From the NCBI GenBank assembly GCA_945878865.1, contig CAMCUD010000020.1:1-64000 (forward strand): DNA of 64,000 bases, written 5' to 3'. Made by a program: the position numbers and the translations under genes. Below the pieces are notes generated by a model. It saw only the letters and a list, made by a program, of their open reading frames with translations, was not told the origin of the DNA and ran no database searches. The stretch comes from Bifidobacterium breve. Lineage in GTDB: Bacteria > Actinomycetota > Thermoleophilia > Solirubrobacterales > Solirubrobacteraceae. Position 1 is the first letter of the stretch, and each line of letters begins with the position of its first letter. Positions 1 through 64,000 of the stretch are shown here, piece by piece.

Positions 1-682
1 GGCCCCGCCCCCCGGCGCCGCGCTCGTGCGAGCGCATACGACGCCATGTCGCAATCTCGGCGTGGTGGCCGGAGAGCAGCACGTCGGGCACCTTCCAGCC
101 GCGGTACTCCGCCGGGCGGGTGTAGTGCGGGTACTCGGGCTGGCCCTCCAGCGCGGCGGAGAAGCTCTCTTCCACCGCCGAGTCGTGGTGGCCCAGCGAA
201 CCCGGCAGCTTGCGCAGCACCGCATCGGCGACGACCATCGCCGCGAGCTCGCCGCCTGAGAGGACATAGCGACCGACCGAGAGCGTGTCCGAGCAGAAGT
301 GCTGGACGATCCGCTCGTCAAAGCCCTCGTACCGGCCGCACAGCAGCGTGATCTCCTCCTCCTCGGCCAGCTCGTCGACGAAGTGATCGTCGAGCATGCG
401 CCCGCCAGGGATGAGGGCAATGACGCGCCGGCGCTGCTTGAGCTCCACCGGATCCACGCCGTAGTAGGCCTCGAGCGCCGCGCCCATCACGTCGACACGG
501 AGCACCATCCCGGCCCCGCCGCCGAAGGGCGTGTCGTCGACCTGCCCGCCGGAGAGCGGCGTGTGCGGCCGCGGGTCGAGCATGCGCATCTCGTGGCCGC
601 GCTCGAACGCGTTGCGCACATGACGCTGCTGGGTGAACCAGCCGAACCAGTCGGGGAAGAGCGTGACGACGTCGAGCTTCAC
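1..682 (-). CDS. trmD: tRNA (guanine-N1)-methyltransferase TrmD, 3' end cut by window
   Basis: Methylates N1 of G37 in tRNAs using S-adenosylmethionine, which keeps reading frame during translation. The frame was read directly because it is missing from the ORF track, where it runs off the window edge. It opens at a GTG overlapping the rimM stop as GTGA and begins MKLDVVTLFP. TrmD hallmarks follow: LLCGRYEGFDERI and VGRYVLSGGEL (SPOUT trefoil-knot SAM site), then a C-terminal SGHHAEIATWRR segment. About 227 codons are present against a usual 230-250, so only the extreme C-terminus is lost. It is the last gene of the ffh-rpsP-khpA-rimM-trmD run. Confidence 0.95.
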   Translation of the reverse strand, partial: MKLDVVTLFPDWFGWFTQQRHVRNAFERGHEMRMLDPRPHTPLSGGQVDDTPFGGGAGMVLRVDVMGAALEAYYGVDPVELKQRRRVIALIPGGRMLDDHFVDELAEEEEITLLCGRYEGFDERIVQHFCSDTLSVGRYVLSGGELAAMVVADAVLRKLPGSLGHHDSAVEESFSAALEGQPEYPHYTRPAEYRGWKVPDVLLSGHHAEIATWRRMRSHERGAGGRG

Positions 683-1176
683 GGCGCGAGGTCCCCCAGG
701 AACGCGGCGTCGATGTCGATGCGCCCCGCGTCGACATCCACCTCGCGGATCGCGTCATGGACGAGCGGAACGAGCACATCCAGACCCGCGACCTCCAGGG
801 CCTCGCACGACGGCAACGCGATGAGGCGCGTCACCCGGCCGAGCTCGCGCGGGCCGTCCGTCACGAGGCAGCCCTCAAGGTCTTCGGCCCAGTACTCGTC
901 GTCCTCGAGATCGGGCGCGGCGTCACGCGCGACGAACAGATCCGTGCCGCGCAGCGCCTCGATGGCGGCGCGGCCCTCCACACCGTCGAGGCGCAGGATC
1001 GGGCGGTCGTCGGTGCCCGCGGCCCGGGAGATCTCGAACGCCGTCCCGTCGAGGTGCACCGTCACGCCCGCCCGGAGCAGCCCAGCACGCGGGCGTGTCA
1101 CGTGGAACGAGCCGTCGAGGCCGTGCGGTCGCCCCACACGGCCGGCGAGCAAGAGCGCCCGCGCGTCCACCGGCAC
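679..1176 (-). CDS. rimM: Ribosome maturation factor RimM
   Basis: Assembly factor that binds S19 and helps mature the 3' domain of 16S rRNA in the 30S subunit. The track ORF starts far upstream inside khpA. The family N-terminus is LLLAGRVGRPHGLDG, so the start is GTG at 1176, or GTG two codons later at 1170, just after the khpA stop. The result is about 165 aa, the usual length. The C-terminal half carries a PRC-barrel-like part (LGRVTRLIALP, VDVLVPLVHDAIREVDVDAGRI-like pattern). It overlaps trmD by 4 bp, which suggests translational coupling. Confidence 0.92.
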   Translation of the reverse strand: MPVDARALLLAGRVGRPHGLDGSFHVTRPRAGLLRAGVTVHLDGTAFEISRAAGTDDRPILRLDGVEGRAAIEALRGTDLFVARDAAPDLEDDEYWAEDLEGCLVTDGPRELGRVTRLIALPSCEALEVAGLDVLVPLVHDAIREVDVDAGRIDIDAAFLGDLAP

Positions 1177-1177
1177 C

Positions 1178-1432
1178 TCAGTCGACGATGTCAACGAGGA
1201 CGCGGCGGCCGTCACGCACGGCGGCCGCCTTGACGACGGTGCGAAGCGCGTTCGCGGTACGCCCGCCACGGCCGATGATCTTGCCGTAGTCGGCGTCACC
1301 CACGGAGAGCTCGAGGACGACGGTGCCGTCATCCTCCTCGAACGAGTCGACGACGACCTTCGACGGGTCGTCGACGAGCATTGACGTGACGTCCCGGAGC
1401 AGCTCGCGGGAGCCGGCGCCGGCGTCGGTCAT
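1178..1432 (-). CDS. khpA: KH-domain RNA-binding protein KhpA
   Basis: Small (84 aa) single KH-domain protein. The RNA-binding GxxG loop is seen in [15 protein letters not shown]. In other bacteria KhpA works with KhpB/EloR as a global RNA chaperone that influences cell elongation. That partner is not in the window. The ATG overlaps the rpsP stop as ATGA, and the gene sits in its conserved place between rpsP and rimM, which supports co-translation with ribosome-assembly genes. Confidence 0.93.
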
Positions 1433-1689
1433 GCCTCGGCGGTGGCCGCCTGCTTGGCCTGGACCTTGAGCAGGTGCTGGACCTGCTTGGTGGGCTGCGC
1501 GCCGCGATCAAGCCAGTACTGCGCGCGCTCCTCGTCGATCTTGATGGTCGACGGGTTCGTCTGGGCGTTGTACTGACCGATCGTCTCGATCACGCGACCG
1601 TCGCGCGGGGAGCGCTGGTCGGCGACGACGACCCGCCAGATGGGGTTCTTGCGTCCACCGACGCGTGTGAGCCTGAGTCGGACTGCCAT
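1429..1689 (-). CDS. rpsP: 30S ribosomal protein S16
   Basis: Structural protein of the small ribosomal subunit. The family start [16 protein letters not shown] is at 1689; the track ORF adds 18 upstream codons without family character. The protein is 86 aa, with the S16 core ([24 protein letters not shown]) and a short Ala/Gln-rich tail. A 74-bp gap separates it from ffh upstream. It overlaps khpA by 4 bp. Confidence 0.96.
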
Positions 1690-1763
1690 AGGGTCGAAGA
1701 GAGTAGCAGCGGAAACCGAGGTTTCGGCCTCTGGACCTCGCAAGCTCGGTCCTTCGGACGACG

Positions 1764-3098
<1,335 letters not shown>

Positions 3099-3118
3099 GA
3101 CCCAAAGAGTAGGGGTAG

Positions 3119-3151
3119 CCGTACGCCGCGCGTCCCACGCGCCGCATACGG
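3119..3151. promoter_or_regulatory. Imperfect inverted repeat between divergent ffh and sensor kinase
   Basis: In the 60-bp gap between the two divergent starts, 14-nt arms (CCGTACGCCGCGCG and CGCGCCGCATACGG) match at 12 of 14 positions around a 5-nt spacer. It lies 8 bp before the kinase ATG. It could be an operator or a 5' hairpin. GC-rich sequence makes chance repeats more likely, so this is a modest call. Confidence 0.35.
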
Positions 3152-3158
3152 TGATCTC

Positions 3159-4397
3159 ATGCGGGTCTTCCGCCGAGCGCTCTACCTCCTCTTGACGCTG
3201 CCGCTGGGCATCGTCTGGTTCACGCTGATCAGCACCCTGGTGTCGACAGGCATCGGCCTGGCGATCACGCTGATCGGCATCCCGATCCTCATCGGGACCG
3301 TCTACGCCCTGCGCTGGATGGCGCAGACCGAACGGGTGCTCGTGCGGGCGATGCTCGACGTCGACGTCGACGCGCACTACCGCACCACCGACCGCAGCGA
3401 CTGGTGGCCGCGGTTTCAGGCCCGCCTGGCCGACCCGCAGACGTGGAAGGACCTCGTCTACCTCGTCCTGCAGCTCCCGCTGGGGATCGTCTGGTTCACG
3501 CTGACGACCGTCCTCATCTCCGTGCCGGTCGCGCTGCTCGGCGCGCCGCTGTACTTCTACGCGGTGCCCGACGGCATCGACGTCGGGATCTGGAACATCG
3601 ACACGCTCGGCGGCGCGCTCGCGCTCACCCTGCTCGGCATCCCGATCGCGTGGCTCGCCCTGCGAGGCATCGACGGCCTCGCCTGGGTGCACGGCCAGTG
3701 GACGACGTTCCTGCTCGGGTCCTCCCCGCCGGACCCGGTCCTCCAGGCCCAGGTCGTCGACGCGCGGTCGGCGCAGGCGCGGATCATCGAGGCGGCGGAC
3801 GCCGAGCGGCGGAAGATCGAACGCGACCTGCACGACGGCGCCCAGCAGCGCCTGGTCTCGCTGAGCCTGAAGCTCGGCATGGCGCAGAACCGGCTCCCTG
3901 ACGACGACGCGACGACCGCACAGCTCATCGCCGAGGCGCACGAGGAATCCCGGCTGGCGCTCAGCGAGCTGCGCGACCTCGCGCGCGGGATCCACCCGGC
4001 GATCCTCACCGACCGCGGTCTCGGCGCGGCCCTCGAAGATCTCGCGGGCCGCGCGACGACGCCCGTGACCATCGCCGCCGTGCCGCCGTCGCGTCTCCCT
4101 GCGCCCGTCGAATCCGGCGCGTACTTCACCGTGGCCGAGTGTCTGGCCAACGTCGACAAGTACGCCGAGGCGCAGCACGCCACGGTCACCGTCACCCGGG
4201 GCCCTGGTGCGATCACCGTCGAGGTCGCCGACGACGGCCGCGGCGGCGCGGACCCGAACGGGGGCTCCGGGCTGCGCGGACTGGCCGACCGGCTCGGCGC
4301 CCTCGGTGGCGCCTTGGAGGTCGCCAGCCCACCGGGAAACGGTACGAAGGTGCGCGCGTCGATCCCACTGGCGACAGAGGACCGGCCGGACGCATAG
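3159..4397 (+). CDS. Membrane sensor histidine kinase (PF13796-type sensor, NarL-class kinase)
   Basis: 412 aa. Residues 1-160 hold two repeated membrane modules, each with PLGIVWFTL, like the 'putative sensor' domain common in actinobacteria. The dimerisation/phosphoacceptor motif ERDLHDGAQQRL places the phosphorylated histidine near residue 225. The HATPase region has an N-box-like ECLANVDKYAEA, DDGRGGADP and GLRGLADRLGALGG. The start is the ATG at 3159; the long upstream track extension is antisense to ffh. No response regulator is adjacent; the next gene is a PucR-type regulator. The signal is unknown. It is a distant relative of the kinase at 61171, sharing LHDGAQQRL and ARGIHPAILTDRGL. 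Confidence 0.85.
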   Translation: MRVFRRALYLLLTLPLGIVWFTLISTLVSTGIGLAITLIGIPILIGTVYALRWMAQTERVLVRAMLDVDVDAHYRTTDRSDWWPRFQARLADPQTWKDLVYLVLQLPLGIVWFTLTTVLISVPVALLGAPLYFYAVPDGIDVGIWNIDTLGGALALTLLGIPIAWLALRGIDGLAWVHGQWTTFLLGSSPPDPVLQAQVVDARSAQARIIEAADAERRKIERDLHDGAQQRLVSLSLKLGMAQNRLPDDDATTAQLIAEAHEESRLALSELRDLARGIHPAILTDRGLGAALEDLAGRATTPVTIAAVPPSRLPAPVESGAYFTVAECLANVDKYAEAQHATVTVTRGPGAITVEVADDGRGGADPNGGSGLRGLADRLGALGGALEVASPPGNGTKVRASIPLATEDRPDA

Positions 4398-4409
4398 ATT
4401 TCCTGGCGC

Positions 4410-5531
4410 GTGGCAGTCCTGTCCCTTGCCCAGCGTCAGATCATCGTGGATGCGGTCGCCCCTCGGTTCGACGAGGTCGTGACCCGCTGCGCCGAGCGCG
4501 CGATCGCCGAGATCCCCGCCTACGCGGACGTCCCCATGGAGGACGTGCGCGAGAACATCGTCGGCGACCTGGGTCGCGCGATGGCGGCGCTTGTCGAGGG
4601 GCGCGACCTCACCGACGCCGAGCTGGTCGTCATGGGCAGGATCGGCGAGAGCCGCGCCGAGCAGGGCATCCCGCTCGAGTCGATGCTGCGCGTCTACCGG
4701 ATCACCATCGACGAGATCTTCTCCGTGCTGTTCGAGGTCGGCGAAGGCGGGCTGACCGATCACCAGCAGGTGATGGCGCTCACCCGTGACGTGTGGCGCT
4801 ACGCCGACCAGCTGCTCGACGTCGCGGTCGCGGGCTACCGGCGGCGCGAGCTCGAGCAGACCGTCGCCGACAGCCAGCAGCGTGCGGCTCTGATCCACCG
4901 GCTCCTGCTCTCGACCGGGGGCGCGGCGAACATCGGCGCGCTCGGTGCGCAGCTCGACCCCCGGGCCGCCTATATCGCCATCCGCGCGCGCAGCCTGCGC
5001 GGCGACGAGCGTGGGCTGCTGCTCGACCTGCAGATGCCCGGCGTGCTCGAGGGTGGCGCGATCGTGCCGTACGAGGGCGACGTCGTCGGCTTTGCCACGG
5101 CGCGGCCGACGCTCGCGCCCGGCGCGGAGGTGATCGTCGCGGTCGGCCCGCCTGGGCCGCTGTCCACCCTGCCCCGCTCGTTCGCGATCGCCACGCGCGT
5201 CGTCGAAGCGGCCGCCGCGTACGGGCGGACGGGCGTGCTGACCCTCGAAGCGGTCGGCGCCGAGGCGATCGCCCGCTCCGAGGACGTGCTCGGGGACGCG
5301 CTCGCCGAGCGGTTCGTCACGTCGATCGACGCCGAGCTGCTGAGCACCGTCGAGGCGTTCCTGCAGCGCGAGCTCAGCGTCGAACGCACCGCGCACGCGC
5401 TCGACGTGCACCCGAACACGGTGCGCAATCGCCTGCGGCGGTACGAGGCGCTGACGGATTCGTCGCTGCGCTGCGTCGATGACCTCGTCTCGATCCGCCT
5501 GGCGCTCCTGCGGGCCGCGCTCGGCGGCTGA
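4410..5531 (+). CDS. PucR-type helix-turn-helix transcriptional regulator
   Basis: 373 aa with a GTG start 12 bp after the kinase stop, so probably co-transcribed with it. The C-terminal part (about residues 305-373) is a PucR/CdaR-like HTH: FLQRELSVERTAHALDVHPNTVRNRLRRYEAL. The N-terminal 150 residues are helical, of a kind often found in actinobacterial PucR-family proteins, and carry no receiver aspartate. Whether the kinase controls this protein is unknown. The stop lies 3 bp from the convergent lipase stop. Confidence 0.8.
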   Translation: MAVLSLAQRQIIVDAVAPRFDEVVTRCAERAIAEIPAYADVPMEDVRENIVGDLGRAMAALVEGRDLTDAELVVMGRIGESRAEQGIPLESMLRVYRITIDEIFSVLFEVGEGGLTDHQQVMALTRDVWRYADQLLDVAVAGYRRRELEQTVADSQQRAALIHRLLLSTGGAANIGALGAQLDPRAAYIAIRARSLRGDERGLLLDLQMPGVLEGGAIVPYEGDVVGFATARPTLAPGAEVIVAVGPPGPLSTLPRSFAIATRVVEAAAAYGRTGVLTLEAVGAEAIARSEDVLGDALAERFVTSIDAELLSTVEAFLQRELSVERTAHALDVHPNTVRNRLRRYEALTDSSLRCVDDLVSIRLALLRAALGG

Positions 5532-5534
5532 TCG

Positions 5535-6755
5535 TCAGCGCAGCCGCGCCGCCGACCACGCGACGACCGGCGGGCCGGCGAACGCGTCGTCGGTCATGTT
5601 GGGATGCGTGCCCAGCGCATACTCGCGGTAGACGAGGTCCGCACCGCGAGCACGCTGCGCGCGGGCGACCTGCCGGGTCAGGGTGATCGGCGCGACCCCG
5701 TCGAGCACGCCGACATCGAGGCGTATCGGGATCCGGCCGACATCCGCCCGGCGCACGTCGTTGGCATCAAGCACGGGATAGAGGAGGTCGCGCAGCTCCC
5801 GCCACCGCGGGCCGGGAATCGCCGCGGGCACCAGGCCCGCCCAGCTGTCGCGCTTGGAGAGCTCAGCCAGGCAGCGCGTCTCGATGTCCGCGAGCAGACC
5901 CGTCGCCCGCGGCCCGAGCCCGCCCTCGCGCAACAGCGCATCGATGTGCGGATCGGTCGTGCCCGCCCCGGCGAGGATGAGCGATCCGAGCGCCGCCAAC
6001 CCGCCGACGACGTCATTGGCAACGGGGATCCGCCGCGCGACGTCCATGATCTCGCGCGCGGCCACCGGCGGGGTGACCGCCGCGGCGCCGCGCAGGTCGA
6101 GCTCGGGCGCCATCGCCGGGCCGTACTGCGCGGTGAAGAGCGACGCAACGCCGCCCTCCGAATGCCCGGACGCGACATAGCGCGCCGAGAGCCGGGGATC
6201 GAGGTCTCGCCCTGCGCGCACCATGTCGACCGTCGCCCGCGCGAGCGAGCGCCCGATGAGATACGGGTGCGGGCCGGGGGTCCCGATCCCCTCGTAGTCG
6301 CTGCGCACGACGGCGATCCCCGCGCGCAGGTAGCGCCGCACGATGTGGTTCGAGCGGATCATCCGCTCCAGCTCGGGGTTGCCCGGGGCCGCCCGGCTGG
6401 GCGCGCAGGTGTCCGCGGCGCCGGTCGTCACGTGGCTCCACGCCGCGACCGGCCACCCGCCCGCCGGCGGGGCGCCGCGCGGGATCACCACCGACCCGGA
6501 GACCGCGATCGGCGTGCCGTCCTGTGCCCGCGAGCGATACAGGACGACGGTGGTCCGCGCGGCGCCCGACACGTCCGCCAGGCCGGTCGCCGGGCGCTTC
6601 CAGATCACCGTGCCCTCTGGACCGGGCACGAGATCTGCGGGTGGCCGGTAGAACGCGTCGCCCTCCGGCCCGTCCGGGATCGTCGCGGCGGACGCGGCGG
6701 ACGGTGCGAGCGCGCAGACCAGCGCGCCCGTCAGGGCCAGGGTGCGACGCAGCAT
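5535..6755 (-). CDS. Secreted lipase of the LIP/secretory lipase family (copy 1)
   Basis: 406 aa alpha/beta-hydrolase. It has a Sec signal peptide (about residues 1-23, ending PSAASA) and the nucleophile elbow GHSEGG with Ser near residue 199. The family hydrolyses esters or lipids outside the cell; the substrate here is not known. A likely acid/histidine region is near the C-terminus (GTHPN). It closely resembles the protein at 8357, sharing GPEGDAFY/GPDGDAFY, WSHVTTG and RSDYEGIGTPGPHPYLIG, so the two are paralogues flanking an M28-like gene. It follows that gene by 10 bp on the same strand. Confidence 0.85.
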   Translation of the reverse strand: MLRRTLALTGALVCALAPSAASAATIPDGPEGDAFYRPPADLVPGPEGTVIWKRPATGLADVSGAARTTVVLYRSRAQDGTPIAVSGSVVIPRGAPPAGGWPVAAWSHVTTGAADTCAPSRAAPGNPELERMIRSNHIVRRYLRAGIAVVRSDYEGIGTPGPHPYLIGRSLARATVDMVRAGRDLDPRLSARYVASGHSEGGVASLFTAQYGPAMAPELDLRGAAAVTPPVAAREIMDVARRIPVANDVVGGLAALGSLILAGAGTTDPHIDALLREGGLGPRATGLLADIETRCLAELSKRDSWAGLVPAAIPGPRWRELRDLLYPVLDANDVRRADVGRIPIRLDVGVLDGVAPITLTRQVARAQRARGADLVYREYALGTHPNMTDDAFAGPPVVAWSAARLR

Positions 6756-6765
6756 GTCGGCCTCC

Positions 6766-8256
6766 TCAGCGCCCGCGACGCATCTGCAGCGGCGTCATGT
6801 CGTCCATGCCGTCGACGACCTCGGTGAACGCCTTCGCGACCGGGCGCAGCTCCTTGACCGCGACCTTGTCCAGCGTGTCAGCCATGTCGTACAGGTAGAT
6901 CGGCCCGCTGATGAAGCTGACGACCGGGATCCCGTTCTCCGGCTTGGCCGTCAGGAACGACGCGTCCGTGGGCATGCCGAGGTTGTCGACCGGCAGCACG
7001 GCGGTGCGCTCTAGGCGGTTGTCGACGATCGCGCGCTCGATGAGCCGCTTCAGGCGGAAGCTGCCGATGCGGAAGACGCCGCGCGGTTCGGGCAGCGTGC
7101 TCATCGTGAGCTTGCCCTGGCGCGTGACGGCCTGCAGGCCGACGTGCTCGAGCGTGACGTTGCTGACGATCTTCAACGGAGCGGTGCCGCTGCGCAGCCA
7201 CTTCTGACGGAAGGCGTCGTGCGCCTGGTAGCCCGTGAAGTGCGAGTCGAACGTCGTGAACATCAGCGTCTTCTTGCGCTCGGACAGCGGGAGCGAGGAG
7301 AACGCCTTCGCCAGCGCGATGACCTCGGCGGTGCCGGTCCCGTCCTCGACGGCGCCCGGCGACAGCGAGTCGTGATGCGACTGGATCATGATCGTGTCGG
7401 TGCTCTGTCCGGGCAGGATCCCGACCACCGTGTTCGTCTGGGCCTCCTGGCGCTCACCCTCCAGGGTGATCGTGGCGCTGCCCTTGCCGCCGGCCGCCTG
7501 GTTGAGGGCGCGGATCCGCGCGCCGTCCGTGCGGGTGACCCACACGCCGGGCATGTTCGCCCGCGCACGCCGGTAGTACTCGTTGAGGTACTTGTTGGAG
7601 TCGAAGTAGTCGCTGAGCACGCCGATGAAGCCGACGGCGCCGCCGTCACGCAGCTGCTTGACCGTCTCGTTGTAGTTCGTGATGTACGGGTTGGCCTGCT
7701 TGAGCGCGACGGGGTCGCGCAGCAGCGTCAGCCGCGGGTCGTAGAGGTAGTCCGCCGCCGCGGCCAGGCCGGCGAGCGGCACCTGGAAGCGCAGGTTGAA
7801 CAGCGCGATCTTGCCGCGGATGTTGCGGCGCGCGACGCTGAGCGCGGCGCCGTCGCCGACATCCACGATCTCAGCGGTCCGTCCGCCCGGGCCCGTGGAG
7901 AAGCGACCCGTCCACGCCGGCTCGGCCGTGAACGAGTGCCAGGACGGGAAGGCGTCGATCGTCTCACCCTGGACCTGGAGACCCCAGCGCTCCGGCGCCC
8001 ACGAGTAGGACGTGGCGTGCTCCTGATGCGTCTCGATGCCGTACTCCTCCAGCCGGCGCTGGACGTAGTCGGCGGCGGCCTTGCCCTCGGGCGTCCCCGT
8101 CCGGCGGGGCCCGATGTCGACGAGGTCCTTCACCGTGCCGAAGATCTCCTCGGTCGAGGGAACCTCAGGTGGCGCGGCGGACACCGGCGCAGCGGAGAAC
8201 AGGGCCACGCCGAACGTCGACGCGAGCAGACAGAGACCAACAGACACACGAGACAT
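6766..8256 (-). CDS. Secreted M28-family peptidase homologue with altered metal site
   Basis: 496 aa. The start MSRVSVGLCLL opens a clear signal peptide (cleavage after about PVSAA); the track ORF adds 47 unsupported codons. A PA-like insert precedes the M28 core. SHHDS near residues 293-297 and GAVEDGTG match the first zinc-ligand region, but the aspartate position reads Glu. The usual catalytic Glu-Glu after the next strand reads FDSHFTG, and the final YH motif reads LYDMADT. It may be a diverged or non-peptidase member. It is in tandem with the lipase at 5535 and divergent from the lipase at 8357. Confidence 0.75.
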   Translation of the reverse strand: MSRVSVGLCLLASTFGVALFSAAPVSAAPPEVPSTEEIFGTVKDLVDIGPRRTGTPEGKAAADYVQRRLEEYGIETHQEHATSYSWAPERWGLQVQGETIDAFPSWHSFTAEPAWTGRFSTGPGGRTAEIVDVGDGAALSVARRNIRGKIALFNLRFQVPLAGLAAAADYLYDPRLTLLRDPVALKQANPYITNYNETVKQLRDGGAVGFIGVLSDYFDSNKYLNEYYRRARANMPGVWVTRTDGARIRALNQAAGGKGSATITLEGERQEAQTNTVVGILPGQSTDTIMIQSHHDSLSPGAVEDGTGTAEVIALAKAFSSLPLSERKKTLMFTTFDSHFTGYQAHDAFRQKWLRSGTAPLKIVSNVTLEHVGLQAVTRQGKLTMSTLPEPRGVFRIGSFRLKRLIERAIVDNRLERTAVLPVDNLGMPTDASFLTAKPENGIPVVSFISGPIYLYDMADTLDKVAVKELRPVAKAFTEVVDGMDDMTPLQMRRGR

Positions 8257-8283
8257 AGGCCGACACACTAGATCTGGGCGCGT

Positions 8284-8329
8284 TGTGCAAGCACCCACGT
8301 TCCGGGCCCCGCGGTTGTGGGTCTGCACA
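8284..8329. promoter_or_regulatory. Interrupted inverted repeat in the divergent M28/lipase promoter region
   Basis: The 100-bp gap between the divergent starts holds two nested perfect arms: TGTGCA with TGCACA outside and ACCCAC with GTGGGT inside, around a GC-rich centre containing GGGCCC. It could be an operator serving both directions. No clear -35/-10 pair was recognised. Confidence 0.4.
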
Positions 8330-8356
8330 TCTGGCGTCGTCCTACGGTCCGACGCC

Positions 8357-9565
8357 ATGTCCCGCCTGCTCGCCCTCGTCCTCGCGGCGCTCGTCACCGC
8401 CCCGGCGTCCGCCTCGGCCGCACCGCCCGTCGGCCCCGACGGCGACGCGTTCTACCACCCGCCCGCCGCCGCCGTTCCAGGACCGGAGGGGTCGATCATC
8501 TGGGCGCGTCCGGCGACGGGGCTGTCAGTCGTGCCCGGGGCGGCGCGCACGACGCTCGTCCTCTACCGCTCACGCGGGGTGACGGGCGCGCCTGTCGCGG
8601 TGTCGGGCACCGTCGTGCTGCCCAGCGGGACCGCGCCCGCCGGCGGCTGGCCCGTCGCGGCGTGGAGCCATGTGACGACCGGCTCGGGCGACGACTGCGC
8701 GCCCAGCCGTGTCACCGCCGACAACCCCGAGCGCCGCAGGCTGCTCGGGGATGCGCAGATCACCAAGCGCCTCATCGCTCAGGGCGTCGCGGTCGTGCGC
8801 AGCGACTACGAGGGCATCGGCACACCCGGACCCCACCCGTATCTCATCGGCGTGTCGCTCGCACGATCGACGGTGAACATGGTCCGAGCCGGCCGAGCGC
8901 TCGAGGACCTCTCGCCCCGGTGGGCGGCCGTCGGGCACTCCGAGGGCGGCGAGGCGTCGATCTTCTCCGCGCAGGAAGGACCGCGCGTCGCGCCGGAACT
9001 CGACCTGCGCGGCGTGGCGGCGCTGACCCCGCCGGTCACGACGAAGGAGTCGCTGCAGCTCGGGCGCCACATCGCGTTCAACGTCAAGGGCGTCGGTGGG
9101 CTGACCGCATTGGGCGCCCTGGTGCTCGGCGGCGTCGCGGCCGCTCATCCCGACATCGCCGCGCTGTACCGCGACGGCGGGCTGAGCCCGCGCGCCAACG
9201 CGCTCATGGGCGATCTCGACACGCGCTGCCTGGAGACCCTCGGCGAACGCGACTCGTGGGGCTCGATCGCCCCCGCGGCCGTCGCCGGCCCGCGGCTGCG
9301 TGAGATGGAGCGGCTCGTCTATCCGATCCTCGACGCGAACAACCCGGCAAACGCGGACACCGGTGACGTGCCCGTCCGCATCGATGCGGGTGACCTCGAC
9401 CTCATCACCCCCGCCGCGACGATCACGGCGGCCGTGCGCCGCATGCGCGCCCGCGGGCTCAACATCACCTACCGCCGCCATCCCTTCTCCAGCCATCCCT
9501 CGATCGTCACCGACCCCGCGCCCGTCCGCGCGGTCACCGACTGGGTGGTCGCGCGGCTGCGGTGA
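8357..9565 (+). CDS. Secreted lipase of the LIP/secretory lipase family (copy 2)
   Basis: 402 aa from ATG 8357 (MSRLLALVLAALVTAPASASA signal-peptide pattern). The upstream track extension overlaps the M28 gene on the other strand and is not needed. The nucleophile elbow GHSEGGEAS places Ser near residue 195. It is a paralogue of the product at 5535 over its whole length. The stop overlaps the glutaminase GTG as GTGA, so the two are probably translated together although one product is exported and the other has no visible signal peptide. Confidence 0.85.
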   Translation: MSRLLALVLAALVTAPASASAAPPVGPDGDAFYHPPAAAVPGPEGSIIWARPATGLSVVPGAARTTLVLYRSRGVTGAPVAVSGTVVLPSGTAPAGGWPVAAWSHVTTGSGDDCAPSRVTADNPERRRLLGDAQITKRLIAQGVAVVRSDYEGIGTPGPHPYLIGVSLARSTVNMVRAGRALEDLSPRWAAVGHSEGGEASIFSAQEGPRVAPELDLRGVAALTPPVTTKESLQLGRHIAFNVKGVGGLTALGALVLGGVAAAHPDIAALYRDGGLSPRANALMGDLDTRCLETLGERDSWGSIAPAAVAGPRLREMERLVYPILDANNPANADTGDVPVRIDAGDLDLITPAATITAAVRRMRARGLNITYRRHPFSSHPSIVTDPAPVRAVTDWVVARLR

Positions 9566-11514
9566 GCCTCGACACAGGGGCGGAACAGGAGGCCCGTTCT
9601 CTATCCGCGCGGAACATTGCCCGCACAGCGGCCGATCGTCAGGCTGCGCGCAGTCTTCCTCGTCCCCAGCTGCCTCTGCCTTTGACGAACACCACGCTGG
9701 CCTCCCCTGTCCAGGCCTACCTCACTTCGGTCCACGAGCACTGCCTCGAGGACACCAGCGGCGCGGTCGCCGACTACATCCCCGAGCTCGCCCGGGTCGA
9801 CGCTGACGCCTTCGGGCTCTGCCTAGCGACGATCGACGGGCACGTCTACGAGGTCGGCGACACGAGCGAGCGCTTCACGATCCAGTCGATGTCCAAGCCG
9901 TTCACGTACGGCCTGGCGCTCGAGGACGCCGGCTACGACCGCGTGATGGCGAAGGTGGGCCTGGAGCCCAGCGGCGAGGCGTTCAACTCCATCAGCCTCG
10001 AACCCGACACCGGCCGGCCGATGAACCCGATGATCAACGCGGGGGCGATCACGACCACCTCGCTGGTGGCCGGCGCCGACGCCGCCGAACGCGAGGCCCG
10101 CCTGCTGGCCGCCTACGGGCGCTACGCCGGACGCGAGCTCGACATCGACACCGCGGTCTACATCTCCGAGCGCGACACGGGCCACCGCAACCGCGCGATC
10201 GGCAACATGCTGCGCAGCTTCGGGATCCTCGAGGACGACCCCGACCTCCCGCTCGACCTCTACTTCCGCCAGTGCTCGATCGCCGTCGACTGCCGGGACC
10301 TCAGCGTGATGGCCGCGACGCTCGCCAACGGCGGCGTCAATCCGATCACCGGCGAACGGGCGCTGACCGAGGACTACGTCGACACCGTCCTGAGCGTGAT
10401 GACGACGTGCGGGATGTACGACGCGGCGGGCAACTGGGTCGAGGGCGTCGGCATGCCGGCCAAGAGCGGGGTCAGCGGCGGCATCATCGCCGTGCTGCCC
10501 GGCCAGCTCGGCATCGGCGTGTACTCCCCGCGGCTGGACGCCGTCGGCAACAGCGTGCGCGGGGTCCGCGTCTGCGAGCTGCTCGCCCAGCAGCAGGAGA
10601 TGCACTTCCTCCGGGTCGCGCGCTCCTCACGCTCCGCCATCCGCGCGCGCCACGACGTGGCGAGCGTTCCGTCCAAGCGCCTGCGCGGCGAAGGCGACCG
10701 CGCCGTCCTCGAGGAGCACGGCACCCGCGCGATCGTCTTCGAGCTGCAGGGCGACCTCGTGTTCGGCGCCGTCGAGGCGGTCGTCCACCAGGTCGCCGCG
10801 CGCTGCGAGGACCTCGACCTCGCCGTCATCGACCTCCGGGCCACCACGGAGATGCACCACGCCGCCGCGGGGATGCTGCTCGAGCTGCGCCGGTTCCTGC
10901 TGGCGCAGGGCCGCGAGCTCGTCTTCGTCTCCGCGCTCGGCGAGCCGGCGCTCGAAGCGGCCGCCGGCAGCGATCCGCCGCGCATCTTCCAGGACCTCGA
11001 CAGCGCGACGGACTGGTGCGAGGAGACGCTCCTCGGCCGCTACGGCACCCCGCAGGAGCAGGCCGGCCCCATACGCTTGGCCGACCATCAGATCGCCCGT
11101 GGCCTGTCGAAATACGAGCTCGAGCGCCTGGAGTCGATCGTCAGCACGCGGGTCTTCGACGCCGGGGAGACGATCATCCGCGTCGGCGACCCCGCGGATG
11201 AGATCTACCTCCTCGTCCGCGGCGAGGTCAGCGTCACCGTCGAGGGCGCGGACGGCCTGCCGCGGCGCCTCTCGACGCTCCTGCCAGGGATCATGTTCGG
11301 CGAGCTCGCCGTCATCGGCCAGTCGGCGCGGACGGCGAACGTGATCGCCGACCGCGCCGGGGAGCTGCTGGTCATCGGGGTCGAGGACCTCCAGATCCTC
11401 GCCGCGACCGATCCCACGCTGCACGCGGGGATCCTGCAGAACATGCTCGCGACGGCCTACGACACGATCACGCGGTTGACCCGCGAGGTCGCGTCGCTGA
11501 CCGATCGCGGCTGA
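9562..11514 (+). CDS. glsA: Glutaminase fused to STAS and cyclic-nucleotide-binding domains
   Basis: 650 aa, GTG start, about twice the length of a simple serine-dependent glutaminase. It converts glutamine to glutamate and ammonia. The glutaminase domain is at about residues 45-350, with the SxxK nucleophile motif in QSMSKPF (Ser near 109) and NPMINAGAI. A STAS domain follows at about 385-490 (RAIVFELQGDLVFG, DLAVIDLR). A cyclic-nucleotide-binding domain is at about 520-640, with phosphate-binding cassette FGELAVIGQSARTANV, including the expected Arg. The layout suggests control of activity by cAMP or a similar ligand. An adenylate cyclase lies at 19953. The stop abuts the convergent SPFH stop as TGATCA. 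Confidence 0.88.
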   Translation: MSLDTGAEQEARSLSARNIARTAADRQAARSLPRPQLPLPLTNTTLASPVQAYLTSVHEHCLEDTSGAVADYIPELARVDADAFGLCLATIDGHVYEVGDTSERFTIQSMSKPFTYGLALEDAGYDRVMAKVGLEPSGEAFNSISLEPDTGRPMNPMINAGAITTTSLVAGADAAEREARLLAAYGRYAGRELDIDTAVYISERDTGHRNRAIGNMLRSFGILEDDPDLPLDLYFRQCSIAVDCRDLSVMAATLANGGVNPITGERALTEDYVDTVLSVMTTCGMYDAAGNWVEGVGMPAKSGVSGGIIAVLPGQLGIGVYSPRLDAVGNSVRGVRVCELLAQQQEMHFLRVARSSRSAIRARHDVASVPSKRLRGEGDRAVLEEHGTRAIVFELQGDLVFGAVEAVVHQVAARCEDLDLAVIDLRATTEMHHAAAGMLLELRRFLLAQGRELVFVSALGEPALEAAAGSDPPRIFQDLDSATDWCEETLLGRYGTPQEQAGPIRLADHQIARGLSKYELERLESIVSTRVFDAGETIIRVGDPADEIYLLVRGEVSVTVEGADGLPRRLSTLLPGIMFGELAVIGQSARTANVIADRAGELLVIGVEDLQILAATDPTLHAGILQNMLATAYDTITRLTREVASLTDRG

Positions 11515-12414
11515 TCAGGCCTGCGGCTTGCCGTCCCCGTCACCGGCGGTGAGCTTGCCCAGCGCGCCGCCGAGGTTGCCGAGCGCCTGGTTGAACTCGC
11601 TGGGGATGATGAAGATCTTGTTCGCCGGCCCCTGGGCGAGCTGCGGGAGCATCTGCAGGTACTGGTAGCTGAGGAGCTCCTGGTCGGGCTTGCCCTCGTG
11701 GATGGCGGTGAAGACGGTGTCGATCGCCTTCGCGTCACCCTCGGCTCGCAGGATCGCCGACTCCTTCGCGCCCTGGGCCTTGAGGACCGCGGACTCCTTC
11801 TCGCCCTGGGCGGTGAGGATCTGCGACTGCTTGACGCCCTCGGCGGTGAGGATCGCGGCGCGACGGTCGCGCTCGGCGCGCATCTGCTTCTCCATCGCTT
11901 CCTGAATCGTGCCGGGCGGGTCGATCGACTTGATCTCGACCGTGTTCACGCGGATGCCCCAGCGGCCGGTCGTCGCGTCGAGGACGGAACGGAGCGCGTT
12001 GTTCACGGCGTCACGACTGGTCAGCGTCTCCTCGAGCGTCATGCCGCCGACGACGTTGCGCAGCGTCGTGATCGTGAGCTGCTCGATCGCCTGGAGCGGA
12101 TTGGCGACCTCGTACGTCACGGACTTCGGATCCGTGATCGTGAAGTACAGGACGGTGTCGATCTGCACCGTCACGTTGTCCGACGTGATCACCGGCTGCG
12201 CGCCGAACGTCACGACCTGCTCACGCAGGTCGATCAGGGGCCGCAGCTTGTCGATGAAGGGGACGATGATCGTCAGCCCCGGCGACAGCGTGCGGCTGTA
12301 GCGGCCCAGCCGCTCCACCACGCCCGCGCGCGCCTGCGGCACGATCCTCACGGTGCGGGCCGCGACGAAGATCACGAAGAGGCCCACCACCACCAGCACG
12401 ATCAGTCCGGCCAT
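11515..12414 (-). CDS. SPFH/stomatin-like membrane scaffold protein (QmcA type)
   Basis: 299 aa. One N-terminal membrane anchor (about residues 2-21) precedes the SPFH/band-7 domain (RIVPQARAGVVERLGRYSRTL, DPKSVTYEVANP). A Glu/Lys/Ala-rich coiled coil follows at about 190-250 (QGEKESAVLKAQGAKESA). Proteins of this kind form membrane microdomain oligomers. It lies 10 bp after the nfeD-like gene, the usual partner of SPFH proteins. Confidence 0.9.
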   Translation of the reverse strand: MAGLIVLVVVGLFVIFVAARTVRIVPQARAGVVERLGRYSRTLSPGLTIIVPFIDKLRPLIDLREQVVTFGAQPVITSDNVTVQIDTVLYFTITDPKSVTYEVANPLQAIEQLTITTLRNVVGGMTLEETLTSRDAVNNALRSVLDATTGRWGIRVNTVEIKSIDPPGTIQEAMEKQMRAERDRRAAILTAEGVKQSQILTAQGEKESAVLKAQGAKESAILRAEGDAKAIDTVFTAIHEGKPDQELLSYQYLQMLPQLAQGPANKIFIIPSEFNQALGNLGGALGKLTAGDGDGKPQA

Positions 12415-12424
12415 CAGTCTTCTC

Positions 12425-12856
12425 CTAGTCGTCTGTCACGAGCGCGGTTGCGCCCCGGATCTCCACGACCTGCACCTTCGCGCCCGCATCAATCGGCTGC
12501 TCGTCGTACGAGCGCGCCGTCCACACCTCACCGTTGATGCGCACGGTCCCGACCCCCTGGTCGTTGACGATGCGCTCCAGCACGACGCCGGACGCGCCCT
12601 GGAGCGCGGCGGTGCCGGTGCGGATCTGCGGCGGCGTGTAGAGGTGCCGCCGGGCGATGGGCCGGACGAACGTCAGCAGCAGCGCGCCGCCGATGACGAA
12701 GATCGTCCACGACGCCACGACGCCCGCCCCCGCCGCGTCGGCGATCGCGGCGAGCGCCGCACTGATCGCAAACGGCCCGAGGAAGAAGCTCGTGGTCGCG
12801 ATCTCGCCGACGGCGAAGATCACGGCGAGCACGATGAAGATGGCCCAGAGGTCCAT
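12425..12856 (-). CDS. NfeD family membrane protein
   Basis: 143 aa. Two or three membrane helices at residues 1-65 are followed by the soluble OB-fold NfeD C-terminal domain (GVVLERIVNDQGVGTVRINGEVWTA pattern). It is the short form without the ClpP-like protease domain. NfeD proteins partner SPFH proteins, and the order nfeD then SPFH with a 10-bp gap indicates one operon. It is placed directly downstream of ftsY, 42 bp away. Confidence 0.88.
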   Translation of the reverse strand: MDLWAIFIVLAVIFAVGEIATTSFFLGPFAISAALAAIADAAGAGVVASWTIFVIGGALLLTFVRPIARRHLYTPPQIRTGTAALQGASGVVLERIVNDQGVGTVRINGEVWTARSYDEQPIDAGAKVQVVEIRGATALVTDD

Positions 12857-12898
12857 GGTCAGGAGCCTAACGACGCAGCAGGCTGTTCGTTACGGCGC

Positions 12899-13897
12899 TC
12901 AGCTCAGCAGCGCCCGCGCGAAATCGTCGGCGTCGAACGGGCGGAGATCCTCCAGCGCCTCGCCCACGCCGATGAGCTTCACCGGGATGCCGAGTTCGCT
13001 GGCAATCGCCAGCGCGATGCCGCCCTTCGCGGTCCCGTCGAGCTTCGTCAGGACGATGCCATCAACCGGCACGGCCTCGCTGAAGAGCTTGGCCTGACGC
13101 AGCCCGTTCTGACCAGTCGTGCTGTCGACGGTCAGCAGCGTCTCGTGCGGCGCGCCCTCCAGCTGTTTGGCGATCACGCGCCGGACCTTGGAGAGCTCCT
13201 CCATGAGGTTGTCCTGCGTGTGCAAGCGCCCGGCGGTGTCGATGATCACGACGTCGACGCCCTGCTCGCGCCCCTGCTTGACGGCCTCGAAGGCAACCGA
13301 CCCCGGGTCCGCGCCCTCCGGCCCGCGCACGATGCTGCAGCCGGCCCGCTCCGACCACCCGGCGAGCTGCTCGACGGCGGCCGCGCGGAAGGTGTCGGCG
13401 GCGCCGAGCAGGACGGACAGCCCCAGCTCCTTCTGCAGATGCCAGGCGAGCTTGCCGATCGTCGTGGTCTTGCCGGTGCCGTTGACGCCGACCGCCATGA
13501 TCACCGTGGGCGTGCTTGTGACGTCGATGCGGTCCTCGAACGGCTCGTCGCCGCCACGCGCGATCTGCGCGAGGAGTTCCTGCAGGCGCGCCGTCAGCGC
13601 CTCTCCGCCCTCGACCTCGCCGGAGGTCGCCTCCTGCTCGAGCTGCATGACGACCTTGGCGGTCGTCGTCGCGCCGACGTCGGCCATGATCAGCGCTTCC
13701 TCCAGGCGCTCCCAGGTCTCGTCGTCGAGTGTCTCGAACAGCGTCGCCTGGATCTCGGCGCCGAGCGCCTGCCGGGTCTTCGTGAGGTTCTCGCGCAGCC
13801 GGCGGAAGAACCCGCGGCGCGCCTCCGGCTCGGCCTCGGCGTCGGGCGCGTCGGCGCCCTGCGGGAGGATGAAGAGGTCGTTCCAGTCTCGGGCCAT
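12899..13897 (-). CDS. ftsY: SRP receptor GTPase FtsY
   Basis: 332 aa, starting MARDWNDLFILPQ; the track ORF adds 28 upstream codons. It is the membrane-associated receptor for Ffh-ribosome complexes. A short acidic A-region (about 1-40) precedes the NG domain, with GVNGTGKTTTIGKLA (P-loop), DTAGRLHTQ and LTKLDGTAKGG. In most bacteria ftsY follows smc directly; here a protoglobin-like gene on the other strand lies between them. Its partner ffh is 9.8 kb further down. Confidence 0.95.
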   Translation of the reverse strand: MARDWNDLFILPQGADAPDAEAEPEARRGFFRRLRENLTKTRQALGAEIQATLFETLDDETWERLEEALIMADVGATTTAKVVMQLEQEATSGEVEGGEALTARLQELLAQIARGGDEPFEDRIDVTSTPTVIMAVGVNGTGKTTTIGKLAWHLQKELGLSVLLGAADTFRAAAVEQLAGWSERAGCSIVRGPEGADPGSVAFEAVKQGREQGVDVVIIDTAGRLHTQDNLMEELSKVRRVIAKQLEGAPHETLLTVDSTTGQNGLRQAKLFSEAVPVDGIVLTKLDGTAKGGIALAIASELGIPVKLIGVGEALEDLRPFDADDFARALLS

Positions 13898-14001
13898 CGC
13901 GGCGGCGACGATAGCGGCAGCGCAGCTGATCTGGCGCTTAAGCACTCGGGCTACGCTGCCGATACTTGTACAGACGTCCAACTCCCGAGGTTTGCCCCGC
14001 C

Positions 14002-14505
14002 GTGCCCACTGCCGCCCCCGAAGCCGCCCCCACTCCCCTCGCCGCCCAGACCGACCTGCGCCCGCACGACATCGCGCGGCTGCGTGCGGTCGCCGAACGC
14101 CTCAATCTCTCCGTCGACCGCCTCGCCCGCCGCGTCTGGGAGCGCGTACGTGAGCAGCCCGGCGCGCCCGAGCGATTCGCCGCCATGCCCGACGGCGGCG
14201 CGCACCTGCGCCGGCGCCTGCACGAGTACATCCGCTCGATCTGGTCCGGCGACCACGACGCCCGGCTGCGCAACGCCCGCGACCACATCGGCTCGGGATC
14301 GCTGGAGCACGGCATCCCGCTGGAGGCCTATCTCGGGGCATTCGTCCTCATCGACGACGTCGTGATCGACGAGCTCGTCCGCGGCCTCGCCGACGACCCG
14401 GAGTGCCTCAGCGTCACGCTGCGCTCGTACCGCCGCGTGACCACGACGGACCTCCTCGTGCATCTGGGCCGCAGTGACGCGGCCCGCGGCATCACGCCGC
14501 GCTGA
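14002..14505 (+). CDS. Protoglobin-like (globin-sensor fold) protein lacking the usual proximal histidine
   Basis: 167 aa from GTG 14002; TTG 13966 is a weaker option. After a Pro/Ala-rich start, an all-helical domain resembles the globin part of globin-coupled sensors: LRRRLHEYIRSIWSGDHD, then HIGSGSLEHGIPLEAYLGAF, like the F-helix pattern RIGLVHxRIGLPPxWYLGAY. At the heme-ligating His the sequence reads Ser; a His occurs three residues later. There is no output domain, so if it is a sensor it must act through a partner. It sits between ftsY and smc on the opposite strand and overlaps smc's 3' end by 14 bp. The family call comes from motif spacing only. Confidence 0.6.
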   Translation: MPTAAPEAAPTPLAAQTDLRPHDIARLRAVAERLNLSVDRLARRVWERVREQPGAPERFAAMPDGGAHLRRRLHEYIRSIWSGDHDARLRNARDHIGSGSLEHGIPLEAYLGAFVLIDDVVIDELVRGLADDPECLSVTLRSYRRVTTTDLLVHLGRSDAARGITPR

Positions 14506-17500
14506 CCGCCTCGCGCGGCGGCATCTTCCGCGAGACGACCTTCGAGACACCGTTGGCGGCCATCGACACGCCGTAGAGCACGTCGGCGGCCTCCATCGTG
14601 CGCTTCTGGTGCGTGACGACGATGAACTGCGCGCGGTTGGAGTACGTCTCGAGCAGGTCGAGGAAGCGGGAGATGTTGAGATCGTCGAGCGCCGCCTCGA
14701 CCTCGTCGAGGATGTAGAACGGGCACGGCTTGGCGAGGAAGACCGCGAAGAGGAACGCCAGCGCGGTCATCGACTTCTCTCCGCCGGACAGCAGCGTCAG
14801 GCGCTTCATCGACTTGCCGGCCGGCGTGATCTCGATCTCGACGCCGAGCAGCTCGTCCTCGTCCTCGGCGTGCTCCTCGGCGAGCGCCTCGGCCTCGGCC
14901 GCGGCTTCCTGCGCCGCCTCGTCGCCGGCGTCGGTCTGGCCGCCGAGGACGGGCTTGGAGGCCACCTCCTCCTTGACGAGCCGCAGGCGACCGCGGCCGC
15001 CGGGGAAGACCTTCCCGGCGAGCTCCTCGAAGTTCTTCGCAGCGGCGGAGAAGGTCTCCTCGAAGGTCTCGCGGATCTGGCGGTCGGTGTCACGGATGAG
15101 CGTGCGCAGCTCGCGCAGCGCCGTCTCGAGGTCGGTCCGCTGCGTCTCGAGCTCCTCGACGTGCGCAACGGCCTCCTCGTACTCGGCCTTGGCCAGCGGG
15201 TTGACCGGCCCGAGCTGCTCGCGGCGCTTGGCCAGCCGCTCGATGCGCTGACGGAGGTCGTGGACCTTCTCGTCGGGCAGGGCCTCCTCGGCCGGCTTGG
15301 GATCGAAGCCCAGCCGCTCGGCCACCTCGCTCAGCTCGCCGGTCAGCTCCGCGGACCGGTCGCGCTCGCGCTGGGCGCGGACCTCGGCGTTCGTGACCTT
15401 GTCGCCGCACTCGCGCAGTGTGCGCTGGAGCTCGGCCTCCTTCGAGGCGCAGGCCCGCAGCGCCGTCGCCACACCCTCGCCGGCGGCGCGGTCGGCGGCC
15501 AGCTCGGCTTCGAGCGCCTCGACCCGGTTGGCCACCTCGGCAATCACCCGCTGCAGCGCCTCGGCGAGCCGTTCGGCCACGGGATGCAGCCGCCGGTCGG
15601 TGTCGATGCGCTGCTGCAACAGGGCGATCCGCTGCTGACGCTCGTCGCGCTGGCGCGCCGCACGCTCGGCGTTGCGGCGCTCGGCCTGCAGCTCCCCGTC
15701 GAGCTGGGCGCGCCGGACGGCAGCCGCGCCGTCCTCGGGCGCCTTGCGGCGCTGCTCGATGAGCCACGCCGCGCGACGCACCTCCTCCTCGGCGGCGGCG
15801 CGGGCGCGATCGATCTCGCGCACGGCGTCGTCGGCCTTCTCCCGCTCGAGGTCGGCGGCGGTCACACCCTCGCCGGCCTGCTCGGCGGCGGCCTTCGCGG
15901 CCTGCTCGGCCTGCACCGCCGCCTCGGAGGCGGAGATGAGCTCGTCGCGGCGGTTGCGCTCGGCGAGCACACGCTCCTCGCCGGCGTCGGCGGACTGCCG
16001 CAGCTCCCCCACCCGGGCATCCCACACGCGGCCGCCCTTCGTGACGGCCACACCGGTGAAGTCATCCGCCACGGAAGCGAGGTCCTCGACGACCCATGCG
16101 TCGGCCAGCAGGCGCTTGGCCAGCGACGCGCCGGGCTCGTCGCCGCCGACGAGGTCGGCGAGACGCACGGCGTCAGACGTCGGCGCGGCCGCCGTGCCCG
16201 CGGCCTCGGCGGCGCCCGCGACGAGCGTCAGGCCGCCGTCGGAGCCGGCGCGGTCGAGCAGCGCACCGGCGGTCGGGCGGTCGTCGGCGACCGCGGCGCG
16301 CAGGCGCCCGTCCAGCGCGGCGGCGAGCGCGCGCTCGAAGCCGCCCTTGACCTCCAGGCCGTCAGCGAGCGACCGCACGCCCTTCTCGCGGCCCAGCGCG
16401 GCGCCGGCGTGCGTGCGCAGGAACTGGTTGCAGGCCGCGAGCTCGGCGCCGATTCGCGCGGCGTCCCGGCGCGCCGCCTCGACGGCCTTCTCCGCCTCGC
16501 GGCGCGTGGCGCGCGCGGCGTTCGTGGCTGCGTCGGCGTCGGCGAGCGCCTTGGCCCGCAGCGCGACGGTGGCGGTCAGCTCCTCGACCCGGACCTGGGC
16601 GGCGGCGCGCTGGGATTCCAGCTCGGCCACCTCGCGCTCGAGCTCGGCCTGACGGTCGGCGTCCAGCCGCGCGATCTCGGCCTCCAGCGCCTCGATGCGC
16701 TCGCGCCCCTGCTCGTCCGGGGCGTCAGCCTCGGCCTCCTCGTGCAGCGCGGCGAGCTGCCGCGCCCGCCGGTCGATGCGCTCGGAGATCTCCGCACCCG
16801 TCTGCTTGACGCGATCGAGCCGCAGCTCGATGCGCTCCGCCGCCGCACGCGCGGCGAACACCCGGCGGGCGAGGTTCTCGCGCCGCTCGGTCTGCGCGGC
16901 CAGCTGCTGTTCGACCTGCTCACGCTCCGCCGCCACGGCGCCGAGCTGCGCCTGCGCCTCATCCCGCGCGGCACGGGCCGCGGTGCGCTCGCGCTCGGCC
17001 TCGGCCAGCTGCGTCTGCGCCGCGCGCAGGCGGTCGGCGGCCAGCTCGAAGCGGGCCTCGTCGCTCTGGCGCTGGAGGCGCTCGTGCAGCTCGGCGGCCT
17101 CGGCCTGGCGCTTGAGCGGCCGCAGGCGGGTGCGCGCCTCGCGCTCGACGTCCAGCGCGCGGTCGAGGTTCTGCTGCGTGCGCTCGAGCTTGAGCTGCGC
17201 GCGCCGGCGGCGCTTGCGGTGCTTGCCGAGGCCCGCGGCCTCCTCGATGAGCAGCCGGCGGTCCTTCGGCTTGGAGGTGACGATCGCCTCGACGCGGCCC
17301 TGCGAGACCACGGAGTGCATCTCCTTGCCCAGGCCGGTGTCGCTGAGGACCTCCAGCACGTCGACGAGGCGGCACTTCGCGCCGTTGAGGCGGTACTCGC
17401 CGTCGCCGTTGCGATCGAGCCGGCGCATGATCGAGATCTCGCTCATCGGCACGTCGATCTCGCCGCCGGAGTTGTCGAGGACCAGCTCGACCTCGGCGCT

Positions 17501-17728
17501 GCTCTTGGCCTGCACGCCGTGGCCGCCGCCGAAGATGACGTCCTGCATCGACTGGCCGCGGACCGCGAGCGGAGACTGCTCGCCCATCGCCCACAGCACG
17601 GCGTCGGTGACGTTCGACTTGCCCGAGCCGTTCGGGCCGACGATCACCGCCGTGCCCGGGGAGAACTCCAGCTTCGTGCGGTCGGGGAACGACTTGAACC
17701 CCTTCAGCGTCAGCGACTTGAGATGCAT
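14492..17728 (-). CDS. smc: Chromosome partition protein SMC
   Basis: 1078 aa from ATG 17728 (MHLKSLTLKGFKSFPD). It is a condensin ATPase that organises the nucleoid. The N-terminal head has Walker A GPNGSGKSN. Long Ala/Glu/Arg coiled coils flank a hinge at about residues 450-600. The C-terminal head has the LSGGEKSM signature and Walker B YILDEVEAALDD. It is about 100 residues shorter than typical bacterial SMC, probably in the coiled-coil arms. A very acidic stretch (residues about 950-975) precedes the C-terminal head. The start overlaps the rnc stop as ATGA. ScpA/ScpB are not in the window. The 1187-aa plus-strand ORF here is a shadow. Confidence 0.95.
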   Translation of the reverse strand: MHLKSLTLKGFKSFPDRTKLEFSPGTAVIVGPNGSGKSNVTDAVLWAMGEQSPLAVRGQSMQDVIFGGGHGVQAKSSAEVELVLDNSGGEIDVPMSEISIMRRLDRNGDGEYRLNGAKCRLVDVLEVLSDTGLGKEMHSVVSQGRVEAIVTSKPKDRRLLIEEAAGLGKHRKRRRRAQLKLERTQQNLDRALDVEREARTRLRPLKRQAEAAELHERLQRQSDEARFELAADRLRAAQTQLAEAERERTAARAARDEAQAQLGAVAAEREQVEQQLAAQTERRENLARRVFAARAAAERIELRLDRVKQTGAEISERIDRRARQLAALHEEAEADAPDEQGRERIEALEAEIARLDADRQAELEREVAELESQRAAAQVRVEELTATVALRAKALADADAATNAARATRREAEKAVEAARRDAARIGAELAACNQFLRTHAGAALGREKGVRSLADGLEVKGGFERALAAALDGRLRAAVADDRPTAGALLDRAGSDGGLTLVAGAAEAAGTAAAPTSDAVRLADLVGGDEPGASLAKRLLADAWVVEDLASVADDFTGVAVTKGGRVWDARVGELRQSADAGEERVLAERNRRDELISASEAAVQAEQAAKAAAEQAGEGVTAADLEREKADDAVREIDRARAAAEEEVRRAAWLIEQRRKAPEDGAAAVRRAQLDGELQAERRNAERAARQRDERQQRIALLQQRIDTDRRLHPVAERLAEALQRVIAEVANRVEALEAELAADRAAGEGVATALRACASKEAELQRTLRECGDKVTNAEVRAQRERDRSAELTGELSEVAERLGFDPKPAEEALPDEKVHDLRQRIERLAKRREQLGPVNPLAKAEYEEAVAHVEELETQRTDLETALRELRTLIRDTDRQIRETFEETFSAAAKNFEELAGKVFPGGRGRLRLVKEEVASKPVLGGQTDAGDEAAQEAAAEAEALAEEHAEDEDELLGVEIEITPAGKSMKRLTLLSGGEKSMTALAFLFAVFLAKPCPFYILDEVEAALDDLNISRFLDLLETYSNRAQFIVVTHQKRTMEAADVLYGVSMAANGVSKVVSRKMPPREAVSAA

Positions 17729-18420
17729 CAGCTCGTGGCTCCTTCGGGGTCCTCCACCGGGTGCAGCGCGTCCAGCGCGACCCGGGCGGCCTCCTGCTCG
17801 GCGGCCTTCTTGCTGCGGCCCTCGCCCTTGCCCACGGGCGCGCCGTCGACGGTGGCGACGACCTCGAAGATGCGCTCGTGCGGGGGGCCCAGCTCGTTCA
17901 CGACCGCATACTCCACCACTTCGCCCCGACGGGCCAGGCGTTCCTGCAGCGCGGACTTGAAATCGACGGGGTGTTCGAGGGCCTCCGCGATCTCGGGCTG
18001 GAAGGCCTCGACGACCGCCTCGGCCGTCGCCTCGTAGCCGGCGTGCAGGAAGCATGCGCCGATGATCGCCTCAGTCACGCTGGCCAGCACACGCTCGGTC
18101 TCGACGAGCTGGGCCTGGGCGTCGCCCTCGGGTGCGGCCTCGCGCAGCTTGGCGGGCACGCCGAGCCGCTCGGCCACGCCGCGGCACGCCGGCCCGGAGA
18201 CCGACTGGGCGCGGATCTTCGTCAGGCGCCCGGCGCCGAAGCGCTCGGCCTCCAGGCGCGGATAGAGGTGCGCGGTCACCGCCAGGCCGAGGACGGAGTC
18301 CCCGAGGAACGCCAGGCGCGTGTACGAGTCGGACCGGCGCTCGGCCCACGACTCGTGGGTGAAGACCTGCCGATGCAGGTCCTCGGGCAGGTCATCCAGG
18401 AGTGCAGAGAGCTTCTTCAG
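17728..18420 (-). CDS. rnc: Ribonuclease III with altered active site and non-canonical start
   Basis: The domain extends well upstream of the track's GTG. In frame one reads LPEDLHRQVFTHESWAERR and RLAFLGDSVLGLAV, followed by the listed 183 aa. No ATG, GTG or TTG exists in this frame back into acpP. CTG at 18420, overlapping the acpP stop, would give 230 aa, the normal length; CTG at 18399 is another option. The C-terminal dsRNA-binding domain is intact (DFKSALQERLA, GKGEGRSKKAAEQEAA). In the nuclease domain, compared with E. coli, Glu41 reads Ala and Asp114 reads Ser, while Asp45 and Glu117 are kept. Its normal role is processing of rRNA precursors and double-stranded RNA. Confidence 0.85.
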   Translation of the reverse strand: MKKLSALLDDLPEDLHRQVFTHESWAERRSDSYTRLAFLGDSVLGLAVTAHLYPRLEAERFGAGRLTKIRAQSVSGPACRGVAERLGVPAKLREAAPEGDAQAQLVETERVLASVTEAIIGACFLHAGYEATAEAVVEAFQPEIAEALEHPVDFKSALQERLARRGEVVEYAVVNELGPPHERIFEVVATVDGAPVGKGEGRSKKAAEQEAARVALDALHPVEDPEGATS

Positions 18421-18683
18421 GAGTCGGCAGGCAGTCGGGCCTCGGACGCGTGCTCGTAGACGTAGTCCACGGCCTGTCCGACGGTCAGGATCTTCACGGC
18501 GTCCTGATCCGGGATCTTCACCCCGTAGGAGTCCTCCAGCTCGAGCACGAGCTGGTAGAGGTCGAGCGAGTCGGCCTCCAGGTCCTCCTTGAAGCGGGTC
18601 TCCAGCGCGATCTGCGACGGATCGAGTTCCAGCTCGTCCGCCAGATGTGACCGCACGAGATCGAAGATCTCCTCCCGGGTCAT
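18417..18683 (-). CDS. acpP: Acyl carrier protein
   Basis: 88 aa acidic protein that carries the growing acyl chain on phosphopantetheine. The attachment serine lies in EADSLDLYQLVLELED. It is slightly longer than the usual 78 aa because of a C-terminal tail (ASEARLPADS). ATG overlaps the plsX stop as ATGA. It stands upstream of rnc in the conserved plsX-acpP-rnc-smc order. Confidence 0.95.
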   Translation of the reverse strand: MTREEIFDLVRSHLADELELDPSQIALETRFKEDLEADSLDLYQLVLELEDSYGVKIPDQDAVKILTVGQAVDYVYEHASEARLPADS

Positions 18684-19753
18684 GACGAACTCGGAACGCT
18701 AACCGCTGCGTCGGCCGGAGGCGACGCCGGGGGCGCGCTGCGCAGGGCGCCCGCCGCCTCGAGCGCGGTGCGGGTCTTGCCCACCACGTCGCCCTCGGTG
18801 CCCCGCGCGGCCAGCAGGATCGCGCGGGCGATGCCGTGGCGCGTGAACCGGCCGTGCGGCACGACGCCGAGGCGCCGCAGCCCGAGCAGGTAGGCCCCGC
18901 CCTGCAGCTCCGGGTCGATCTCGGCGCGGAAGCCGTAGAGCGACGGCCGCAGCAGGAAGCCGCCGGTCTTCGCGCGCACGGAGCGCATTGCGATCGCCTT
19001 GATCTCCTTCAGCGTGCGCTGCGACGTGCCCTCGATGACCTTCAGCGCGATGTTGCCGCTGAACCCGTCGGCGACGACGACATCGGCGACGTTCTCCATG
19101 ATCCGGTGCCCCTCGACGTTCCCGACGAAGTCCAGCCCCGTTGCCGTGGCGAGGCGCGCGTGTGCCTCGACGACCTCGGCGGTGCCGCGCGTGGGCTCCT
19201 CGCCGTTGGACAGCAGCGCCACGCGGGGCGACTCGATGCCCAGGACGACCTGCGAGAGCGCGGCGCCCATGTAGGCGAACTGCACGAGGTGCTCGGGCCG
19301 CACCTCGACGTTCGCGCCGACGTCGAGCAGCGTCACGGGCGAGCCGGGGATCGGGAGCGGGAGCGCCAGCGCCGGGCGGTGGATCCCCCGGGCGCGCTTG
19401 ATGTTGAAGAGGCCGGCCGCCAGCGCGGCGCCGGTGGAACCGCCGGCGACGAGCGCGTCGGCCTGGCCGTCAGCGACCGCGGCGGCGGCACGCACGATCG
19501 AGGCGTCGCGCTGCGAGCGGGCCGCGGCAGCGGGATCGGCGGCCTTCGCGATGGAGACCGGGGCGTCGACGACCTCGACGCCGTCCGGCGTCGGGCCTAT
19601 CTGGTCTGCAGGTCCGAACAGCAGCACGCGAACGCCGCGCTCTGCGGCGAGCGCGGCGCCTGCAGCTACCTCAGCTGGGCCGAGATCGGCTCCGTTGGCA
19701 TCGACGGCGACGGTGATCGTCCCCGCCGGGGACTGCCCCGGCACCGAGGTCAC
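18680..19753 (-). CDS. plsX: Phosphate acyltransferase PlsX
   Basis: 357 aa, GTG start directly abutting the rpmF stop. It transfers acyl chains from acyl-ACP to phosphate, making acyl-phosphate for phospholipid synthesis by PlsY, which is not in the window. Family features: TVAVDANGADLGPAEVAAGA at the N-terminus, LVAGGSTGAALAAGLF, LDVGANVEVRPEHLVQFAYMG and VVADGFSGNIALKVIEGT. It is longer than usual at the C-terminus by a low-complexity Ala/Pro/Ser tail. Confidence 0.94.
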   Translation of the reverse strand: MTSVPGQSPAGTITVAVDANGADLGPAEVAAGAALAAERGVRVLLFGPADQIGPTPDGVEVVDAPVSIAKAADPAAAARSQRDASIVRAAAAVADGQADALVAGGSTGAALAAGLFNIKRARGIHRPALALPLPIPGSPVTLLDVGANVEVRPEHLVQFAYMGAALSQVVLGIESPRVALLSNGEEPTRGTAEVVEAHARLATATGLDFVGNVEGHRIMENVADVVVADGFSGNIALKVIEGTSQRTLKEIKAIAMRSVRAKTGGFLLRPSLYGFRAEIDPELQGGAYLLGLRRLGVVPHGRFTRHGIARAILLAARGTEGDVVGKTRTALEAAGALRSAPPASPPADAAVSVPSSS

Positions 19754-19954
19754 CTAGTGGTCGTGATCGTGGTCGTGTCCGGAGGGCGCGACGACTTCAC
19801 GGCCGGCGTAGAAGCCGCAGGTCGGGCAGACCCGGTGCGGACGGCGCGGGCTGTGGCACTGCGGGCACGAGTTGTACGACGGGGCCTGCAGCTTGTGCTG
19901 GCTCCGGCGCTTCGTCGTGCGGCTGTGGGACTGCTTCTGCTTTGGTACGGCCAT
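19754..19954 (-). CDS. rpmF: 50S ribosomal protein L32, zinc-ribbon type with His/Asp tail
   Basis: 66 aa starting MAVPKQKQSHSRT. Four cysteines (CPQC and CPTC) form a zinc ribbon. The C-terminus ends in alternating His-Asp (GHDHDHDH), which is unusual for L32 and could bind metal. Its ATG shares the palindrome CCATGG with the start of the divergent adenylate cyclase. In most genomes yceD lies immediately upstream; here the cyclase gene intervenes. Confidence 0.94.
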   Translation of the reverse strand: MAVPKQKQSHSRTTKRRSQHKLQAPSYNSCPQCHSPRRPHRVCPTCGFYAGREVVAPSGHDHDHDH

Positions 19955-21545
19955 GGGCAGGCGAGGATACAAGAGCGAGAGGCACGTCGAGGGGCGGGAC
20001 GTTCCGGCGCGTGCGGACTCGCGCCGTCAGCGGGCGCTGGAGGCCCTGCGCTCGCCCCGCGCCCGGTACAACCTCATCCGCGTCTTCCTGTCCGTCGCGA
20101 TGGTCATCGCCAACCTCGTGGGCGCCGCCGTCGCGTTCGTCATGGTCGTCTGGGTCGTGCCGTTCCCGGCCCTCGACGAGGTCGATGAGGGCCGGTGGTG
20201 GGTGACGTTCGCCGCACTCGGCGCCTACGTGCTCGTGGCGGTCGTGCTCGGCAGCGTCGAGAGCCTCCGCCGCTCCACCGCCGTGCGCGCCTGGGCGATC
20301 AGCGGTGAGCCGGCCAGCGAAGCCGAGCAGGAGCTCGTGCTTCGCCTGCCGTGGAGGCTCGTGCAGATCCAGGTCGTCCTGTGGCTCATCGGCATCACGC
20401 TCTTCACCGCGTTCGCGGCCATCCGCTACTCGTGGGAGCTCGCCCTCGACGTCGCGCTCTCCGCCTTCCTGGCCGCGATGGGCACGTGGGGCTTCGCCTA
20501 CCTGCTTGCCGAGCGGATCCTGCGCCCCCTGGCCGCGGACTCCCTGTCCTCCGGCGCGCCGGAGACCCCGACGACCGCCAGCGTCAGCGTCCGTATCCTC
20601 CTCACGTGGGGCCTGAGCACCGGTGTGCCGGTCGTCGCGGTGGCCCTCATCGGTCTCGGTGAGATCGTCGGTCTCCTCAACGCCGAGCCCGACCGCCTCG
20701 GCGTCGCGATGCTCGCACTCGCCGGCACGGCGCTCATCATCGGGATCCTCGCCACCATCCTCGTGTCCCGCTCCATCGCCGACCCGATCATCGCGCTGCG
20801 CCAGGCGATCGGCCGGCTGCGCCGCGGCGACCTCGACGCCCGCTCGCCCGTGTACGACGGCAGCGAGATCGGCATGCTCCAGGCCGGCTTCAACGAGATG
20901 GTCGTGGGCCTGCGCGAGCGCGCCCGCCTGCATGACCTGTTCGGACGGCAGGTCGGGCAGGACGTCGCGCAGATGGCGCTCGAGCGCGGCGTGCAGCTCG
21001 GCGGTGAGGTCCGCGAGGTCGCCGTGCTGTTCGTCGACATCCTCGGCTCGACGAGCATGGCGGCCGAGCGCCCGGCGACCGAGGTCGTCGGGCTGTTGAA
21101 CCGCTTCTTCGAGGTCGTCGTCGAGATCACCGACCAGCACGGCGGGTTCGTCAACAAGTTCGAGGGCGACGCCGCGCTGTGCGTCTTCGGGGCGCCGCTG
21201 CCGCGCGAGGATGCCGCAGCCGACGCGCTGGCCGCCGCCCGTCACCTGCAGACCGCGCTCATCACCGCCGTGCCCGAACTCGAGGCCGCGATCGGCGTGT
21301 CGGCCGGCCCCGCAGTGGCCGGGAACATCGGCTCGGCCGCGCGATTTGAGTACACCGTCATCGGCGACCCCGTCAACGAGGCTTCCCGCCTCACCGAGCT
21401 GGCGAAGACCGTCCCCGGTCGCGTCCTCGCGTCATCCGCCGTGGTCGCGAAGGCCGCCGAGGACGAACGCGCCGCGTGGCGGGCCGACGGTGAGGTCGTG
21501 CTGCGCGGGCGGCCGGAGCCGACGGGTCTCAGCGTCCCGCGTTAG
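19953..21545 (+). CDS. Membrane class III adenylate cyclase (6TM-HAMP-CHD)
   Basis: 530 aa from ATG 19953. Six membrane helices span about residues 30-290, then HAMP (SRSIADPIIALRQAIGRLRRGDL) and a class III cyclase catalytic domain at about 350-520. Metal-binding Asp residues lie in VLFVDILGSTS and FEGDAALCVFG; the substrate region reads YTVIGDPVNEASRLTELAK. The layout matches the mycobacterial Rv1318c-1320c type, which makes cAMP from ATP. The first in-frame ATG overlaps rpmF's ATG, and no later start precedes the first helix. Its stop overlaps that of yceD. The gene divides the yceD-rpmF pair. Confidence 0.88.
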   Translation: MGRRGYKSERHVEGRDVPARADSRRQRALEALRSPRARYNLIRVFLSVAMVIANLVGAAVAFVMVVWVVPFPALDEVDEGRWWVTFAALGAYVLVAVVLGSVESLRRSTAVRAWAISGEPASEAEQELVLRLPWRLVQIQVVLWLIGITLFTAFAAIRYSWELALDVALSAFLAAMGTWGFAYLLAERILRPLAADSLSSGAPETPTTASVSVRILLTWGLSTGVPVVAVALIGLGEIVGLLNAEPDRLGVAMLALAGTALIIGILATILVSRSIADPIIALRQAIGRLRRGDLDARSPVYDGSEIGMLQAGFNEMVVGLRERARLHDLFGRQVGQDVAQMALERGVQLGGEVREVAVLFVDILGSTSMAAERPATEVVGLLNRFFEVVVEITDQHGGFVNKFEGDAALCVFGAPLPREDAAADALAAARHLQTALITAVPELEAAIGVSAGPAVAGNIGSAARFEYTVIGDPVNEASRLTELAKTVPGRVLASSAVVAKAAEDERAAWRADGEVVLRGRPEPTGLSVPR

Positions 21546-22075
21546 TCGAACTTCAGTTCGGACAGCTTCGCCCAGCGCGGGTCGATGCCGTCCTCGGCGT
21601 CGTCGGCGTCCTCGCGGTCGCTGACGCCGACCCCGCCGGTGGCGGCCATCGCCTCCTGCCGCCCGACACACGCCTCCGTGTCGGGGCAGACGAGCTGGTT
21701 GGGCAGCGCGAGGACGAGCGCGTCCCGCGCCCATGCGGCGACGTCCAGCACGTCGTGGTCGTCGACGTACGGGCTCTCGAGGTCGGCGCCGCCGCCGGGC
21801 TGATCGATCTCCCGCGCATCGACGGCCTGGTGGATCACCGCGTCCTCGAGGCAGCGCATGCACGGCCCGTGGACGTCGGTCTCCAGGCGCAGGCGCAGGC
21901 TGTAGCCCGACCCGGACATGCGGCTCACGTCGAGGACGACCTCGGCAGGGTCGACGGTGTACGCGGCGTCGCCGAAGCTCAGCGGTTCGAACGTCGTCGA
22001 GAGGTCGAGCCGGCGGCCCTCACCGGGCTTGAGCCGCAGCCGGGCGAGATCGAAGGTGTCGGTCCGGGCGGACAT
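21542..22075 (-). CDS. yceD: YceD family (DUF177) protein
   Basis: 177 aa from MSARTDTFDLARL; the track adds 77 upstream codons antisense to the dehydrogenase. The family is linked to 23S rRNA accumulation and is normally co-transcribed with rpmF. Cysteines in GPCMRCLEDAV and CPDTEAC are typical, and the C-terminal DPRWAKLSELKF is a family signature. A -10-like TACATT lies just upstream. It converges on the cyclase with a shared TTAG stop overlap. Confidence 0.9.
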   Translation of the reverse strand: MSARTDTFDLARLRLKPGEGRRLDLSTTFEPLSFGDAAYTVDPAEVVLDVSRMSGSGYSLRLRLETDVHGPCMRCLEDAVIHQAVDAREIDQPGGGADLESPYVDDHDVLDVAAWARDALVLALPNQLVCPDTEACVGRQEAMAATGGVGVSDREDADDAEDGIDPRWAKLSELKFD

Positions 22076-22081
22076 GGTTCC

Positions 22082-22087
22082 AATGTA
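22082..22087 (-). promoter_or_regulatory. Possible -10 element of yceD
   Basis: TACATT on the minus strand, 6 bp before the yceD ATG, fits TAnnnT. No good -35 was seen. The transcript would have a very short or no leader. A small CCCGC/GCGGG hairpin lies next to it. Confidence 0.3.
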
Positions 22088-22115
22088 GCCCCCGCATCGC
22101 GGGAGAATGGACGGC

Positions 22116-23120
22116 ATGCGCGCGATGCTCCTCGATGAACCCGGGCGACCGCTGCGGGCCGCAGAGCTCCCGGTTCCCGAGCCGGCCGACGACCAGGTCC
22201 TCGTCCGCGTCCTGGCCTGCGGTGTCTGCCGGACGGACCTGCACATCCGCGACGGCGAGGTGACGCCGAGCGGCACGGGCGGCGGCGAGGTGACGCCGAG
22301 CGGCACGGGCGGCGGCTACCCGATCACGCCCGGGCACCAGATCGTCGGCGAGCGCCAGGACACGGGCGCAGTCGTCGGCATCCCGTGGCTGGGCTGGACG
22401 TGCGGGGTGTGCCGGTACTGCACGACCGGCCGGGAGAACCTCTGCGACCGGGCCCGGTTCACGGGGCTCGACGTCCCGGGCGGCTTCGCCGAGTGGACCG
22501 TCGCCGACCCGCGCTTCTGCCTGCCGCTGCCCGCCGAGGTCGCCGCCGACCCGATCGCCGCGGCGCCGTTGCTGTGCGCCGGGCTCATCGGGCACCGCAC
22601 GTACCGCTTCGCCGGCGACGCCGAGCGCATCGGCATCTACGGCTTCGGCGCGGCGGCGCATCTCGTCTGCCAGGTCGCCGTCCACGAGGGGCGGCGGGTC
22701 TACGCGTTCACGAGCCCGGGTGACGAGGAGGCCCAGGCGTTCGCCCGCGAGCTCGGCGCGGTGTGGGCGGGCGGTTCGGACGAGGCGCCTCCCGACGAGC
22801 TCGACGCGGCGCTCATCTTCGCCCCCGTCGGGCCCCTGGTCCCCGCCGCGCTGCGAGCCGTCGCCAAGGGCGGCAGCGTCGTGTGCGGCGGCATCCACAT
22901 GAGCGACATCCCGAGCTTCCCCTATGCCGACCTGTGGGGCGAACGGGTCATCCGGTCGGTCGCGAACCTGACCCGCGAGGACGGCGCGTCGTTCCTCGAG
23001 GCCGCGCGCGCCGCCGGCGTGCGCACGCGGACCACGAGCTACGCGCTCGACGAGGCCGAGCGCGCGCTGGAGGACCTGCGACACGGCCGCCTCGAGGGCG
23101 CCGCGGTGCTGACGATCTAA
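22116..23120 (+). CDS. Zinc-dependent alcohol dehydrogenase with a duplicated 10-residue insert
   Basis: 334 aa. GGGAG stands 10 nt before ATG 22116 but only 1 nt before ATG 22107, so 22116 is preferred. It is a medium-chain dehydrogenase/reductase. Catalytic-zinc ligands are in CGVCRTDLH and TPGHQIVGE. Structural-zinc cysteines are in CGVCRYCTTGRENLC. The nucleotide-binding loop is weak (GIYGFGAAAHLVCQ). Between the first zinc ligands and GYPITPGH lies GEVTPSGTGG twice, encoded by a perfect 30-bp tandem repeat. It is most like NAD(P)-dependent AdhA-type enzymes. Confidence 0.88.
   Translation: MRAMLLDEPGRPLRAAELPVPEPADDQVLVRVLACGVCRTDLHIRDGEVTPSGTGGGEVTPSGTGGGYPITPGHQIVGERQDTGAVVGIPWLGWTCGVCRYCTTGRENLCDRARFTGLDVPGGFAEWTVADPRFCLPLPAEVAADPIAAAPLLCAGLIGHRTYRFAGDAERIGIYGFGAAAHLVCQVAVHEGRRVYAFTSPGDEEAQAFARELGAVWAGGSDEAPPDELDAALIFAPVGPLVPAALRAVAKGGSVVCGGIHMSDIPSFPYADLWGERVIRSVANLTREDGASFLEAARAAGVRTRTTSYALDEAERALEDLRHGRLEGAAVLTI
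22254..22313 (+). repeat. Perfect tandem duplication, 2 x 30 bp, inside the alcohol dehydrogenase gene
   Basis: Two identical 30-bp copies (22254-22283 and 22284-22313, each starting GGCGAGGTGACG) encode GEVTPSGTGG twice. Identity at every base implies a recent duplication. Ten extra residues per copy keep the frame. Confidence 0.97.
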
Positions 23121-23929
23121 GCCGCCTCCTCGACCGCCGCGTGCTCGAGCGCCCACTCGAGCGCGGCATCGGCGACCGCCTCCCAGCCGTCCGCCGCCGG
23201 CAGGAGGTGCGGCCCCTCGAACTCCATGATCTCGGTGATCGTGCCCTCGCCCTTGTAGTGCTTGAGGTTCGACTTCTGGATCGCGGGCGGCATGAGGTGA
23301 TCGTCGCTGCCGGAGATGAACAGCAGCGGCGCGCGGTCGGGGTTCTTGTAGTTCACCCACGTGTCCTGGTGACCGGGCAGCAGGTTGGCGGTCACGCTGT
23401 TCCACAGGATGCGGCCGGAGGCGGGGACGTGGTAGCGGTCGTAGAGCTCTCTCGCGCGCTCCTCGCTGAACCCGTTCGTGAAGACGTACTTCCACTGCTC
23501 GAAGGTGTAGCCGACGGCCTTGTGGTGATTGGCCGGGTTCTTCAGGACCGGGAACGTCGCCTTGATCTGCTCCGGCGGAAGCGCTTTGACGCCTTCGGTC
23601 GGCGCGGAGTTGATCGCGACGCCGGCCGCGCCGTAGCCGTGGTCGAGCAGGATCTGCGTGAACGCGCCGCCCGCGGAGTGGCCCATGATGATCGGCGGGG
23701 CGTCGAGGTCGTCGAGCACGCCCTCCAGGTGCTCGATGAGGGCCGGGACGCGGAGGTCGACGATGGGTGTCGGGTCCTCGTTCAGGGCCTCGACCTCGAC
23801 CTCGAAGCCGGGGTAGGCGGGGGTGATGACGGTGAATCCCTTCGCCTCGTAACGGGCCTTCCAGTGTTCCCAGCTACGCGGGGTGACCCAGAAGCCGTGG
23901 ACGAGGACGATCGTGTCCGGTGAGCTCAT
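23117..23929 (-). CDS. Alpha/beta-hydrolase
   Basis: 270 aa from MSSPDTIVLVHGFWV; the longer track start overlaps the LuxR gene. The oxyanion-hole motif is LVHGFW. The nucleophile is Ser in IIMGHSAGGAFTQ. The acid and His lie in SGSDDHLMPP and EGPHLLPA. No signal peptide is seen, so it is probably cytoplasmic. The substrate is unknown. It lies 31 bp after the LuxR regulator, probably in its operon, and its stop overlaps the dehydrogenase stop (CTAA). Confidence 0.82.
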   Translation of the reverse strand: MSSPDTIVLVHGFWVTPRSWEHWKARYEAKGFTVITPAYPGFEVEVEALNEDPTPIVDLRVPALIEHLEGVLDDLDAPPIIMGHSAGGAFTQILLDHGYGAAGVAINSAPTEGVKALPPEQIKATFPVLKNPANHHKAVGYTFEQWKYVFTNGFSEERARELYDRYHVPASGRILWNSVTANLLPGHQDTWVNYKNPDRAPLLFISGSDDHLMPPAIQKSNLKHYKGEGTITEIMEFEGPHLLPAADGWEAVADAALEWALEHAAVEEAA

Positions 23930-23960
23930 GCCGCCACCCTTGCGCGTGCCGAGCCGCGTG

Positions 23961-26165
23961 TCAGCCGTCTGGCGGCGAATCACCTAGGTGAACCGCACGC
24001 GCGACGGCCTGGGCGCGGGTCGTGGTCCCCAGCTTTCTGTAGACCGACTTCACATGGGAGTGCACGGTGTTGAACGAGATGTAGAGCCGCTCGCCGATCT
24101 CGCGCTCGCTGAGCCCGCTGCCGAGCAGGCGCAGGATCTCGCGCTCGCGCTCGCTCAGGGCGGCATCGACCAGCCGGCGCCGCGCGGCCGCGAGCCGGGC
24201 CGGGAACGCGCCAGGGTCCGGACAGCGTCCGAGGAGCTCGTCGACCTCGTCGAGGATCGCCGCGGCGCGCTCGTAGTCGCCCAGTGCGGCGACGGTCGGC
24301 GCGAGGGCCAGGAGCCCGTCGGCGAGATCGAGCGGCTGCCGCCACAGGCGGCGCAGGAACACCCCCTGCTCGAGGTGCGGCAGGGCCTCCTCGGCGCGGC
24401 CGTGCGCGGCGAGGGCCGCGCCGTACGACGTGTGGACCTCACCGTCCTCGATGGCCTCGATCAGGCCGCGCTCGATCGTCAGCTCACGCGTCTCCGTGGC
24501 CAGGCGGAGCTGCAGGTCGCGGTCGCCGCGCGCACCCGCGATGAGGGCGAGGTCGGCCATGGCGCCGAGACCGACGATCCACTGGTCCGAGGCCGGGCCG
24601 ATCTCAGCGGTCTCGCGCAGCCAGCGCTCGGCCTCGTCGAGATTCCCCGCGCAGTAGTGGCCCCAGCCCAGCGACCAGGTGATGATCGGCCGCAGCGGCG
24701 ACTCGGGCCCCTCGAGCTCGAGCGACCGCGCGCCGTGTTCGAGGATCGCGCCGACGTCGCCCCAGCCGAAGGCGGCCGTCAGGACGGAGATCGACGACTC
24801 GAGCGAGGCGAAGCCGTCGATCGTCGGTCCCGCATCCAGGCCGCCCAGCGTCCCGGCCCGGGCGATCGCGCCACGCATGTCCGCCTCGCGGCCCACGAGC
24901 GCCATCGCCCACGCCCGGACGACGAGCGATTGCGCATCGGCCTGCAGCACCTCCTCGGGGATCAGCTCGAGCCAGTCGACGACGGACGCGGTCCGGCCGG
25001 CGTTGGCATACGCATTCCAGTGCTCGGCGATGAGGGCGGAGGCGTCGGCGTACGCGCCCGCCGCGACCGCATGGTGGATCGCCTCGTCCGGCGTCCCCGA
25101 CGCCGCGTGCCACGCCGCGGCCCGGCGGTGCAGCTCGGGCGCAAGCCGGCGCTCGCGCCGGTCGAGCTCGCGGCGGAGAATCTGCGCGAAGAGGTGGTGG
25201 AACCGAAACCACGCGCGCCGGTCGTCGAGCGGAATCAGGAACAGGTTCGTGCGAGCAAGACGCTCGAGGGCGTCAGCGCTGCCGTCGGTCTGCAAGACCG
25301 CATCGCACAGCGGGGCGCAGAGCCGTTCCAGCACGGACGTGCGGACCATGAAGTCCTGGAGGTCCGGGGGCGCGGCCGCGAGCACCTCCGCGCCGAGGAA
25401 GTCGACGACGTGCGCGCTCGTCCCGTCGAACTGCGCGACGAGCGCCCGGCGATCAGGCGCACCCTCCAGGACGAGCGCCGCGAGGTACAGCCCCGCAGGC
25501 CAGCCTTCGGTGCGAGCGACGAGCAGCGCGACGTCCTCGGGCTCGAGATCGAGGCCCAGCCCATCGTTGAGGAACGTCGCGGCCTCGAGCTCGGTGAACG
25601 CGAGCGCGTCGGTCCGCACCTCCAGCAGCCGGCGCCGCGCCCGCAGCGTGCCGAGGGGGAGTCCCGGGTCGGTCCGTGAGGCGACGACGATCTGCACGGA
25701 CGCGGGTGCGTGCTCGACGAACCACGCGACGCTGTCGTGCGCCGGCCCGGGCCCGAGCCGGTGGAAGTCGTCGAGGATCAACGCGATCGGGGAGGCCGCG
25801 ACGAGCGCGTTGACGAGCCGTGGCAGCGCGGTCTCGACCAGCGGTGCAGCGGCGAGCCGCTCGGCGCCTGCGGCAGCGGCGAGGCCGGGAGCCGCCTGGT
25901 CCAGCGCGGCGATCACGTGCGCCCAGAGCACGATCGCGTCGCGGTCGCCCTCGTCGAGGCTCAGCCACGCGACCGGCCGTACCGACGCCTCGCGTCGGCG
26001 CCAATCCGCCAGCAGCGTGGTCTTCCCGGACCCGGCCGGACACGCGACGACCGTGAGCCGATCGGCGGCGCCACTCAGGAGGTCGAGCAGGCGATCGCGC
26101 CCGACGACCTCCGCCGGCACGGCCGGAGGGTGCAGCTTCGTCAGGACCAGATCGGGCGCGGTCAC
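23961..26165 (-). CDS. Large ATP-binding LuxR-family (MalT-like) transcriptional regulator
   Basis: 734 aa, GTG start. The N-terminal STAND-type ATPase has Walker A CPAGSGKTTLLADW and Walker B-like IALILDDFHRL. TPR-like helical repeats fill the middle. The C-terminal LuxR HTH is at about residues 665-725 (LSEREREILRLLGSGLSEREIGERL, FNTVHSHVKSVYRKLG). Family members activate genes upon binding an inducer and ATP. It lies 9 bp after the acyl-CoA synthetase on the same strand and upstream of a hydrolase, which may be its targets. Confidence 0.9.
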   Translation of the reverse strand: MTAPDLVLTKLHPPAVPAEVVGRDRLLDLLSGAADRLTVVACPAGSGKTTLLADWRRREASVRPVAWLSLDEGDRDAIVLWAHVIAALDQAAPGLAAAAGAERLAAAPLVETALPRLVNALVAASPIALILDDFHRLGPGPAHDSVAWFVEHAPASVQIVVASRTDPGLPLGTLRARRRLLEVRTDALAFTELEAATFLNDGLGLDLEPEDVALLVARTEGWPAGLYLAALVLEGAPDRRALVAQFDGTSAHVVDFLGAEVLAAAPPDLQDFMVRTSVLERLCAPLCDAVLQTDGSADALERLARTNLFLIPLDDRRAWFRFHHLFAQILRRELDRRERRLAPELHRRAAAWHAASGTPDEAIHHAVAAGAYADASALIAEHWNAYANAGRTASVVDWLELIPEEVLQADAQSLVVRAWAMALVGREADMRGAIARAGTLGGLDAGPTIDGFASLESSISVLTAAFGWGDVGAILEHGARSLELEGPESPLRPIITWSLGWGHYCAGNLDEAERWLRETAEIGPASDQWIVGLGAMADLALIAGARGDRDLQLRLATETRELTIERGLIEAIEDGEVHTSYGAALAAHGRAEEALPHLEQGVFLRRLWRQPLDLADGLLALAPTVAALGDYERAAAILDEVDELLGRCPDPGAFPARLAAARRRLVDAALSEREREILRLLGSGLSEREIGERLYISFNTVHSHVKSVYRKLGTTTRAQAVARAVHLGDSPPDG

Positions 26166-26174
26166 CCGATGGCA

Positions 26175-27788
26175 CTACACCCGGTCGCGGAGCTCGCGCT
26201 TGAGGATCTTGCCGGTCGCGTTGCGCGGGAGCTCGTCGACGACATAGATCTCCCGTGGCACCTTGTAGCGCGCGAGGTTGACCTTGATGTGGTCCTTCAT
26301 CTGGTCCTCGGTGAGCGCGTCCTCGCGGTGCAGGACCACGAAGGCGACCAGCCGCTGGCCCCACTCGTCGTCCTCGACGCCCAGGACGGCGACCTCGTGG
26401 ACGTCGTCGTGGCCGGCCAGCAGGTCCTCGACCTCGCGGGGGAAGACGTTCTCGCCGCCCGAGACGATCATCTCGTCGTCGCGGCCGTCGATGAACAGGC
26501 GACCACCCTCGTCGAAGTGCCCGACGTCGCCGGAGCTCATGAGCCCGTCGATGATCTCCTTGCCGCCGCCGCCGGTGTAGCCCTCGAACTGCATCTCGTT
26601 GCCGACGAAGATGCGGCCGACCTGGCCCTGCGGGACCTCGCGGCCCTGGTCGTCGTAGAGACGGACGACGGTGCCGTGTGGCGGACGCCCGGCGGTGCCC
26701 GGCGCTGCGCGCAGGTCCTCCGGCGTGGCGATCGTCGCCCAGGCGACCTCGGTCGAGCCGTAGAGGTTGTAGAGGACCTCCCCGAACTGGTCCATCGCCT
26801 CGATGGCGAGCGGACCGGGGAGCGCCGAGCCCGACGCCGCGATGACCTTCAGCGAGGAGGTGTCGTACTTCCCGAGCGTCTCGGGACCGAGGTCGAGGAT
26901 GCGCTGGAGCATCACCGGGACGACCACGAGCGCGGTGCACTTCTGGTCGGCGATCGCGGCGACGGTGGCCTCCGGATCGAAGCGGCGGCGCAGCACGATC
27001 GTCGAGCGCAGCGACATCGCCAGGAAGAAGTGCGCGAGGCCCCAGGAGTGGAACAGCGGGGCGGCGATCATCGTCCGCTCATGCGCCTTCAGCGGGATCT
27101 TGCTGAACAGCGAGGCGGCGGGATCGAGCGACTTGGGCTGCGGGCGGGCCGCGCCCTTCGGGGTGCCTGTGGTGCCGCTCGTCAGGATCACGATGCGACC
27201 GGGGTTCTCAGGTGCCTTCGGATCGGTCGGGTCGCCGGTGGCGATGAGCTGGGCGAGGGTCTCCTCGTCGCGCGCGCCCTCGGTGTCGGTCCAGGCGACG
27301 TAGCGCTGGAGGTCGTCGCCCGCGCCCTTGCAGAGCTCGGTGAACTCCTCGTCGTAGATGATCGCCGTGGGCTGCTCGCGGGCGCAGACGTCGGCGATCT
27401 GCGGGCCGGCGAACATCGTGTTGAGGTACAGCGAGTGCGCGCCCAGCTTGGACAGCGCGACCGTCGCCTCGACGAAGCCGCGGTGGTTGCGGCACAGCAG
27501 CGCGACGTTGTCGCCCGCCTGGATGCCGCGGGCGGCCAGCGCGTGGGCGAGCGCGTTCGTCCGGCGGTGGACCTGCGAGAAGCTCAGCGACCCCAGCTCG
27601 TCGATGATCGCCGGCTGATCGGGGACGACGCTGGCCGCGGCCGCGTAGCCGCCGGCGGGCGTCGGGCCGTACGTCTTCAGCCCCTTGGCCAGCCCAACGA
27701 GCTTGCCGGGCGCCATGGGGCGCACGATCCCGGTCCGCTGCAGCTGCCGCAGCGTGTGGAGCTTCGTACCGATGACGCCGAGTTGCAT
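26175..27788 (-). CDS. Fatty-acid--CoA ligase (acyl-CoA synthetase, FadD-like)
   Basis: 537 aa from MQLGVIGTKLH. It activates a carboxylic acid with ATP and CoA. Adenylate-forming motifs are complete: ILTSGTTGTPKGA, NLYGSTEVAW, SSGDVGHFDEGGRLFIDGRDDEM and the catalytic Lys in NATGKILKREL. The N-terminal 40 residues are a family-typical extension. Chain-length preference cannot be read. It lies between an unknown gene (10 bp upstream) and the LuxR regulator (9 bp downstream). Confidence 0.9.
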   Translation of the reverse strand: MQLGVIGTKLHTLRQLQRTGIVRPMAPGKLVGLAKGLKTYGPTPAGGYAAAASVVPDQPAIIDELGSLSFSQVHRRTNALAHALAARGIQAGDNVALLCRNHRGFVEATVALSKLGAHSLYLNTMFAGPQIADVCAREQPTAIIYDEEFTELCKGAGDDLQRYVAWTDTEGARDEETLAQLIATGDPTDPKAPENPGRIVILTSGTTGTPKGAARPQPKSLDPAASLFSKIPLKAHERTMIAAPLFHSWGLAHFFLAMSLRSTIVLRRRFDPEATVAAIADQKCTALVVVPVMLQRILDLGPETLGKYDTSSLKVIAASGSALPGPLAIEAMDQFGEVLYNLYGSTEVAWATIATPEDLRAAPGTAGRPPHGTVVRLYDDQGREVPQGQVGRIFVGNEMQFEGYTGGGGKEIIDGLMSSGDVGHFDEGGRLFIDGRDDEMIVSGGENVFPREVEDLLAGHDDVHEVAVLGVEDDEWGQRLVAFVVLHREDALTEDQMKDHIKVNLARYKVPREIYVVDELPRNATGKILKRELRDRV

Positions 27789-27798
27789 GCAGGCCAAT

Positions 27799-28731
27799 TT
27801 AGGGCAGCGTGACGTTTCGCGGCAGTTCGCCTCGCTCGATGAGCGCGTAGATGTCCGCGGCGCGCTTCGGGTTGAGGTAGACGTGTCGCTGTCCGACGGA
27901 CGGCTTCTCCTGCAGCAGGTCTGCGGCGAGGAGCGCTTCGCCGACCCGCTCGGCCAGCTCGCGCTCGTTGCCCGCGAAGCCGCGTGACAGATGCGCGAAC
28001 TCGGTGTGGTAGCCGCCCCACTTGCCCATCCCCGCGAGCCGCTGGAGGATCCGCCGGGCCGCGCGGCGCGACGGGTCGGGGTCCTCGTGCGGGCGGGCCA
28101 CCCCGCCGGCGCCCTCGAACAGCGCGAGGACCGCGTCGTCGGAGGCGACGTCGTCGTCGCGGTCGGCCGGGCGGCCGCCGAAGCGCGCGATCGCCTCGGC
28201 GACGCGCAGCGGGTGCGCGCCGCCGACAGGCGGCGCGAGTGTCTCCTGCGCGCCGCGGAACGCCCCGATCGGCAGTGCCGAGGGTGACGTGCGCAGCCGG
28301 TCGATGCGCGCCGCCTGTTCCTCGAACGCGTAGACCGCCAGCTCCGGCTCGGGCGCAGGCTCGCGGTACCCGAGGACGAGGAACCCGTCCAGCTCGCCGC
28401 AGGTCAGCAGGAGGTCGGCCACCGTGGCGGGCGCCGGCGGGCCGGCGACCTCCACGAGCGCACCGACGGCCGCAGCGGTCAGCAGCCATTCGCGCTCGCT
28501 GACCACGTCCGGGTCGGCGCGCAACTTGGCGTCGACGGGCACCGCCGCGAGCAGCGCGCCCTCCCCCGCCGCGAACGCGACGACGACGGGGCTGTCGCGG
28601 CCGGAGCGCGCCTGCTGGAGCTCGTGCGCGCCCTGGCGCAGCTCGTCGAGCAGCAGGTCGTGCAGCCACGCGCCACGGGTCTTCGGGGCCTCGAGGCCAC
28701 CCGCCTCCGTGAGCGCGCGCCGCAGGGACAT
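27799..28731 (-). CDS. Unknown protein with possible winged-helix C-terminus
   Basis: 310 aa, not recognised. Residues 1-130 look globular alpha/beta (VVVAFAAGEGALLAAVPVDAKL). The middle is Asp/Arg-rich and probably flexible. The C-terminal 80 residues (GKWGGYHTEFAHLSRGF, VGQRHVYLNPKRAADIYALIE) have a helix/wing-like pattern that could bind nucleic acid; this is inference. No signal peptide or membrane helix. It is divergent, across 47 bp, from the coiled-coil nuclease-like gene at 28779, and in tandem with the acyl-CoA synthetase. Confidence 0.75.
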   Translation of the reverse strand: MSLRRALTEAGGLEAPKTRGAWLHDLLLDELRQGAHELQQARSGRDSPVVVAFAAGEGALLAAVPVDAKLRADPDVVSEREWLLTAAAVGALVEVAGPPAPATVADLLLTCGELDGFLVLGYREPAPEPELAVYAFEEQAARIDRLRTSPSALPIGAFRGAQETLAPPVGGAHPLRVAEAIARFGGRPADRDDDVASDDAVLALFEGAGGVARPHEDPDPSRRAARRILQRLAGMGKWGGYHTEFAHLSRGFAGNERELAERVGEALLAADLLQEKPSVGQRHVYLNPKRAADIYALIERGELPRNVTLP

Positions 28732-28778
28732 GGCGCCAGCGTATTCCGTCCGGGCCCGCTGCTGTGGTTCCTTGCGTC

Positions 28779-30065
28779 ATGGAAGCTGCCACACGTCTCC
28801 CCTTCTCGATGGTCAGCGTCCGCAACGGGCGCCTGATGATCGACGGGCTGCTCGTCGACGACGAGACGCTGGTGCAGCTCGCGGAGGAGAGCGAGGACCC
28901 CGCGCAGCTCGTCCGCGACGCGCTCGTCATCGGCGCCCGCGTCCTCGACCGCGAGCAGGCCGGGACGAACACCGACTTCGTCCGCGCGGAGTTCGAGCGC
29001 TCGGCGCGTGAGCTCAAGGACGAGTTCACCCAGCGGGCCAAGGCGATCGCCGATCGGCTCGACGAGAAGGTCGACGAGACGTTCGGGCCCGAGGACGGCC
29101 ACGTCTCCAAGCTCGTCGCCCGCCACTTCGGCGACGACTCCACCGCGGCCGTGCAGCACAAGGTCCGCAAGGTCCTCGACGACGTCGCCGCGCAGATGCG
29201 CGACGACCTGCGCAAGCAGCTGACGAGCGACAGCGCGGACAACCCGATCGTCGCGATCCAGAAGGCGTCCCTGGGCGTGATGAAGCAGAACGCCGACCAG
29301 CAGAACACCCATCTGCGGACGATGGCGGAGAAGATGGAGGCGCTGCGCGTCGAGCTCGCCCAACTCAAGGCCGAGCGCGAGAAGCTCGAGGAGCTCGACG
29401 CCGAGCGCGACCGCGGCACGGCGAAGGGGCGCACGTACGAAGAGGCGCTGGTCGACGCGCTCGACACGCTCGCCAACGCCCGCGGCGACGTCTGCGAGGG
29501 CGTCGGGGACTTCGGCGGCGAGGGCGGCCGCAAGGGCGACGCCGTCATCGCGATCGACGCGTGCGGCGGGCCCGCCCGAGGCCGGATCGTCTTCGAGGCC
29601 AAGAACCGCCGGCTCTCGAAGAAGGAGGCGCTCGAGGAGCTCGACGGCGCGCTGCGCACGCGCTCGGCCGACTACGCCGTGCTCGTCGTGCCCAGCGACG
29701 AGAAGCTCCCGGCCCGCACCAACCCGCTGCGCGAGTTCAACGGCGACAAGCTCTTCGTCACCTTCGATCCGCAGGACGGCTCGACGCTCGCGCTCGAGGT
29801 GGCCTACGGGCTGGCCCGCGCCCGCGTGCTGCAGGCGCGGTCGGAGACCGACCGCGTGGATCCGGATGCCGTGCGTGCCGAGGTCGAGCGCGCCCAAGGC
29901 GGGATGGACGAGGTCCGGCGCATCAAGACCCAGCTGTCGAACGCCCGCACCGGGATCGACAACGCGCAGGGCATCGTGGAGACCATGGCGACGACGGTCC
30001 GCGGGCATCTCGCGCGGATCGACGAGCTGCTCGCCGCGGGCATCCCGGACGACGACGCGGCGTGA
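28779..30065 (+). CDS. Coiled-coil protein with PD-(D/E)XK nuclease-like core (DUF2130/RmuC-like)
   Basis: 428 aa from ATG 28779 (MEAATRLPFSMVSVRNG). A short N-domain is followed by helical coiled coils (about residues 60-220, MAEKMEALRVELAQLKAEREKL). The core has a GDAVIAI strand (Asp near 253) and RIVFEAKNRR (E-x-K near 271-273), spaced like the PD-(D/E)XK fold of DUF2130 and RmuC proteins. A second coiled coil ends the protein. This suggests a DNA-acting nuclease or a structural relative. The acylphosphatase start overlaps its stop. Confidence 0.72.
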   Translation: MEAATRLPFSMVSVRNGRLMIDGLLVDDETLVQLAEESEDPAQLVRDALVIGARVLDREQAGTNTDFVRAEFERSARELKDEFTQRAKAIADRLDEKVDETFGPEDGHVSKLVARHFGDDSTAAVQHKVRKVLDDVAAQMRDDLRKQLTSDSADNPIVAIQKASLGVMKQNADQQNTHLRTMAEKMEALRVELAQLKAEREKLEELDAERDRGTAKGRTYEEALVDALDTLANARGDVCEGVGDFGGEGGRKGDAVIAIDACGGPARGRIVFEAKNRRLSKKEALEELDGALRTRSADYAVLVVPSDEKLPARTNPLREFNGDKLFVTFDPQDGSTLALEVAYGLARARVLQARSETDRVDPDAVRAEVERAQGGMDEVRRIKTQLSNARTGIDNAQGIVETMATTVRGHLARIDELLAAGIPDDDAA

Positions 30066-30331
30066 CCGCCCGCCGGCTCGTCGTGCACGGGCGGGTCCAG
30101 GGTGTGTGGTTCCGCGACTCGACGCGGCAGGAGGCCGAACGACTCGGCGTCGACGGGTGGGTGCGCAACCGTTCTGACGGCAGCGTCGAGGCGTGGCTGC
30201 AGGGCGACGGCGCCGCCGTCGCGGCGCTGGAGGCGTGGTGCGGGCACGGGCCGCCGCGGGCGAAGGTCGCGGCGGTCGAGGGCAACGATGTTGCCGTGGA
30301 CCCGGATCTGCGCGGCTTCGTCATCCGTTGA
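30062..30331 (+). CDS. acyP: Acylphosphatase
   Basis: 89 aa from a GTG overlapping the previous stop as GTGA; the track ORF reads much further upstream without support. It hydrolyses carboxyl-phosphate bonds such as acetyl phosphate. The active-site loop GRVQGVWFRDS supplies the catalytic Arg (18), and GWVRNRSDGSVEAW the catalytic Asn (36). The length is typical for the family. Confidence 0.93.
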   Translation: MTARRLVVHGRVQGVWFRDSTRQEAERLGVDGWVRNRSDGSVEAWLQGDGAAVAALEAWCGHGPPRAKVAAVEGNDVAVDPDLRGFVIR

Positions 30332-30345
30332 CCGTCGTGACTGAC

Positions 30346-30373
30346 GACGTCCCCCGTATTCGGGGAGAACGTC
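30346..30373. terminator. Hairpin in the convergent acyP/macrodomain gap
   Basis: GACGT and ACGTC form an outer stem around an inner CCCCG/CGGGG stem with loop TATT. It fills the only convergent gap of any size in the window and could end transcription from both sides. No T-tract of note. Confidence 0.4.
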
Positions 30374-30869
30374 AGGTGATGAGCTCGAACGCGAGCTGCG
30401 CGTGCCGGCCGCGGACGGCGATCGTGACGTGACCGAGCCCCGAGCCGGCGGCGAGGTGGTCCCGGATGGCGTGCACCATGAGCTCGGCGGCGCGGTCGAC
30501 CGGGAACCCGCCGACGCCGGTGCCGAACGCCGGCAGCGCGACCGAGCGGCACCCGAGCTCGTCGGCGACGCGCAACGCGGACGCCGTGGCGTCGGCGATG
30601 GCCTCGGCGCTCGTCGGGCCGCCCGGCTCCATCGTCGCCGCATGGATGACCCAGCGGCACGGCAGCTCACCCGCCGTGGTGGCGACCGCCCCGCCCAGGT
30701 CGATCGGCGCCCGTTCGCGGCTCTCCCGCTCGAGCTCCGGCCCCGCCGCGCGCGCGATCGCGCCCGCCACGCCGCCACCGTGCAGGAGGTGCGTGTTCGC
30801 CGCGTTGGCGATCGCGTCGACCTCGAGCGTCGTGATGTCGCAGTCCCGGACGTCCACCGTGGCGAGCAT
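30372..30869 (-). CDS. Macrodomain protein (ADP-ribose binding/hydrolysing)
   Basis: 165 aa, a complete stand-alone macrodomain. Ligand loops are clear: AIANAANTHLLHGGGVAGAIARAAG and ALPAFGTGVGGFP. Relatives deacetylate O-acetyl-ADP-ribose or remove ADP-ribose from Asp/Glu. IANAANTHLLHGGGVA is of the MacroD-like type, which supports enzymatic activity. It is transcribed in the same direction as the ceramidase-like operon, 96 bp further on, with a hairpin between them. Confidence 0.9.
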   Translation of the reverse strand: MLATVDVRDCDITTLEVDAIANAANTHLLHGGGVAGAIARAAGPELERESRERAPIDLGGAVATTAGELPCRWVIHAATMEPGGPTSAEAIADATASALRVADELGCRSVALPAFGTGVGGFPVDRAAELMVHAIRDHLAAGSGLGHVTIAVRGRHAQLAFELIT

Positions 30870-30893
30870 GGGCTGATGCTACGCCGCGGAGGG

Positions 30894-30928
30894 CGCCGCC
30901 GCCGTCGCGTACAGCGACGGCAGCGGCG
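30894..30928 (-). terminator. Strong GC hairpin downstream of the ceramidase-like gene
   Basis: CGCCGC-c-GCCGTCGC and GCGACGGC-a-GCGGCG pair over 14 of 15 positions around loop GTACA. It begins about 38 nt past the ceramidase-like stop. There is no T-run, so factor-independent termination is uncertain; it may stabilise the transcript end. Confidence 0.45.
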
Positions 30929-30965
30929 GGCTCGTCCCTCGCGGTGAGCCTTCGCGCGCCGGGGG

Positions 30966-33169
30966 TCAGCGCAGCGTGACGGGCTCCCCGTTCGTGTTGC
31001 CGTCACCATCGACGGCCCCACCCGCGGCCACGGCGACCCTCTCCGCGCCGCCGGCATCGATCTCGGCCACCCCGCCGGAGATCGGCACCTTCGTCGCCAC
31101 GCCGTCCACGGTGAACGTCACCGTCCCGCCGTCCACGGTGTCGGGTCGGGCCAGCAGGTCGACGTTCTCTCGCGCGGCCGGATAGCCGACCCGCACGGCC
31201 GTCCGGCCCGGCACCGGCGTGACCTTCAGGCTCGTCGCGGGAACGACGTCGAACGGCGTGGACTGCAACCGGTAGCGGGTCGCGGTGACGACCAGGCGGT
31301 ACGTCCCGGCCGGCGTGTCCCGCGCGACCTCCCAGGAGACGTCGTAGCGCCCGCCCTTGCCGGTGCGCCACAGCATCGCCAGGCCGAGATCGCTGTCGAC
31401 CTCCACCCAGTCGCCGTCGACCTTGCGCTCGGCGCGGATGAACGCCGAGCCGACAGGCCGGTCCGCGCCGGCCTCCCCGCCCTTCCATCCGAGCGTGGCG
31501 TGGCCGAGCCGCGGCACCGTGGCGGGGGCGTCGGCGACGACCTGGCCCGATGCCGCGCCCTCGGGGTACGGCGCGCCGTCCGGGACGACGCCGCGCTTGG
31601 CGTCATACCAACGCGGCGCCGGGGCCGCCTGGCCGCGGACCAGCCGGGACGCGAGGTCGCGCAGCGACTCCTTGAGGAGGTTCAGCTCCAGCCGGCCGTA
31701 GACCGTCGAGCCCCCCTCGTAGTGCTGCATGTCGTATTCCTCGGGCGTGGTGATGTAGTTGATGTACTCGTTGGTCAGGCCCGAGATCACGACCTTCCTG
31801 ACGCCCGCCGCCGATGAGGCCAGCAGGACGTCGCGCTTGACGCGCGCGCCCGCCTCCTTCGTCGGCTCGCCCGGCAGCGACGCGATCATCCGGTCACCGA
31901 CCCGCACGACCATGAGCGGCACCGACTTGGGGAACGACCCGACCGGCACGATGACCTTGTGCCAGTGCCCGGGGTACAGCGTCCGGTCGCTCATCACGCC
32001 CTCGTAGGACTGCTTCGTGACGTCGTAGAGCGGCCCGCGGCCCTCCTCCGAGCCGGTGAGGAACGGCAGCCCGGGGAACGCGCGGTCGGCGACGCGGCCC
32101 CCCTCCACCCACTGGCCGCAGAAGCACGTCTGCGTCCAGCGCACGTCGACGGGCAGCTCCGACGACATCGCCGCGCCCGCCTGCCGCCACGCCGCCAGCA
32201 TCGACTGCGCCTCAGCCGCGCCGACCTCGTTCGCGCCGGCCGGGCCGGTGTGGTCGAGCCCGGCGGACTGGTCGCCCTCGTCGCCGTTGCCGTAGACGTT
32301 GACCACCGGCTCGCCGTCGGGGACGCCGCCCTCCTTGCGGACCTCGCGCTCGAAGACCCGGGTCGCGGTGGCGTGGTGGTCGCCGCTGTACGCGCGGATC
32401 TCCGACTTCACGACCGTCCCGTGGTTGGCGAACTGCGACCACGCGCCGATGGGGACACGCCGGCCGTCGACGATCTGATCGACGCGCAGCACGTCGACGG
32501 ACGGGTCGATCGTGTGCGTCGCCCCGTCGGGGTCGTCGGCCGGGCTGCCCTGCCCGGGCCGCTTCTTGATGCCGTGGTCGTTGAGGTGCGCCTCGAGGCT
32601 GCGGTTGCGCGTCACCCCGAGGAGCTCCTGCTCGCCCCACCCCGCCACAGCCGGCTTGAGGTCGTCGTCGGCTTGCCGGATCGCCGCGGCGATCTGGGTG
32701 ACGAGGAACGTGTAGAGCTGGCGGTCGGCCTTGACCGGATCGAGCAGCAGGCTCAGCGAGCCGATGTCGGTCAGCAGCATCGTCGCGTTCGGCGCGGCGG
32801 TGTTGAGCGTCGCGTAGTTCGAGAAGCCGCCCGGGCCGGCGTGCGTGTGCGTCGCGCCCATGAGGACGTTGGCGGTCGTGAAGCCCCGGTCGGCGACGGC
32901 CTCGGCGACATGCTGCTGCAGCCCGCCGGGGACCATGAAGAGCTCGACGGCGACGAGCGCCACCTTCCTGCCACCCTGCTCGAGGACGAGCGCCTTGGCC
33001 GACAGCCGGCTCTGCTGGCCCTCGGCGAGACGGTCGGCACGCGTCCAGCCGCCGAGGAAGTAGCCGGTCTTCGGCGGCGTGATGTCCGTCTGCGCGGCGC
33101 CGGCGCGGCGACGACGCCGAGCGCCGCCGCCGCGCCGATGAGCGCCGCAACCCCCCACCCCACGCGCAT
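30966..33169 (-). CDS. Neutral-ceramidase-like secreted hydrolase with an apparent frameshift after the signal peptide
   Basis: The main frame (track ORF from 33158) matches the neutral ceramidase N-terminal family: QTDITPPKTGYFLGG, GATHTHAGPGGFSNY, then a C-terminal beta-sandwich. Its first 20 residues (MGGCGAHRRGGGARRRRR) look unlike a start. In the neighbouring frame an ATG at 33169, overlapping the amine oxidase stop as TGATG, gives MRVGWGVAALIGAAAALGVV, a good signal peptide. A one-base change between about 33092 and 33108 would join them. The family's nucleophile motif HxTS reads HGTV here, so ceramide hydrolysis is doubtful. Confidence 0.75.
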
Positions 33170-34650
33170 CAGAGCGCGGCCTGCACTTCGGCGGCCACCG
33201 TCTTGCCGGCGCGGACCGCGCCGTCCATGTAGCCCGACCAGATCGTCGCGGTCTCCGTGCAGGCGAAGTGCAGGTCGCCTTCGGGCCGGCGCAGCGCGTC
33301 CTTGTACCCGGTGATCGTGCCGGGCTGCGGCACGGAGACCGGGCAGCCGCGGTGCCACTCCTGGGCGTCCATGTTGTAGTCGAGGTACTGCCGCGGGCTC
33401 AGAGCCTCCGGGCCGAACCACTCGGCGAACTGCGCGAGGACCTTCGCCCGGCGGTCCTCGTAGGACCAGAAGCTCCAGTCGCGCGCGTCCTGACCGTCCA
33501 CGAAGCCCATCATCACGCCGGGCTTCCCGCTCGCCGGGGAGATGTCGAACGTGATCTTCACGGGGCCGATGTCGCTCGTGGCCTGGCCGGTCAAGCCCTT
33601 CGCGCGCCACCACGGCGTGTCGTAGACCGCGACGGCCTTGCCGACCGAACCCATCGGCGAGTGCTGGCAGATCTGGTCCTTCGTCGGTGAGAGCAGCGGC
33701 TCGTAGGAGATCCGGGGGATCATCGGCGGCGGCACCGCGACGATCACCTTCTTGGCCACGACGGTGACCCCGTCCGCGTAGACGGTCGTGCGCCCGTCCT
33801 TCGTGACGACCCGCCGCGCCGGGGACGAGTAGGTGACGGCGCCCGTGCCGAGCTGTTCGGCGACCCGCTCGCAGATGATCTGGCTGCCGCCGTCGAACTG
33901 TGACTCCTGCGCGCCCGCGTTGACGTTGAGGAGATTCTGGATCGTCCCGGCCGAGCGGACGTAGAAGATGAGGTGCAGCGCCGAGACCTCCCACGGCTCG
34001 ACGCTGAACAGCGCCGGCACCGCGAGGTCCAGCAGCTTCTGCGACATGAGCTTCGTCGCGTTCTGGCGGATCCACGTGTGCGCGGTGATCTTGTCGAGCT
34101 CGGCCGCCATCGGGTGCGTCCACGGCGTCGCCGGGTCCATGGAGCCCGCGAGCCCGTTCAGGCGCGACATCGCGCGGCTGACCTCCAGGAGCGAGCCGAC
34201 GTCGGCCTGCGGCACCGTGCCGGCATACGTCTTGCGCTGGCCGTTGAAGAACTGGACGTTCTTGCCGCTGTTCCAGGTCTTGTACGTCCCGACGCCGACG
34301 TCCTTGGCGAGCGCGAGGATCTCGGTCTGTTGCGGACCGACGAACGTCGCGCCCCAGTTCACCGGGGTGCCGTCGTCGAGGTTGACCGTCCACACGCGGC
34401 CGCCGGGCCGGTCGTCGGCCTCGACGACGTGGACGGACTTCCCGGCGCTCTTCAGCGCGCGGGCGGCGTTCAGGCCGGTCAGGCCCGCGCCGATGATCGC
34501 GACGTCGACCTCCTTCGTCTCCGACGGGGTCGAGACGGGTGCTTCATCTGGGCCGGCCGCGGACGCGACTCCGGGGACGGCGGCGGTGAGCGCACCTGCG
34601 CCTGCGGTGGCGAGCAGGGAGCGGCGCGAGACGCGAAGCGAGTCGGACAT
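33169..34650 (-). CDS. Tat-exported flavin amine oxidase
   Basis: 493 aa. A twin-arginine signal opens the protein (SRRSLLATAGAGALTAAV). The FAD-binding Rossmann motif is VAIIGAGLTGLNAARAL, followed by ADDRPGGRVWT. The C-terminal flavin-binding segment is WSGYMDGAVRAGKTVA. It is the monoamine-oxidase family, which oxidises primary amines to aldehydes, ammonia and hydrogen peroxide. The Tat signal puts it outside the membrane, already folded with FAD. It forms an operon with the ceramidase-like gene (TGATG overlap) and is divergent from a TetR regulator across a palindromic operator candidate. Confidence 0.88.
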   Translation of the reverse strand: MSDSLRVSRRSLLATAGAGALTAAVPGVASAAGPDEAPVSTPSETKEVDVAIIGAGLTGLNAARALKSAGKSVHVVEADDRPGGRVWTVNLDDGTPVNWGATFVGPQQTEILALAKDVGVGTYKTWNSGKNVQFFNGQRKTYAGTVPQADVGSLLEVSRAMSRLNGLAGSMDPATPWTHPMAAELDKITAHTWIRQNATKLMSQKLLDLAVPALFSVEPWEVSALHLIFYVRSAGTIQNLLNVNAGAQESQFDGGSQIICERVAEQLGTGAVTYSSPARRVVTKDGRTTVYADGVTVVAKKVIVAVPPPMIPRISYEPLLSPTKDQICQHSPMGSVGKAVAVYDTPWWRAKGLTGQATSDIGPVKITFDISPASGKPGVMMGFVDGQDARDWSFWSYEDRRAKVLAQFAEWFGPEALSPRQYLDYNMDAQEWHRGCPVSVPQPGTITGYKDALRRPEGDLHFACTETATIWSGYMDGAVRAGKTVAAEVQAAL

Positions 34651-34670
34651 AGCGCATTCCTACCGAGGTC

Positions 34671-34686
34671 TTGGACACTTGTCCAA
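34671..34686. promoter_or_regulatory. Palindromic operator candidate for the TetR regulator
   Basis: TTGGACA-CT-TGTCCAA, perfect 7-bp arms around 2 bp, lies in the 83-bp gap between the divergent amine oxidase and tetR genes. The left arm overlaps a -35-like TTGGAC for the minus-strand operon, whose ATG lies about 20 bp further on. Position and symmetry fit a TetR dimer site. Confidence 0.65.
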
Positions 34687-34733
34687 TGATTTTGTGCAGC
34701 CGGTCGACCCGACCTGTGTGATGTGATGAGGTC

Positions 34734-35363
34734 GTGACGCAACCCGGGGACACTGGCGTCGAGGCCGAGCCGCGCCGCAATGCGCGCGGCGCCGCGCGAC
34801 GCCAGGCCGTCATCGACGCCGCGCTGCGCGTCGTCGGAGAGAAGGGGATCGCCGGCGTCACGCATCGCGCGGTCGCCGCCGAGGCCGGCATCACCCCCGG
34901 GCTCACCACGTACTACTTCCCGACCGTCGACTCCCTGCTCGAGGCGACGCTCGGCGGGTTCGTCGAAGAGGAGCTCGCCCGGCTGCAGCAGGCCATGGCG
35001 GTGCTCGAGGAGACGGGCCCGGACGCCGATCGCGGCGCGGTGCTCGGGGCGGTCTTCCAGGCCGTCGCCGTCGAGCCTGAGCAGCAGGTCGCGCAGTTCG
35101 AGCTCTATCTCGAGTCTGCACGCCGCCCCGGGCTGCGCAAGGTCGCGCGCGACTGCCTGCTCGGCTACGCCGCGCTGGCGCGCCTGGCGCTCACGCGCCT
35201 GGGCTCCGATCGCGCCGACGAGGGGTCACGCGCGTTCGTGGCGCTCCTCGACGGCATCGCGCTGCAGCAGATCGTCGACCCCGACCCGTCCTTCATCGAG
35301 CGGGTCGCACTGCCCGCGGTACTCGCGGTCCTCGAGACATACGCGCCCGAGGACCGGGGCTAG
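34734..35363 (+). CDS. TetR-family transcriptional repressor
   Basis: 209 aa, GTG start. The N-terminal HTH is at about residues 22-70 (RRQAVIDAALRVVGEKGIAGVTHRAVAAEAGITPGLTTYYFPTV pattern). The C-terminal ligand domain is all-helical. It is probably the local repressor of the divergent amine oxidase/ceramidase-like operon through the palindrome at 34671. The ligand is unknown; an amine or long-chain base is a guess from the neighbours. The stop overlaps that of the sepIVA-like gene (CTAG). Confidence 0.88.
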   Translation: MTQPGDTGVEAEPRRNARGAARRQAVIDAALRVVGEKGIAGVTHRAVAAEAGITPGLTTYYFPTVDSLLEATLGGFVEEELARLQQAMAVLEETGPDADRGAVLGAVFQAVAVEPEQQVAQFELYLESARRPGLRKVARDCLLGYAALARLALTRLGSDRADEGSRAFVALLDGIALQQIVDPDPSFIERVALPAVLAVLETYAPEDRG

Positions 35364-35824
35364 GCCACTTCGGCCGGCTCGTCCTTGCCCTGCAGGCGGT
35401 CACGCCCGCGCTGCACGGCGGCGATGAACTTCGAGAGGTTGACCTCGAGCGTGTTGAGGATCTCGTCGGCGTAGTCCTCCGCGCCGAGCCGGATCTCGCG
35501 CTCGCGGGCACGCGCGTCTTCGATGATGTCCTCGGCGGCGCGCTCGGCCTGCTTGGTGACCTCCTCGTCGGAGACCAGCTGGACCTGCTTCTCACGCGCC
35601 TCCTTGACGATGCGCTCAGCTTCGCGCTTCGCCTCGGCGAGCATCTCCTGCCGCTCCTTGACGATCCAGCGCGCCTGCTTGATCTCCTCAGGGATCGTCG
35701 CGCGCATCTGGTCGAGGATGTCGTAAATCTCTTCTTTGTCGACCCGGACCTGGTCCGTGAGCGGGACCGGCTTGGCGTTGTGCACCAAGTCGTCCAGCTT
35801 GTCGATGAGCACGAGGACGTCCAT
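35360..35824 (-). CDS. SepIVA/DivIVA-like coiled-coil protein
   Basis: 154 aa, nearly all helical and charged (about residues 55-150, e.g. EAKREAERIVKEAREKQ). The N-terminal part (LIDKLDDLVHNAKPVPLTDQVRVDKEEIYDILDQ pattern) resembles mycobacterial SepIVA, which acts at the division septum. The location before coaD-rsmD-recG is conserved in actinobacteria. It has no membrane segment, so annotation as an ATP synthase b subunit would be misleading. It follows coaD by 10 bp. Confidence 0.75.
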   Translation of the reverse strand: MDVLVLIDKLDDLVHNAKPVPLTDQVRVDKEEIYDILDQMRATIPEEIKQARWIVKERQEMLAEAKREAERIVKEAREKQVQLVSDEEVTKQAERAAEDIIEDARAREREIRLGAEDYADEILNTLEVNLSKFIAAVQRGRDRLQGKDEPAEVA

Positions 35825-35834
35825 ACGCAGTTCC

Positions 35835-36341
35835 CTAGGTTCGCTCCCGCGCCACCTCTTCCTTCAACCTACGGGCGACGTCGGATGGCACGAGGTCTCC
35901 GATGTCTCCGCCGAACACCGCCAGCTCCTTGACACCGCTGGAGCTGAGGAAACTGTACTGGGGCGAGGAAGCGAGGTAGAGGGTGTCGATGTCGGGCGCC
36001 TGCAGCCGGTTGAGCTGGTGCATCTCCATCTCGTACTCGAAATCGGAGATCGCTCGAAGGCCCTTCACGATCGCGCGGGCGCCGATCTCCCGCGCGAAGT
36101 CGACGACGAGCGTGCGAAACGGCTCGGCGCGGACGTTCGGGAGGTCCTTGGTCGCCTCTTCGATGAACTGGATGCGCTCCTCGGTGGAGAACATCGTCTT
36201 GCCCTTGCGATGGGGCAGGTTCACGACGGCGACGACGACCTCGTCGAACAGCTGCGAGGTGCGCTCGATCACGTCGAGGTGGCCGTAGGTGATCGGGTCG
36301 TAGGACCCGGGGCACACGGCGATGCGGTTGTCAGGCGTCAT
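35835..36341 (-). CDS. coaD: Phosphopantetheine adenylyltransferase
   Basis: 168 aa. It adds AMP to 4'-phosphopantetheine to form dephospho-CoA, the penultimate step of CoA synthesis. The nucleotidyltransferase motif PGSYDPITYGHLD holds the TxGH site. RKGKTMFSTEERI and GLRAISDFEYEMEM are family signatures, and SSSGVKELAVFGGD closes it. The ATG lies inside the 3' end of rsmD (11-bp overlap). Confidence 0.96.
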   Translation of the reverse strand: MTPDNRIAVCPGSYDPITYGHLDVIERTSQLFDEVVVAVVNLPHRKGKTMFSTEERIQFIEEATKDLPNVRAEPFRTLVVDFAREIGARAIVKGLRAISDFEYEMEMHQLNRLQAPDIDTLYLASSPQYSFLSSSGVKELAVFGGDIGDLVPSDVARRLKEEVARERT

Positions 36342-36861
36342 GGATGCGAATGAGGGTGTCGCCGTAGCGGCGCTCGTCGGTCAGCGGCAGGTCCAGATCG
36401 AGCGGACTGCGGCGATCGCTTTCGGTCACTACCCGCGCGCCGGGGGCGAGAACCGCCGGCAACGCTTCGGAGAGCGCACGCCCGAGCCCGGCCGGATGCC
36501 GGTATGGGGGGTCCAGAACGACGAGATCGTACGCGGCGCCGCGCTCGGAGGCGTCGCTGAGCGCTTTCAGCGCGTCCCGGCGGTGCACCGGGGCGGTGAT
36601 TTCGAGCTCGTCGAGGTTGCGCTGCACGGCGGCGAGCGCAGCGGGCGCGCGGTCGACGAACTCGCAGGATGACGCCCCGCGGGAGAGGGCCTCGATGCCC
36701 AGCGCGCCGGATCCGGCGTAGAGGTCCAGGACCCGCGCGCCGGTCAGATCTCCCAGGATGCTGAACAGCGCTTCGCGCACGCGGTCGGACGTCGGCCGCG
36801 TGTCGCGTCCGGCCGGCGCGTGCAGCCGCCGGCCGCCGTACGCGCCGGCGATCACCCTCAT
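36331..36861 (-). CDS. rsmD: 16S rRNA (guanine966-N2)-methyltransferase RsmD
   Basis: 176 aa SAM-dependent methyltransferase acting on assembled 30S particles. The family start MRVIAGAYGGRRLHAP is followed by RPTSDRVREALFSIL. The SAM loop VLDLYAGSGALGIEALSRGA and the catalytic motif VLDPPY are present. The start overlaps recG by 4 bp and the stop overlaps coaD. Confidence 0.95.
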   Translation of the reverse strand: MRVIAGAYGGRRLHAPAGRDTRPTSDRVREALFSILGDLTGARVLDLYAGSGALGIEALSRGASSCEFVDRAPAALAAVQRNLDELEITAPVHRRDALKALSDASERGAAYDLVVLDPPYRHPAGLGRALSEALPAVLAPGARVVTESDRRSPLDLDLPLTDERRYGDTLIRIHDA

Positions 36862-38981
36862 GCCGCGACCGGGACGGCCTCGGCCAGCGCGAGCGCGTCG
36901 GCCAGGAGCGCGTGCTCGGGCGCTTCAAGGCGCGGGTCGAGCGCGAGCAGCCGCTCGGCCCGGCTGTGCGCGCGCTCGAGCAGATCGGCGTCCTCGGGCA
37001 GCCGCGCGACGCGGAAGCGGGCGAGCCCCGACTGCTTCGTGCCGGTCAGCTCGCCCTCCCCGCGCAGCTCGAGGTCGATCTCGGCGAGCTTGAAGCCGTC
37101 GCTGTGCTGCGCCAGCGCGCTGAGGCGGGGCGAGTCCTTCGGACCGAACAGCAGACAGAGCGATGCGTGCCCGCCACGTCCCACGCGGCCGCGCAGCTGG
37201 TGCAGCTGGCTGATGCCGTAGCGCTCGGCATCCTCGACGAGCATCACCGTGGCGTTGGGGACGTCGATGCCGACCTCGATGACCGTCGTGGCGACGAGGA
37301 CGTCCGCCTCACCGGCCGCGAAGCGCTCCATCGCCTCAGCCTTCTCCCGCGGCTTCATCTGCCCGTGCATGAGCACGACCTCAAAGTCGGCGAACTCCCC
37401 GGCCTTCAGGCGCTCGTACTCGGCGGTCGCCGCACGCGCCGCCACCGCCTCGGAGTCCTCGACGAGCGGGCACACCACGAAGGCCTGACGGCCGGCGCGC
37501 AGCTCCTCGCGGATGCGCTCGTAGGCCCGCTCGCGCTCACGCTCGCCGCCGGCGACGAACGTCTCGATCGGCTGGCGGCCCTTCGGGAGCTCCTTCAGCG
37601 CGGTGACGTCGAGCGCGCCGAAGCTCGCCAGGCGCCGGGTGCGGGGGATCGGCGTGGCCGTCATGTGCAGGACGTGCGGCGCGAGGCCGGCCCTCGCCTT
37701 CGCATCCAGCGCGGCCCGCTGGCGCACACCGAAGCGGTGCTGCTCGTCGACGACCGCGACCGCGAGATCGGCGAACACGACCGGGTCCTCGATGACCGCG
37801 TGCGTGCCGACGAGCAGCGGCAGTTCGCCCGTCGCGAGCTTGCCGAGGATGTCCTTGCGCCGTGACGCGGTCGTCGAGCCCGTCAGCAGCGCCGCGGGCA
37901 CGAGTCCCCCCGGCATCAGCGACTGGATCGTCGCGAAGTGCTGCTCGGCCAGCGTCTCGGTCGGCGCCATGAGCACCGCCTGGCGCCCGTGCTCGACGGC
38001 GCGCAGCATCGCGTGCAGCGCAACGACCGTCTTTCCCGACCCGACCTCGCCCATGAGCAGCCGCTGCATCGGCGTATCACGGGCCAGATCGGCGTCGACC
38101 TCGTCCATCGCCCGTAGCTGGTCACCCGTCGGCGCGAAGGGCAGCTGCTCCGTCCGCCACGTCTCCGACATCGACGGCGGGTCAGCGAGCGGCTCGGCCG
38201 CGGCGGCGGCGCGGCGTTCGGCCTTCAGCCGCAGCTGCACGATCTGGTCGAGCAGCAGCTCGTCGAACGCCAGCCGGCGCCTGCCGTGCTCCTGCTCGGT
38301 CGCCCCGCCGCCTGACCGGACGAGGCCATGAGCGGCGCGCAGGGCGGCCTGGATGCCGGGGAGCTCCTCTTCCAGGCGCAGCCGGGCCGGCAGCGGCTCC
38401 GGCACGTCGGCGATCGCCTCGCGGTGGTCGCGCACGAGGGTGTGCAGCTGCAGTGAGCTGATCCCCTCCGTCGCACGGTACGTCGCGACCCCCTCCTCCC
38501 CGCCGGCGGCGGCGGTCGTCTCGGCGTGGCTGGAGACCCGGAAGCGGTTGCGGGCCTCGTACTTGCCGGCCAGGATCAGCCGCGTGCCCGGCGGATACCG
38601 GCGCTCGAGCCACGGCTGGTTGAAGAACGTCACCATCATCACGCCGGTGTGGTCGGCGACTGTCGCCTCCACGAGCGGGCGCATCCCGCGCCGGCGGACC
38701 GCACGTGAGCGGATCGACTTCACCTCGACGACGACCGTGGCGGTCTCGTCGGGCTGGAGCGCCGCCACCGTCCGCGACTCCCCGCCGCCGCGCGGCAGGT
38801 GGGCGATGAGGTCCCCGACCGTGAGCAGGCCGAGCGTCTCCAGGGCGTCTGCCGCTTTCTGGCCGGCTTTCGCGTCGAGCTCCTGGGCGAGCTTCGACGG
38901 CCGCGGCCAGCGCACCGGCGCGGCACGCAGCTCGTCGTCGCTCAGCACCTCCGCGGAGGCGAAATGGGTCGGGACCGGCAC
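36858..38981 (-). CDS. recG: ATP-dependent DNA helicase RecG
   Basis: 707 aa, GTG start. It reverses stalled replication forks and processes branched DNA. An N-terminal wedge/OB domain (residues about 45-200) precedes superfamily 2 motifs: GEVGSGKTVVALHA (I), MAPTETLAEQHF (Ia), VVDEQHRFGVRQR (II), TATPIPRT (III) and QLRGRVGRGGHASLC (VI), then the C-terminal RecG hook. It is upstream of rsmD with a 4-bp overlap. Length and motif set are normal. Confidence 0.96.
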   Translation of the reverse strand: MPVPTHFASAEVLSDDELRAAPVRWPRPSKLAQELDAKAGQKAADALETLGLLTVGDLIAHLPRGGGESRTVAALQPDETATVVVEVKSIRSRAVRRRGMRPLVEATVADHTGVMMVTFFNQPWLERRYPPGTRLILAGKYEARNRFRVSSHAETTAAAGGEEGVATYRATEGISSLQLHTLVRDHREAIADVPEPLPARLRLEEELPGIQAALRAAHGLVRSGGGATEQEHGRRRLAFDELLLDQIVQLRLKAERRAAAAAEPLADPPSMSETWRTEQLPFAPTGDQLRAMDEVDADLARDTPMQRLLMGEVGSGKTVVALHAMLRAVEHGRQAVLMAPTETLAEQHFATIQSLMPGGLVPAALLTGSTTASRRKDILGKLATGELPLLVGTHAVIEDPVVFADLAVAVVDEQHRFGVRQRAALDAKARAGLAPHVLHMTATPIPRTRRLASFGALDVTALKELPKGRQPIETFVAGGERERERAYERIREELRAGRQAFVVCPLVEDSEAVAARAATAEYERLKAGEFADFEVVLMHGQMKPREKAEAMERFAAGEADVLVATTVIEVGIDVPNATVMLVEDAERYGISQLHQLRGRVGRGGHASLCLLFGPKDSPRLSALAQHSDGFKLAEIDLELRGEGELTGTKQSGLARFRVARLPEDADLLERAHSRAERLLALDPRLEAPEHALLADALALAEAVPVAA

Positions 38982-39011
38982 CGCCCCATGATGCCGCGCG
39001 CGGCGGTCGGG

Positions 39012-40502
39012 TCAGGCGGGTGCCAGCGCGCCCGCGGCCTGCACCGCCGCGGCGCGCAGCGCGTCGAGCCGGACCGCCGAGCGCTCCGCGGCGGTGACCT
39101 CCTCGGCGAGCACCAGCAGACCGTCACGGACATGCGCGCCGTACCCGCCGGCGACGGCCGCCTGCGCACCCGCAGGCGCCCGGACGACCGCGACGAGGAG
39201 ATGCCGGCGCTGCGGCATCGTGTCGTCGGCCCAGAGCGCCAGCCAGCCCGGCGCGCCGCCGAGATCCCCGTGCACGACACGCATCGGGACGCCGGCGATC
39301 GGGCTCCGGAAGCGATGGCGAAAGCGGGCCGGGTCCTCGACCGTGAGGCGGTGCGCGGCGGCGTACTCGCGGACGAACGCCTCGAGGCCCCACGGCAGGC
39401 CGCGGGAGGAGACCTCGTCGGCGTGCACCTCGCTGCCCGCGCGCCACGCGGCACGGATCCCGAGCGGGACGAAGATGAAGAGCGTGATCGCCAGCACCAC
39501 GAACAGCTCGCCGGTGTAGTCGGGGAGCGCGAGGGCGAGCGCCACGTCGATCGCGCTCCACAGCGCGATGCCGATGAGGATCGCGACAAGCGCGATGAGC
39601 CGGACCTTCCAGCGGGTTCCCCGCCCCTTCGCCCCGCGATCGGCGACCTGGCTGTACGCCGCCTGCGCGGCCTCCACGCTGGCCGGAGGCGATGACCAGC
39701 TGACGTGGCGCACCCCTGCATCGAGCCATTCCTGGCGAGCGTCACGTGGCGGAGCTCCGACGGCGACCGCGGGATCGAGCGCGGGCTCGGCGGCGGTGAT
39801 CGTCGCAACCGCAGACGCGATCGCCGCAGCGACGGCGCACAGCGCGTCGAGCTCCGCCGGATCGTCGACGACGCCGCGCGTCACTACCGCGAGCGCGCCG
39901 TCGTAGAGCTCGACCCGCGTCCCCTCGGGCGCCGCAGCGAGCGCTGCGGTCGCCGGGCGGGCGATGAGCTCGAGGCGGGCCGGGTCCTCCGCGGGCGTGG
40001 CGGTCCACCCGATGCCGTCGATCTCCTGGCGCCAGGTCGGCACCGGCGCCACGGGCTCGGACTTCTTGCGGCCGAGCGACACGGTGGCCAGGGCCGTCAC
40101 GGTGCCGAAGCCACCCGGCTTGCCGGTGAGCCAGCGCACCGCGCGCGCCCCGTCGGGCAGCACGGCGAACACGATGGTGCGAGGGAACGCGTACCAGCTC
40201 TCACCGCCCTCGCTGTCCGAGCGCGTCGCCAGATGGACGTGGTGGGCGACGACGCCGTCGACCCCGCCCGGCAGGCGCCCGGAGCAGAGGTTCCACGTCG
40301 AGCGCTCCGGCCGCTTCGTGAACCCGCCGCGCGCGGAGAAGACGCCGCCCTGGTCCTGTGTGACGAACCCCGCCCGGTGCTCACCGGCGCCCAGGCCCGC
40401 GCGCAGCGTCTCCGTCACCGGCGGCAGCAGGCCTTCGCGCTCGAAGCGCAGCCCGCGCGCGGCGGCCCAGCGTTCCATCGTGTCCTTCGACCCATCGATC
40501 AT
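39012..40502 (-). CDS. Unknown protein with two membrane helices
   Basis: 496 aa, not recognised. There is no signal peptide. A soluble N-terminal part (about 1-300) includes FPRTIVFAVLPDGARAVRWL. Two helices lie at about residues 308-360 (IALVAILIGIALWSAID, LFVVLAITLFIFVPLG). A soluble C-terminal part of about 130 residues follows. Both ends probably face the cytoplasm. Two halves share loose composition (Trp/Phe/Arg motifs), possibly an internal duplication; this is uncertain. It stands between recG and fakA, which are adjacent in many genomes. Confidence 0.7.
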   Translation of the reverse strand: MIDGSKDTMERWAAARGLRFEREGLLPPVTETLRAGLGAGEHRAGFVTQDQGGVFSARGGFTKRPERSTWNLCSGRLPGGVDGVVAHHVHLATRSDSEGGESWYAFPRTIVFAVLPDGARAVRWLTGKPGGFGTVTALATVSLGRKKSEPVAPVPTWRQEIDGIGWTATPAEDPARLELIARPATAALAAAPEGTRVELYDGALAVVTRGVVDDPAELDALCAVAAAIASAVATITAAEPALDPAVAVGAPPRDARQEWLDAGVRHVSWSSPPASVEAAQAAYSQVADRGAKGRGTRWKVRLIALVAILIGIALWSAIDVALALALPDYTGELFVVLAITLFIFVPLGIRAAWRAGSEVHADEVSSRGLPWGLEAFVREYAAAHRLTVEDPARFRHRFRSPIAGVPMRVVHGDLGGAPGWLALWADDTMPQRRHLLVAVVRAPAGAQAAVAGGYGAHVRDGLLVLAEEVTAAERSAVRLDALRAAAVQAAGALAPA

Positions 40503-40518
40503 CGTCAGCTCCCGTGTC

Positions 40519-40544
40519 GGCTCCGGGGAGATGACGGCGGAGCC
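40519..40544 (-). terminator. Hairpin between the PRC-barrel gene and the unknown membrane gene
   Basis: GGCTCCG and CGGAGCC form perfect 7-bp arms with a 12-nt loop in the 62-bp gap after the PRC-barrel stop. There is no T-run. It may be a terminator or a leader hairpin of the following gene. Confidence 0.35.
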
Positions 40545-40564
40545 GCCCCGGTCTTACGCGGACG

Positions 40565-40912
40565 CTACCTGCGGTCCCACCGGTCGCGCAACGCGTCACC
40601 GAACCGGCGCGCCCGGCGCACGGTCGTGGACATCTTCACGCGGTCGGCCATCACGTTGCGCGGCTGCGGCAGTGCAGCCACGTCGGTCTGGTCGATCGTG
40701 AGCGTCACCGCGCGGTTGGTGATCCGGGAGACCTCCGGCGCGTCCACGAATCGCGGGCCGTCCGGGGTGTCGATGTCGATGCCGTCGAGCATGTGCTCGC
40801 GCTGGATGTGATGGACCTTCTTCACCGTCCCGACCTCGATGCCGTGGACGTCGAGTACCGGCGTGCCGCGGCGCAGCGCCTGGTAGCTGATCGCGTGCTC
40901 GTCGTCGGTCAT
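40565..40912 (-). CDS. PRC-barrel-like domain protein
   Basis: 115 aa from ATG 40912 (MTDDEHAISYQAL); the track start reads 87 codons upstream inside fakA. Residues 10-80 form a beta-rich PRC-barrel-like module: RRGTPVLDVHGIEVGTVKKV, DGIDIDTPDGPRFVDAPEV. The C-terminal 35 residues are Arg-rich (VRRARRFGDALRDRWDRR) and could touch nucleic acid or membrane. Role unknown. It lies 20 bp after fakA. Confidence 0.7.
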   Translation of the reverse strand: MTDDEHAISYQALRRGTPVLDVHGIEVGTVKKVHHIQREHMLDGIDIDTPDGPRFVDAPEVSRITNRAVTLTIDQTDVAALPQPRNVMADRVKMSTTVRRARRFGDALRDRWDRR

Positions 40913-40931
40913 GCGTGCATGATGCCGGGCG

Positions 40932-42563
40932 TCACTCCGCGGCGAGCAGCCACCACCAGCTGGGCTGGCCGCCGTGGTGGTGGTCGACCTCGACGTCGCC
41001 GCCGGCGAGGGACCGCAAGGCGTCCTCGTCGAGCGGCGCGCCGTCGCCGGCGATGGCCGTGAGGAGCTCCGCGCCGTCGGCCAGTGCCGCGAGCACCGTC
41101 GCCAGCGTCTCGCGCGGGTCCCCCCATGCGACGAGCTCGTCGTCGACGTAGCCCACCGCCTCCCCGGCGGCAAACCGGCCCTGCGCGTCGTCTCGTCCGG
41201 CGGGCGCCACGCCGCCAGTGCGGATGCCCTCGAGGAGCTCGAGCATCGCGGCGGCGTTCGCTTCGGCCCCGCGATCCGCCTCGTAGCCGAGGACGACGGA
41301 CAGTCCGGCCTGCTGCGAGCGGGTCGGCACGACGGCGACGCGCTTGTCGGCCAACCCGGCCGCCTCGGTGGCGGCCATGATGACGTTGCCCGAGTTGGGC
41401 AGGAGGACGACTTCCTCGCCGGGCGCCTGGTGGATCCCGGCGAGCAGCTCGTACGTCGACGGGTTCAGCGTGGGCCCGCCGTCGACGCACTCGACGCCGA
41501 ACGACTCGTACAGCGCCCGGATGCCGTTGCCGGAGACGACCGCGACGACCACCGACTTCCCGGGAGCGAGGCGGCCGGCCCGCTCGGCGACCTGGACGTG
41601 CATGTCGGCGACATCAACGTGGCCCACCTCACCGGCGCCGTCGAACACCGCAGTCGCTTGCGCCGGGTCGTCGGTGTGGACGTGGACCTTCAGCGTGGTC
41701 GCGTCGCCGACCACGAGCACGGAATCCCCGACCTCGTAGAGGGCGTCGGTGAACGCCGCCGGATCGAGGTCGCGGCCGAAGACGGCGAAGTTCGTGCAGT
41801 ACCGGAACGTCGAGGACTCGTGGTGCGGGTGCGTGATCCGCGCGGGCGCGAAGTGCGCGACCTCCGGCGCTTCGGTGCCGCGAAGCACCGCGATGACCCC
41901 GGCGAAGATCACCGTGAGCGCGTGCCCGCCGGAGTCCACGACGCCGGCCTCCTTGAGCACCGGGAGCAGCTCCGGGCCGCGCCGCACGGACGCCTCGCCG
42001 GCCCGCAGCATGACCTCGAGGAAGTCGGCGAGCTTGGCGGCCTGCGCGACCGGGTCGGCGTCGGCGTCGAGGCGCGGCGCGGCCATGTGCGCGACCTCGC
42101 TGGCCGCCGCGGCGCCCATCTCCCGCGCGACCGTGAGGATCGTGCCCTCCTGCGGCTCGCGCACCGAGAGGTACGCGCGCTCGGCGGCGCGGGTCATCGC
42201 CGCGGCGATCAGGACCGGCTCGACGAGCTCGCCGGGCCGGCTGATGAGCTCCTCAGCCGCACCCCGGATGAGCTGCGAGAGGATCACGCCGCTGTTGCCC
42301 CGCGCGCCGAGCAGCGCCGCGCGGGTCACGGAGTGGACGATCTCGTCCCGGCCGATCTCGTCGAGCGAACGGCCGTCCTCACCGGTCGCGAGGCGGTCGA
42401 GCTCGTCGAGCACCGCGCGCAGCGTGAGCGTCATGTTGTCCCCCGTGTCGCCGTCGGCGACCGGGAAGACGTTCAGGTCGTTGATCTCCTGGCGCCGTGC
42501 GTCCAGGTGCGCGAGCGCACCGGCCAGCACCGCGCGGAAGCGGATGAGGCTGGGATCGGACAT
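40932..42563 (-). CDS. fakA: DAK2/FakA-type fatty acid kinase subunit
   Basis: 543 aa. The N-terminal DhaL/DAK2 ATP-binding domain is at about 1-200 (NDLNVFPVADGDTGDNMTLT, ALLGARGNSGVILSQL). The middle domain (SSTFRYCTNFAVFG, KVHVHTDDPAQA) and C-terminal EDD-like domain match the FakA/YloV layout. FakA phosphorylates fatty acids held by a FakB protein, for use in phospholipid synthesis. No fakB is in the window. It sits between rpmB and recG as in Firmicutes and many actinobacteria. The very C-terminus is His/Trp-rich (VDHHHGGQPSWWW). Confidence 0.9.
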   Translation of the reverse strand: MSDPSLIRFRAVLAGALAHLDARRQEINDLNVFPVADGDTGDNMTLTLRAVLDELDRLATGEDGRSLDEIGRDEIVHSVTRAALLGARGNSGVILSQLIRGAAEELISRPGELVEPVLIAAAMTRAAERAYLSVREPQEGTILTVAREMGAAAASEVAHMAAPRLDADADPVAQAAKLADFLEVMLRAGEASVRRGPELLPVLKEAGVVDSGGHALTVIFAGVIAVLRGTEAPEVAHFAPARITHPHHESSTFRYCTNFAVFGRDLDPAAFTDALYEVGDSVLVVGDATTLKVHVHTDDPAQATAVFDGAGEVGHVDVADMHVQVAERAGRLAPGKSVVVAVVSGNGIRALYESFGVECVDGGPTLNPSTYELLAGIHQAPGEEVVLLPNSGNVIMAATEAAGLADKRVAVVPTRSQQAGLSVVLGYEADRGAEANAAAMLELLEGIRTGGVAPAGRDDAQGRFAAGEAVGYVDDELVAWGDPRETLATVLAALADGAELLTAIAGDGAPLDEDALRSLAGGDVEVDHHHGGQPSWWWLLAAE

Positions 42564-42605
42564 GGGGCGCTGGACGCCCGCCGCGCGATGCGGCAGGCGG
42601 AAGGC

Positions 42606-42797
42606 CTAGACGGCCTTGGTGACCTTGCCGGCCTTGAGGCAGCGCGTGCACACGTAGGCACGCGTCGGCGTCTTGCCGTCGAGGATCCGGACCTTCTGGA
42701 GGTTCGGGTTGAAGCGCCGCTTCGTCGCGACCATCGAGTGAGAGCGGCTGTTCCCGAAGGCGGGACCCTTACCGCAGCTGTGGCAGACCTTGGCCAT
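42606..42797 (-). CDS. rpmB: 50S ribosomal protein L28, zinc-binding type
   Basis: 63 aa. It begins [16 protein letters not shown]. Cysteine pairs CHSC and CTRC make this the zinc-containing (C+) form, like the L32 in this window. The conserved [19 protein letters not shown] is intact. It lies 42 bp upstream of fakA, the conserved order. Confidence 0.96.
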
Positions 42798-42830
42798 AAG
42801 GCGGAGGAGTGTAGCGGCTTGTGCGCGCCG

Positions 42831-43157
42831 TCAGCGGTGCGCAGGCTCGCGCGCCGGATCGTGCTCGGGACGACGCGCCGGACGCGGCTTGGACTCGCCG
42901 ATCCGGCCGGGCTCGCGCAGGCGCACAGGCGACGGCTGCGCGCCGGGAAGCGGCAGCTCCGCGGGCAAGCCGCGCGGACCGTCCGGCTCCTCCTCTGGCC
43001 CGTCATCGGGCTCATCGGGCCAGTCGTCACGCGGCCACCAGTCCTTCAGGGCGCTCCAGCCACGCTCGTCGAGCATCGCCCAGACCAGCGCAGCGGCGCC
43101 CACGACGTGGACGACGAAGGTGAGGAGCAACGCGATGATCTCTTCGGTGTGCGTCAC
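42831..43157 (-). CDS. Small single-helix membrane protein with acidic Pro-rich tail
   Basis: 108 aa, not recognised. One membrane helix at about residues 7-28 (IIALLLTFVVHVVGAAALVW) is followed by a Trp/Asp-rich stretch (DWWPRDDWPDEPDDGPEEEP) and a Pro/Arg-rich end. The tail looks disordered and probably cytoplasmic. It lies between the rib terminator and rpmB on the backbone strand. A plus-strand ORF overlaps but lacks any family features. Confidence 0.6.
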   Translation of the reverse strand: MTHTEEIIALLLTFVVHVVGAAALVWAMLDERGWSALKDWWPRDDWPDEPDDGPEEEPDGPRGLPAELPLPGAQPSPVRLREPGRIGESKPRPARRPEHDPAREPAHR

Positions 43158-43171
43158 CGTCGGGCAAATGT

Positions 43172-43201
43172 ACCCGGCCGCGGCGTCGCGTGCGGCCGGG
43201 T
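43172..43201 (-). terminator. Probable terminator of the rib operon
   Basis: Perfect 10-bp arms ACCCGGCCGC and GCGGCCGGGT with a 10-nt loop begin about 15 nt after the ribH stop, followed on the minus strand by ACATTTG. This is the best hairpin in the window, though the T-run is short. Confidence 0.65.
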
Positions 43202-43215
43202 GGGCGCTCCGCCGC

Positions 43216-43638
43216 TCAGACGCCGAGCTGCTGGCGCACCTTCACCAGCGCCAGGACCGCGTGGGCCGCGTGCGCGCCCGAATCGCGCTTGCCGCCGCCC
43301 GAGCGGGCCAGCGCCTGATCCATGTTCTCCACGGTCAGCACGCCGAACGCGCACGGCACGCCGGTCTGCAGCTGCACGTCCTGGATGCCGCGGGCGCTCT
43401 CGTTGCACACGTAGTCGTAGTGCGTCGTCTCGCCGCGGATGACCGCGCCGAGGCACGCCACGCCGTCGTACTTCCCGCTCTGGGCCGCGTACTTCGCCGC
43501 CAGCGGCAGCTCGAACGCGCCGGGCACAGCGAAGAGGTCGACCTCACCGCCGGCGGCCTCGAAGACCTCCTTGGCGGAGACGATGAGGCGCTCAGAGAGC
43601 TCCTCGTAGAACTCGGCGGCGACGATCGCGAACCTCAC
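43216..43638 (-). CDS. ribH: 6,7-dimethyl-8-ribityllumazine synthase
   Basis: 140 aa, GTG start overlapping the ribBA stop. It condenses the ribityl pyrimidine from RibD with the four-carbon product of RibB to form lumazine. Motifs: [29 protein letters not shown] and [13 protein letters not shown]. It is a little short of the usual 150-155 aa, mainly at the N-terminus. It is the last gene of ribD-ribE-ribBA-ribH, followed by a strong hairpin. Confidence 0.96.
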
Positions 43639-44924
43639 TTGCCCTCCTCACGGTCGCGGGCGCGCTCCTCGGCGACCATCTCCTCGTCGAGCGCCAGCCC
43701 CTGGTGGTGGAGCATGTGCCCCATCTTCTCGGCCTTCGCCCGCAGGTACGCCTCGTTGTGCTGGTTCGGCGTGTGCTCGATCGGGATCTGCGCGCTCACC
43801 GACAGCCCGTAGCCCTCGAGGCCACGGATCTTCTTCGGGTTGTTCGTGAGGATGCGGATGGAGCTCAGACCGAGGTCGACGAGGATCTGCGCGCCGATGC
43901 CGTAGTCGCGCAGGTCGGCGGGCAGGCCGAGCTTGAGGTTCGCCTCGACCGTGTCGAGCCCTTCCTCCTGGAGCTTGTAGGCCTTGAGCTTGTTCAGCAG
44001 GCCGATGCCGCGCCCCTCCTGCGCGAGGTAGAGGAGCACGCCAGCGCCCTCCCGCTCGATCATCGCCAGCGCGGACTCGAGCTGCTCACCGCAGTCGCAG
44101 CGCAGCGAGTGGAAGACATCGCCGGTCAGGCACTCCGAGTGGACGCGGACGAGGATGTCCTCCTTGCCCTCGACGTCGCCCTTGACCATCGCGATGTGGT
44201 GCTTGTCGTCGACCAGTGAGCGGTAGCCCACGACGGTGAAGTCGCCGAACGACGTCGGCAGCGACGTGGAGACCACGCGTTCGACGAGCTTGTCGTGGCG
44301 GCGCCGGTAGGCGATGAGGTCGGCGATGGTGATGAGCTTCAGCCCGTGCTTGACCGCGTAGACCGCGAGGTCGGGCACGCGCGCCATCGAGCCGTCCTCG
44401 TTCTGGATCTCGCAGATGAGGCCCGCCGGGACGCAGCCGGCCAAGCGCGCGAGGTCGACGGACGCCTCGGTGTGGCCCGTCCGCTCCAGCACGCCGCCGT
44501 CCTTGGCCTTCAGCGGGTGCACGTGGCCCGGGACGACGATGTCGCTCTTGCCCTTCTCGGGATCGGCCGCGACGCTGATCGTCGTCGCCTGGTCGGCCGC
44601 GCTGATGCCGGTGGTGACGCCCTCGGCCGCCTCGATCGTGACGGTGAACGGCGTCTCGTACTGGGACTCGTTCTTCGCGGCCATCAGCTCGAGGCCGAGC
44701 TCGTCGCAGCGCTCCGGGGTGAGCGCCAGGCAGATCCAGCCGCCGGCCTGGCGGGTCATGAAGTTGATCGCCTCGGGGGTGACGTGCTCGGCCGCCATGA
44801 CGAGGTCGCCCTCGTTCTCGCGGTCCTCGTCGTCGATGACCACGACCATCTTGCCGGCGGCGATGTCCTCCAGCGCCTCCTCGATGGTCGCGAACTTCAC
44901 GTCCTCGCGGGTGGGTGAGCTCAT
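43635..44924 (-). CDS. ribBA: Bifunctional DHBP synthase / GTP cyclohydrolase II
   Basis: 429 aa. The RibB half (about 1-210) makes dihydroxybutanone phosphate from ribulose 5-phosphate: [31 protein letters not shown]. The RibA half (about 215-415) opens [27 protein letters not shown] (zinc cysteines) and [11 protein letters not shown]. Both halves keep their active-site residues. It overlaps ribE and ribH by 4 bp each. Confidence 0.96.
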
Positions 44925-45514
44925 CGGACCGCTCCGGTCAGCTTTTCGACGTACTTGGCCAAGACATCCACCTCCAGATTCACCGGGCGGCCTGGCGCGG
45001 CGCTTCCCAGATTCGTGCGGGACAGCGTCTCGGGGATCAGCGAGACGGCGAAGCTCTCGTCGTCGACGCGCGCGACGGTCAGCGAGACCCCGTCGACGGC
45101 GATCGACCCCTTCTCGACGACGTAGCGCAGGAGCCCGGGATCCTCGGGCGTGATCGTGACGACCCGGGCGAACCCGTCGTCCTCGACGCCCGTGACGCGC
45201 GCCAGCCCGTCGACGTGGCCCTGCATGATGTGGCCGCCCAGCCGCGCGTCGGCACGCAGCGCGAGCTCGAGGTTGACCGGGTCGCCCGCGGCGAGCTCCC
45301 CGAGGGACGAGCGGCGCAGCGACTCGTGCATGACGTCGGCGGTAAACGCGTCGCCGTCGATCGTCACGGCGGTCAGGCAGACGCCGTTGACCGCGACGCT
45401 GTCACCGAGGCCGATTTGGGGCGTCAGCGACGTGCTGAGCGTCAGCCGGACGCCGTCGTCGGTCGCATCGAGCGCCGCGACGCGGCCGAGGTCTTCCACG
45501 AGGCCGGTGAACAC
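44921..45514 (-). CDS. ribE: Riboflavin synthase alpha chain
   Basis: 197 aa, GTG start ([12 protein letters not shown]). It dismutates two lumazines to riboflavin and the ribityl pyrimidine. The two homologous barrels are visible by the repeated [12 protein letters not shown] and [12 protein letters not shown], and by [10 protein letters not shown] in the middle. It starts 1 bp after the ribD stop region and overlaps ribBA as ATGA. Confidence 0.95.
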
Positions 45515-45515
45515 C

Positions 45516-46655
45516 TCACCACTCCTTCACGCGGGCTGAGATGAGCAGGTCCTCTTCGACGCGCTCGCACTCGAGCGTCAGCGCCCGCAGCGCGTCGTTG
45601 ATCGTCTCCGCGCCGACGCCCTCGATCGGGTCGCGCGCGGTCTTGCCGCCGAGGATGATCGGGGCGAGGAACAGGCGGATCTCGTCGATCTCCCCGGCGT
45701 CGAGGAACGCGCCGGCGAGCTTGGGGCCGCCCTCCAGGAGGATCGAGTGGACGCCGTCGGCGCCGAGCTGGTCGAGCGCCGAGCACACCCGCGCGGGCTC
45801 GTTGCCGCCCTGCGCGACGACGATGTCGACGCCGGCCGCGCTCAGGCTGTTCGTCCGGCGGCGCGGCGCCGCGCGGCTCACCACGACCGTGAGCGGGACC
45901 TCGCCCACCTCGGCGACGAGCTTGCTGTCCACAGGCAGGCGGGCCGTCGAGTCGAAGACCACGCGGCGCGGCTGGCGCACGATCGGCTCCGTGTCGTCGA
46001 GCAGGCGCGCGGTCAGGCGCGGGTCGTCGTGCAGCGCGGTGCCGATGCCGACGGCGACCGCGTCGACGCTCGCCCGCCACTGATGGACCCGCGTGCGGCT
46101 GGATTCGCCGCTGATCCACTGCGAGTCGCCCGTGCGGGTGGCGACCTTGCCGTCGAGCGTCGTCGCGGACTTGAAGAGGATCCAGGGCCGGCCGGTCTTC
46201 GCGTGCTTGCGGAACGCCTGATTGAGGTGGCGCGCGCGGACCGCGATGTCGCTGGCGGGATCGGCGACCTCGATCTCGACGCCCTCGTCGCGCAGGATGC
46301 CGAGCCCGCGCCCGCTGGCCTTCTCCGACGGATCGTCGCTGGCGACGACAACGCGCCCGATGCCCGCCGCGGCGATCGCATCGGTGCACGGCGGGGTCTT
46401 GCCGGTGTGGCAGCACGGCTCGAGCGAGACGTACATCGTGGCGCCGCGCAGGTCGGTGTCCCCCGCCGCTGCGATCGCGTTGACCTCGGCGTGCGGGCCG
46501 CCGTATTCGGCGTGCCAGCCCTCACCGACGACCTCGCCGTCCTGGACGATCACCGCGCCGACGACGGGATTCGGGTGGACCCGGCCCTTGCCGTTGCCCG
46601 CAAGCTCCACGGCACGCTGGAGGTGCCGGCGGTCGGTCTCGGTCTGCAGGGCCAT
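45516..46655 (-). CDS. ribD: Bifunctional pyrimidine deaminase/reductase RibD
   Basis: 379 aa from MALQTETDRRHLQRAVELA; the track ORF's longer start runs into the upstream glycosyltransferase gene. The N-terminal deaminase has zinc motifs HAEVNAI and PCCHTGKTPPC. The C-terminal reductase has the NADPH site region (LFKSATTLDGKVATRTGDSQWI) and LLEGGPKLAGAFL. It catalyses two consecutive steps after GTP cyclohydrolase II. It is the first rib gene, only 25 bp from the upstream gene, so there is no room for an FMN riboswitch. Confidence 0.96.
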   Translation of the reverse strand: MALQTETDRRHLQRAVELAGNGKGRVHPNPVVGAVIVQDGEVVGEGWHAEYGGPHAEVNAIAAAGDTDLRGATMYVSLEPCCHTGKTPPCTDAIAAAGIGRVVVASDDPSEKASGRGLGILRDEGVEIEVADPASDIAVRARHLNQAFRKHAKTGRPWILFKSATTLDGKVATRTGDSQWISGESSRTRVHQWRASVDAVAVGIGTALHDDPRLTARLLDDTEPIVRQPRRVVFDSTARLPVDSKLVAEVGEVPLTVVVSRAAPRRRTNSLSAAGVDIVVAQGGNEPARVCSALDQLGADGVHSILLEGGPKLAGAFLDAGEIDEIRLFLAPIILGGKTARDPIEGVGAETINDALRALTLECERVEEDLLISARVKEW

Positions 46656-46680
46656 GGGCCCTTGGGAGTGTAGGTGCCGC

Positions 46681-48438
46681 CTAGCGAACGTCGACGGGCG
46701 GTCCGCATGGGGCGCCGCGCAGCCGGTAGATCCAGATCTCCGGGCCGGGGCGCTCGTAGGCGAGCGGGAAGTAGACGTAGCTGCGGTCGAAGTCGAACGG
46801 CACCGCCTTCGCGCCGGGGTCGTACGGCCGGAAGCGCGCGGCCAGCCGCGCCTCGCGCTCGAGCCGCCGGTAGTACGCGATGGCGCCCGGCACCTTGTCG
46901 GGCTGGGCGAGCGCGCGCCCCTTCTGGTGCGAGCCGACAACCACCCAGCAGAACCGGCCGCGGCGGTACGCGTCGATGAGCTCCGGCCGCAGTGTCCGCT
47001 CGTAGTCCTCGACGTTGACGACCACGCCGCCGGGGACCCGCTCGCCGGTCTTCGGATCGACGTCCGATCGGCTCGTCGGCCACTTCAGCCAGCGCTCGCC
47101 GGTGCTCGTGCGCGTCGACGGCAGGCCCGGGTCCTGCGCCCAGCTGCCGGGCAGGAACGGCTCGATGACAATCTTGCGTCCCGCGGGGACGTTGCGCGAG
47201 AGCCACGCCCGTGCCTCGTTGCGGGTGTCCTCCCGGGAAAGGACCCGGTCGATGTGGACCGACATCACGAGTCCCTGCAAGAGGACGATCCCGGCCACGC
47301 CCGCCGCGACGACCCAGCGCAGGCCCGGCCGGCGGCGCGCCAGCAGCGCGACGACCCAGAGCACACCGGCGGCGGCCAGGAGGCAGAGGAACGGGAGGAT
47401 CGGCATGAGCCACCGGCCGAAGAACCGCTCCTGCGCGCCCATGAAGGCGATGAAGAGGATCGGGGCGGGCAGCAGCATCGCCAGCGCCCAGCGGTCGCGC
47501 CGCGCCAGCGCCGCCGCGCCTGCGCCCGCCGCCAGCAGCGGCAGCCACCCGAAGCCCCAGGTGAGCGCCCAGAGGTAGTGGCGCCAGCCGTTCGTCTGCG
47601 TCAGTCCGAGCTTGCCTGCCTCGTCCGCCGAGGCGTCGGACTGGTGGCTCAGCCCGTCGGCGAAGGCGCTGACGTCCAGCAGCGCGTACGGGTTGGCGAC
47701 GAGGAACGCCGCAAGCGCGGCGGCGCCGGCGAGGGCGAGGCCTCGCAGCGCGCCGCGCCGATCCGCGCCTGCCTGCGCGAGCGCCGCGGCGAGGATCGCG
47801 AGCAGGACGATCCCGCCGGTGTACTTCGTCGCGCACGCCAGCCCGAGCCCGGCGCCGGCGATCACCCAATCCCGCCGCGAGCCGCCCCGCAGCACGCCGG
47901 CGGCGCCGGCGAGCGCCAGGCAGATCGGGGCGAGGGTCGGCGCGTCGTTGAGCGCCTGGTGGCTGTAGAAGACCGGCAGGAACGAGACGGTCAGCAGCGC
48001 GCCGGCCAGCAGCCCGCCGGCGCGGCCGAACAGTCGGTTGCCCGCCCAGACCATGAGGCCCACCGCGACGGTCGAGAGCACCGCTGCCGCGAGGCGCGCC
48101 GCGATCCACACGGGGGTCGGGTCGCTCGCGAACGCCTCCGACACGCCCTCACGCCCGCCGAACCACACGAGGAAGACGGCATGCAGGACGTACGTGAACG
48201 CCGGCGGGTTGACGAAGTACCGCGGGTTGAGGTCATGCCCGAACATCCCGATCGCCCGGGGCACGAAGTGCGCGTTCTCGTCCGAGTTGTACGCCCACGG
48301 CATCCCGTGGCCGATCCCCCAGACCCGCAGGCCGAGCGCGATCAGCAGGAGCAGCGCGACCGCGATCGCGAACCAGTGGCTGCTCAGGCGGGCGCCGAGC
48401 CCGGGCGCGGTGCCGCGCGGGGCGTCAGCAACGGACAT
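46681..48438 (-). CDS. GT-C type membrane glycosyltransferase (PMT_2/ArnT-like)
   Basis: 585 aa with about 11 membrane helices. The first periplasmic loop carries the catalytic acidic motif (YNSDENAHFVPRA), as in dolichyl/polyprenyl-phosphate-dependent mannosyl- and arabinosyltransferases. A soluble C-terminal domain of about 180 residues faces outward. The start overlaps the 3' end of the second GT-C gene by 14 bp. It presumably uses a polyprenyl-phosphate sugar, such as the product of the GT2 enzyme at 49948. Confidence 0.85.
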   Translation of the reverse strand: MSVADAPRGTAPGLGARLSSHWFAIAVALLLLIALGLRVWGIGHGMPWAYNSDENAHFVPRAIGMFGHDLNPRYFVNPPAFTYVLHAVFLVWFGGREGVSEAFASDPTPVWIAARLAAAVLSTVAVGLMVWAGNRLFGRAGGLLAGALLTVSFLPVFYSHQALNDAPTLAPICLALAGAAGVLRGGSRRDWVIAGAGLGLACATKYTGGIVLLAILAAALAQAGADRRGALRGLALAGAAALAAFLVANPYALLDVSAFADGLSHQSDASADEAGKLGLTQTNGWRHYLWALTWGFGWLPLLAAGAGAAALARRDRWALAMLLPAPILFIAFMGAQERFFGRWLMPILPFLCLLAAAGVLWVVALLARRRPGLRWVVAAGVAGIVLLQGLVMSVHIDRVLSREDTRNEARAWLSRNVPAGRKIVIEPFLPGSWAQDPGLPSTRTSTGERWLKWPTSRSDVDPKTGERVPGGVVVNVEDYERTLRPELIDAYRRGRFCWVVVGSHQKGRALAQPDKVPGAIAYYRRLEREARLAARFRPYDPGAKAVPFDFDRSYVYFPLAYERPGPEIWIYRLRGAPCGPPVDVR

Positions 48439-49915
48439 ACGCGGCGTAGTACTGGCTCACCGCCTTGCGCTCGAAGCCCTCCGGCGGCACGTTGGTCTCC
48501 GGACCGTCGAGATCGTTGACGAGCAGCTGGTTGAAGAGCGCGGCCCGGCCGTGGATGACGATCGCCACGCCCTTCTCGGGCTCGGGCGCGTCGGGGTCGG
48601 TCCGCGCGATGACCTGGTCCTCGGGGAGGTTGAGGTCCCAGCGCACGTCGGGGATGAGCTTGTGGTTGGGGACGAAGACCGGCCCGCACTTCAGCCCGGC
48701 CCGCACGTCGGGGTTGGCCAGCACCTGCTCGAGCGCGACGTGCGCGTCGCCGCGGAACACGAGTTCGCTCTCGAGCTTGTTGACGTTGACCCGCGAGGCG
48801 GTGAAGGCGACACCGAAGACGACGAGCAGCGCCGCCCCGACCATCCACGCACGCCGCACCCAGCCGTGCTCGAGCATCGTCCACCCCGCGACCGCCACGG
48901 CCGCCATGAGCATGAGGACGAGCGAGGGAACGAGCAGGTAGCGGTCGATGACCGACAGGCCGGCAAGCCCGACCATCGCGAACGTGCCCACCCCGGCGAG
49001 GAAGAGCGCGGCTGGCATCTTCAGCCGCGTCGGGAACAGCACCACCGCGACCGCCGTGCCGGCCGCCGCGCCGACGACGACCGGGAACTTCGCGAGCTTA
49101 ATGAGGAAGTTGTAGAGCGCGTCGGGCACCGCGCCGATGCCCTTGTTGCGGCCCAGCTCCGCCGCGAGGTCGCTCGTGGCGGTCAGCGAGTACAGGGGGT
49201 TGCCCGTCACTGCGTAGTCCGTGATCGCCCAGATCACCGGCGCCGTCCAGACGAGCACGCCGCCGAGGATCCGCACCCGCCACGTCACGCCGGGCAGCAG
49301 CCACAGCCAGTACAGGCCGCTGAGCAGCCACGCCTCGGGGCGCAGCAGGCCCGCGAGCACGAGCAGGCCGAGCACCGGCAGGCCGCGCCGCGGATGGCGC
49401 ACTTCCATGACCGCGGCCCAGATGATGAGCGCGAGGTACGTCGGCTCGATGTAGCCGCGCACCGCGTAGAACGGGAAGTCGAAGCGCGTGCAGAGCAGGA
49501 GCGCCGCGGCCAACCCGACCAGCGGGGTGAAGATCTCCTTCGCCAGCGTGTAGACCCCGGCGACGAGCCAGACGAACGATGCGAGGCACAGGGCCGTCCA
49601 CATCCGGTCGCCGCCCTCGCCGAAGAGCGAGAGGATCCCGCCGACGAAGATCGAGAGCGGATGCTCGGTCGGCGCGCGATACGCCTCGAAGCTCAGGTTG
49701 ACGCCGTCGAGCAGCTCGCGGCCCCAGACCAGTGAGTAGATCGAGTCGTAGTTCGGCCACGTCGGGTAGACGAAGTAGCCCACGATCGCGATCGCGATGA
49801 GCAGCCCGAGCCCGATCCATTCGAGCGTGCGCAGGGGCACGCGACCGAGGCGCGGGGGCGGCTCGGCAGGGGTGTCTGACCCGGGATGAGTTGGGGTGAG
49901 CGTCACGCCCGACAT
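48425..49915 (-). CDS. GT-C type membrane glycosyltransferase
   Basis: 496 aa with about 10 helices. A first-loop acidic segment YPTWPNYDSIYSLVWG and the APTEHPLSIFV motif fit a GT-C glycosyltransferase. The donor is probably polyprenyl-phosphate-linked. The C-terminal 120 residues are soluble. It is divergent from the GT2 gene across 32 bp and upstream of another GT-C gene, so the two likely act in one glycan pathway. Confidence 0.8.
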   Translation of the reverse strand: MSGVTLTPTHPGSDTPAEPPPRLGRVPLRTLEWIGLGLLIAIAIVGYFVYPTWPNYDSIYSLVWGRELLDGVNLSFEAYRAPTEHPLSIFVGGILSLFGEGGDRMWTALCLASFVWLVAGVYTLAKEIFTPLVGLAAALLLCTRFDFPFYAVRGYIEPTYLALIIWAAVMEVRHPRRGLPVLGLLVLAGLLRPEAWLLSGLYWLWLLPGVTWRVRILGGVLVWTAPVIWAITDYAVTGNPLYSLTATSDLAAELGRNKGIGAVPDALYNFLIKLAKFPVVVGAAAGTAVAVVLFPTRLKMPAALFLAGVGTFAMVGLAGLSVIDRYLLVPSLVLMLMAAVAVAGWTMLEHGWVRRAWMVGAALLVVFGVAFTASRVNVNKLESELVFRGDAHVALEQVLANPDVRAGLKCGPVFVPNHKLIPDVRWDLNLPEDQVIARTDPDAPEPEKGVAIVIHGRAALFNQLLVNDLDGPETNVPPEGFERKAVSQYYAAYVRC

Positions 49916-49923
49916 CGCGCCAG

Positions 49924-49929
49924 TAGGAT
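49924..49929 (+). promoter_or_regulatory. Possible -10 element of the glycan operon
   Basis: TAGGAT, 18 bp before the GT2 ATG, matches TAnnnT. The -35 would fall within the first codons of the divergent gene and is not clear. The gap is only 32 bp, so promoters of both directions must overlap. Confidence 0.35.
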
Positions 49930-49947
49930 TACAGCCCCTCTTTCGTC

Positions 49948-51009
49948 ATGAAGCTCATCATCCAGATCCCCTGCTTTGACGAGGAGACCACGTTGCCGGT
50001 CACGCTGGCGGACCTTCCCCGGGAGGTCCCTGGCTTCGACACGGTGGAGTGGCTCGTCATTGACGACGGTTCGACAGATCGAACCGTCGAGGTCGCCCGT
50101 GCCAACGGCGTCGACCACATCGTCCGGCTCACGAACAACAAGGGCCTCGCCGCCGGCTTCCAGGCCGGTCTCGACGCGTGCCTGAAGCTCGGCGCCGACG
50201 TCATCGTCAACACCGACGCGGACAACCAGTACGACGCCTCGTACATCCCCGCGCTCGTCAAGCCCATCGTCGAAGGCAACGCCGACATGGTCGTCGGCGA
50301 CCGCCAGGTGATGGAGATCGAGCACTTCTCGCCGCTGAAGAAGATGCTCCAGCGCCTCGGGTCGTGGGTCGTCCGCCAGGCGTCGAACACCGAGGTGCCC
50401 GACACGACCTCCGGGTTCCGCGCCTACAACCGCGAGGCCGCGATCCAGATGGCGGTCGTCTCGAAGTTCACCTACACGCTCGAGACGATCATCCAGGCCG
50501 GCAAGCTCCTCGTCGCCACCGACCACGTCCCCATCCGGACCAACGAGAAGCTGCGCGAGTCGCGCCTCTTCCCGTCCATGTGGGCGTACGTGCGGCGCAA
50601 CAGCGTCTCGATCTTCAGGATCTACACCCAGTACGAGCCGCTGAAGGTCTTCATGACCCTCGCGTCGGTCATCGGGATCGTCGCGCTCGTCGTCTGGATC
50701 CGGTTCTTCTACTTCTACGCCATCGAGGGTGACGGCGCGGGCCACGTGCAGTCGCTGATCCTCGGCGCCGTGCTGTTCAACGCGTCGATCGTGCTCGGGG
50801 CCATCGGCATCCTGGGCGACCTGCTCGCGGGCCAGCGCGTGATGACGCAGCGGATCTTCGAGCGCGTGCGCCGCGTCGAGCTGCAGCTCGGCGTCGCACC
50901 GTCGCACTACGAGCCGGGCACGAACACCACCGGCCATCCCGCCACGACCGGCGCCGGCGCGGGCGGCGCGACGGGCAAGACCGAGGAACGAGAGGCTCTC
51001 AAGCTATGA
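49948..51009 (+). CDS. GT2 polyprenyl-phosphate glycosyltransferase (DPM/ArnC-like)
   Basis: 353 aa. The GT-A catalytic domain is at about 1-230: IIQIPCFDEETTLPVTL, WLVIDDGSTDRTVEVA and VNTDADNQYDASYI (DxD-like metal site). Two membrane helices follow at about 235-295, then a Gly/Thr-rich disordered tail. It transfers a sugar to a polyprenyl phosphate at the inner membrane face, supplying the GT-C enzymes. The stop overlaps the methyltransferase start. Confidence 0.88.
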   Translation: MKLIIQIPCFDEETTLPVTLADLPREVPGFDTVEWLVIDDGSTDRTVEVARANGVDHIVRLTNNKGLAAGFQAGLDACLKLGADVIVNTDADNQYDASYIPALVKPIVEGNADMVVGDRQVMEIEHFSPLKKMLQRLGSWVVRQASNTEVPDTTSGFRAYNREAAIQMAVVSKFTYTLETIIQAGKLLVATDHVPIRTNEKLRESRLFPSMWAYVRRNSVSIFRIYTQYEPLKVFMTLASVIGIVALVVWIRFFYFYAIEGDGAGHVQSLILGAVLFNASIVLGAIGILGDLLAGQRVMTQRIFERVRRVELQLGVAPSHYEPGTNTTGHPATTGAGAGGATGKTEEREALKL

Positions 51010-51635
51010 GCACCACCGTCACCGTCGACGCCGAGGGCACGGTCACCGGCAACACGTACGACAAGTACAACACGACCAACCCGGTCGCCAAGCGCCTGCA
51101 GGCCGGCTTCGAGCGCTGCCTCGACGAGCTCTTCGCCAAGGCGGCGCCGCAGTCGCTGCTGGACGTCGGCTGCGGTGAAGCCCACCACACGTACCAATGG
51201 GCGCAGCAGCTCGGCGACAAGCGCGTCGTGGGCATCGACCTCGACGACGACACGCTGAAGTCCTTCTGGGAGCAGCGCACCGCGCCGAACCTCGAGTACA
51301 AGATCCTCAAGGCCGAGAACATGCCCTTCGAGGACAACGAGTTCGACGTCGCGACGGCGATCGAGGTCCTCGAGCACGTGCCCGACCCCGAGCACACGGT
51401 CGCCGAGATGGCGCGCGTCGCCTCCGGGCACCTGCTCGTCAGCGTCCCCCGCGAGCCGATGTGGCGCATGCTGAACATGGCCCGCGGCGCCTACATCAAG
51501 GATCTGGGCAACACGCCCGGCCACCTCAACCACTGGTCCAAGCGCTCGTTCGTGCAGCTGCTCAGCACGCACGGCGAGGTCGTCGAGGCACGGTCGCCTT
51601 TCCCCTGGACCATGCTGCTCGTCCGGCTTGGCTGA
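51006..51635 (+). CDS. Class I SAM-dependent methyltransferase
   Basis: 209 aa. Motif I is LLDVGCGEAHHTYQWAQ; the acidic residue binding the SAM ribose is in VVGIDLDDDTL; a post-motif is ATAIEVLEHVPDPE. It is similar to methyltransferases that cap or modify surface glycans or lipids. The position in the GT2-flippase operon supports that role, but the substrate cannot be read. Confidence 0.88.
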   Translation: MSTTVTVDAEGTVTGNTYDKYNTTNPVAKRLQAGFERCLDELFAKAAPQSLLDVGCGEAHHTYQWAQQLGDKRVVGIDLDDDTLKSFWEQRTAPNLEYKILKAENMPFEDNEFDVATAIEVLEHVPDPEHTVAEMARVASGHLLVSVPREPMWRMLNMARGAYIKDLGNTPGHLNHWSKRSFVQLLSTHGEVVEARSPFPWTMLLVRLG

Positions 51636-52959
51636 GACCGCCGCGAGCGAGGCCCCGCCGGAGCAGGAGGAGCGCGGACGGGGCTACGGCGCCGGCGCGC
51701 GCATCCTGTCCGTCGGCATCGCGCTGACGGGCGTCGTCACCTTCGCGTACTTCTCGCTGGCCTCATTCGGGCTGACCGCCGACGAGTATTCGCGGATCAG
51801 CCTCATGTGGTCGGTGCTGTTCGTCACAGTCACGGTGCTGTACCGGCCGATCGAGCAGCTGCTGTCCCGGACGATCGCCGAGCGCCGCGCCCTCGGCCAC
51901 GGCGACCATCCGCTGCGCGAGCCGTTCCTCATCCAGATGGGGTTCGCGCTGCTGTTCCTCATCGCCGCGCTGGCGCTCCGGGGGCCGATCGAGGACGAAC
52001 TGCTCGACGGATCCTCGTCGCTGTACTGGATCCTCATCGGCGCCGTCCTCGCCTACGCGGCGAGTTACTTCGCGCGCGGGTGGCTGGCGGGCCATCAGCG
52101 CTTCGAGCTCTACGGCGGCCTGGTGTTCCTCGAGGCCACGACGCGCGTGATCTTCGCGCTCGCCGTCGTGGTGGGGCTCGCGTCGGGGCAGACCGCGGTC
52201 GCGTTCGGCATGCTCGCCGCCCCCTGCGTCTCGCTCATCGTCGTGCCGCTGGCGTTCAGCCGCAACGACCCGCCCGCGTCGCAGGGTGAGGTCAAGGAGG
52301 CCGAGGGCGGGCTGTCGCTGCGCCACGGGCTCGGCTTCGCCGCCGCGGTGTTCGTGGTCATGCTCGCCGAGCAGACGCTCATCAACGGCGCGGTCATCAC
52401 CGTCGACATCACCAGCGGCGACGCGGCGCTCGCGGGCATCGTCTTCAGCATCCTGCTCATCGCTCGCGCGCCGCTGCAGCTCTTCCAGGCGATCCAGGGC
52501 TCGCTGCTGCCCCATCTGGCCGGGTTGAACGCCACGGAGGACGGTGGCGAGTTCTCCAAGGCGATCCGCGTCACGATCCTCGCGATCGCCGCATTCGCCG
52601 GTGCCGTGGCGATCGGCCTGTTCGCGCTCGGGCCGTTCCTCATGAACCTCGTCTTCAACCTCGACTACGACTGGAGCCGCGTCGGGCTGGGCATCGTCGC
52701 ACTCGGCATGGGCCTGCACCTGGCCGGCGGCACGCTCAACCAGGCGGCGCTCGCCCGCGGCCACGCGCGTGAGGCGTCGATCGCGTGGGCGGTGGTCGGC
52801 GTCGCGTTCGTGGCGTGGATGTTCTCCCCGGTGATCGACGACGAGGTCCTGCGCGCCGAGGTCGGGTACGCGGTCGCGGCCGCGCTGCTGTGCGGGCTGC
52901 TCACCTGGGTCTACCACCTGCGCCCCGACCCCCAGGCCGCCGCGGACCCGTCCGCCTGA
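51628..52959 (+). CDS. Polysaccharide flippase (Wzx/MurJ-like MATE superfamily)
   Basis: 443 aa from TTG 51628, overlapping the methyltransferase by 8 bp. About 12-14 membrane helices. Pro-poor, hydrophobic segments such as ILSVGIALTGVVTFAYFSLASFG open the first helix, and the middle has MLAEQTLINGAVITVDITSGDAALAGI, like O-antigen exporters. It probably moves a polyprenyl-linked glycan across the membrane. It ends the GT2-methyltransferase-flippase run, 23 bp before the aldolase gene. Confidence 0.82.
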   Translation: MAETAASEAPPEQEERGRGYGAGARILSVGIALTGVVTFAYFSLASFGLTADEYSRISLMWSVLFVTVTVLYRPIEQLLSRTIAERRALGHGDHPLREPFLIQMGFALLFLIAALALRGPIEDELLDGSSSLYWILIGAVLAYAASYFARGWLAGHQRFELYGGLVFLEATTRVIFALAVVVGLASGQTAVAFGMLAAPCVSLIVVPLAFSRNDPPASQGEVKEAEGGLSLRHGLGFAAAVFVVMLAEQTLINGAVITVDITSGDAALAGIVFSILLIARAPLQLFQAIQGSLLPHLAGLNATEDGGEFSKAIRVTILAIAAFAGAVAIGLFALGPFLMNLVFNLDYDWSRVGLGIVALGMGLHLAGGTLNQAALARGHAREASIAWAVVGVAFVAWMFSPVIDDEVLRAEVGYAVAAALLCGLLTWVYHLRPDPQAAADPSA

Positions 52960-52982
52960 ACGCTTCCGTACACTCGACCGCC

Positions 52983-53639
52983 ATGCTGCTCGGCAAGGAA
53001 CGCGACCAGGTCGCCGACACCGCACGAGGCCTCGCCGCCGCCGGCCTCGTGTCGGGGACGAACGGGAACATCAGCGTCCGCGCCGGAGAGCTCGTCGCCG
53101 TCAGCCCGACGGGCTGCAGGCTCGCCGAGCTCGTCGCCGACGACGTGGCGGTCGTCGATCTCGACGGCGTCCAGCACGACGGCGCCCTGGCCCCCACATC
53201 GGAGATCGCGCTGCACCTCGGTGTGTACACCCGCTACGACGGCGGCGCGGTCATCCACACGCACGCGCCGATGGCCACCGCGCTGTCATGCGTGCTCGAC
53301 GAGGTCCCGCTCGTGCACTACGAGATGCTCGGGCTCGGCGGCGCGGTGCGGGTCGCGCCCTATGCGACGTTCGGGACACCCGAGCTCGCCGCCGGCGTCC
53401 TCGACGCGCTCGACGGCCGGCTGGCCGCGCTCATGGCCAACCACGGGGCGCTGACGTGGGGACCGGACATGGCGACAGCACTCCGCGCCACCGAGCTGCT
53501 CGAATGGGCGTGCACCCTGTACTGGCGCGCCGCGCAGCTCGGCGCGCCGCGGACGCTCGACGACGCCGCGGCTCGCGCGGTGATCGACCACGTGACGTCG
53601 ACCGGCTACGGCGCGACCCGCGCCGCCGAGGAGGAGTAG
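52983..53639 (+). CDS. Class II aldolase/adducin family protein (FucA-like)
   Basis: 218 aa from ATG 52983; the track ORF starts 198 bp earlier inside the flippase gene. The zinc-dependent aldolase motifs are SGTNGNIS, VAVSPTG, GGAVIHTHAP (zinc His pair) and ANHGALTWG (third His). Enzymes of this family split fuculose, ribulose or 5-deoxyribulose phosphates to dihydroxyacetone phosphate and an aldehyde. It lies 3 bp before a PfkB sugar kinase, so both act on one sugar. Confidence 0.9.
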   Translation: MLLGKERDQVADTARGLAAAGLVSGTNGNISVRAGELVAVSPTGCRLAELVADDVAVVDLDGVQHDGALAPTSEIALHLGVYTRYDGGAVIHTHAPMATALSCVLDEVPLVHYEMLGLGGAVRVAPYATFGTPELAAGVLDALDGRLAALMANHGALTWGPDMATALRATELLEWACTLYWRAAQLGAPRTLDDAAARAVIDHVTSTGYGATRAAEEE

Positions 53640-53642
53640 CGG

Positions 53643-54557
53643 ATGCGCGCGATCGCACTGGGAGTCCACGTCCTCGACGTGCTGTGCCGGCCGGTGGAGG
53701 CCATTCCCGAGGGCCAGGGCGGGCAGCTCGTCGAGCAGATCCGCATCACCGCCGCGGGGTCCGCGGGCGGGACGGCGCTCGTCCTCGCCCGGCTGGGGGC
53801 TGACGTGTTCAGCGCCGGCGCGGTGGGGACCGACGCCGCAGGCGACATGCTGCTCTCGCTGCTCAGCCGCGAGGGGATCGACACGTCGCTGCTGGTGCGC
53901 AGCGGCGAGCAGCAGACGTCGGCGAGCGTCCTGCCGATCCGCCCCAACGGCGAGCGCCCGGCGTTCCACGTCGTCGGCGCCAACGCGCTCGTCGGGCCCG
54001 ATTCCGTGCCCGACGACGTGCTCGACGCGGCCGGGTTCCTCCATCTCGGCGGTCCCGAGTTCATGGGCGGCGAGCAGGCGGCGAAGGTGCTCGAGCGCGC
54101 CCGCGCGCGCGGCGTCGTGACCTCCGCGGACATCCTCGCGCCGGGCGACCCAGGAGTCCTGGAGTGGATCGGGGCGGCCCTCCCCCACCTCGACTGGCTG
54201 CTGCCCAACGACGAGCAGGTGCTCGGCTTCACCGGGGAGACCGACCTCATCGCGGGCTGCCGCGCGCTGCTCGCCCGCGGCGTGGCGGGCGTCGCCGCGA
54301 CCCGCGGCGCCGAGGGCGCCGTCGTCGTGACCGCGGACGGCGTCGCAGAGGTCCCGGCATTCCCGATCGACGTCGTCGACACCACCGGCTGCGGAGACGC
54401 GTTCAGCGCGGGCTTCCTGCGCGGGCTCTCGCTCGAGCTCGACGCCGCCAACGCCGCGCGGCTCGGGTGCGCGGCGGCCTCACAGGTCGCCGGGGGCCTC
54501 GGGACGGACGCAGGTGCGTACGACCTCGAGACCGTGCGCACGCTGGCGTTCGTCTAA
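53643..54557 (+). CDS. PfkB-family carbohydrate kinase
   Basis: 304 aa ribokinase-like enzyme. The substrate region is AAGSAGGTALVLARLGADVFSAGAVGTD; the C-terminal signature with catalytic Asp is VVDTTGCGDAFSAGFLRG. It phosphorylates a sugar or nucleoside. The close tie with the class II aldolase points to a short kinase-aldolase route, perhaps for a deoxypentose. No isomerase is adjacent. The stop overlaps that of the MFS gene (CTAA). Confidence 0.9.
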   Translation: MRAIALGVHVLDVLCRPVEAIPEGQGGQLVEQIRITAAGSAGGTALVLARLGADVFSAGAVGTDAAGDMLLSLLSREGIDTSLLVRSGEQQTSASVLPIRPNGERPAFHVVGANALVGPDSVPDDVLDAAGFLHLGGPEFMGGEQAAKVLERARARGVVTSADILAPGDPGVLEWIGAALPHLDWLLPNDEQVLGFTGETDLIAGCRALLARGVAGVAATRGAEGAVVVTADGVAEVPAFPIDVVDTTGCGDAFSAGFLRGLSLELDAANAARLGCAAASQVAGGLGTDAGAYDLETVRTLAFV

Positions 54558-56026
54558 CCCAGCTCGGCGGCTGGCTCCGCCGCCGGCTGCGCCTGAGGAC
54601 GGAGCCGCCGCGGCAGGATGAAGGCCGCGACGAGGAACCCGACGGCGAACATGACCGTCGCGACGTAGAACGCCGTCGTGTAGCCGTGGACCGCGGCCGC
54701 TGACGCCAGGCCCGGGCCGGGGGTGTGGCTGGACGCGTAGTTCGCAGCCGAGCTCGTGAAGATCGTCGAGAGGACCGCGGTGCCGACGGCGCCGCCGACC
54801 TGCTGGCACGTGTTGACCATCGCGGACGCGACACCCGCCTCGTAGCGCTCGACCCCGAGCGTCGCGGTGGCGAACGACGGCGCGAAGATGCACGGCATGC
54901 CGATGCCGATGATGACGAGCCCGGGAAGAACGTCGGCGGCGTAGGTCGACGTCGGCGTGAGCTGCGCGAAGAACCCGAGCATGGCGGTGGCGCCGAGCGC
55001 CATGCCCGTGAGGATGATCGGCCGGGCCCCGACCCGCGGGAGCACCTTCGTCTGCACCGTCGGCGCGACGAGGAAGATCATCGCGGTCATCGGGAGGAAC
55101 GCCACGCCGGTCTTCAGCGGCGAGTACCCGAGGTTCTGCTGCATGAAGTAGGTCAGGAACAGGAAGACGGCGAAGACGCTGGCGCCGGCGATCGCGATGG
55201 ACGAGTACGCGCCGCCGCGCGCGCGATCCCACACGATGTGCAGGGGAAGCAACGGCTCGGCGACCCGGCGCTCCCAGATGACGAAGGCGACGAGCAGCAG
55301 GACGCCCGCGGTGAGCGAGATGATCGTCGTCGGCGACGACCACGACTCCGTCGCGGCCTCCGAGAACCCGAAGACGATCGCGAAGAGCCCTGAGCACGCC
55401 AGCGCGGCGCCGAGGACGTCGATGCGCGGCTTCTGCGGGTGCGCTTCGTTGACGATCAGCCGCAGCGCGGCGAACGCCGCGGGGATGGCGATCAGCAGGT
55501 TGACGTAGAAGCACCACCGCCACGTCAGGACATCCGTCAGGATGCCGCCGAGCAGGAGGCCCACCGACGCGCCGGCGGTGGCGACCGCCGCGAAGATGCC
55601 GAAGGCCTTGGCCCGCTCCGGCGAGTTGGCGAACGTCACCGTCAGCAGCGACAGCGCCGACGGCGCGAGGAGCGCCCCGAACACGCCCTGCAGGGTGCGG
55701 GCCACGACGAGCACGCCGAAGGACGGGGCGAGCCCGCCGAGGAACGACGCGGCCGAGAACCCGATGAGGCCGGCGATGAACGTCCACTTGCGGCCGAAGA
55801 GATCGCCGATCTTGCCGCCGATCAGCAGCAGGCTGCCGAACGCCAGCGCGTAGGCGGTGACCACCCACTGGCGGTTGTCGGCCGAGAACCCGAGATCGGC
55901 CTGGGCCGAGGGCAGGGCGATGTTCACGATGGTCGCGTCGAGCACGACCATGAGCTGGGCCACTCCGAGGAGGGCGAGCACCGCCCAGCGGTTCGGTTCG
56001 GCGGCGGGGGTCCTGGCGGCGAGCAT
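54554..56026 (-). CDS. MFS multidrug exporter, 14-helix DHA2 (EmrB/QacA) family
   Basis: 490 aa from ATG 56026; the track's start is a TTG 15 bp earlier with no support. Fourteen helices. Motif A is GGKIGDLFGRKWTF, the DHA2 motif in helix 1 is VVLDATIVNIALPS, and motif C is AAVATAGASVGLLLGGIL. It exports drugs or lipophilic compounds by proton antiport. No regulator is adjacent. Confidence 0.9.
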   Translation of the reverse strand: MLAARTPAAEPNRWAVLALLGVAQLMVVLDATIVNIALPSAQADLGFSADNRQWVVTAYALAFGSLLLIGGKIGDLFGRKWTFIAGLIGFSAASFLGGLAPSFGVLVVARTLQGVFGALLAPSALSLLTVTFANSPERAKAFGIFAAVATAGASVGLLLGGILTDVLTWRWCFYVNLLIAIPAAFAALRLIVNEAHPQKPRIDVLGAALACSGLFAIVFGFSEAATESWSSPTTIISLTAGVLLLVAFVIWERRVAEPLLPLHIVWDRARGGAYSSIAIAGASVFAVFLFLTYFMQQNLGYSPLKTGVAFLPMTAMIFLVAPTVQTKVLPRVGARPIILTGMALGATAMLGFFAQLTPTSTYAADVLPGLVIIGIGMPCIFAPSFATATLGVERYEAGVASAMVNTCQQVGGAVGTAVLSTIFTSSAANYASSHTPGPGLASAAAVHGYTTAFYVATVMFAVGFLVAAFILPRRLRPQAQPAAEPAAELG

Positions 56027-56044
56027 GGTTCGAGCATACAAAAG

Positions 56045-56059
56045 CGGAGGCCGCCTCCG
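56045..56059 (-). terminator. Palindrome before the MFS gene: terminator of the AI-2E gene or an operator
   Basis: CGGAGGC-C-GCCTCCG, perfect 7-bp arms. On the minus strand a 6-bp stem with loop CGG is followed by CTTTTG, 16 nt after the AI-2E stop, which looks like a short terminator. It also lies 19 bp before the MFS ATG, where a repressor site would be. Confidence 0.5.
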
Positions 56060-56074
56060 TTCTGGATGCGGTCC

Positions 56075-57250
56075 TCAGCTCAGGGGCGGCCCCTCCGGAG
56101 GCGACTCGATGTGGCTCAGCGCGACCTCGCGGCGCACGAGCGGGATCACGGTCGCGATGAGCGCCGCCGTGGGCACGGCGAGGAACGCGCCGATGATGCC
56201 GCCGAGGATCCCGCCGGCGCCCACGCAGACGAGGATGACGACCGGGTGCAGCTCGACGGTGCGCCCGACGATCACGGGGTAGAGCAGGTTGCCCTCCAGC
56301 TGCTGGATCGCGATGATCGCCGCCACGACGAGGAGCGCGTCGACCCACCCGTTCGACACGAGCGCCACCAGCGCGGCCGCCGCCCCCGCGGTGAAGGCGC
56401 CCACGATCGGGATGAACGCCAGCACGAACGTCAGCAGCGCCAGCGGCATGACGAGCGGGACCCCGATGATCCACAGCGCGAGGCCGATCGCGACGGCGTC
56501 GATCGTAGCGATCACGGTGATGCCCCGCACGAACGCGCTGAGCACCCGCCAGCCCTCCTGTCCCGCGGCATGGACGGTGTCCCGCCGGTGCGTCGGCATG
56601 AGGCCGACGATCCAGTCCCACATCCGGTCGCCGTCACGTACGAGGAAGAACGTCACGACGAGCGTGATGACGACGCCGGCGAAGACCTGCGCCGCCACCA
56701 GCGCGCCGGTCAGCGCGCCGGAGGCGATGTCGTCCGCGCGCTCCTGCACCCGCGAGGAGATCTCGTCCACGGCGTCCTGGACATCGCTCTGGCTGAGGCC
56801 GAGGGGGCCGTCGGCCGCCCAGCTGCCGATCTCGTCGAGGCCGCCGCTGACCTGCCGGCCGAGCTCGTCGAACTCGTGAATGGTCGCGGGCGCCAGCAGC
56901 CACACGACGACGCCGACGAACGCCAGCCCGCCGATATAGACAATCGCCGCGGCGAGCGTGCGGGGCACCCCACGGTGGCGCAGCCAGACGGCGGCGGGCC
57001 CGAGGATCGTCGCGGCGAGCAGGGCGACGAACACCGGCAGCAGCACCAGCCGCAGCTGCCAGAACGCGTAGACGATCACCCCGACCGCAAGCACGCAGAC
57101 GAGGAACCGCCACCCGATCTCGCTCAGGACGGCCAGCGTGCGGGGGACGGTGACCGGCCGGCGCGCGGCCGGCGACCCGTCCTGGGTCGTCGCCGCGGCC
57201 GGCAGGACCGGGACGTCCTCGCTACTCGTAGGCGAGGGCCTCGAGGACAT
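56075..57250 (-). CDS. AI-2E family membrane permease
   Basis: 391 aa. Seven to eight helices with a soluble, coiled-coil-like loop at about residues 130-190 (LGRQVSGGLDEIGSW). Family motifs are FFLVRDGDRMWDWIVGLMP and LAFIPIVGAFTAGAAAALVAL. Members have been linked to signal-molecule export or sodium/proton antiport. The ATG overlaps the FtsX-type permease gene by 29 bp, so the two are coupled. Confidence 0.88.
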   Translation of the reverse strand: MSSRPSPTSSEDVPVLPAAATTQDGSPAARRPVTVPRTLAVLSEIGWRFLVCVLAVGVIVYAFWQLRLVLLPVFVALLAATILGPAAVWLRHRGVPRTLAAAIVYIGGLAFVGVVVWLLAPATIHEFDELGRQVSGGLDEIGSWAADGPLGLSQSDVQDAVDEISSRVQERADDIASGALTGALVAAQVFAGVVITLVVTFFLVRDGDRMWDWIVGLMPTHRRDTVHAAGQEGWRVLSAFVRGITVIATIDAVAIGLALWIIGVPLVMPLALLTFVLAFIPIVGAFTAGAAAALVALVSNGWVDALLVVAAIIAIQQLEGNLLYPVIVGRTVELHPVVILVCVGAGGILGGIIGAFLAVPTAALIATVIPLVRREVALSHIESPPEGPPLS

Positions 57251-59780
57251 CGAGCTTGGACGCGCGGCGGGCGGGCATGATCGCCGCCACGATCCCGGCC
57301 AGCGCGGACAGCACCAGCAGGATCAGCAGCGTCACGATCGGGAACGTCAGCACGAAGCCCTCCTCCTCGAGGGGACGGGACACGAGCAGGGCGAAGAGTA
57401 CGCCGAGCACCACGCCCAGCGACGCACCGATGAGCGAGGTGATCACCGCCTCGAGGCGCACGATGCGCCGGACCTGTCGTCTCGTTGTGCCGATGGCCCG
57501 CAACATGCCCAGCTCACGGGTCCGTTCGAACACGGACAGCGCCAGCGTGTTGACGATCCCGAACAGCGACACGATGACGCTGAGCGCGAGCAGCGCGTAG
57601 ATCAGCCCGAGCAGCTGGTTGATCTGGTCGGACTGCGACTTCTTCAGCTCCTCCTTCGTCTGCGCCTCCGCGTTGGGGAACTGGCGCTCGAGCAGCGTGT
57701 CCACCTCCTTGCGGACCTCGGGCGCAGGGCGCGAGCCGTCGAACTTCACGGCGATCATCCCGGGCTGGCGGACGCCGAAGTCCTCGACGACTGCCTGGGT
57801 GGAGACGACCATCCCGCCACCCAGGACGCCGAAGTCGCCCTCGTCGACGAGGCCGCGCACGGTGAACGTCACCTGCTTGCCGGTCGGGGTCGTGACGGTG
57901 AACCGATCGCCGACCTTGTACTTGTCGCCGAGCCCCGACCCCGCATCGACGACGGCGCCGTCGGCGCCGAGGTTGGCGAGGACGTCGTTGTCGCCCTCCT
58001 TCCAGGTCGTCTTGTAGGTGCGCGCGACCGACGGGTCGACGCCGACGACCGCCGGCGTGCCCGACACGCCCCGGACCTTGCCGCGGGAGAAGCGGAACGC
58101 CGTCGTGTCGCCGACGCCCGGCACCTTCGCGACCGCCGCCTGCGCGCCCTCGGGCACCGGGCTGAACCCGTCCGTGGCCATGACCGTGAGGTCGCCGGTG
58201 AACGACTTGTCGACCGTGGCGTCGACGGAGCCGGTCAGCCCCGCAGCGAAGATCGACACGAACGCGACGAGCGCGACGCCGATCATCAGGGCCGCCGCGG
58301 TGACGGCCGTGCGGGCCGGGTTGCGCGTCGCGTTCTCGCGTGCGAGCAGCCCGCTGAGGCCGAAGATGCCCTGCAGCGGACGGCCGATCCCCGCCGCCAG
58401 CGGCTTGACGAGCCGCGGGCTGAGCAGGGCGACGGCGAGGAACACCACCGCGGCGCCGAGGCCGAGCAGCGTCGCCGCCTGGCCGCCGGACCCGTTGCCG
58501 AAGAGGCCCAGGCACAGCAGCACGACGCCGACGACGAGCAGGAGCGTGGCGAAGTACGGCCGCCGGCGGCGGCCCTCGCCCTCGGACAGTCCCTCGCGCA
58601 TGGCCGCCACCGGCGCGACGCGGGTCGCGCGCAGTGCGGGCGCGAGGCTCGCCAGGATCGTGACGAGCGTGCCGACGAGCAGCGCCACGATGATCGTCCG
58701 TGCCTGCACGACGCTGCCGCCGCTGGGCAGGTCGAACCCGAACGCGCTGAACAGCTGGGTCAGCCCCGGGGCGAGGAGCAGCCCGCCGATCAGGCCCACG
58801 ATCGACGCCGCGAGACCGATGATCGCCGCCTCCAGCGCGACGCTGCGCAGGACCTGCCCGCGCGATGCGCCGAGCGTCCGCAGGAGCGCCAGCTCCCGGG
58901 TGCGCTGCGCCACCGTGATCGAGAACGTGTTGTAGATGACGAACGCGCCGACGAACACGGCGATCCCGCCGAAGACGAGCAGCGCCGTCCGCAGGAACGA
59001 CAGGTTCTTCTTGAGGTCCTCCGACTGCTTGTCGGCGTTCTCCTGCCCGGTGCGGACGGTGACGCGCTCGCCGCGCAGCGCGGTGGCGACCCGCGACTTC
59101 AGTTCCGCCGGCGACACGCCGTCGTCGCCGGCCACGTCGATCTCGTTGACCCTGCCGGCCTGGCCGGTGGCGCGCTGGGCCTCCGGCGTCGTCATGAGCG
59201 CGAACGACGCGCCGGCCAGCGAGTTCTCATCACCGAACCTCACGACGCCCGTGATCGTGTAGCGCGTGGCGCCCTGGGCGCCGACGACCGTGACCGGGCC
59301 GCCGAGGCGGAAGCCCTGCTTGTCGAAGGTGCTGGCGTCGAGCGCCACCTCGCGGGGCGTGGACGGTGCGCGACCCTCGGTGTAGCGGAACGCGGTGAAA
59401 CGCTCGTCGGCGACGCTCGAGGCGAAGTTCGGCGGTCCCTTGGAGATTGCCTTGCCCTCGGGCGAGCGGATCGAGACCTGCCCACTGACGCTGCCCTCGG
59501 CCACGGCCACGCCGTCGACGGCCGCGACCTGCTTGACCAGCGTCTGCGGCATCGACAGCTGCGGCCCGTCGATGCCGTCGAGCCCGGCCACGGTCTTCGG
59601 GGTGACCGCGACATCGATGCCCTGGTTGCCGGCCTGGAAGATGTCGTCGAACGACTTGTTGATCGTGTCCGTGAGGACGAACGTCCCCGAGATCATCGCG
59701 ACGCCCAGGATGATCGCGATCGACGTGAGCGCCGTGCGCAACTTGCGCGACGCCATGTTGCGGAGGGTCAGTGAGGTCAT
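57222..59780 (-). CDS. ABC exporter permease with two FtsX domains
   Basis: 852 aa. It has an N-terminal helix (residues 15-40), a MacB-like periplasmic domain, three helices of the first FtsX domain (about 270-420), a central pair of helices, a second periplasmic domain, and a second FtsX domain at the C-terminus. FtsX signatures include RTRELALLRTLGASRGQV and RTRELGMLRAIGTTRRQV. Such permeases work with LolD/MacB-type ATPases for lipid, lipoprotein or peptide export or sensing. It overlaps the ATPase gene as ATGA. Confidence 0.92.
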   Translation of the reverse strand: MTSLTLRNMASRKLRTALTSIAIILGVAMISGTFVLTDTINKSFDDIFQAGNQGIDVAVTPKTVAGLDGIDGPQLSMPQTLVKQVAAVDGVAVAEGSVSGQVSIRSPEGKAISKGPPNFASSVADERFTAFRYTEGRAPSTPREVALDASTFDKQGFRLGGPVTVVGAQGATRYTITGVVRFGDENSLAGASFALMTTPEAQRATGQAGRVNEIDVAGDDGVSPAELKSRVATALRGERVTVRTGQENADKQSEDLKKNLSFLRTALLVFGGIAVFVGAFVIYNTFSITVAQRTRELALLRTLGASRGQVLRSVALEAAIIGLAASIVGLIGGLLLAPGLTQLFSAFGFDLPSGGSVVQARTIIVALLVGTLVTILASLAPALRATRVAPVAAMREGLSEGEGRRRRPYFATLLLVVGVVLLCLGLFGNGSGGQAATLLGLGAAVVFLAVALLSPRLVKPLAAGIGRPLQGIFGLSGLLARENATRNPARTAVTAAALMIGVALVAFVSIFAAGLTGSVDATVDKSFTGDLTVMATDGFSPVPEGAQAAVAKVPGVGDTTAFRFSRGKVRGVSGTPAVVGVDPSVARTYKTTWKEGDNDVLANLGADGAVVDAGSGLGDKYKVGDRFTVTTPTGKQVTFTVRGLVDEGDFGVLGGGMVVSTQAVVEDFGVRQPGMIAVKFDGSRPAPEVRKEVDTLLERQFPNAEAQTKEELKKSQSDQINQLLGLIYALLALSVIVSLFGIVNTLALSVFERTRELGMLRAIGTTRRQVRRIVRLEAVITSLIGASLGVVLGVLFALLVSRPLEEEGFVLTFPIVTLLILLVLSALAGIVAAIMPARRASKLDVLEALAYE

Positions 59781-60502
59781 GCCGTGACGCCCCGCATGAC
59801 CTCGAAGACGGCGTCCGCGTCACCGGCGGGCGCGTCGTGGACGATGCGCCCGTCGGCCAGGACGAGCAGACGGTCGGCGATCGACGCCGCGTGCGCGTCG
59901 TGGGTGACCATGATCACCGTCTGGCCGAGATCGTCGACGGACTGGCGCAGCAGCCGCTGGATCTCCTCGGATGAGTTCGAATCCAGGTTGCCCGTCGGCT
60001 CGTCGGCGAAGACGACGGCGGGCTTGTGGACGAGCGCCCGCGCGACCGCGACGCGCTGCTGCTGGCCGCCGGACAGCTCCGCGGGGCGATGCGTGCGCCG
60101 GTCCGTGAGGCCGACGGTCTCGATGAGCTGATCCAGCCACGCCTGGTCGGGCTTGCGGCCGGCCAGGGTCAGCGGCAGCGTGATGTTCTCCTCGGCGGTG
60201 AGGACCGGCAGCAGGTTGAACGCCTGAAAGACGAAGCCGACCCGGTCGCGCCGCAGCTCGGTGAGCTCCTTGTCGCCCAGGCCGGAAAGCTCCACCCCAT
60301 CGAGGGTGACGCTCCCGCTCGTGGGCGTGTCGAGGCCCGCGAGGCAGTGCATGAGCGTCGATTTGCCCGACCCCGATGGGCCCATGATCGCCGTGAGTCC
60401 ACCTGCGGGGAAGGCGACGGTCACGCCGGCGAGCGCGTCGACGGCGGCTTCCCCTTCGCCGTAGCGGCGCGTGAGATCGGTGGCGGTGACAATGTCGGGC
60501 AT
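59777..60502 (-). CDS. ABC transporter ATPase, LolD/MacB type
   Basis: 241 aa. Walker A is MGPSGSGKSTLMH, the signature LSGGQQQRVAVARAL, Walker B VVFADEPTGNLD and the switch His in VTHDAHAAS. It powers the two-FtsX permease. It lies 24 bp after the NarL-type response regulator, forming an operon with the two-component system upstream. Confidence 0.95.
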   Translation of the reverse strand: MPDIVTATDLTRRYGEGEAAVDALAGVTVAFPAGGLTAIMGPSGSGKSTLMHCLAGLDTPTSGSVTLDGVELSGLGDKELTELRRDRVGFVFQAFNLLPVLTAEENITLPLTLAGRKPDQAWLDQLIETVGLTDRRTHRPAELSGGQQQRVAVARALVHKPAVVFADEPTGNLDSNSSEEIQRLLRQSVDDLGQTVIMVTHDAHAASIADRLLVLADGRIVHDAPAGDADAVFEVMRGVTA

Positions 60503-60526
60503 GTGGGCTCCTGGGTGGGGGGAGGG

Positions 60527-61186
60527 TCAGGACGCTGATCGCACGAAGGCGAGCACGGCGAGGACCCGGCGGTGATCGTCGGGCGCGGGGGGAAGATCGA
60601 GCTTGCCGAAGATGTTCGTCACGTGCTTTTCGACGGCCCGCTCGGTGACGACGAGCTGCTGGGAGATGCCGTGGTTCGAGCGGCCTTCGGCCATGAGCGC
60701 GAGAACCTCGCGCTCGCGGGGGCTGAGCGGCTCCAGCGGGTCCGCCTGCCGGCGGCGCCCGAGGAGCTGGGCGACGACCTCGGGGTCGAGCGCCGATCCG
60801 CCCTCGCCGACGCGCCGCACCGATTCGACGAAGCGGTCGATGTCGCCCACGCGGTCCTTCAGCAGGTAGCCGGTGCCCGCCCCGTCGCCCTGGTCGCCGC
60901 TGAGCAGATCCAGCGCATAGCCCTCCTCGACGTACTGGCTGAGAACGAGCACACCGACGTCGGGTTGGCGCGCGCGGATCTCGGCCGCGGCGCGCAGCCC
61001 CTCGTCGGTATGGGTGGGCGGCATCTTGATGTCGATGATCGCCACGTCCGGCTTGTGGGCGCCGACCTTGCGCAGGAGGTCCTCGCCGTCGCCGGCCTGG
61101 GCGACGACATCCATCCCCGCCTCTTCGAGCAGGCGGACGATGCCCTCGCGCAGCAGGACGGAATCGTCGGCTACGACGACGCGCAT
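60527..61186 (-). CDS. NarL/LuxR-family response regulator
   Basis: 219 aa. The receiver has phospho-acceptor Asp52 in AIIDIKMPP and the Lys in GYLLKDRVGD. The LuxR-type HTH is at about 150-210 (LSPREREVLALMAEGRSNHGISQQLVVTERAVEKHVTNIFGKL). The start overlaps the kinase gene by 16 bp. It probably controls the ABC exporter genes directly downstream. Confidence 0.94.
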   Translation of the reverse strand: MRVVVADDSVLLREGIVRLLEEAGMDVVAQAGDGEDLLRKVGAHKPDVAIIDIKMPPTHTDEGLRAAAEIRARQPDVGVLVLSQYVEEGYALDLLSGDQGDGAGTGYLLKDRVGDIDRFVESVRRVGEGGSALDPEVVAQLLGRRRQADPLEPLSPREREVLALMAEGRSNHGISQQLVVTERAVEKHVTNIFGKLDLPPAPDDHRRVLAVLAFVRSAS

Positions 61187-62919
61187 GGGATCTCCGCTCG
61201 GATCGTGGTCCCCTCGCCCTCGGGACTGACCACCTCGAGGTGCCCGTCGAGCGCCTCCAAGCGGTCGGCGAGCCCCTGCAGGCCGTGCCCGGCCGGATCG
61301 GCGCCGCCCCGGCCGTCGTCGGCGACCTGCACGACGGCGTGGCCGTTGACCCGGTCGACCCGCACGCGCGCCGTTTGCGCCCGGGCGTGCTTGGCGAGGT
61401 TGGCCAGCGCCTCGGAGACGACGAAGTACGCCGCGGCTTCGACGGGCGCCGGCAGCCGCTCGGCGGGCACACCCTCGACCTCGACCGGCGTGGGCGAGCG
61501 CGCGGCGAGCGCGTCGATCGCCGCGGGCAGGCCGCGGTCGGTGAGGATCGCCGGGTGGATGCCGCGGGCCAGCTCGCGCAACTCGGCCAGGGCCTGCTCG
61601 AGCTCGGCCTGCGCGCCGTCGAGCAGCTCCTGGGCGCGCGCGGGATCCTTCGCGGCGGCGGCACGGGCGAGGCTGAGCTGCAGCGACAGCGCGACGAGCC
61701 GCTGCTGCGCGCCGTCGTGGAGATCGCGCTCGAGGCGCCGGCGCTCCGCCAGGCCCGCGGTGACGATCCGGGCGCGGGACTCTTCGAGGTCGGCGACGCG
61801 GGCGCGCAGCTCGGCCTCCAGCCTGCCGTTCTCCATCGCCAGCGCGGCCGCGCCTGCCGCGGCCGTGACGAGCTCGCGCTCTTCGTCGAGCGTCCGCTCG
61901 TGGACGATGGCGCCGACGAGCACGTCGCCGTGGCGGACGGGCGCCGCCGCCCGCTCCGGGTCATCGGGGGACGGCAGCAGGACCGAGCGTCCGTCCTCCC
62001 CGACGAACCGCTGCTCGGCCTCCAGCCAGTAGGCGAGCTCGACCGTCGGGTCGCTCAGGGCATCGGCGATCGCGGCGCGGAGCGCCTGGCGGCCGGCGAC
62101 ACGCTCAACCAGATCCCCCACGGCCGTGGCACGAGCCCAGCGCGACCGCAGCAGCCCGAAGAGAAACACGAACGGCAGCAGCAGGAACGGGATGAGCGCG
62201 GCGAGGTTCAGCGCCCGGTACGCCGTCGAGCCGTCGTCGACGACGAGGTCGGCGAGGAGCACGGCGGCCAGCAGGACGATGAGGATGCCGCCGCACAGCA
62301 AGATCGGCGTCAGCAGACGGCGCGCCGTCGCGGTCGCCGCGCGCCAGCGGCGCAGCATCAGCGCCGCGATGAGGACGATGATCGCGACGCCGGACAGGCT
62401 GCCCGCGACGTCGATGGCCGACGCCAGCCACGGGATGTCGGCGATGAGCAGGAGGTTCCCCGGCGTCTCGGCGATGCTCATCCCCTCGAGCTCCGGGGAA
62501 ACCAGGGCGAACAGCAGCGGCACGCCGAGCGCCAGCACGTATCCGGCCTGGATCGCGCGGAGCTCAAGCCGGTCCGCCGGGCGCCCCGTCGGAAACGTGA
62601 GGACGAGCTGGGCGAAGACGATGAAGAAGATCGAGCCGGTGACCGATCCGAGCGTGAACACCCACGCGACGTCGCTGACGCACAGCGTGTTCAGCATGTA
62701 CGTGAAGCCGGTGGCGCACAGCAGCGGCCCGACGAGGTTGTGCGGGCGCCGCGACCACGCCAGCAGACCGGTCCCGATGTACGACGCCATGATGCCCGCG
62801 ACGAGCACGGCATCCGCGGTCGTGCCCTCCTCGCTCGTGAGCTGTACGCCCACCGCGCACACGGCGAGAAGCACGCCGAGCAGGCCGATGCCGAGCAGGG
62901 CGGGTCGCAGCCCCGTCAC
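61171..62919 (-). CDS. Membrane histidine kinase with GAF-like region (NarL class)
   Basis: 582 aa. Seven or eight helices at residues 5-265, then a GAF-like part (about 275-365) and a DHp/HATPase. The phosphorylated His is near 401 in ERDLHDGAQQRL. SEALANLAKHARAQ, DDGRGGADP and GLQGLADRLEALDG form the ATP site. The ligand is unknown. It is flanked by two response regulators, one full length and one receiver only, all overlapping. Confidence 0.93.
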   Translation of the reverse strand: MTGLRPALLGIGLLGVLLAVCAVGVQLTSEEGTTADAVLVAGIMASYIGTGLLAWSRRPHNLVGPLLCATGFTYMLNTLCVSDVAWVFTLGSVTGSIFFIVFAQLVLTFPTGRPADRLELRAIQAGYVLALGVPLLFALVSPELEGMSIAETPGNLLLIADIPWLASAIDVAGSLSGVAIIVLIAALMLRRWRAATATARRLLTPILLCGGILIVLLAAVLLADLVVDDGSTAYRALNLAALIPFLLLPFVFLFGLLRSRWARATAVGDLVERVAGRQALRAAIADALSDPTVELAYWLEAEQRFVGEDGRSVLLPSPDDPERAAAPVRHGDVLVGAIVHERTLDEERELVTAAAGAAALAMENGRLEAELRARVADLEESRARIVTAGLAERRRLERDLHDGAQQRLVALSLQLSLARAAAAKDPARAQELLDGAQAELEQALAELRELARGIHPAILTDRGLPAAIDALAARSPTPVEVEGVPAERLPAPVEAAAYFVVSEALANLAKHARAQTARVRVDRVNGHAVVQVADDGRGGADPAGHGLQGLADRLEALDGHLEVVSPEGEGTTIRAEIPCASS

Positions 62920-63272
62920 GCGGCGAGCACCTCCTCCAGGGCGGCCCGCGAGAGGTCGGCCTTCGCGATGAACCCGCGCGCGCCGCTCGTGCCGACGAGT
63001 GGCCCATAGTCGCTGGCCTGCCGGCTGGAGACGAGGACGACCGCGGGCCCGCGATCCTTGGCGCTCAGCCGGCTGGCGACCTGGAAGCCGTCGAGCCCGG
63101 GCAGGTTGACGTCGAGCAGGACGACATCGGGACGCAGCTCGTCGACGAGCGTGAACGCCGTCTCCCCATCCGGGGCCTCGCCGACCACCTCGTAGCCCTC
63201 GAGCTCGAGCAGCATGCGCGCCGTCGCCCGGAAGCTCGGGTGGTCGTCGACGATGAGGACGGTGGACCGCAC
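62916..63272 (-). CDS. Stand-alone receiver-domain response regulator
   Basis: 118 aa, one receiver with no output domain. DDHPSF supplies the acidic pocket, Asp54 in VVLLDVNLPGLDGF is the phospho-acceptor, and the conserved Ser and Lys are in VLVSSRQ and FIAKADL. It overlaps the kinase gene by 4 bp as its first partner. It could act as a phosphate sink or allosteric partner. The CDS ends cleanly, so there is no sign of a broken HTH. Confidence 0.9.
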   Translation of the reverse strand: MRSTVLIVDDHPSFRATARMLLELEGYEVVGEAPDGETAFTLVDELRPDVVLLDVNLPGLDGFQVASRLSAKDRGPAVVLVSSRQASDYGPLVGTSGARGFIAKADLSRAALEEVLAA

Positions 63273-63332
63273 GCCCTCATTGTCGCGCGCCCGCCGACGG
63301 CCTCGGGTACGGGTAACCCCCGAAACCCGGTG

Positions 63333-64000
63333 CTACGCCGAGCCGACGCCCGCCGCCGCAGCGATCGTGCGGTACGCCGCGCCCGGATCCTCGGCGCCGA
63401 AGACGGCCGAGCCGGCGACGAACCAGGTGGCCCCGGCCGCCGCGCACAGCGGCGCGGTCTCGGCGTCGACGCCGCCGTCGACCTGGATCGCGGCGTCGGG
63501 CCCGAGGATCTCGCGCACCTGCTTGACCTTCTCCAGGCACGACGGGATGAGCGCCTGCCCACCCCACCCCGGGTTCACCGTCATCACGAGCGCGAGGTCG
63601 ACCATGTCGGCGACCTCCTCGAAGACCGCCGGCGGCGTCGCCGGGCACACCGCCAGCCCCGCGCGGCAGTCCGCCTCACGGATCTGGTGCAGCACCCGGT
63701 GGGCGTGCGGGGTCGCCTCGGCGTGGAACGTGATCCCGTCGGCGCCTGCGCTGGCGAAGTCCTCGATCTGGCGCTCTGGCGTCTCGATCATGAGGTGCAC
63801 GTCGAGGTAGATGCTCGCGGGCAGGGCGTCGCGCAGCGCGCTCAGCACGACCGGGCCGACCGTGATCGGCGGCACGAACTGGCCGTCCATCACGTCGAAG
63901 TGCACGACGGTCGCGCCGGCGTCGACGACCGCCTTGACCTCGGCGGCGAGGTTCGCGAGGTCCGCCGACAGGATCGACGGAGCGACGTGGCGATGGTTCA
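63333..64000 (-). CDS. rpe: Ribulose-phosphate 3-epimerase, first base of the start codon beyond the window
   Basis: The track starts at an internal GTG. Reading back, NHRHVAPSILSADLANLAAE reaches the window edge where ?TG would be the start codon, so 222 aa are present and only one base is missing. Metal and substrate residues are in VHFDVMDGQFVPPITVGP, LDVHLMIETP and MTVNPGWGGQ; the phosphate loop is VDGGVDAETAPL and FVAGSAVFG. It interconverts ribulose and xylulose 5-phosphate. Ribulose 5-phosphate is also the RibB substrate. A 60-bp gap follows. Confidence 0.95.
   Translation of the reverse strand, partial: NHRHVAPSILSADLANLAAEVKAVVDAGATVVHFDVMDGQFVPPITVGPVVLSALRDALPASIYLDVHLMIETPERQIEDFASAGADGITFHAEATPHAHRVLHQIREADCRAGLAVCPATPPAVFEEVADMVDLALVMTVNPGWGGQALIPSCLEKVKQVREILGPDAAIQVDGGVDAETAPLCAAAGATWFVAGSAVFGAEDPGAAYRTIAAAAGVGSA

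What the first reader, a model, noticed from the sequence alone, without database searches (positions are those of the whole stretch)
30966..34733. TetR-controlled extracytoplasmic amine oxidase plus ceramidase-like hydrolase
A Tat-exported flavin amine oxidase and a secreted neutral-ceramidase-like hydrolase share an operon (TGATG overlap), divergent from a TetR gene across a perfect palindrome. A hydrolase that frees an amine from an amide, followed by amine oxidation outside the cell, would be a coherent two-step route for sphingoid or other N-acyl amines. I do not know of a described system with this pairing.
Basis: inference. Interest (0 to 1): 0.6.

Follow-up and report, generated by a model that had tools for sequence, protein, structure and literature searches.

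The report
Predicted extracellular sphingolipid-degrading operon and regulon
In a group of soil actinobacteria, a secreted flavin amine oxidase and a ceramidase-like enzyme sit in one operon behind a conserved repressor-site-like palindrome, and the only other near-copy of that palindrome in this genome lies in front of an endoglycoceramidase-like gene, which suggests a sugar-off, fatty-acid-off, amine-off route for sphingolipids outside the cell.

Summary
The genes are real and the pairing is conserved. The Tat-type flavin amine oxidase (MAO, 33169-34650 -) and neutral-ceramidase-like hydrolase (CER, 30966-33158 -) lie divergent from a TetR gene across TTGGACA-CT-TGTCCAA (34671-34686). One detail fails: the ATG of the TGATG overlap, and the signal peptide it starts, is one base out of frame with the hydrolase in this assembly; both congeners have it in frame. 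All three Svornostia genomes share the operon. A MAO gene also lies within 10 kb of CER in three other genera (4 of 16, expected 0.22), and MAO-CER overlap as here in a second genus. In this genome the only other near-exact operator copy lies 13 bp upstream of an endoglycoceramidase-like GH5 gene (EGC). In two further genera MAO neighbours an EGC homologue. MAOs linked to CER or EGC all have Pro where MAOs usually have an aromatic-cage Tyr. Best reading (0.5): an extracytoplasmic route from glycosphingolipid to ceramide to sphingoid base to oxidised base, with the TetR protein as likely regulator; analogous to the Pseudomonas SphR regulon but built from other enzymes. No substrate or TetR binding is shown. 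New variant of a known kind.

The parts
33169..34650 (-). Flavin monoamine oxidase (493 aa) with twin-arginine-type N-terminus; FAD motif GAGLTG, covalent-flavin-type Cys436, N5-site Lys338, aromatic cage Pro437/Tyr474
   Evidence: PF01593 208 bits; best PDB relatives monoamine oxidase 8p84 (2e-87) and putrescine oxidase 2yg7; residues
30966..33158 (-). Neutral-ceramidase-like zinc hydrolase (730 aa from GTG 33158; conserved mature part from about 33107), no in-frame signal peptide in this assembly
   Evidence: PF04734 194 bits; fold match 2zws/4wgk at E 1e-36/5e-34; zinc ligands and Ser conserved
33101..33172 (-). ATG of the TGATG overlap plus a hydrophobic leader out of frame with the hydrolase: one-base frame defect (real indel or assembly error)
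   Evidence: Sequence; frame comparison with G001 and G002 where the leader is in frame
34671..34686 (.). Palindromic putative TetR operator TTGGACA-CT-TGTCCAA, overlapping a possible -35 of the MAO promoter
34734..35363 (+). TetR-family regulator (209 aa), BetI-type C-terminal domain, probable repressor
   Evidence: PF00440, PF17940, PF13977; TIGR03384 64 bits, below its 201-bit cut-off; orthologues 75-77% at the same place in both congeners

Best explanation
A small regulon for breaking down sphingolipids (or very similar N-acylated long-chain amino-alcohols) outside the cytoplasm. The divergent TetR protein is thought to bind the palindrome and repress the MAO-CER operon, itself, and in this genome an endoglycoceramidase-like gene on another contig, until an inducer (perhaps the free sphingoid base) arrives. 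The glycosidase would remove the sugar head, the ceramidase-like zinc hydrolase would cut the amide, and the Tat-exported flavin amine oxidase would oxidise the freed amine to a ketone or aldehyde with release of ammonia and H2O2, removing a toxic base and making it usable. Shown by sequence: gene order, conserved pairing, conserved operator sequence, second operator copy at the EGC-like gene, active-site residues, export signals (for the hydrolase: in relatives). Inferred: that this TetR binds either site, the substrates, the order of steps, the inducer, the ketone product.
For: Operon MAO-CER with divergent TetR in all three Svornostia genomes. MAO stop overlapping the CER start in a second genus (g19: G037 L174, G020 L058) and MAO within 10 kb in g42 and g52; 4 of 16 CER genera, expected 0.22, P 8e-5; without the window genus P 1.4e-3. 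Operator conserved; at one mismatch G000 has one other site in 4.96 Mb, 13 bp before a GH5 gene whose nearest solved relatives are endoglycoceramidases (5ccu, 3e-65), with similar -35/operator/-10 spacing (read by eye). MAO next to EGC in G005 (two near-identical loci) and G088. EGC and CER co-occur: 10 of 19 EGC genomes against 25 of 121, p 7e-4. All 10 CER/EGC-linked MAOs have Pro at the cage-Tyr position; 24 of 35 others do not, p 1e-4, not corrected for kinship. CER keeps zinc ligands, Ser and fold. Precedents: the SphR regulon (PMC3900636, PMC5150637, PMC11893366) and an FAD monoamine oxidase that turns the primary amine of fumonisin, a sphinganine analogue, into a ketone (PMC9415688; PMC10746191).
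Against: No substrate tested. TetR binding to the operator not shown; about 112 first-look TetR candidates exist in G000. EGC is absent from both congeners, whose other operator-like sites lie before a GAF gene, a secreted unknown protein and a lipase. Many CER genes have no MAO nearby. MAO's most regular partner is a secreted SMP-30-like protein (12 of 13 genomes with that gene), which the model does not explain. CER has GDQSAG where ceramidases have GD[MV]SPN. Leader out of frame here.
Confidence: 0.5

Rival explanations
1. The hydrolase is an N-acyl-amine amidase of another kind (N-acylethanolamines, acylated amino acids, aminolipids of other bacteria) and the MAO oxidises the released small amine; sphingolipids are not the substrate.
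For: CER is a clade of its own, about 30% identical to ceramidases of other phyla, 158 bits against the NCBIfam ceramidase cut-off of 1200, with altered Ser motif and a CFCG motif of its own. MAO's best PDB relatives are monoamine and putrescine oxidases; the regulator resembles BetI, a choline sensor.
Against: The EGC links and the second operator copy have no reason under this reading. The diamine-recognising Glu of putrescine oxidase (Glu324, identified from my own knowledge) is Ile366 here.
Confidence: 0.27
2. MAO and CER are co-regulated members of a general secreted-lipid or amine scavenging regulon but do not act in one pathway.
For: Operator-like sites before a class-2 lipase, a GAF gene and a secreted unknown protein in the congeners; most CER loci lack MAO and CER neighbours vary; SMP-30-like partner of MAO in genomes without CER linkage.
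Against: Repeated MAO-CER and MAO-EGC linkage in separate MAO clades and the cage change that goes with it.
Confidence: 0.15
3. Chance neighbours; the operator at EGC is coincidence or belongs to another TetR, and the frame defect means the hydrolase is decaying in this strain.
For: Frame defect at the leader; EGC absent in congeners; many TetR genes in the genome.
Against: Conserved operon in three species with dN/dS about 0.26-0.32 for CER in comparisons with the window gene; linkage statistics.
Confidence: 0.08

Closest known systems
Pseudomonas aeruginosa SphR regulon: cerN ceramidase, sphBCD, sphA (PMC3900636, PMC5150637, PMC11893366)
   Same: A regulator couples a secreted neutral ceramidase with a Tat-exported flavin oxidoreductase (SphC) needed for sphingosine metabolism; sphingosine is the inducer there.
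   Different: There SphC is described as an FMN-linked / lactone-oxidase-type oxidoreductase with a cytochrome c partner, and SphR works with sphingosine to induce its targets. Here the oxidase is of the monoamine-oxidase family, the regulator is TetR family (probable repressor), no cytochrome partner was seen, and an endoglycoceramidase-like gene carries a copy of the operator.
Neutral ceramidase family (PDB 2zws, 2zxc, 4wgk; PF04734; NF041649)
   Same: Fold, zinc ligands, Ser, NRS and Tyr motifs.
   Different: Separate subfamily seen mostly in Thermoleophilia and some 'Frankiales' MAGs, GDQSAG for GD[MV]SPN, extra CFCG motif, about 30% identity.
Flavin monoamine oxidases / putrescine oxidase (8p84, 2yg7, MAO-A/B)
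   Same: Fold family, FAD motif, Lys, Cys of the covalent-flavin type.
   Different: Exported; Pro437 replaces the first aromatic-cage Tyr; the putrescine-recognising Glu is Ile.
Fumonisin amine oxidase AnFAO (PMC9415688)
   Same: FAD monoamine oxidase acting on a primary amine of a sphinganine analogue, giving an imine that hydrolyses to a ketone.
Endoglycoceramidase I (5ccu) and GH5 endoglycosylceramidases (PMC3526467)
   Same: Closest solved relatives of the gene behind the second operator.
   Different: That gene lies on another contig (G000:C12), is absent in congeners, and its activity is unknown.

Membership tests
Neutral ceramidase | Pfam PF04734 match and neutral-ceramidase fold | tested here: met
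   193.7 bits, cut-off 32.1; Foldseek 2zws E 9.8e-37, TM 0.64/0.72 on a model of mean pLDDT 72
Neutral ceramidase | Zinc ligands His97, His204, Glu411, Tyr448 (Pseudomonas numbering from my own knowledge) | tested here: met
   All aligned to identical residues
Neutral ceramidase | Ser motif GD[MV]SPN | tested here: not met
   GDQSAG: Ser kept, Pro-Asn replaced
Neutral ceramidase | NCBIfam NF041649 equivalog cut-off (1200 bits) | tested here: not met
   158.3 bits
Neutral ceramidase | Hydrolysis of ceramide | not testable with these tools
   No assay
Flavin monoamine oxidase | PF01593, FAD GxGxxG, N5-site Lys, covalent-flavin Cys | tested here: met
Flavin monoamine oxidase | Two-Tyr aromatic cage | tested here: not met
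   Pro437 / Tyr474
SphR-type sphingosine regulon | Ceramidase co-regulated with an exported flavin oxidase by a sphingosine-responsive regulator | tested here: inconclusive
   Co-operon and shared operator sequence seen; response to sphingosine not testable
TetR repressor with adjacent operator | HTH domain, divergent gene, conserved palindrome in the shared promoter region | tested here: met
TetR repressor with adjacent operator | Binding of this protein to the palindrome | not testable with these tools
   No binding assay

The most novel reading that the evidence does not exclude
A previously undescribed subfamily of exported monoamine oxidases with an opened aromatic cage (Tyr to Pro) that oxidises sphingoid bases at the secondary-carbon amine, as the third step of a co-regulated extracellular glycosphingolipid-degrading route in Thermoleophilia.
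Probability: 0.35. Interest if true: 0.7.

Novelty: new variant of a known kind. Interest (0 to 1): 0.52.

Why it matters
It would give Thermoleophilia, a mostly uncultured soil class, a route to sphingolipids from plants, fungi or other bacteria, and a testable enzyme group: oxidases linked to ceramidase-like or endoglycoceramidase-like genes differ from most of their unlinked kin at one active-site position. An oxidase for sphingoid bases could also bear on removal of sphinganine-like mycotoxins (fumonisins are sphinganine analogues, PMC10746191). My full-text searches found no paper that pairs a ceramidase with an amine oxidase in bacteria, but they cover open-licence papers only.

Tried and rejected
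A first MAO tree used wrong reading frames for several rows and was discarded. Plasmid records gave only MAOs under 60% identity and nothing on CER. Putrescine oxidase as the identity of MAO: rejected for the missing Glu. The class II aldolase, PfkB kinase, rhodanese, acyl-CoA carboxylase, GH10 and helicase neighbours are lineage-specific and were not taken as parts. In the flanks (up to 10 kb) of the more distant ceramidase relatives (L112-L168, about 30% identity) a tblastn with the window MAO gave no hit. A strict operator scan in 10 genomes outside the genus found one site, in G022, beside what look like branched-chain amino-acid transport genes; not linked to this system.

Full report
1. 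What is there. The window is the first 64 kb of contig C20 of a 4.96-Mb genome; by gene order and identity it is a congener of Svornostia abyssi J379 (Baekduiaceae, Solirubrobacterales). On the minus strand lie MAO (33169-34650) and CER (30966-33158); TetR is divergent at 34734-35363. The spacer holds TTGGACA-CT-TGTCCAA at 34671-34686; arms this long arise in 1.6% of shuffles of the spacer, but the site is also conserved in two congeners with one mismatch, which is the stronger argument.

2. Correction. The leader is clearly hydrophobic in its own frame, so it was probably coding recently. In G001 and G002 it is in frame. This is either an assembly error or a recent loss; CER evolves under constraint (dN/dS about 0.26-0.32 in comparisons with the window gene, and similar amino-acid identity to MAO and TetR).

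3. What the proteins are. CER has the neutral-ceramidase fold and its zinc ligands and Ser, but belongs to a subfamily seen mostly in Thermoleophilia (24 of 399 class genomes) with some MAGs labelled Frankiales, and its similarity falls to about 30% for ceramidases elsewhere. It carries GDQSAG for GD[MV]SPN and a CFCG motif. MAO has all FAD features, a Tat-type N-terminus, Cys436 and Lys338, but Pro437 where the first cage Tyr is expected.

4. Is the pairing more than local? Neighbourhoods of CER genes in relatives show MAO-CER in Svornostia (3 of 3 genomes), MAO-CER with overlapping stop and start in genus g19 (G020, G037; not in G051), and MAO within 10 kb in g42 (G100) and g52 (G402). Against the number of MAO genes in these genomes, 0.22 genera of 16 were expected and 4 seen (P 8e-5; 1.4e-3 with the window genus left out). 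The tree puts linked MAOs in two clades, each with both CER-linked and EGC-linked members; none fall in the large 19-row clade, whose members mostly start without an export signal.

5. The link to glycosphingolipids. A genome scan for the operator with one mismatch gave one other site in G000, C12:5995-6010, 13 bp before a secreted GH5 protein. Its best solved relatives are endoglycoceramidases (5ccu 3e-65, 2osw 1e-26). Read by eye, both promoters have TTGGAC about 18 bp from a -10-like hexamer. Homologues of this EGC lie next to MAO in G005 (divergent, two near-identical loci) and G088 (convergent, with a MAO-SMP-30-TetR run). In family f2 the same aldolase-kinase-MAO block stands next to CER in two genomes and next to EGC in a third. 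EGC and CER co-occur in genomes. That TetR binds either site is inferred from position and conservation only.

6. A residue that goes with the linkage. All ten CER/EGC-linked MAOs and all five checked SMP-30-linked ones have Pro after the flavin-Cys position; 24 of the 30 other rows have Tyr (p 1e-4 for CER/EGC alone, p 1.6e-7 with SMP-30). Kinship inflates these numbers: they rest on two clades. The two g19 MAOs also have Gly for Cys and Phe for the second cage Tyr.

7. Mechanism. Steps inferred: EGC removes sugar, CER deacylates, MAO oxidises the freed amine outside the cytoplasm, and TetR senses a product. Precedents: the SphR regulon, where a ceramidase and a Tat-exported oxidoreductase are induced by sphingosine (PMC3900636, PMC5150637, PMC11893366), and fumonisin amine oxidase (PMC9415688). 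So the logic is known; the enzymes, regulator and added glycosidase are new for such a system as far as my open-licence literature searches show.

8. What does not fit. EGC is missing in both congeners, where other operator-like sites lie before a lipase, a GAF gene and a secreted unknown protein. Most CER genes lack MAO. MAO's most regular neighbour is a secreted SMP-30-like protein whose role is unknown. No activity is shown.

Noticed in passing
window 33101-33172: One-base frame defect between the leader started by the TGATG ATG and the hydrolase frame; congeners are in frame.
   Followed up: partly
L208 (G000:C12) 5995-7504: Second copy of the operator-like palindrome 13 bp before a secreted endoglycoceramidase-like GH5 gene.
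   Followed up: yes
L233 8319-9659, L234 7970-9340, L235 6818-7858, L058 6320-7738: Secreted SMP-30-like protein adjacent to, or in the same operon as, this MAO group in 12 of 13 genomes that have it; role unknown.
   Followed up: partly
L201, L202, L204, L264, L265 (site at 1501 in each): Further TTGGAC-N4-GTCCAA sites in the congeners before a GAF gene, a class-2 lipase and a secreted unknown protein: possible wider regulon.
   Followed up: partly
L233 and L234 (G005): Two near-identical copies of an EGC/MAO/SMP-30 locus on separate contigs: duplication or mixed strains in the assembly.
   Followed up: no
L250 (G000:C18) 7011-8504: Second endoglycoceramidase-like gene (36-38% identical), behind a gene whose N-terminus looks like a sulfatase, without the operator.
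   Followed up: no
window 30372-30869 and 28764-30065: Macro-domain gene and a DUF2130 gene downstream, kept in the same order in both congeners.
   Followed up: no
L051 5435-8536, L169 2921-7478, L235 3571-6779: Class II aldolase and PfkB kinase pair beside MAO in family f2; function unknown.
   Followed up: partly
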